Assembly: GCA_017470325.1 (NCBI GenBank)
Contig: JAFUES010000077.1
Location: 1-11,115 of the forward strand
Length of the DNA stretch: 11,115 nt
Source of the DNA: Oscillospiraceae bacterium
Lineage (GTDB): Bacteria > Bacillota_A > Clostridia > Oscillospirales > Oscillospiraceae
Direction of reading: 5' to 3'
Position 1 is the stretch's first letter; each line of letters begins with the position of its first letter. Shown here piece by piece: positions 1-11,115 of this stretch. Under the pieces are notes generated by a model. The model was not told the origin of the DNA. It did not search any database and saw nothing but the letters and a program-made list of their open reading frames with translations. Position numbers and translations under genes: made by a program.

Positions 1-38
1 CGGGCCGACGGAGGTGGATTTTTATTGGTGCTCTGAAT

Positions 39-1103
39 TCAAGCGCAGAAGTGGCGCAGCAGATCCGGGAAGCTGTCGCCCTCAAAGTTGACGCCCAGCC
101 TGCGGCTCAGCTGGGTCAGCTCCGCCTGCAGGGCCTCGCTGACCTCAATACCGGTCTCCATGAATTCCTTGAACTTTTTTCGCTCAATCTCGCCGGGCAG
201 GAAGATCTCATCCACGCCCTCCGCCTTGCGGCTGGCCTTGACCATGCGGATGTAGCGGTCGGCATTGCGCTTGAAGTCCTCGATGGGCATGAAGCGGGAG
301 GGGTCGATGAGCAGCAGGAAGAAGCCGGTGTTCTCCTTTTCCAGCTTGGAAAACAGTCCCACATCCGTGCCATAACAGGCGCCGCTGAGCAGGGTGCTCA
401 AGGCGTCGATCATCACCGCCAGGCCGTAGCCCTTGTGGGCGGCGATGGGCGTCAGCGCGTAGGCCTGGGCAGGGTCGGTGGTGGGCCGGCCGTCATAGTC
501 GTTGGCCCAGCCAAGGGGGATGCTCTGCCCCTCCCGCTGGGCTGCCTGGATCTTGCCCATGGCCACGTTGGTGGTGGAGATGTCCAGCACCATGGGATAT
601 TCCTCCCCGGTGGGGATGCCCACGACAATGGGGTTGGTGCCGATCAGCCGGTCCGCGCCGCCGTAGGGGGCGGAGAAGGCGTAGGTGTTGCAGCAGAGGA
701 TGCCGATCATGTCGTCCTCCACGGCCCGCCAGCCGTAGTAGGAGCCGCAGCCGATGTTGGCGTTGCGGCGGCCGGTGGCCACGGCCACGCCGAAGGTCTT
801 CGCCTTGACCAGCGCCTCGTCATAGGCCTTGTTGACCGAGATGATGCCGGAGCCGTTGTCCCCGTCGAAGACCAGCAGGGACTGGTCGTCCAGCACCTTC
901 TCAAACTTCGGCGAGGGATTCAGCGCCCCCACGTCGATCTGCCGCAGATAGCGGGTCAGGCGGGAGAGGCCGTGGGAATATACGCCGGTAAAGTCCGAGT
1001 GGGTGATGACTTTGCTGATGATCTCCGCGTCTTCGAAGCTGTAATGGGCGGCGGTGAGGATCCCGGTGACAAGCTTTCGCTCCTGATCGTGGCTGATTTT
1101 CAT
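39..1103 (-). CDS. Ldh2/MDG-family NAD(P)H-dependent oxidoreductase
   Basis: Cytosolic dehydrogenase of the malate/L-lactate/ureidoglycolate dehydrogenase (Ldh2) family, 354 residues, the usual length. Visible family motifs are S-H-G at residues 43-45 (the His is the usual active-site residue), G-T-N-P at 155-158, V-L-D-I-S at 172-176 and H-K-G-Y-G at 223-227, followed by a typical helix. I start at the ATG at 1103, preceded by AAGGAG about 10 bases upstream; a TTG three codons earlier lies inside that gap and is a poorer choice. The segment usually written N-x-H-x-G reads N-A-N-I-G (114-118), so the second His of the family is not seen there. The gene has its own promoter and lies beyond a terminator, so it is probably not in the upstream operon. 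Family members act on malate, lactate, ureidoglycolate, diketogulonate or cyclic imines such as piperideine-2-carboxylate. The family is certain; the substrate is unknown. Confidence 0.9.
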   Translation of the reverse strand: MKISHDQERKLVTGILTAAHYSFEDAEIISKVITHSDFTGVYSHGLSRLTRYLRQIDVGALNPSPKFEKVLDDQSLLVFDGDNGSGIISVNKAYDEALVKAKTFGVAVATGRRNANIGCGSYYGWRAVEDDMIGILCCNTYAFSAPYGGADRLIGTNPIVVGIPTGEEYPMVLDISTTNVAMGKIQAAQREGQSIPLGWANDYDGRPTTDPAQAYALTPIAAHKGYGLAVMIDALSTLLSGACYGTDVGLFSKLEKENTGFFLLLIDPSRFMPIEDFKRNADRYIRMVKASRKAEGVDEIFLPGEIERKKFKEFMETGIEVSEALQAELTQLSRRLGVNFEGDSFPDLLRHFCA

Positions 1104-1140
1104 GTGCTGCAATCTCCTTCATGTTTGATTTCACGATGAC

Positions 1141-1169
1141 AGTATAGCTTCTATTTTGAAAAATGGCAA
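1141..1169 (-). promoter_or_regulatory. Sigma-A-type promoter of the Ldh-family gene
   Basis: On the minus strand the -35 element TTGCCA (1169-1164) and the -10 element TATACT (1146-1141) are separated by exactly 17 bases. The -10 lies about 38 bases upstream of the ATG at 1103, leaving a short leader that holds the AAGGAG ribosome binding site. It sits just after the terminator of the upstream operon, supporting independent transcription of the oxidoreductase. Confidence 0.75.
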
Positions 1170-1209
1170 TGAAAACGCGAAACGCCGCGGATCTTCCGCG
1201 GCGTTTCGC
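1161..1209 (-). terminator. Intrinsic terminator after the M20 peptidase gene
   Basis: A perfect 15-base inverted repeat (1177-1191 with 1195-1209) has a 3-base loop and a GC-rich stem. On the minus strand it begins 7 bases after the peptidase stop codon and is followed by GTTTTCATT and, a little later, ATTTTT. It closes the lysine-riboswitch operon. The weak U-tract means some readthrough is possible. The T-rich tail overlaps the -35 region of the next promoter. Confidence 0.8.
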
Positions 1210-1216
1210 TGTCAAT

Positions 1217-2617
1217 TCAGCCCTCTATATTGGCAAGCTCCATAAGCCGGATCAGGATACGGATGCCCTGGGCATAGGAGCGGAGGGGCAGACGCTCGTT
1301 GGTGCCGTGGACCCCGGTGCGGACATCCTCCGCTTCTGCTATAAAGGGGCTGCAGCGCAGGCAGGTGTCGCAGATGCGTTCATAGCGGCGGGCGTCGGTG
1401 GCGCCGGCGGTCATGCAGGGAACGAAGAGCACCTCCGGCAGGAAAGCCGCCATGGCTTCCGTCAGCTTCCGATAGCCGTAGCCGTCGCAGCGGGCGATGG
1501 CGGAGGGGTCGTTGGCCTGCAGATAACGCAGCGTGACGGGCTGACCACGGGTGGCCACCTGACAATGGGCCATGACGCTTTCCACAGTCTCACCCGGAGC
1601 AAGCCGGAAGTTGATGACCGCGCGCATGTTCTGGGGCAGAACATTGCAGGCGGCACTGCCGCCCTGGATCATGGTGGGTGCGATGGTTGTGGTCACAAAG
1701 GAATAGGTCTCCCGCCGTCCGGCGCAGCAGGCGGCGATGGCGTCGGCATTGCCGCGTACATCCCGCACCAAACTGCGCAGGGGCTCCTCGGTGATATACG
1801 GGGCCAGCGTCTCGAAACAGGCGATCAGCGGCTCCTGCAGACGGCAGGGGAAGGGGCGGTCGGTGATGGAAGTGATGGCCCGGGCCAGGTGTTCAAGGGA
1901 ACTGCCGCCGAAGGGCCGGCTGGAATGGCCGCCCTCGCTTTCCACCGTCAGCTCCAGGTCCGCATAGCCCTTTTCCATCAGGTCCACCTGGGAGATGCTC
2001 TGGCCGGGCGCGCCGAACACGGCGCCGTCGTCGATCTTGCCGCCGCCCTCATCCAGGACGAATTCCAGACGCACACCCCGGCTCTCCAGCGTCTCGGCAA
2101 TGGCCAGTGCCCCGGTGTTCAAAGTCTCCTCATCGTCGCCAAAAGCCAAATAGGCGGTGCGGCGGAAGCTTTGCCCGTGGGCGAGCAGGTATTCAGCGGC
2201 CTCCAGGATGCCGAAGACCATCTCCTTGATGTCCAGTGTGCCACGGCCCCAGATGTACCCATCCGCGATATCGCCGGAGAAGGCGCCGTGGAGCCAGTCG
2301 TTTTCCGTGCCCTCCACCACCGGCACCACGTCCTGGTGGGACATGTACAGGCAGGGAAGCAGGGTCTCGTCTGTGCCGGGAATGGTGATCAGCACCGCGT
2401 GGCCGATCTCTTCAAAGCTGCCGGCGGCCATCACATAGGGAAAGCTCTTCCGCATGAGGGCGTGCAGCTTGTCAAATTCCGAAAAGTCTGTGAGACTGTG
2501 GTCGGCATAATTGATGGTTTTGCAGCGGATGGCCGCGGACAGATGGGCCGCCGCCGCGTCGATGTTCAAATCCGGATACGCTTCCTCATTGGCAAAATAT
2601 TCACCGACAGGCTTCAT
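1217..2617 (-). CDS. M20 family metallopeptidase (carboxypeptidase S / PM20D1-like)
   Basis: Di-zinc peptidase or amidohydrolase of the M20 family, 466 residues. Visible metal and catalytic residues are H94 and D96 in S-H-Q-D, D129 in GRGTLDIK, the Glu pair E163/E164 in G-D-D-E-E, D189 in V-L-D-E-G-G, and H438 in G-V-H-G-T-N-E-R. The insertion (dimerisation) domain carries G-G-H-S-S-R-P at 229-235. The length and the SHQDVVPV...W/GRGTLDIK pattern fit the carboxypeptidase S/PM20D1 branch rather than short DapE or ArgE enzymes. No signal peptide is seen, so it is probably cytosolic. Its ATG overlaps the stop of the ABC ATPase gene by 4 bases (ATGA), implying translational coupling. As the last gene of a lysine-riboswitch operon it may cleave a lysine dipeptide or acyl-lysine brought in by the transporter. 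That role is inference; the family call is firm. Confidence 0.92.
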
Positions 2618-3363
2618 TCCTGCTTATCCTCCAGGTAACGGCTGAGAAATTCCCGGGTGCGCTCGTTGCGCGGGTTGGCAAAGATCTCCCGGGGACTGCC
2701 CTGCTCTAAGATCACGCCCTGGTCCATGAAGATGACCCGGTCGCTGACCTCCTTGGCGAAGGCCATCTCATGAGTGACCACGATCATGGTCATGCCCTCC
2801 GCGGCCAACTCTTTCATGACGTCCAGCACCTCACCGACGATCTCTGGATCCAGGGCGGAGGTGGGCTCGTCAAAGAGCATGATCTCCGGCTCCATGCACA
2901 GAGCGCGGGCGATGGCCACCCGCTGCTTCTGTCCGCCGGAGAGGCGGGTGGAGTCGGCGTAGATAAAGTCAGCCAGACCCACGGTGGTCAGATGCCGGAT
3001 GGCGGTCTCCTCCGCCTGGGCCCTGGGGACCTTGCGGACGGTCATAGGGGAGAGGGTGCAGTTATCGATGACGTTCTTGTTGTTGAAGAGGTTGAAGCTC
3101 TGGAACACCATGCCGATCTTCTGCCGCAGAGCGTTGAGGTTCACGTTCAGATCCATCAGATCCTGCCCATCGAACCAGATGTGGCCCGCATCGGCCTCCT
3201 CCAGGAGGTTGATGCAGCGCAGCAGCGTGGATTTGCCGGAGCCCGAGGCGCCGATGATGCACACCACCTCGCCCTTCTGGACTTCCAGGTCGATGCCCTT
3301 GAGCACCTCCAGATTGCCGAACGACTTTTCCAGCCCTTCAATTTTCAGTACGGTCTCATTCAT
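2614..3363 (-). CDS. Polar amino acid ABC transporter ATP-binding protein (GlnQ/HisP type)
   Basis: Cytoplasmic ATPase that drives uptake through the permease encoded just upstream. All nucleotide-binding elements are intact: Walker [10 protein letters not shown] (38-46), Q-loop Gln88, signature LSGGQ (141-145), Walker B IMLFDE with catalytic Glu166, D-loop A-L-D-P, and H-loop His198. Its 249 residues are the usual length of the polar amino acid subfamily. The ribosome binding site AAGGAGGT overlaps the end of the permease stop codon, 12 bases separate the two genes, and the 3' end overlaps the M20 peptidase start by 4 bases. Close packing and the lysine riboswitch upstream of the operon suggest a lysine or basic amino acid system. 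Subfamily similarity alone would not distinguish lysine from arginine, histidine or glutamine. Confidence 0.95.
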
Positions 3364-3375
3364 GGGACGACCTCC

Positions 3376-4515
3376 TTAATTGGAGCTGGTGATGCCCTTG
3401 TAGGGGGTATCCAGCTTGTTGCCCAGATACTTGAGCAGCTGGGACGACAGCCAGGTGAGGATCAGATACAGGATGGCCGCTACGCAGTAGATCTCCAGAG
3501 AGCGGAAGTAGATGCCGCTGACGGACTTGGTGGCATACATCAGGTCCATGACGCCGATGACCGACAGCACGGAGGAATCCTTGATATTGATGATAAACTC
3601 ATTGCCGATGGCGGGGATGGAGTTCTTCACAGCCTGGGGGAAGACCACCTTGATCATGGACTGCCAGTTGGACATGCCCAGAGAGCGGGCCGCCTCGGTC
3701 TGGCCCCGGTCAATGGCTTGGATGCCGCCGCGCAGCACCTCGGTGATATAAGCGGTGGAGTTGAGGGACACGGTGCACAGGCCGGAGATGAAGAAGCTCC
3801 AGACCTGATTAATCTCCGTGACCGTCATGTTGGTGCGCTTAAAAAGGTTGAAGCCAAAGTAGTAGAAGATCAGAGCCTGGACCATCATAGGCGTGCCGCG
3901 GATGATGAAGATGTAAAAGCGGGCGAAGTGATTGGCGATCCACTTGATAGCCTTGACAAAATCGTTGTCCCGTTTGTCCGGCTCCTGGATGCGGAGAAAG
4001 ACCATGAAGATGGCCAGAACAAAGGCGATGGCGGTGCCCAGCAGGGCGATGCGGATGGTGGTCCAGATGCCGGTGAGCAGCAGGTCCTTGCCTTTCAGGC
4101 TCATGTAGACCATGGAGGAGACAAAGCCGGTGGGGTTATTCTGCAGCTCCATGCACATGTGGACGGTATAGATCAGCTGCAGCAGCGCCCGATCGATCAG
4201 GGCCAGTACACAGGCCACCACTACTACATAGGAGAACCAACGGCTGACCCGCATCAGTACCGGATGCTTCATGAAGGTGTTCCGGTAGGTCTTCCAGTAG
4301 GCCATCTTGATGATCAGGGCCAGACCGCTGAGGGCCAGAAAGGCCCAGCAGATCACACGGCACAGGATCCCCGGCAGATTGCTCTCTGTGAGAAAGCTGT
4401 AGGGGTGGGCCTGGCCGGCCAGCAGGCTCAGCGCCAGCAGCGCGATCAGGCTGCCGCCCAGATACACATAGGGGTGATCCCGGGTGATGAAATTGCCCTT
4501 GGCTTTTTGCTTCAT
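3376..4515 (-). CDS. Polar amino acid ABC transporter permease with long N-terminal membrane extension
   Basis: Membrane permease of the HisM/GlnP type. The C-terminal part (about 140-379) is the standard domain: it opens with LLLTGIWTTIRIALLG, has IIRGTPMMVQALI near 204-216, and carries the EAA loop that contacts the ATPase around 274-295 (E-A-A-R-S-L-G at its start). Ahead of this lie about 140 residues with three predicted hydrophobic segments (roughly 17-34, 48-70 and 94-118), so the protein is 379 residues where 215-230 is common. The start at 4515 has a GGAAGGAAG ribosome binding site and reads continuously into the domain. Only one permease gene is present, so it probably works as a homodimer. 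It is separated from the binding-protein gene by 83 bases containing a GC-rich hairpin. Confidence 0.92.
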   Translation of the reverse strand: MKQKAKGNFITRDHPYVYLGGSLIALLALSLLAGQAHPYSFLTESNLPGILCRVICWAFLALSGLALIIKMAYWKTYRNTFMKHPVLMRVSRWFSYVVVVACVLALIDRALLQLIYTVHMCMELQNNPTGFVSSMVYMSLKGKDLLLTGIWTTIRIALLGTAIAFVLAIFMVFLRIQEPDKRDNDFVKAIKWIANHFARFYIFIIRGTPMMVQALIFYYFGFNLFKRTNMTVTEINQVWSFFISGLCTVSLNSTAYITEVLRGGIQAIDRGQTEAARSLGMSNWQSMIKVVFPQAVKNSIPAIGNEFIINIKDSSVLSVIGVMDLMYATKSVSGIYFRSLEIYCVAAILYLILTWLSSQLLKYLGNKLDTPYKGITSSN

Positions 4516-4534
4516 AGTCCGTTCTTCCTTCCGC

Positions 4535-4560
4535 GCGCCGGAGGCAAAGGCCCCCGGCGC
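4535..4560 (-). repeat. Intercistronic GC-rich hairpin between binding-protein and permease genes
   Basis: The inverted repeat GCGCCGG/CCGGCGC (4535-4541 with 4554-4560) extends by three more pairs across one mismatch. No T-run follows on the minus strand, so it is not a full intrinsic terminator. In ABC operons such hairpins after the binding-protein gene often stabilise that part of the mRNA or reduce downstream expression; that role here is inferred. Confidence 0.5.
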
Positions 4561-4598
4561 TTAGACGTTCTTGATAACTTCGATATGTGTGCGGGAGA

Positions 4599-5507
4599 TC
4601 AGGTGGGCTGGTTGTTCAGCGCGGTATCCCACATCACGTCACGCTGGGCCTGGTCCACACCGGCCAGGGCCTCGTTCACCAGGCTGAGCAGGACATCGTC
4701 GCTCTTGCGCAGACCCACGCAGGCACCCCGGAAGCCGGGATCCAGACCTTCACCCTCGGGGAAGGAGATGGCAACAAAGTTGGGGTGGGAGGCCACATAG
4801 CCGGGGAAGTTCTCCAGGTTGATGACGATGGCGTCGCAGGTGCCCTGGTTAAGCCGGTCGATCATGTCGGGCACGCTGGCCACGGCGGTCAGGTGGTTGA
4901 CACCGGGGATCTGGTCGATGGTCCAGTCCAGAGCGGTGTCCTTCTGGCCCAGGACGCTGGCGCCCGAGAAGTCAGCCAGGCTGGTGGCATTCTCATAGGG
5001 CGTTCCGGCATTGACCATCAGCGCGTAAATGGTCTCATGATAGGGAGTGGAGAAATTGATGGCCTCTTTGCGGGCCTCGGTATCGGCCATGCCGGCGATG
5101 ATGGCGTCGATCTGGCCCTGGTTCAGCGCCTCGATCAGGCCGTCCCAGTCCATCTTGACGATGACCAGTTCCACGCCCAGATAGTCGGCAATGATGCGGG
5201 CAAACTGCACGTCGTAGCCCTCGGCATAGGCGCCGGGCACGTTCTCAATGGGGACATTGGTGTCGCTGGCTTCGGACTCCTGCCAGTTGTTGGGGGCATA
5301 GGCACACTCCATGCCCACACGCAGCTGGCCGTTCAGGTAGGCCAGGGGATCGGCTTCGGCGGTCTCTTCCACAGCGGGTTCCGCTTCTGCGGCAGCAGGG
5401 GCTTCAGTGGCAGCGGGGGCGGAGGTCTGGCTGCTGCCGCAGGCGGCCAGGGCCAGGACCATGATCAGGGCCATCAGGATGGCGATTACTCTTCTCATGT
5501 TGCTCAT
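4599..5507 (-). CDS. Amino acid ABC transporter substrate-binding lipoprotein, lysine riboswitch-controlled
   Basis: Extracytoplasmic solute-binding protein of family 3 (SBP_bac_3), 302 residues. It has a lipoprotein signal peptide: basic MRR, a hydrophobic core, and lipobox L-A-A-C with Cys23 as the predicted anchor. An Ala/Glu/Pro-rich linker (28-54) follows. The binding fold starts at LRVGMECAYAPNNW and includes the GYDVQFARIIADYLG region (97-111) and T-E-A-R-K (143-147), where family members use an Arg to hold the substrate carboxylate. I chose the ATG at 5507 because AAGGAG lies 9 bases upstream; the Met three codons later is possible but less well spaced. The gene is the first of its operon, directly behind a lysine riboswitch and terminator, which makes lysine the best guess for the ligand. 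Polar amino acid specificity is otherwise not readable from the sequence. Confidence 0.93.
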   Translation of the reverse strand: MSNMRRVIAILMALIMVLALAACGSSQTSAPAATEAPAAAEAEPAVEETAEADPLAYLNGQLRVGMECAYAPNNWQESEASDTNVPIENVPGAYAEGYDVQFARIIADYLGVELVIVKMDWDGLIEALNQGQIDAIIAGMADTEARKEAINFSTPYHETIYALMVNAGTPYENATSLADFSGASVLGQKDTALDWTIDQIPGVNHLTAVASVPDMIDRLNQGTCDAIVINLENFPGYVASHPNFVAISFPEGEGLDPGFRGACVGLRKSDDVLLSLVNEALAGVDQAQRDVMWDTALNNQPT

Positions 5508-5550
5508 CTTTTTCGTCTCCTTAAAAATCAGTTTGGATCAGATGAGGCGC

Positions 5551-5589
5551 AAAACAAAAAGCCGTAAACGCTCACGGAGCATTTACGGC
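5551..5589 (-). terminator. Riboswitch expression-platform terminator
   Basis: On the minus strand GCCGTAAATGCT (5589-5578) pairs with AGCGTTTACGGC (5572-5561), a 12-pair stem with one G-U pair and a 5-base loop, followed at once by TTTTTGTTTTG. It is a textbook intrinsic terminator between the lysine aptamer and the binding-protein gene. With lysine bound, the known mechanism of this class in Firmicutes is premature termination here. A competing element is suggested by GTACAAAGA (5634-5626) pairing with TTTTTGTGC (5596-5588), which invades only the first two bases of the terminator stem, so I regard the antiterminator as unresolved. Confidence 0.88.
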
Positions 5590-5629
5590 ACAAAAAACAG
5601 GTATACGGCTGGGGCCCCAGCCAGGTCTT

Positions 5630-5800
5630 TGTACTCGATAGCGCTCCACTTGCGTGACAGTCCGGCGGATATTCTCCGACGGCCCAGCGAAGAGGAGCGC
5701 AGCTGCTGTTCTTCACTTCGGCGATGTTCCCTTTCGTCCCCTGCGAAAGCTGCTTCTGAGCAGGGGCTTACTGATGAACCTCGCGCCTCTATCTTGTCTG
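5630..5800 (-). promoter_or_regulatory. Lysine riboswitch (L-box) aptamer
   Basis: The minus-strand leader matches the L-box consensus at several spaced blocks: AGAGGCGCGAGGTTCATCAG near 5790, GGGGACGAAAGGG near 5740, ATCGCCGAAG just after it, and CTGTCACGCAAGTGGAGCGC near 5650. The P1 closing stem is GATAG (5793-5789) with CTATC (5641-5637). The P3-like stem CCCCTGC/GCAGGGG is also present. Known L-box RNAs bind lysine and repress lysine synthesis or import genes. Here the aptamer sits between a good promoter and an intrinsic terminator ahead of the ABC importer operon, so high lysine should switch the operon off. Confidence 0.93.
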
Positions 5801-5802
5801 CG

Positions 5803-5831
5803 ATGATAAACTTCCAGTTTTTGTTTGTCAA
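5803..5831 (-). promoter_or_regulatory. Sigma-A-type promoter of the lysine-riboswitch operon
   Basis: On the minus strand there is a consensus -35 TTGACA (5831-5826), a 17-base spacer and a -10 TATCAT (5808-5803). Initiation about seven bases downstream would start the transcript just before the riboswitch P1 stem at 5793, so essentially the whole leader is aptamer plus terminator. The 5832-5946 stretch behind it, up to the preceding gene, is AT-rich and holds no other feature I can support. Confidence 0.85.
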
Positions 5832-5946
5832 GTAGCGGGAATATTTTTCTTGCATTCGGTGGAAGATTGTACAAATCTTTCCCACGTTTTTGTGATAATT
5901 CGCTAAAGATTTCCCGGATTTCACCGTCGGACGGCAGGGCGGGCCC

Positions 5947-7122
5947 TCATTTCATCAGAGCCCGGATCCGCTTTTCCAGACGGCCGTTTTTCAGATCGTT
6001 CAGGTCGATCACGGCGATGTTCAGCTCGCCCGCCCGGTTGCGCATGGGGGCGCCCCCACGCTCGGCGGTGACGATTGCGGCGCGGGCGATCTGGCCGCCG
6101 AAGCGGTCCCGCAGGATGGCCAGCTCGTTGAGCGCCTCCGTCTTCACGTCGCAGGTCTTGCAGCTGATGAACACCGGCGTGACGCCACGGGTGCACATCA
6201 CGTCCAGCTCATTGGTGACAGCGTTCTGCTTGCCGTCGCCCTCCCAGTCCACGATGGCGCTGGTGCGCACATCGCTGAACAGGCCAGTGTCCAGGCAGAT
6301 CTTGTAGGTGTACAGCTCCAGCACGCTGCCCACATCCCGCAGCCAGGCGCGGATCTGGGCATCCCGGAAGCGGAAGGATACGCCGCTCTCCTCGTCGATT
6401 TTCAGGTCCCGGATGAAGCCGATCTGTTCCATTCCCCGCAGGGCGTCCTCCGGAGCACTGATGCGGGCGGCCCGCTCGCCCTTGACGGTGTAGGCGCCTG
6501 AGGCGTCCAGGGAGACGGGGCCGTCGGGATTGCCGGGGGAGACACGCTGGATATAGGTGACAATCTTGGTCCAGCTGCGCCGGTTATCCAGGTACAGCCG
6601 GAAGAAGGGTTCGATGTCGTTGTAATAATTGACCAGGATATCGTTGTCTACCCGGCCGGTGCGCATGGAGCCGCCCGCCATCATAAAGAAGTCCTCCACA
6701 CTGTAGGTGACATTGCAGGGGAGCTTGGCCGCGAAGGGGGCGTTGCGGATGTCGTAAAAGCAGTTCTTTCGGCGGCTGTATGTAAACACCGGGATGGGCA
6801 GCTCCGTACTGAGCAGGCCCGCGGCGAAAAGCACCGCATCGGTGCCGCCGGTGATGTCCATGGCGCAGTCGGAATACTGGCTGACCACCTTCCGAAATAC
6901 ACGGAGCACGGCCTCCGTGTCGTAGATGTTGGCCTTGACGAAGATCAGCTCCACCTTCTGGCCCCGATGGCTGAAATAGGTCCGCAGCTTTTTGTGGATG
7001 CGCGTGTTGGATGCGATATTCTCCGGGCAGATGTACACCACCCGCTCGGGCTTGAACATCTCCACTCCCAACACATTCTCCAAGGGCCGCTCGTCATACA
7101 GTTCGATCAGCGTCTGCATCAT
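5947..7122 (-). CDS. Card1/Can2-like CARF-domain nuclease (DUF1887 family)
   Basis: A 391-residue cytosolic protein resembling the DUF1887 (Card1/Can2) family: an N-terminal CARF domain, a middle winged-helix-like linker and a C-terminal PD-(D/E)xK nuclease. The CARF part (about 1-145) has the Rossmann-like strand RVVYICPEN and the loop M-D-I-T-G-G-T (88-94) that in CARF proteins helps bind cyclic oligoadenylate. The nuclease core shows E269 in S-V-L-E-L, N-E-L-D-V (304-308) and VFISCK (317-322), so the E-x-K position reads S-C-K. Characterised relatives are DNA/RNA nucleases switched on by cyclic tetra-adenylate from type III CRISPR. No CRISPR array or Cas10 is in this window. The start at 7122 has AAGGTG ahead of it and overlaps the preceding stop by 4 bases (ATGA). 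Family call good; activating signal and activity inferred. Confidence 0.82.
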   Translation of the reverse strand: MMQTLIELYDERPLENVLGVEMFKPERVVYICPENIASNTRIHKKLRTYFSHRGQKVELIFVKANIYDTEAVLRVFRKVVSQYSDCAMDITGGTDAVLFAAGLLSTELPIPVFTYSRRKNCFYDIRNAPFAAKLPCNVTYSVEDFFMMAGGSMRTGRVDNDILVNYYNDIEPFFRLYLDNRRSWTKIVTYIQRVSPGNPDGPVSLDASGAYTVKGERAARISAPEDALRGMEQIGFIRDLKIDEESGVSFRFRDAQIRAWLRDVGSVLELYTYKICLDTGLFSDVRTSAIVDWEGDGKQNAVTNELDVMCTRGVTPVFISCKTCDVKTEALNELAILRDRFGGQIARAAIVTAERGGAPMRNRAGELNIAVIDLNDLKNGRLEKRIRALMK

Positions 7123-7664
7123 AGCTTTTCACCTTCGCGCAGCCGTTTGCGCACATAGGCGAAGGCCGCGGCTTCGCCCTCGTCCTTGAGCACCCGCAGC
7201 ATTTCCTCCAACTCAGCCGCCGTATCCGGATGGATCAGGAGCTCTGCCTTGGAACGGACGAAATAATCATAGGGGGAGGCGTCGGTATAGGCGTCCCGCT
7301 GGTAGACCTTGCTGGCGGCGATCCGATCGCAGAACATCTCCGCCACATAGCGCAGCGGCATCCGGTTGCCGCCGTAGGTCACATGGCCGTCGGGAGTGAT
7401 CATGTAGTCGATCCAGTACTCGAAGTGGTGCCGGTTGCGCCCTTTGTGGTGCAGCCAGGCCAGGGACATGCCGGTGTCCATGCGCTCGGCGTCGTTGGGG
7501 CTCCGGTTGCCCTGATAGTATTTGGCGCCGCGCCAGAACTCCACCGGGGCATATTTGCTCAAATCATGGGTCAGACCCTGCCAGACCAGACCTAAGCGCA
7601 GGCAGTACTTGCAGACAAGATTGCGATGTTCCGTTATGGTTTTGAAATGTGCGATTGGGTGCAT
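7119..7664 (-). CDS. DUF5662-like protein with HD-phosphohydrolase-like motifs
   Basis: A 181-residue predicted soluble, helical protein that I associate with DUF5662, a family of unknown function. It has a spaced set of possible metal ligands: H13 in T-E-H-R, H33-D34 in T-H-D-L-S-K, H72-H73 and H79-H80 in HHKGRNRHHFEYW, and D113 in F-C-D-R. This H...HD...D order resembles HD-domain phosphohydrolases, an inference from pattern only. GGAGGT stands 5 bases before the ATG. Its stop overlaps the start of the CARF nuclease gene by 4 bases, so the two are almost certainly cotranslated, which suggests a joint role, for instance nucleotide turnover or control of the nuclease. The gap to the upstream HMA gene is only 37 bases. 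Confidence 0.75.
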   Translation of the reverse strand: MHPIAHFKTITEHRNLVCKYCLRLGLVWQGLTHDLSKYAPVEFWRGAKYYQGNRSPNDAERMDTGMSLAWLHHKGRNRHHFEYWIDYMITPDGHVTYGGNRMPLRYVAEMFCDRIAASKVYQRDAYTDASPYDYFVRSKAELLIHPDTAAELEEMLRVLKDEGEAAAFAYVRKRLREGEKL

Positions 7665-7702
7665 GCCTTACCTCCGGATGAAATAAAAAGCAGGTGGATT
7701 GC

Positions 7703-8071
7703 TCAGCTCTCCCGGTACTCCGTGATCGTGTAGCCTGCCCGGCGTACCGCCTCACGAATGGCTGCCTCATCGGGCTGAGTCTTGCACAGGACCCGGGCGC
7801 TCTGCGTGTCGATTGCGACCCTGGCCCAGACGCCGTCCAGGCCATTCAGGGCGTTCTCTATCTTGCGGGCGCAGTTTGCACAGGTCATACCGCCGATCTG
7901 CAGGGAGAGAGTATAAGGGTAATGAGCCCTGTTGCGGTCCGCGACGGGCACTTTTTTGTCGGCTTCCTCATGCTCGCCGCAGCAGCCGCCGCCCTTGCGG
8001 GACCTCTGTACCGTGCGCCATACGGCCCAGGCGACGAGGGCCAGCAGGAGAAGGATGACGATGAGATTCAT
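7703..8071 (-). CDS. Membrane-anchored heavy-metal-associated (HMA) domain protein
   Basis: A 122-residue protein with one N-terminal membrane segment (about 3-19), a basic stretch R-S-R-K, a GGGCCG Cys pair (C30, C31), and a C-terminal HMA fold (about 53-120) with the metal-binding motif M-T-C-A-N-C (C64, C67). HMA domains bind single soft or transition metal ions and hand them to partner transporters. The N-terminal half looks like a FeoB-associated Cys-rich membrane protein, so this seems a fusion of that type with an HMA domain. The ATG at 8071 overlaps the stop of the small Cys-rich gene by one base (TAATG), with AAAGGAG 11 bases upstream. Its place in the feo operon suggests a metal-handling role beside FeoB; whether it carries iron or another metal cannot be told. 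Confidence 0.87.
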   Translation of the reverse strand: MNLIVILLLLALVAWAVWRTVQRSRKGGGCCGEHEEADKKVPVADRNRAHYPYTLSLQIGGMTCANCARKIENALNGLDGVWARVAIDTQSARVLCKTQPDEAAIREAVRRAGYTITEYRES

Positions 8072-8238
8072 TAATGTTCCCGCTCCTTTCTCGCATGGCA
8101 GTCCAGACCGCAGCCGGCGCAGTTGCCGCCGCAGCTGAGGCAGCCTTTTCCGTTCCGCCGGTCTGAGCGGATCTTTCGGATCGCCAGGACCACAGCGGCG
8201 GCGATCAGGACCAGCAGAAGAATGTCCAATGTGTTCAT
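8071..8238 (-). CDS. FeoB-associated Cys-rich membrane protein
   Basis: A 55-residue gene, easily missed because of its size. It encodes a single membrane helix (residues about 4-20, LDILLLVLIAAAVVLAI), a basic stretch R-K-I-R-S-D-R-R, and a Cys-rich tail with C33, C36, C40, C43 and C47 in G-C-L-S-C-G-G-N-C-A-G-C, a plausible metal site. This composition and its place 4 bases after the feoB stop match the small Cys-rich membrane proteins that accompany feoB in many Firmicutes. It may assist iron transfer or transporter assembly as FeoC-like partners do, but its exact role is not established. It overlaps the HMA gene start by one base, so the three genes look translationally linked. Confidence 0.85.
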   Translation of the reverse strand: MNTLDILLLVLIAAAVVLAIRKIRSDRRNGKGCLSCGGNCAGCGLDCHARKEREH

Positions 8239-8242
8239 ACGC

Positions 8243-10594
8243 TCACCCCAGACCCAGCAGCAGGCCGATCAGCCGCACCAGCAGGGCGGCGACCCAGGCG
8301 ATGAGGCATTGCCAGAGCACCAGCATGGCCGCCCAGCGGCCGCCCAACTCCCGCTTAACGGAGGCGATGGCCGCCACACAGGGGGTGTACAGCAGGCTGA
8401 ACACCAGCAGGGAAGCGGCGGACAAGGTGCTCATCATGGCGCTGACAGCGCCGGCAGAGCCAAAGAGCACCTCCAGTACCGACACTACGCTCTCTTTGGC
8501 CATGAAACCGCTGATGAGCGAGGTGGCGATACGCCAGTCACCCAGGCCCAGGGGACGGAGCAGAGGCACCAGCCAGCCGGAGATCAGCGCCAGCATGCTG
8601 GCCTGGGAGTCCTCCACCAGGTTGAAGTGGAAGTCGAAGCTCTGCAGGAACCAGACCACGATGGTGGCGATGAGGATGACGGAGAAGGCCTTCTGCAAAA
8701 AGTCCTTGGCCTTTTCCCACAGCAGCTGCAGGACGCTCCTGGGGCTGGGCATGCGGTAGTTGGGCAGCTCCATCACAAAGGGGACCGCCTCGCCCTTGAA
8801 CTGGGTGTTTTTATACAGCAGCGCCACCAGGATCCCGGTGAGGATGCCCAGCAGGTACAGGCCGGTCATGACCTGCCAGCCGTAGCGGGGGAAGAAGGCG
8901 CTGACAAAGAATGCGTAGATGGGCAGCTTTGCCGTGCAGCTCATGAACGGCGTCAGCAGGATGGTCATCTTCCGGTCCCGGTCGCTGGGCAGCGTCCGGG
9001 TGGACATGACGGCGGGCACCGTGCAGCCGAAGCCGATCAGCATGGGGACGATGCTCCGCCCTGACAGGCCGATCTTCCGCAGCAGCTTATCCATGAAGAA
9101 GGCCACGCGGGCGATATAGCCGCTGTCCTCCAGCAGGGACAGGAAGAAGAACATGGTGACGATGATGGGCAGGAAGCTCAGCACGCTGCCCACGCCCTCA
9201 AAGATACCGTCTATGATCAGGCCGTGGATGGCCTCATTTACATGCCCGGCGGTCAGTGCGGCGTCCACCACCCCGGCCAGCCACTCGATCCCCATGGCCA
9301 GCAGGTCCTGTAGCCAGGCGCCCACCACCTCAAAGGTCAGGTAGAAGACCAGAGCCATGATGGCGATGAAGACGGGCAGAGCCGAATATTTACCGGTGAG
9401 GATGCGGTCGATCCGCTGGCTGCGCAGATGCTCCTTGCTCTCCTGGGGCTTCACCACACACTGCTGACAGACCTTGTCGATGAAGGCAAAGCGCATGTCC
9501 GCGATAGCGGCGCTCCGGTCCAGGCCCCGTTCCTTTTCCATCTGGAGCACGATATGCTCCAGCATTTCCTTTTCGTTCTGATCCAGCTCCAACTGGTTGA
9601 GGATCAGCTCATCGCCCTCAATGAGCTTGCTGGCGGCAAAGCGCACCGGCAATCCCACCCGCAGGCAGTGGTCCTCGATCAGGTGCTGCACCGCGTGCAG
9701 GCAGCGGTGTACCGCGCCGCCGTGGTCCTCTGCGCTGCAGTAATCCTGCCGCAGGGGCTTTTCCTGATAGCGGGCGATATGGAGCGCGTGGCGCACCAAC
9801 TCGTCCACGCCCTGGTTCTTGGAGGCAGAGATGGGCACCACCGGCACGCCCAACAGAGCCTCCATGCCGTTGACGTCAATGGAGCCGCCGTTGCCGGTGA
9901 CCTCGTCCATCATATTCAGCGCCACCACCATGGGGATCTCCATCTCCAGCAGCTGCATGGTCAGATAGAGGTTGCGCTGGATGTTGGTGGCGTCCACGAT
10001 GTCGATCACGGCCTTGGGCTTATCGTTGAGCACGAAATTGCGGGAGACCAGTTCCTCACTGGAATAGGGGGACATGGAGTAGATGCCCGGCAGGTCGGTG
10101 ATGGAGGTGTTGGCCTGGCCCCGGATAGCGCCGTCCTTCCGGTCCACCGTGACGCCGGGGAAATTGCCCACATGCTGGTTGGCACCGGTGAGCTGGTTGA
10201 AGAGCGTGGTTTTGCCGCTGTTCTGATTGCCCACCAGGGCAAAGGTCAGCTTCACATCCTCGGGCAGGGGATTGCCGGTGCCCTTGGGGTGAAACTTGCC
10301 TTCCTCGCCCAGACCGGGATGATGGCTTTCTTTTTTCACTTTTTGCCCGGCCTCGGCCTGTTGTGCCGCCTCTACGGGCCGCACCGTGATCTTCTCCGCC
10401 TCCGAAAGGCGCAGCGTCAGCTCATAACCGTGGATGCGCAGCTCCATGGGGTCGCCCAGAGGCGCCAGCTTCACCACAGTGATCTCCGCCCCGGGGATCA
10501 CGCCCATATCCAGAAAATGCTGCCGCAGCGAACCGCTGCCGCCCACCTCTGTTACACATGCGCTCTGGCCGGGTTTTAAATCTCTGATCGTCAT
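8243..10594 (-). CDS. feoB: FeoA-FeoB fusion ferrous iron transporter
   Basis: Inner-membrane ferrous iron importer, 783 residues. Residues 1-75 form a FeoA-like SH3 domain (MTIRDLKPGQ..., DMGVIPGAEI), then a polar linker (76-113) leads to the FeoB G domain. GTPase motifs are intact: G1 GNQNSGKT (122-129), G2 Thr near 149 in F-P-G-V-T-V, G3 D-L-P-G (167-170), G4 N-M-M-D (227-230), G5 S-A-S-K (256-259). The membrane domain (about 400-783) has both gate motifs: G-C-T-V-P near 523-527 with RSIVPMLIGFG before it, and S-C-T-A-K-L-P near 552-558. The start at 10594 has AGGAGG 9 bases upstream. FeoA is usually a separate protein; here it is joined in one chain, as in some anaerobes. It heads an operon with the Cys-rich and HMA genes and is probably iron-repressed. 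Confidence 0.97.
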   Translation of the reverse strand: MTIRDLKPGQSACVTEVGGSGSLRQHFLDMGVIPGAEITVVKLAPLGDPMELRIHGYELTLRLSEAEKITVRPVEAAQQAEAGQKVKKESHHPGLGEEGKFHPKGTGNPLPEDVKLTFALVGNQNSGKTTLFNQLTGANQHVGNFPGVTVDRKDGAIRGQANTSITDLPGIYSMSPYSSEELVSRNFVLNDKPKAVIDIVDATNIQRNLYLTMQLLEMEIPMVVALNMMDEVTGNGGSIDVNGMEALLGVPVVPISASKNQGVDELVRHALHIARYQEKPLRQDYCSAEDHGGAVHRCLHAVQHLIEDHCLRVGLPVRFAASKLIEGDELILNQLELDQNEKEMLEHIVLQMEKERGLDRSAAIADMRFAFIDKVCQQCVVKPQESKEHLRSQRIDRILTGKYSALPVFIAIMALVFYLTFEVVGAWLQDLLAMGIEWLAGVVDAALTAGHVNEAIHGLIIDGIFEGVGSVLSFLPIIVTMFFFLSLLEDSGYIARVAFFMDKLLRKIGLSGRSIVPMLIGFGCTVPAVMSTRTLPSDRDRKMTILLTPFMSCTAKLPIYAFFVSAFFPRYGWQVMTGLYLLGILTGILVALLYKNTQFKGEAVPFVMELPNYRMPSPRSVLQLLWEKAKDFLQKAFSVILIATIVVWFLQSFDFHFNLVEDSQASMLALISGWLVPLLRPLGLGDWRIATSLISGFMAKESVVSVLEVLFGSAGAVSAMMSTLSAASLLVFSLLYTPCVAAIASVKRELGGRWAAMLVLWQCLIAWVAALLVRLIGLLLGLG

Positions 10595-10626
10595 ACTGCA
10601 TGTCCTCCTGACGACGGGACCCCTTG

Positions 10627-10643
10627 GGTAAACGAAGTTAACC
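10627..10643 (-). promoter_or_regulatory. Candidate operator in the feoB leader
   Basis: An imperfect inverted repeat, GGTAAAC-GAA-GTTAACC as read on the plus strand (6 of 7 pairs), lies just downstream of the proposed transcription start, where a bound repressor would block the promoter. The half-sites loosely recall those of DtxR/IdeR/MntR-type metalloregulators, which control many feo genes. The regulator is inferred; only the symmetry and position are seen. Confidence 0.4.
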
Positions 10644-10653
10644 GTACTTTCTT

Positions 10654-10682
10654 AGTATACTATCAGTGTCGAAAAATCACAA
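10654..10682 (-). promoter_or_regulatory. Probable promoter of the feo operon
   Basis: On the minus strand TTGTGA (10682-10677) stands 17 bases before TATACT (10659-10654). The -10 lies within a perfect palindrome TAGTATACTA and about 60 bases before the feoB ATG. The -35 matches the consensus at 4 of 6 bases, so the promoter may be moderate or regulated. It sits immediately behind the terminator of the preceding gene. Confidence 0.65.
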
Positions 10683-10690
10683 TACAGAAA

Positions 10691-10738
10691 AAGACCTAAA
10701 ATAAGTCTGCACAGCGTGGAAATTGCTGTGCAGACTTA
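10691..10738 (-). terminator. Intrinsic terminator after the right-edge gene
   Basis: A 14-pair perfect stem (10738-10725 with 10715-10702) has a 9-base loop. On the minus strand it is followed by TTTTAGG and then TCTTTTT. It begins 25 bases after the stop codon at 10764 and separates that gene from the feo operon. The plus-strand side lacks a T-run, so it should act in one direction. Confidence 0.85.
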
Positions 10739-10763
10739 AGTTATGTTTGGCTTGCCCGAGGGA

Positions 10764-11115
10764 TCAGAAGCTGTTCGCCCGCAGCCACTCGTAGGCGGCA
10801 TAGACTTCCTCGGTCACATCCACGCCCTCTCTGTTGATCAACTGCTGGCGGGGCAGATCCTCTTCAAAGTTCAGATGCGCTTGCTCGGCGATGGCATTGC
10901 GCAGATAGTTGTTGTCGTCGGAGAAACCGGGATCCGGCTGCAGCTGGCAGACACTGTAGGCCTCCATGATGGCGCCCACCTGGACGCCGTAGAGTGTGAG
11001 CCCCTCATACTTGCTCAGATCTTTTACCGGGCCCTGAGCGCGGTAAAGGGCGGCCACATCCTCGGTCAGCCACTTTTTCTCCGCCTTGTCCACGATCTTG
11101 AACTCCTGATAGCTG
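10764..11115 (-). CDS. Unrecognised protein, 3' part; 5' end lies beyond the window
   Basis: The reading frame stays open from the stop at 10764 to the right edge. In the visible part the protein is hydrophilic, acidic, predicted helical and without membrane segments, and ends E-W-L-R-A-N-S-F. A GTG at 11093 preceded by AGGAG (9-base gap) could start a 109-residue protein, but the codons before it read Y-Q-E-F-K-I-V-D-K-A-E-K-K, which looks like continuous coding sequence, so I treat it as a partial gene. I recognise no domain or catalytic motif. A strong terminator follows it, so it belongs to a transcription unit upstream of the feo operon. Confidence 0.6.
   Translation of the reverse strand, partial: SYQEFKIVDKAEKKWLTEDVAALYRAQGPVKDLSKYEGLTLYGVQVGAIMEAYSVCQLQPDPGFSDDNNYLRNAIAEQAHLNFEEDLPRQQLINREGVDVTEEVYAAYEWLRANSF

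Follow-up and report, generated by a model that had tools for sequence, protein, structure and literature searches.

We characterized a branch of CARF nucleases that is conserved and mostly free of CRISPR, one member of which is encoded in an 11,115-nt stretch of DNA from an Oscillospiraceae bacterium (contig JAFUES010000077.1 of assembly GCA_017470325.1; hereafter, the window). Here the nuclease gene is joined to a gene for a DUF5662 protein. Residue order and predicted fold suggest that this protein is a phosphohydrolase of the HD superfamily, probably acting alone in most genomes. A partnership between the two is a thin lead. As originally predicted, both open reading frames were present on the minus strand and coupled by an ATGA overlap. 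The features concerned are:

5947..7122, minus strand: gene for a CARF plus PD-(D/E)xK nuclease, 391 aa (ORF list, Pfam, PADLOC, structure comparison)
6742..7119, minus strand: CARF (Rossmann-like) domain, approximately residues 1-126 (alignment, structural matches)
5971..6333, minus strand: core of the PD-(D/E)xK nuclease domain, approximately residues 263-383 (Pfam, alignment, structure)
7119..7664, minus strand: DUF5662 protein, 181 aa, a predicted HD-like helical metalloenzyme (ORF, Pfam, alignment)
7119..7122, minus strand: ATGA overlap joining the stop of DUF5662 to the start of the nuclease (sequence; the same in locus L006)
7703..8071, minus strand: FeoB-associated membrane/heavy-metal-associated fusion protein (Pfam)
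8243..10594, minus strand: FeoA-FeoB fusion, ferrous iron transporter (Pfam)

The Card1/Can2-like architecture claimed for the nuclease was borne out by Pfam, by PADLOC and by comparison of the predicted fold. The protein matched PF09002 (Card1_endonuc) with 34.0 bits against a curated cut-off of 26.4 and also possesses an N-terminal CARF fold, as members of the CARF-PD-(D/E)xK family do; structural matches confined to the CARF domain cover approximately model residues 1-128. An alternative in-frame ATG at 7119 yields a protein of 390 aa that begins like its relatives (MxTLIELYDERP), and residues are numbered by this reading throughout. In alignment A1, made of the window nuclease plus those of 26 from a set of 34 branch loci, D9, R11, D88, G91, G92 and T113 of the CARF domain were invariant in all 27 sequences, and D94 was present in 26. 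With 14 distant relatives added (A2), N303-E304, D306 and S319-C320-K321 of the nuclease core were invariant in 41 of 41 sequences and aligned with Can2; the PD-(D/E)xK catalytic residues are intact. The protein thus resembles Can2/Card1 in domain order, fold and E-x-D...CK active site. It also matched PADLOC model PDLC01895 (CARF4 CARF_PDDEXK) over nearly its full length (159 bits, residues 1-385); the architecture is therefore already catalogued as candidate defence, although this model and its relatives are silent on the ligand, CRISPR independence and the DUF5662 neighbour. At E 0.1, NCBIfam had a family for neither protein, and the below-cut-off Pfam matches to HFX_2341_N (nuclease) and Molydop_binding (DUF5662) were disregarded.

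On the minus strand, the FeoA-FeoB fusion, the FeoB-associated/heavy-metal protein, DUF5662 and the CARF nuclease follow one another in one direction. The third-named protein's upstream neighbor, in which a FeoB-associated membrane segment is joined to a heavy-metal-associated domain in a single chain, lies 38 bp upstream of DUF5662 and codirectional with it, and the two genes may share one transcript. Beyond the nuclease, a lysine riboswitch (RF00168, 94 bits) occupies positions 5631-5799 of the minus strand and is followed codirectionally by genes for a solute-binding protein, a permease and an ATPase (5507 down to 2614), a riboswitch-led transport run that probably serves lysine uptake. An M20 peptidase and then a malate/lactate-type dehydrogenase come after this run by Pfam.

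The original prediction had seen no array, Cas10 or other cas gene in the window, and our searches agreed. The Pfam scan of its ten proteins gave no cas-type match (the protein at 10764-11114 had no match at all), and a search for direct repeats of at least 20 nt with copies within 300 nt found no CRISPR-like array in the window or in 17 kb of the contig of a sister genome, RUG12358 (G001), where the only repeats were a 19-nt tandem repeat (L123, 44-114) and scattered pairs. No Cas10 match was found in the sister genome. In the genomes at large, the search for cas genes covered Cas10 only, by model PF22335. Nuclease relatives (E 1e-5) occurred in 37 of 295 genomes of the order and Cas10 in 16, with both in three (G149, G227 and G277) and on a single contig in G277 alone. 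In the genus of the sister genome, the nuclease was found in 55 of 102 genomes and Cas10 in four, and the two genomes with both had marginal Cas10 scores. Such marginal matches may be false, since PF22335 also scores in the E. coli control genome, which is not known to carry Cas10; the genomes are largely MAGs of unstated completeness, so absence of Cas10 is likewise less than certain. Among 34 branch genomes from other samples, only G003 had Cas10. Taken together, Cas10 matched in 3 of 84 branch genomes (nuclease identity of at least 46%; the 84 do not include G671, whose sequence is partial and 53% identical, and the co-occurrence counts exclude relatives at 23-35%). These observations support the view that the branch does not usually go with type III CRISPR. 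Because Cas10 is so rare, the type III linkage that had been named as fatal to a stand-alone reading does not hold, and the branch is an orphan one; unlike Can2 and Card1, its members are not characteristically encoded with or near a type III locus.

It is conceivable that the nuclease is simply encoded apart from its signal source and responds in trans to cyclic oligonucleotides made by Cas10 or another defence system, for example signals coming from mobile elements or CBASS cyclases. In genome G277, a type III-B operon (L219, 336-8227) with Cas6, Cas10/Cmr2, Cmr3, Cmr4 and Cmr6, confirmed by family search, ends in a CARF-PD-(D/E)xK nuclease of 26% identity that scores 23.0 against PF09002, under the 26.4 cut-off, and shares an acidic pocket residue with the branch; this relative also counts against our preferred reading of a CRISPR-independent enzyme. 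G003, moreover, carries a branch nuclease together with a clear Cas10, on different contigs. Against a role in trans, the Cas10 frequency in branch genomes does not exceed the background of the order (16 of 295), the genes around the nuclease read as chromosomal housekeeping genes, and searches for the nuclease returned no match on plasmids (E 1e-8) or in phages (E 1e-5). We regard this explanation as unlikely. With those searches empty and none of 47 pattern stretches in viral contigs confirmed, carriage of the nuclease by phages, plasmids or viruses was dropped as a candidate.

The predicted ligand pocket bears on the same question. In Can2, Ser19, Thr42, Lys99 and Tyr118 are cA4-contact residues (PMC7969007). 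By profile alignment these correspond to D9, P32, D94 and T113 in the branch; all four published contacts are replaced, a further difference from Can2/Card1. Basic residues are nevertheless kept near the modelled site: R11 (27 of 27 branch sequences) and R116 (24 of 27) lie where Can2 has its contacts His21 and Ser121, and they count against a ligand made by something other than Cas10. Since the type III-B-linked relative in G277 also has Asp at the Lys99 position, an acid there is compatible with a Cas10-made ligand, and the Lys99-to-Asp change was weakened as proof of a ligand other than cOA.

Orphan members of the family have been noted earlier, namely VC1899 (PMC7969007) and Daci_4198 (PMC4012209). 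VC1899 of Vibrio cholerae, an orphan CARF nuclease in PF09002 (PDB 1xmx), is 16% identical to the window nuclease and has Arg96 where the branch has Asp94. It was termed a possibly degenerate enzyme (PMC7969007), and a comparable history could be proposed here, in which the nuclease lost its CRISPR partner and now drifts beside an accidental neighbour. The patchy distribution of the nuclease in the genus would fit such a remnant. However, the catalytic residues and several pocket residues do not vary in the 27 branch sequences, relatives are numerous among public proteins (2919 of 7996 scored candidates fell below 1e-3), and dN/dS between window and sister genome is approximately 0.14 for the nuclease. 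We consider the remnant explanation highly improbable. In contrast to VC1899, the branch occurs commonly in gut Clostridia and is conserved there. The sister genome (locus L001) has the same gene order and the same ATGA overlap in a collinear region, with approximately 93% protein identity for both genes and a dN/dS of approximately 0.09 for DUF5662. Both genes are under purifying selection, and with these values the observation is more than chance.

The DUF5662 protein matched its Pfam family, labelled "of unknown function", with 133.4 bits (cut-off 27), and the literature searched held no paper on it. In alignment A3, which combines the window protein with those from 39 of 71 loci after removal of near-duplicates and two fusions, H13, H33-D34, H73, H79-H80, E109 and D113 were invariant in 40 of 40 sequences, and, E109 aside, their order along the sequence is that of the H ... 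HD ... D metal ligands of the HD superfamily. PgpH-type enzymes use an H..HD..H..HH..D residue set, which DUF5662 shares, and its predicted helical core resembles that of HD-superfamily phosphodiesterases such as HD-GYP proteins. The top structural match was to PgpH, in the HD domain of this phosphodiesterase, which acts on c-di-AMP according to published abstracts, with a VIA Z below 8, a range where chance arrangements occur; Foldseek gave no match below E 0.65. The HD-like partner of the original prediction is thus upheld at a suggestive level, by residue order and by the best VIA rows being HD domains.

Several other observations on DUF5662 were made. Relatives of up to 71% identity occur in ten phage-collection records (H1-H10, MT837485 and MT838682 among them), mostly unannotated human faecal contigs, and PHROG 20637, with no assigned function, also matches; none of three pattern stretches in viral contigs was confirmed. 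DUF5662 lies in one frame with a C39-like peptidase at L055 1489-2937 and with an Orn/DAP/Arg decarboxylase at L137 1489-3294, and further open frames of 605-762 aa surround it elsewhere; these long frames could be either fusions or mere open frames. Public records name the DUF5662 proteins P0145, P0171 and P0181 "catalase", a name without support here.

The pair had been predicted to form a cassette. Both genes were found in 32 genomes and were neighbours in two, the sister genome and G155, being apart in the other 30. Adjacency was sought in loci from 81 of the 84 branch genomes, some cut at a contig end; G584, G606 and G665 had nuclease fragments only and no locus, and in G606, which has both genes, they lie on different contigs. 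Co-occurrence was not significant in the family (DUF5662 in 9 of 27 genomes with the nuclease vs. 80 of 273 without; OR 1.2, p 0.66) or the genus (22 of 55 vs. 11 of 47; OR 2.2, p 0.09). With two adjacencies in 32 genomes, conserved adjacency is largely lacking, an outcome that had been named beforehand as refuting the prediction, and on the adjacency and co-occurrence counts the conserved two-gene cassette was dropped. A conserved third neighbour was dropped as well. Among 41 nuclease loci (frames of at least 80 aa), none was conserved, the largest clusters apart from the nuclease itself being antisense frames over it, ABC ATPases (nine loci, at scattered distances) and FeoB-like genes (six loci); among 71 DUF5662 loci the largest neighbour cluster had seven members.

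G155 nevertheless keeps a partnership in view. Its order is nuclease-DUF5662, opposite to the DUF5662-nuclease order of the window and sister, and a gap of 14 nt separates the nuclease stop from the conserved DUF5662 start, which a GGGAGG motif precedes; were DUF5662 to start at an upstream ATG in the same frame, it would form an ATGA overlap with this stop. Random gene order would give 0.012-0.018 neighbouring pairs in 32 genomes, and therefore the second adjacency has a p of approximately 0.014, treating the genomes as independent. Only this adjacency counts as evidence, because the first prompted the search, and it is no more than suggestive. In single FastTree runs with midpoint roots, the window and sister nucleases cluster with L141 and L094 (support 0.95), from genomes in which the two genes are present but separate. 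The DUF5662 of G155 clusters with L131 and L132 (0.85), from genomes where the nuclease sits on a different contig. Deep support in these trees is weak, but the adjacencies seem to have arisen independently.

A genuine signalling module of the two genes, with the HD enzyme breaking down the CARF ligand as an off-switch resembling a ring nuclease, would account for the ATGA coupling in window and sister, for the recurrence in G155 and for the resemblance to PgpH. The scarcity of adjacent pairs and the non-significant co-occurrence argue against it, as does the fact that 89 of 300 family genomes have DUF5662 and 80 of these lack the branch nuclease, and we find it distinctly improbable. A stronger version, a CRISPR-free nucleotide-signalling module of gut Clostridia with a CARF nuclease gated by some nucleotide other than Cas10-made cOA, DUF5662 as a new HD phosphodiesterase family clearing the signal and at least two independent operon joinings, is very doubtful.

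The explanation we favor, with somewhat better than even confidence, is that the nuclease is an enzyme of the VC1899/Can2 architecture, encoded in the chromosome and gated by a ligand independently of CRISPR, and DUF5662 a probable HD phosphohydrolase that may tune the ligand in this lineage. It is based on the predicted fold, the intact catalytic residues, sequence conservation, the scarcity of Cas10 in branch genomes and the replaced cA4 contacts; the weak structural matches of DUF5662, the separation of the pair in most genomes and the description of VC1899 as possibly degenerate count against it. Two nuclease chains would pair via their CARF domains, and a small ligand of nucleotide type, a product of the cell rather than of Cas10, would bind between them. 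Binding would draw the PD-(D/E)xK domains together on DNA or RNA, and the response probably serves against stress or phages. In the window lineage, and apparently separately in one other, DUF5662 may have come under shared expression with the nuclease and, as gene order hints, might clear the ligand or adjust its level.

What is understood of CARF nucleases comes mainly from type III CRISPR. A conserved branch with intact catalytic residues that is rarely accompanied by Cas10 implies either a ligand and synthase that are not yet known or a role outside defence, and the branch offers many close orthologues as test material. If DUF5662 is indeed an HD phosphodiesterase, a Pfam family without a function would gain a testable activity.
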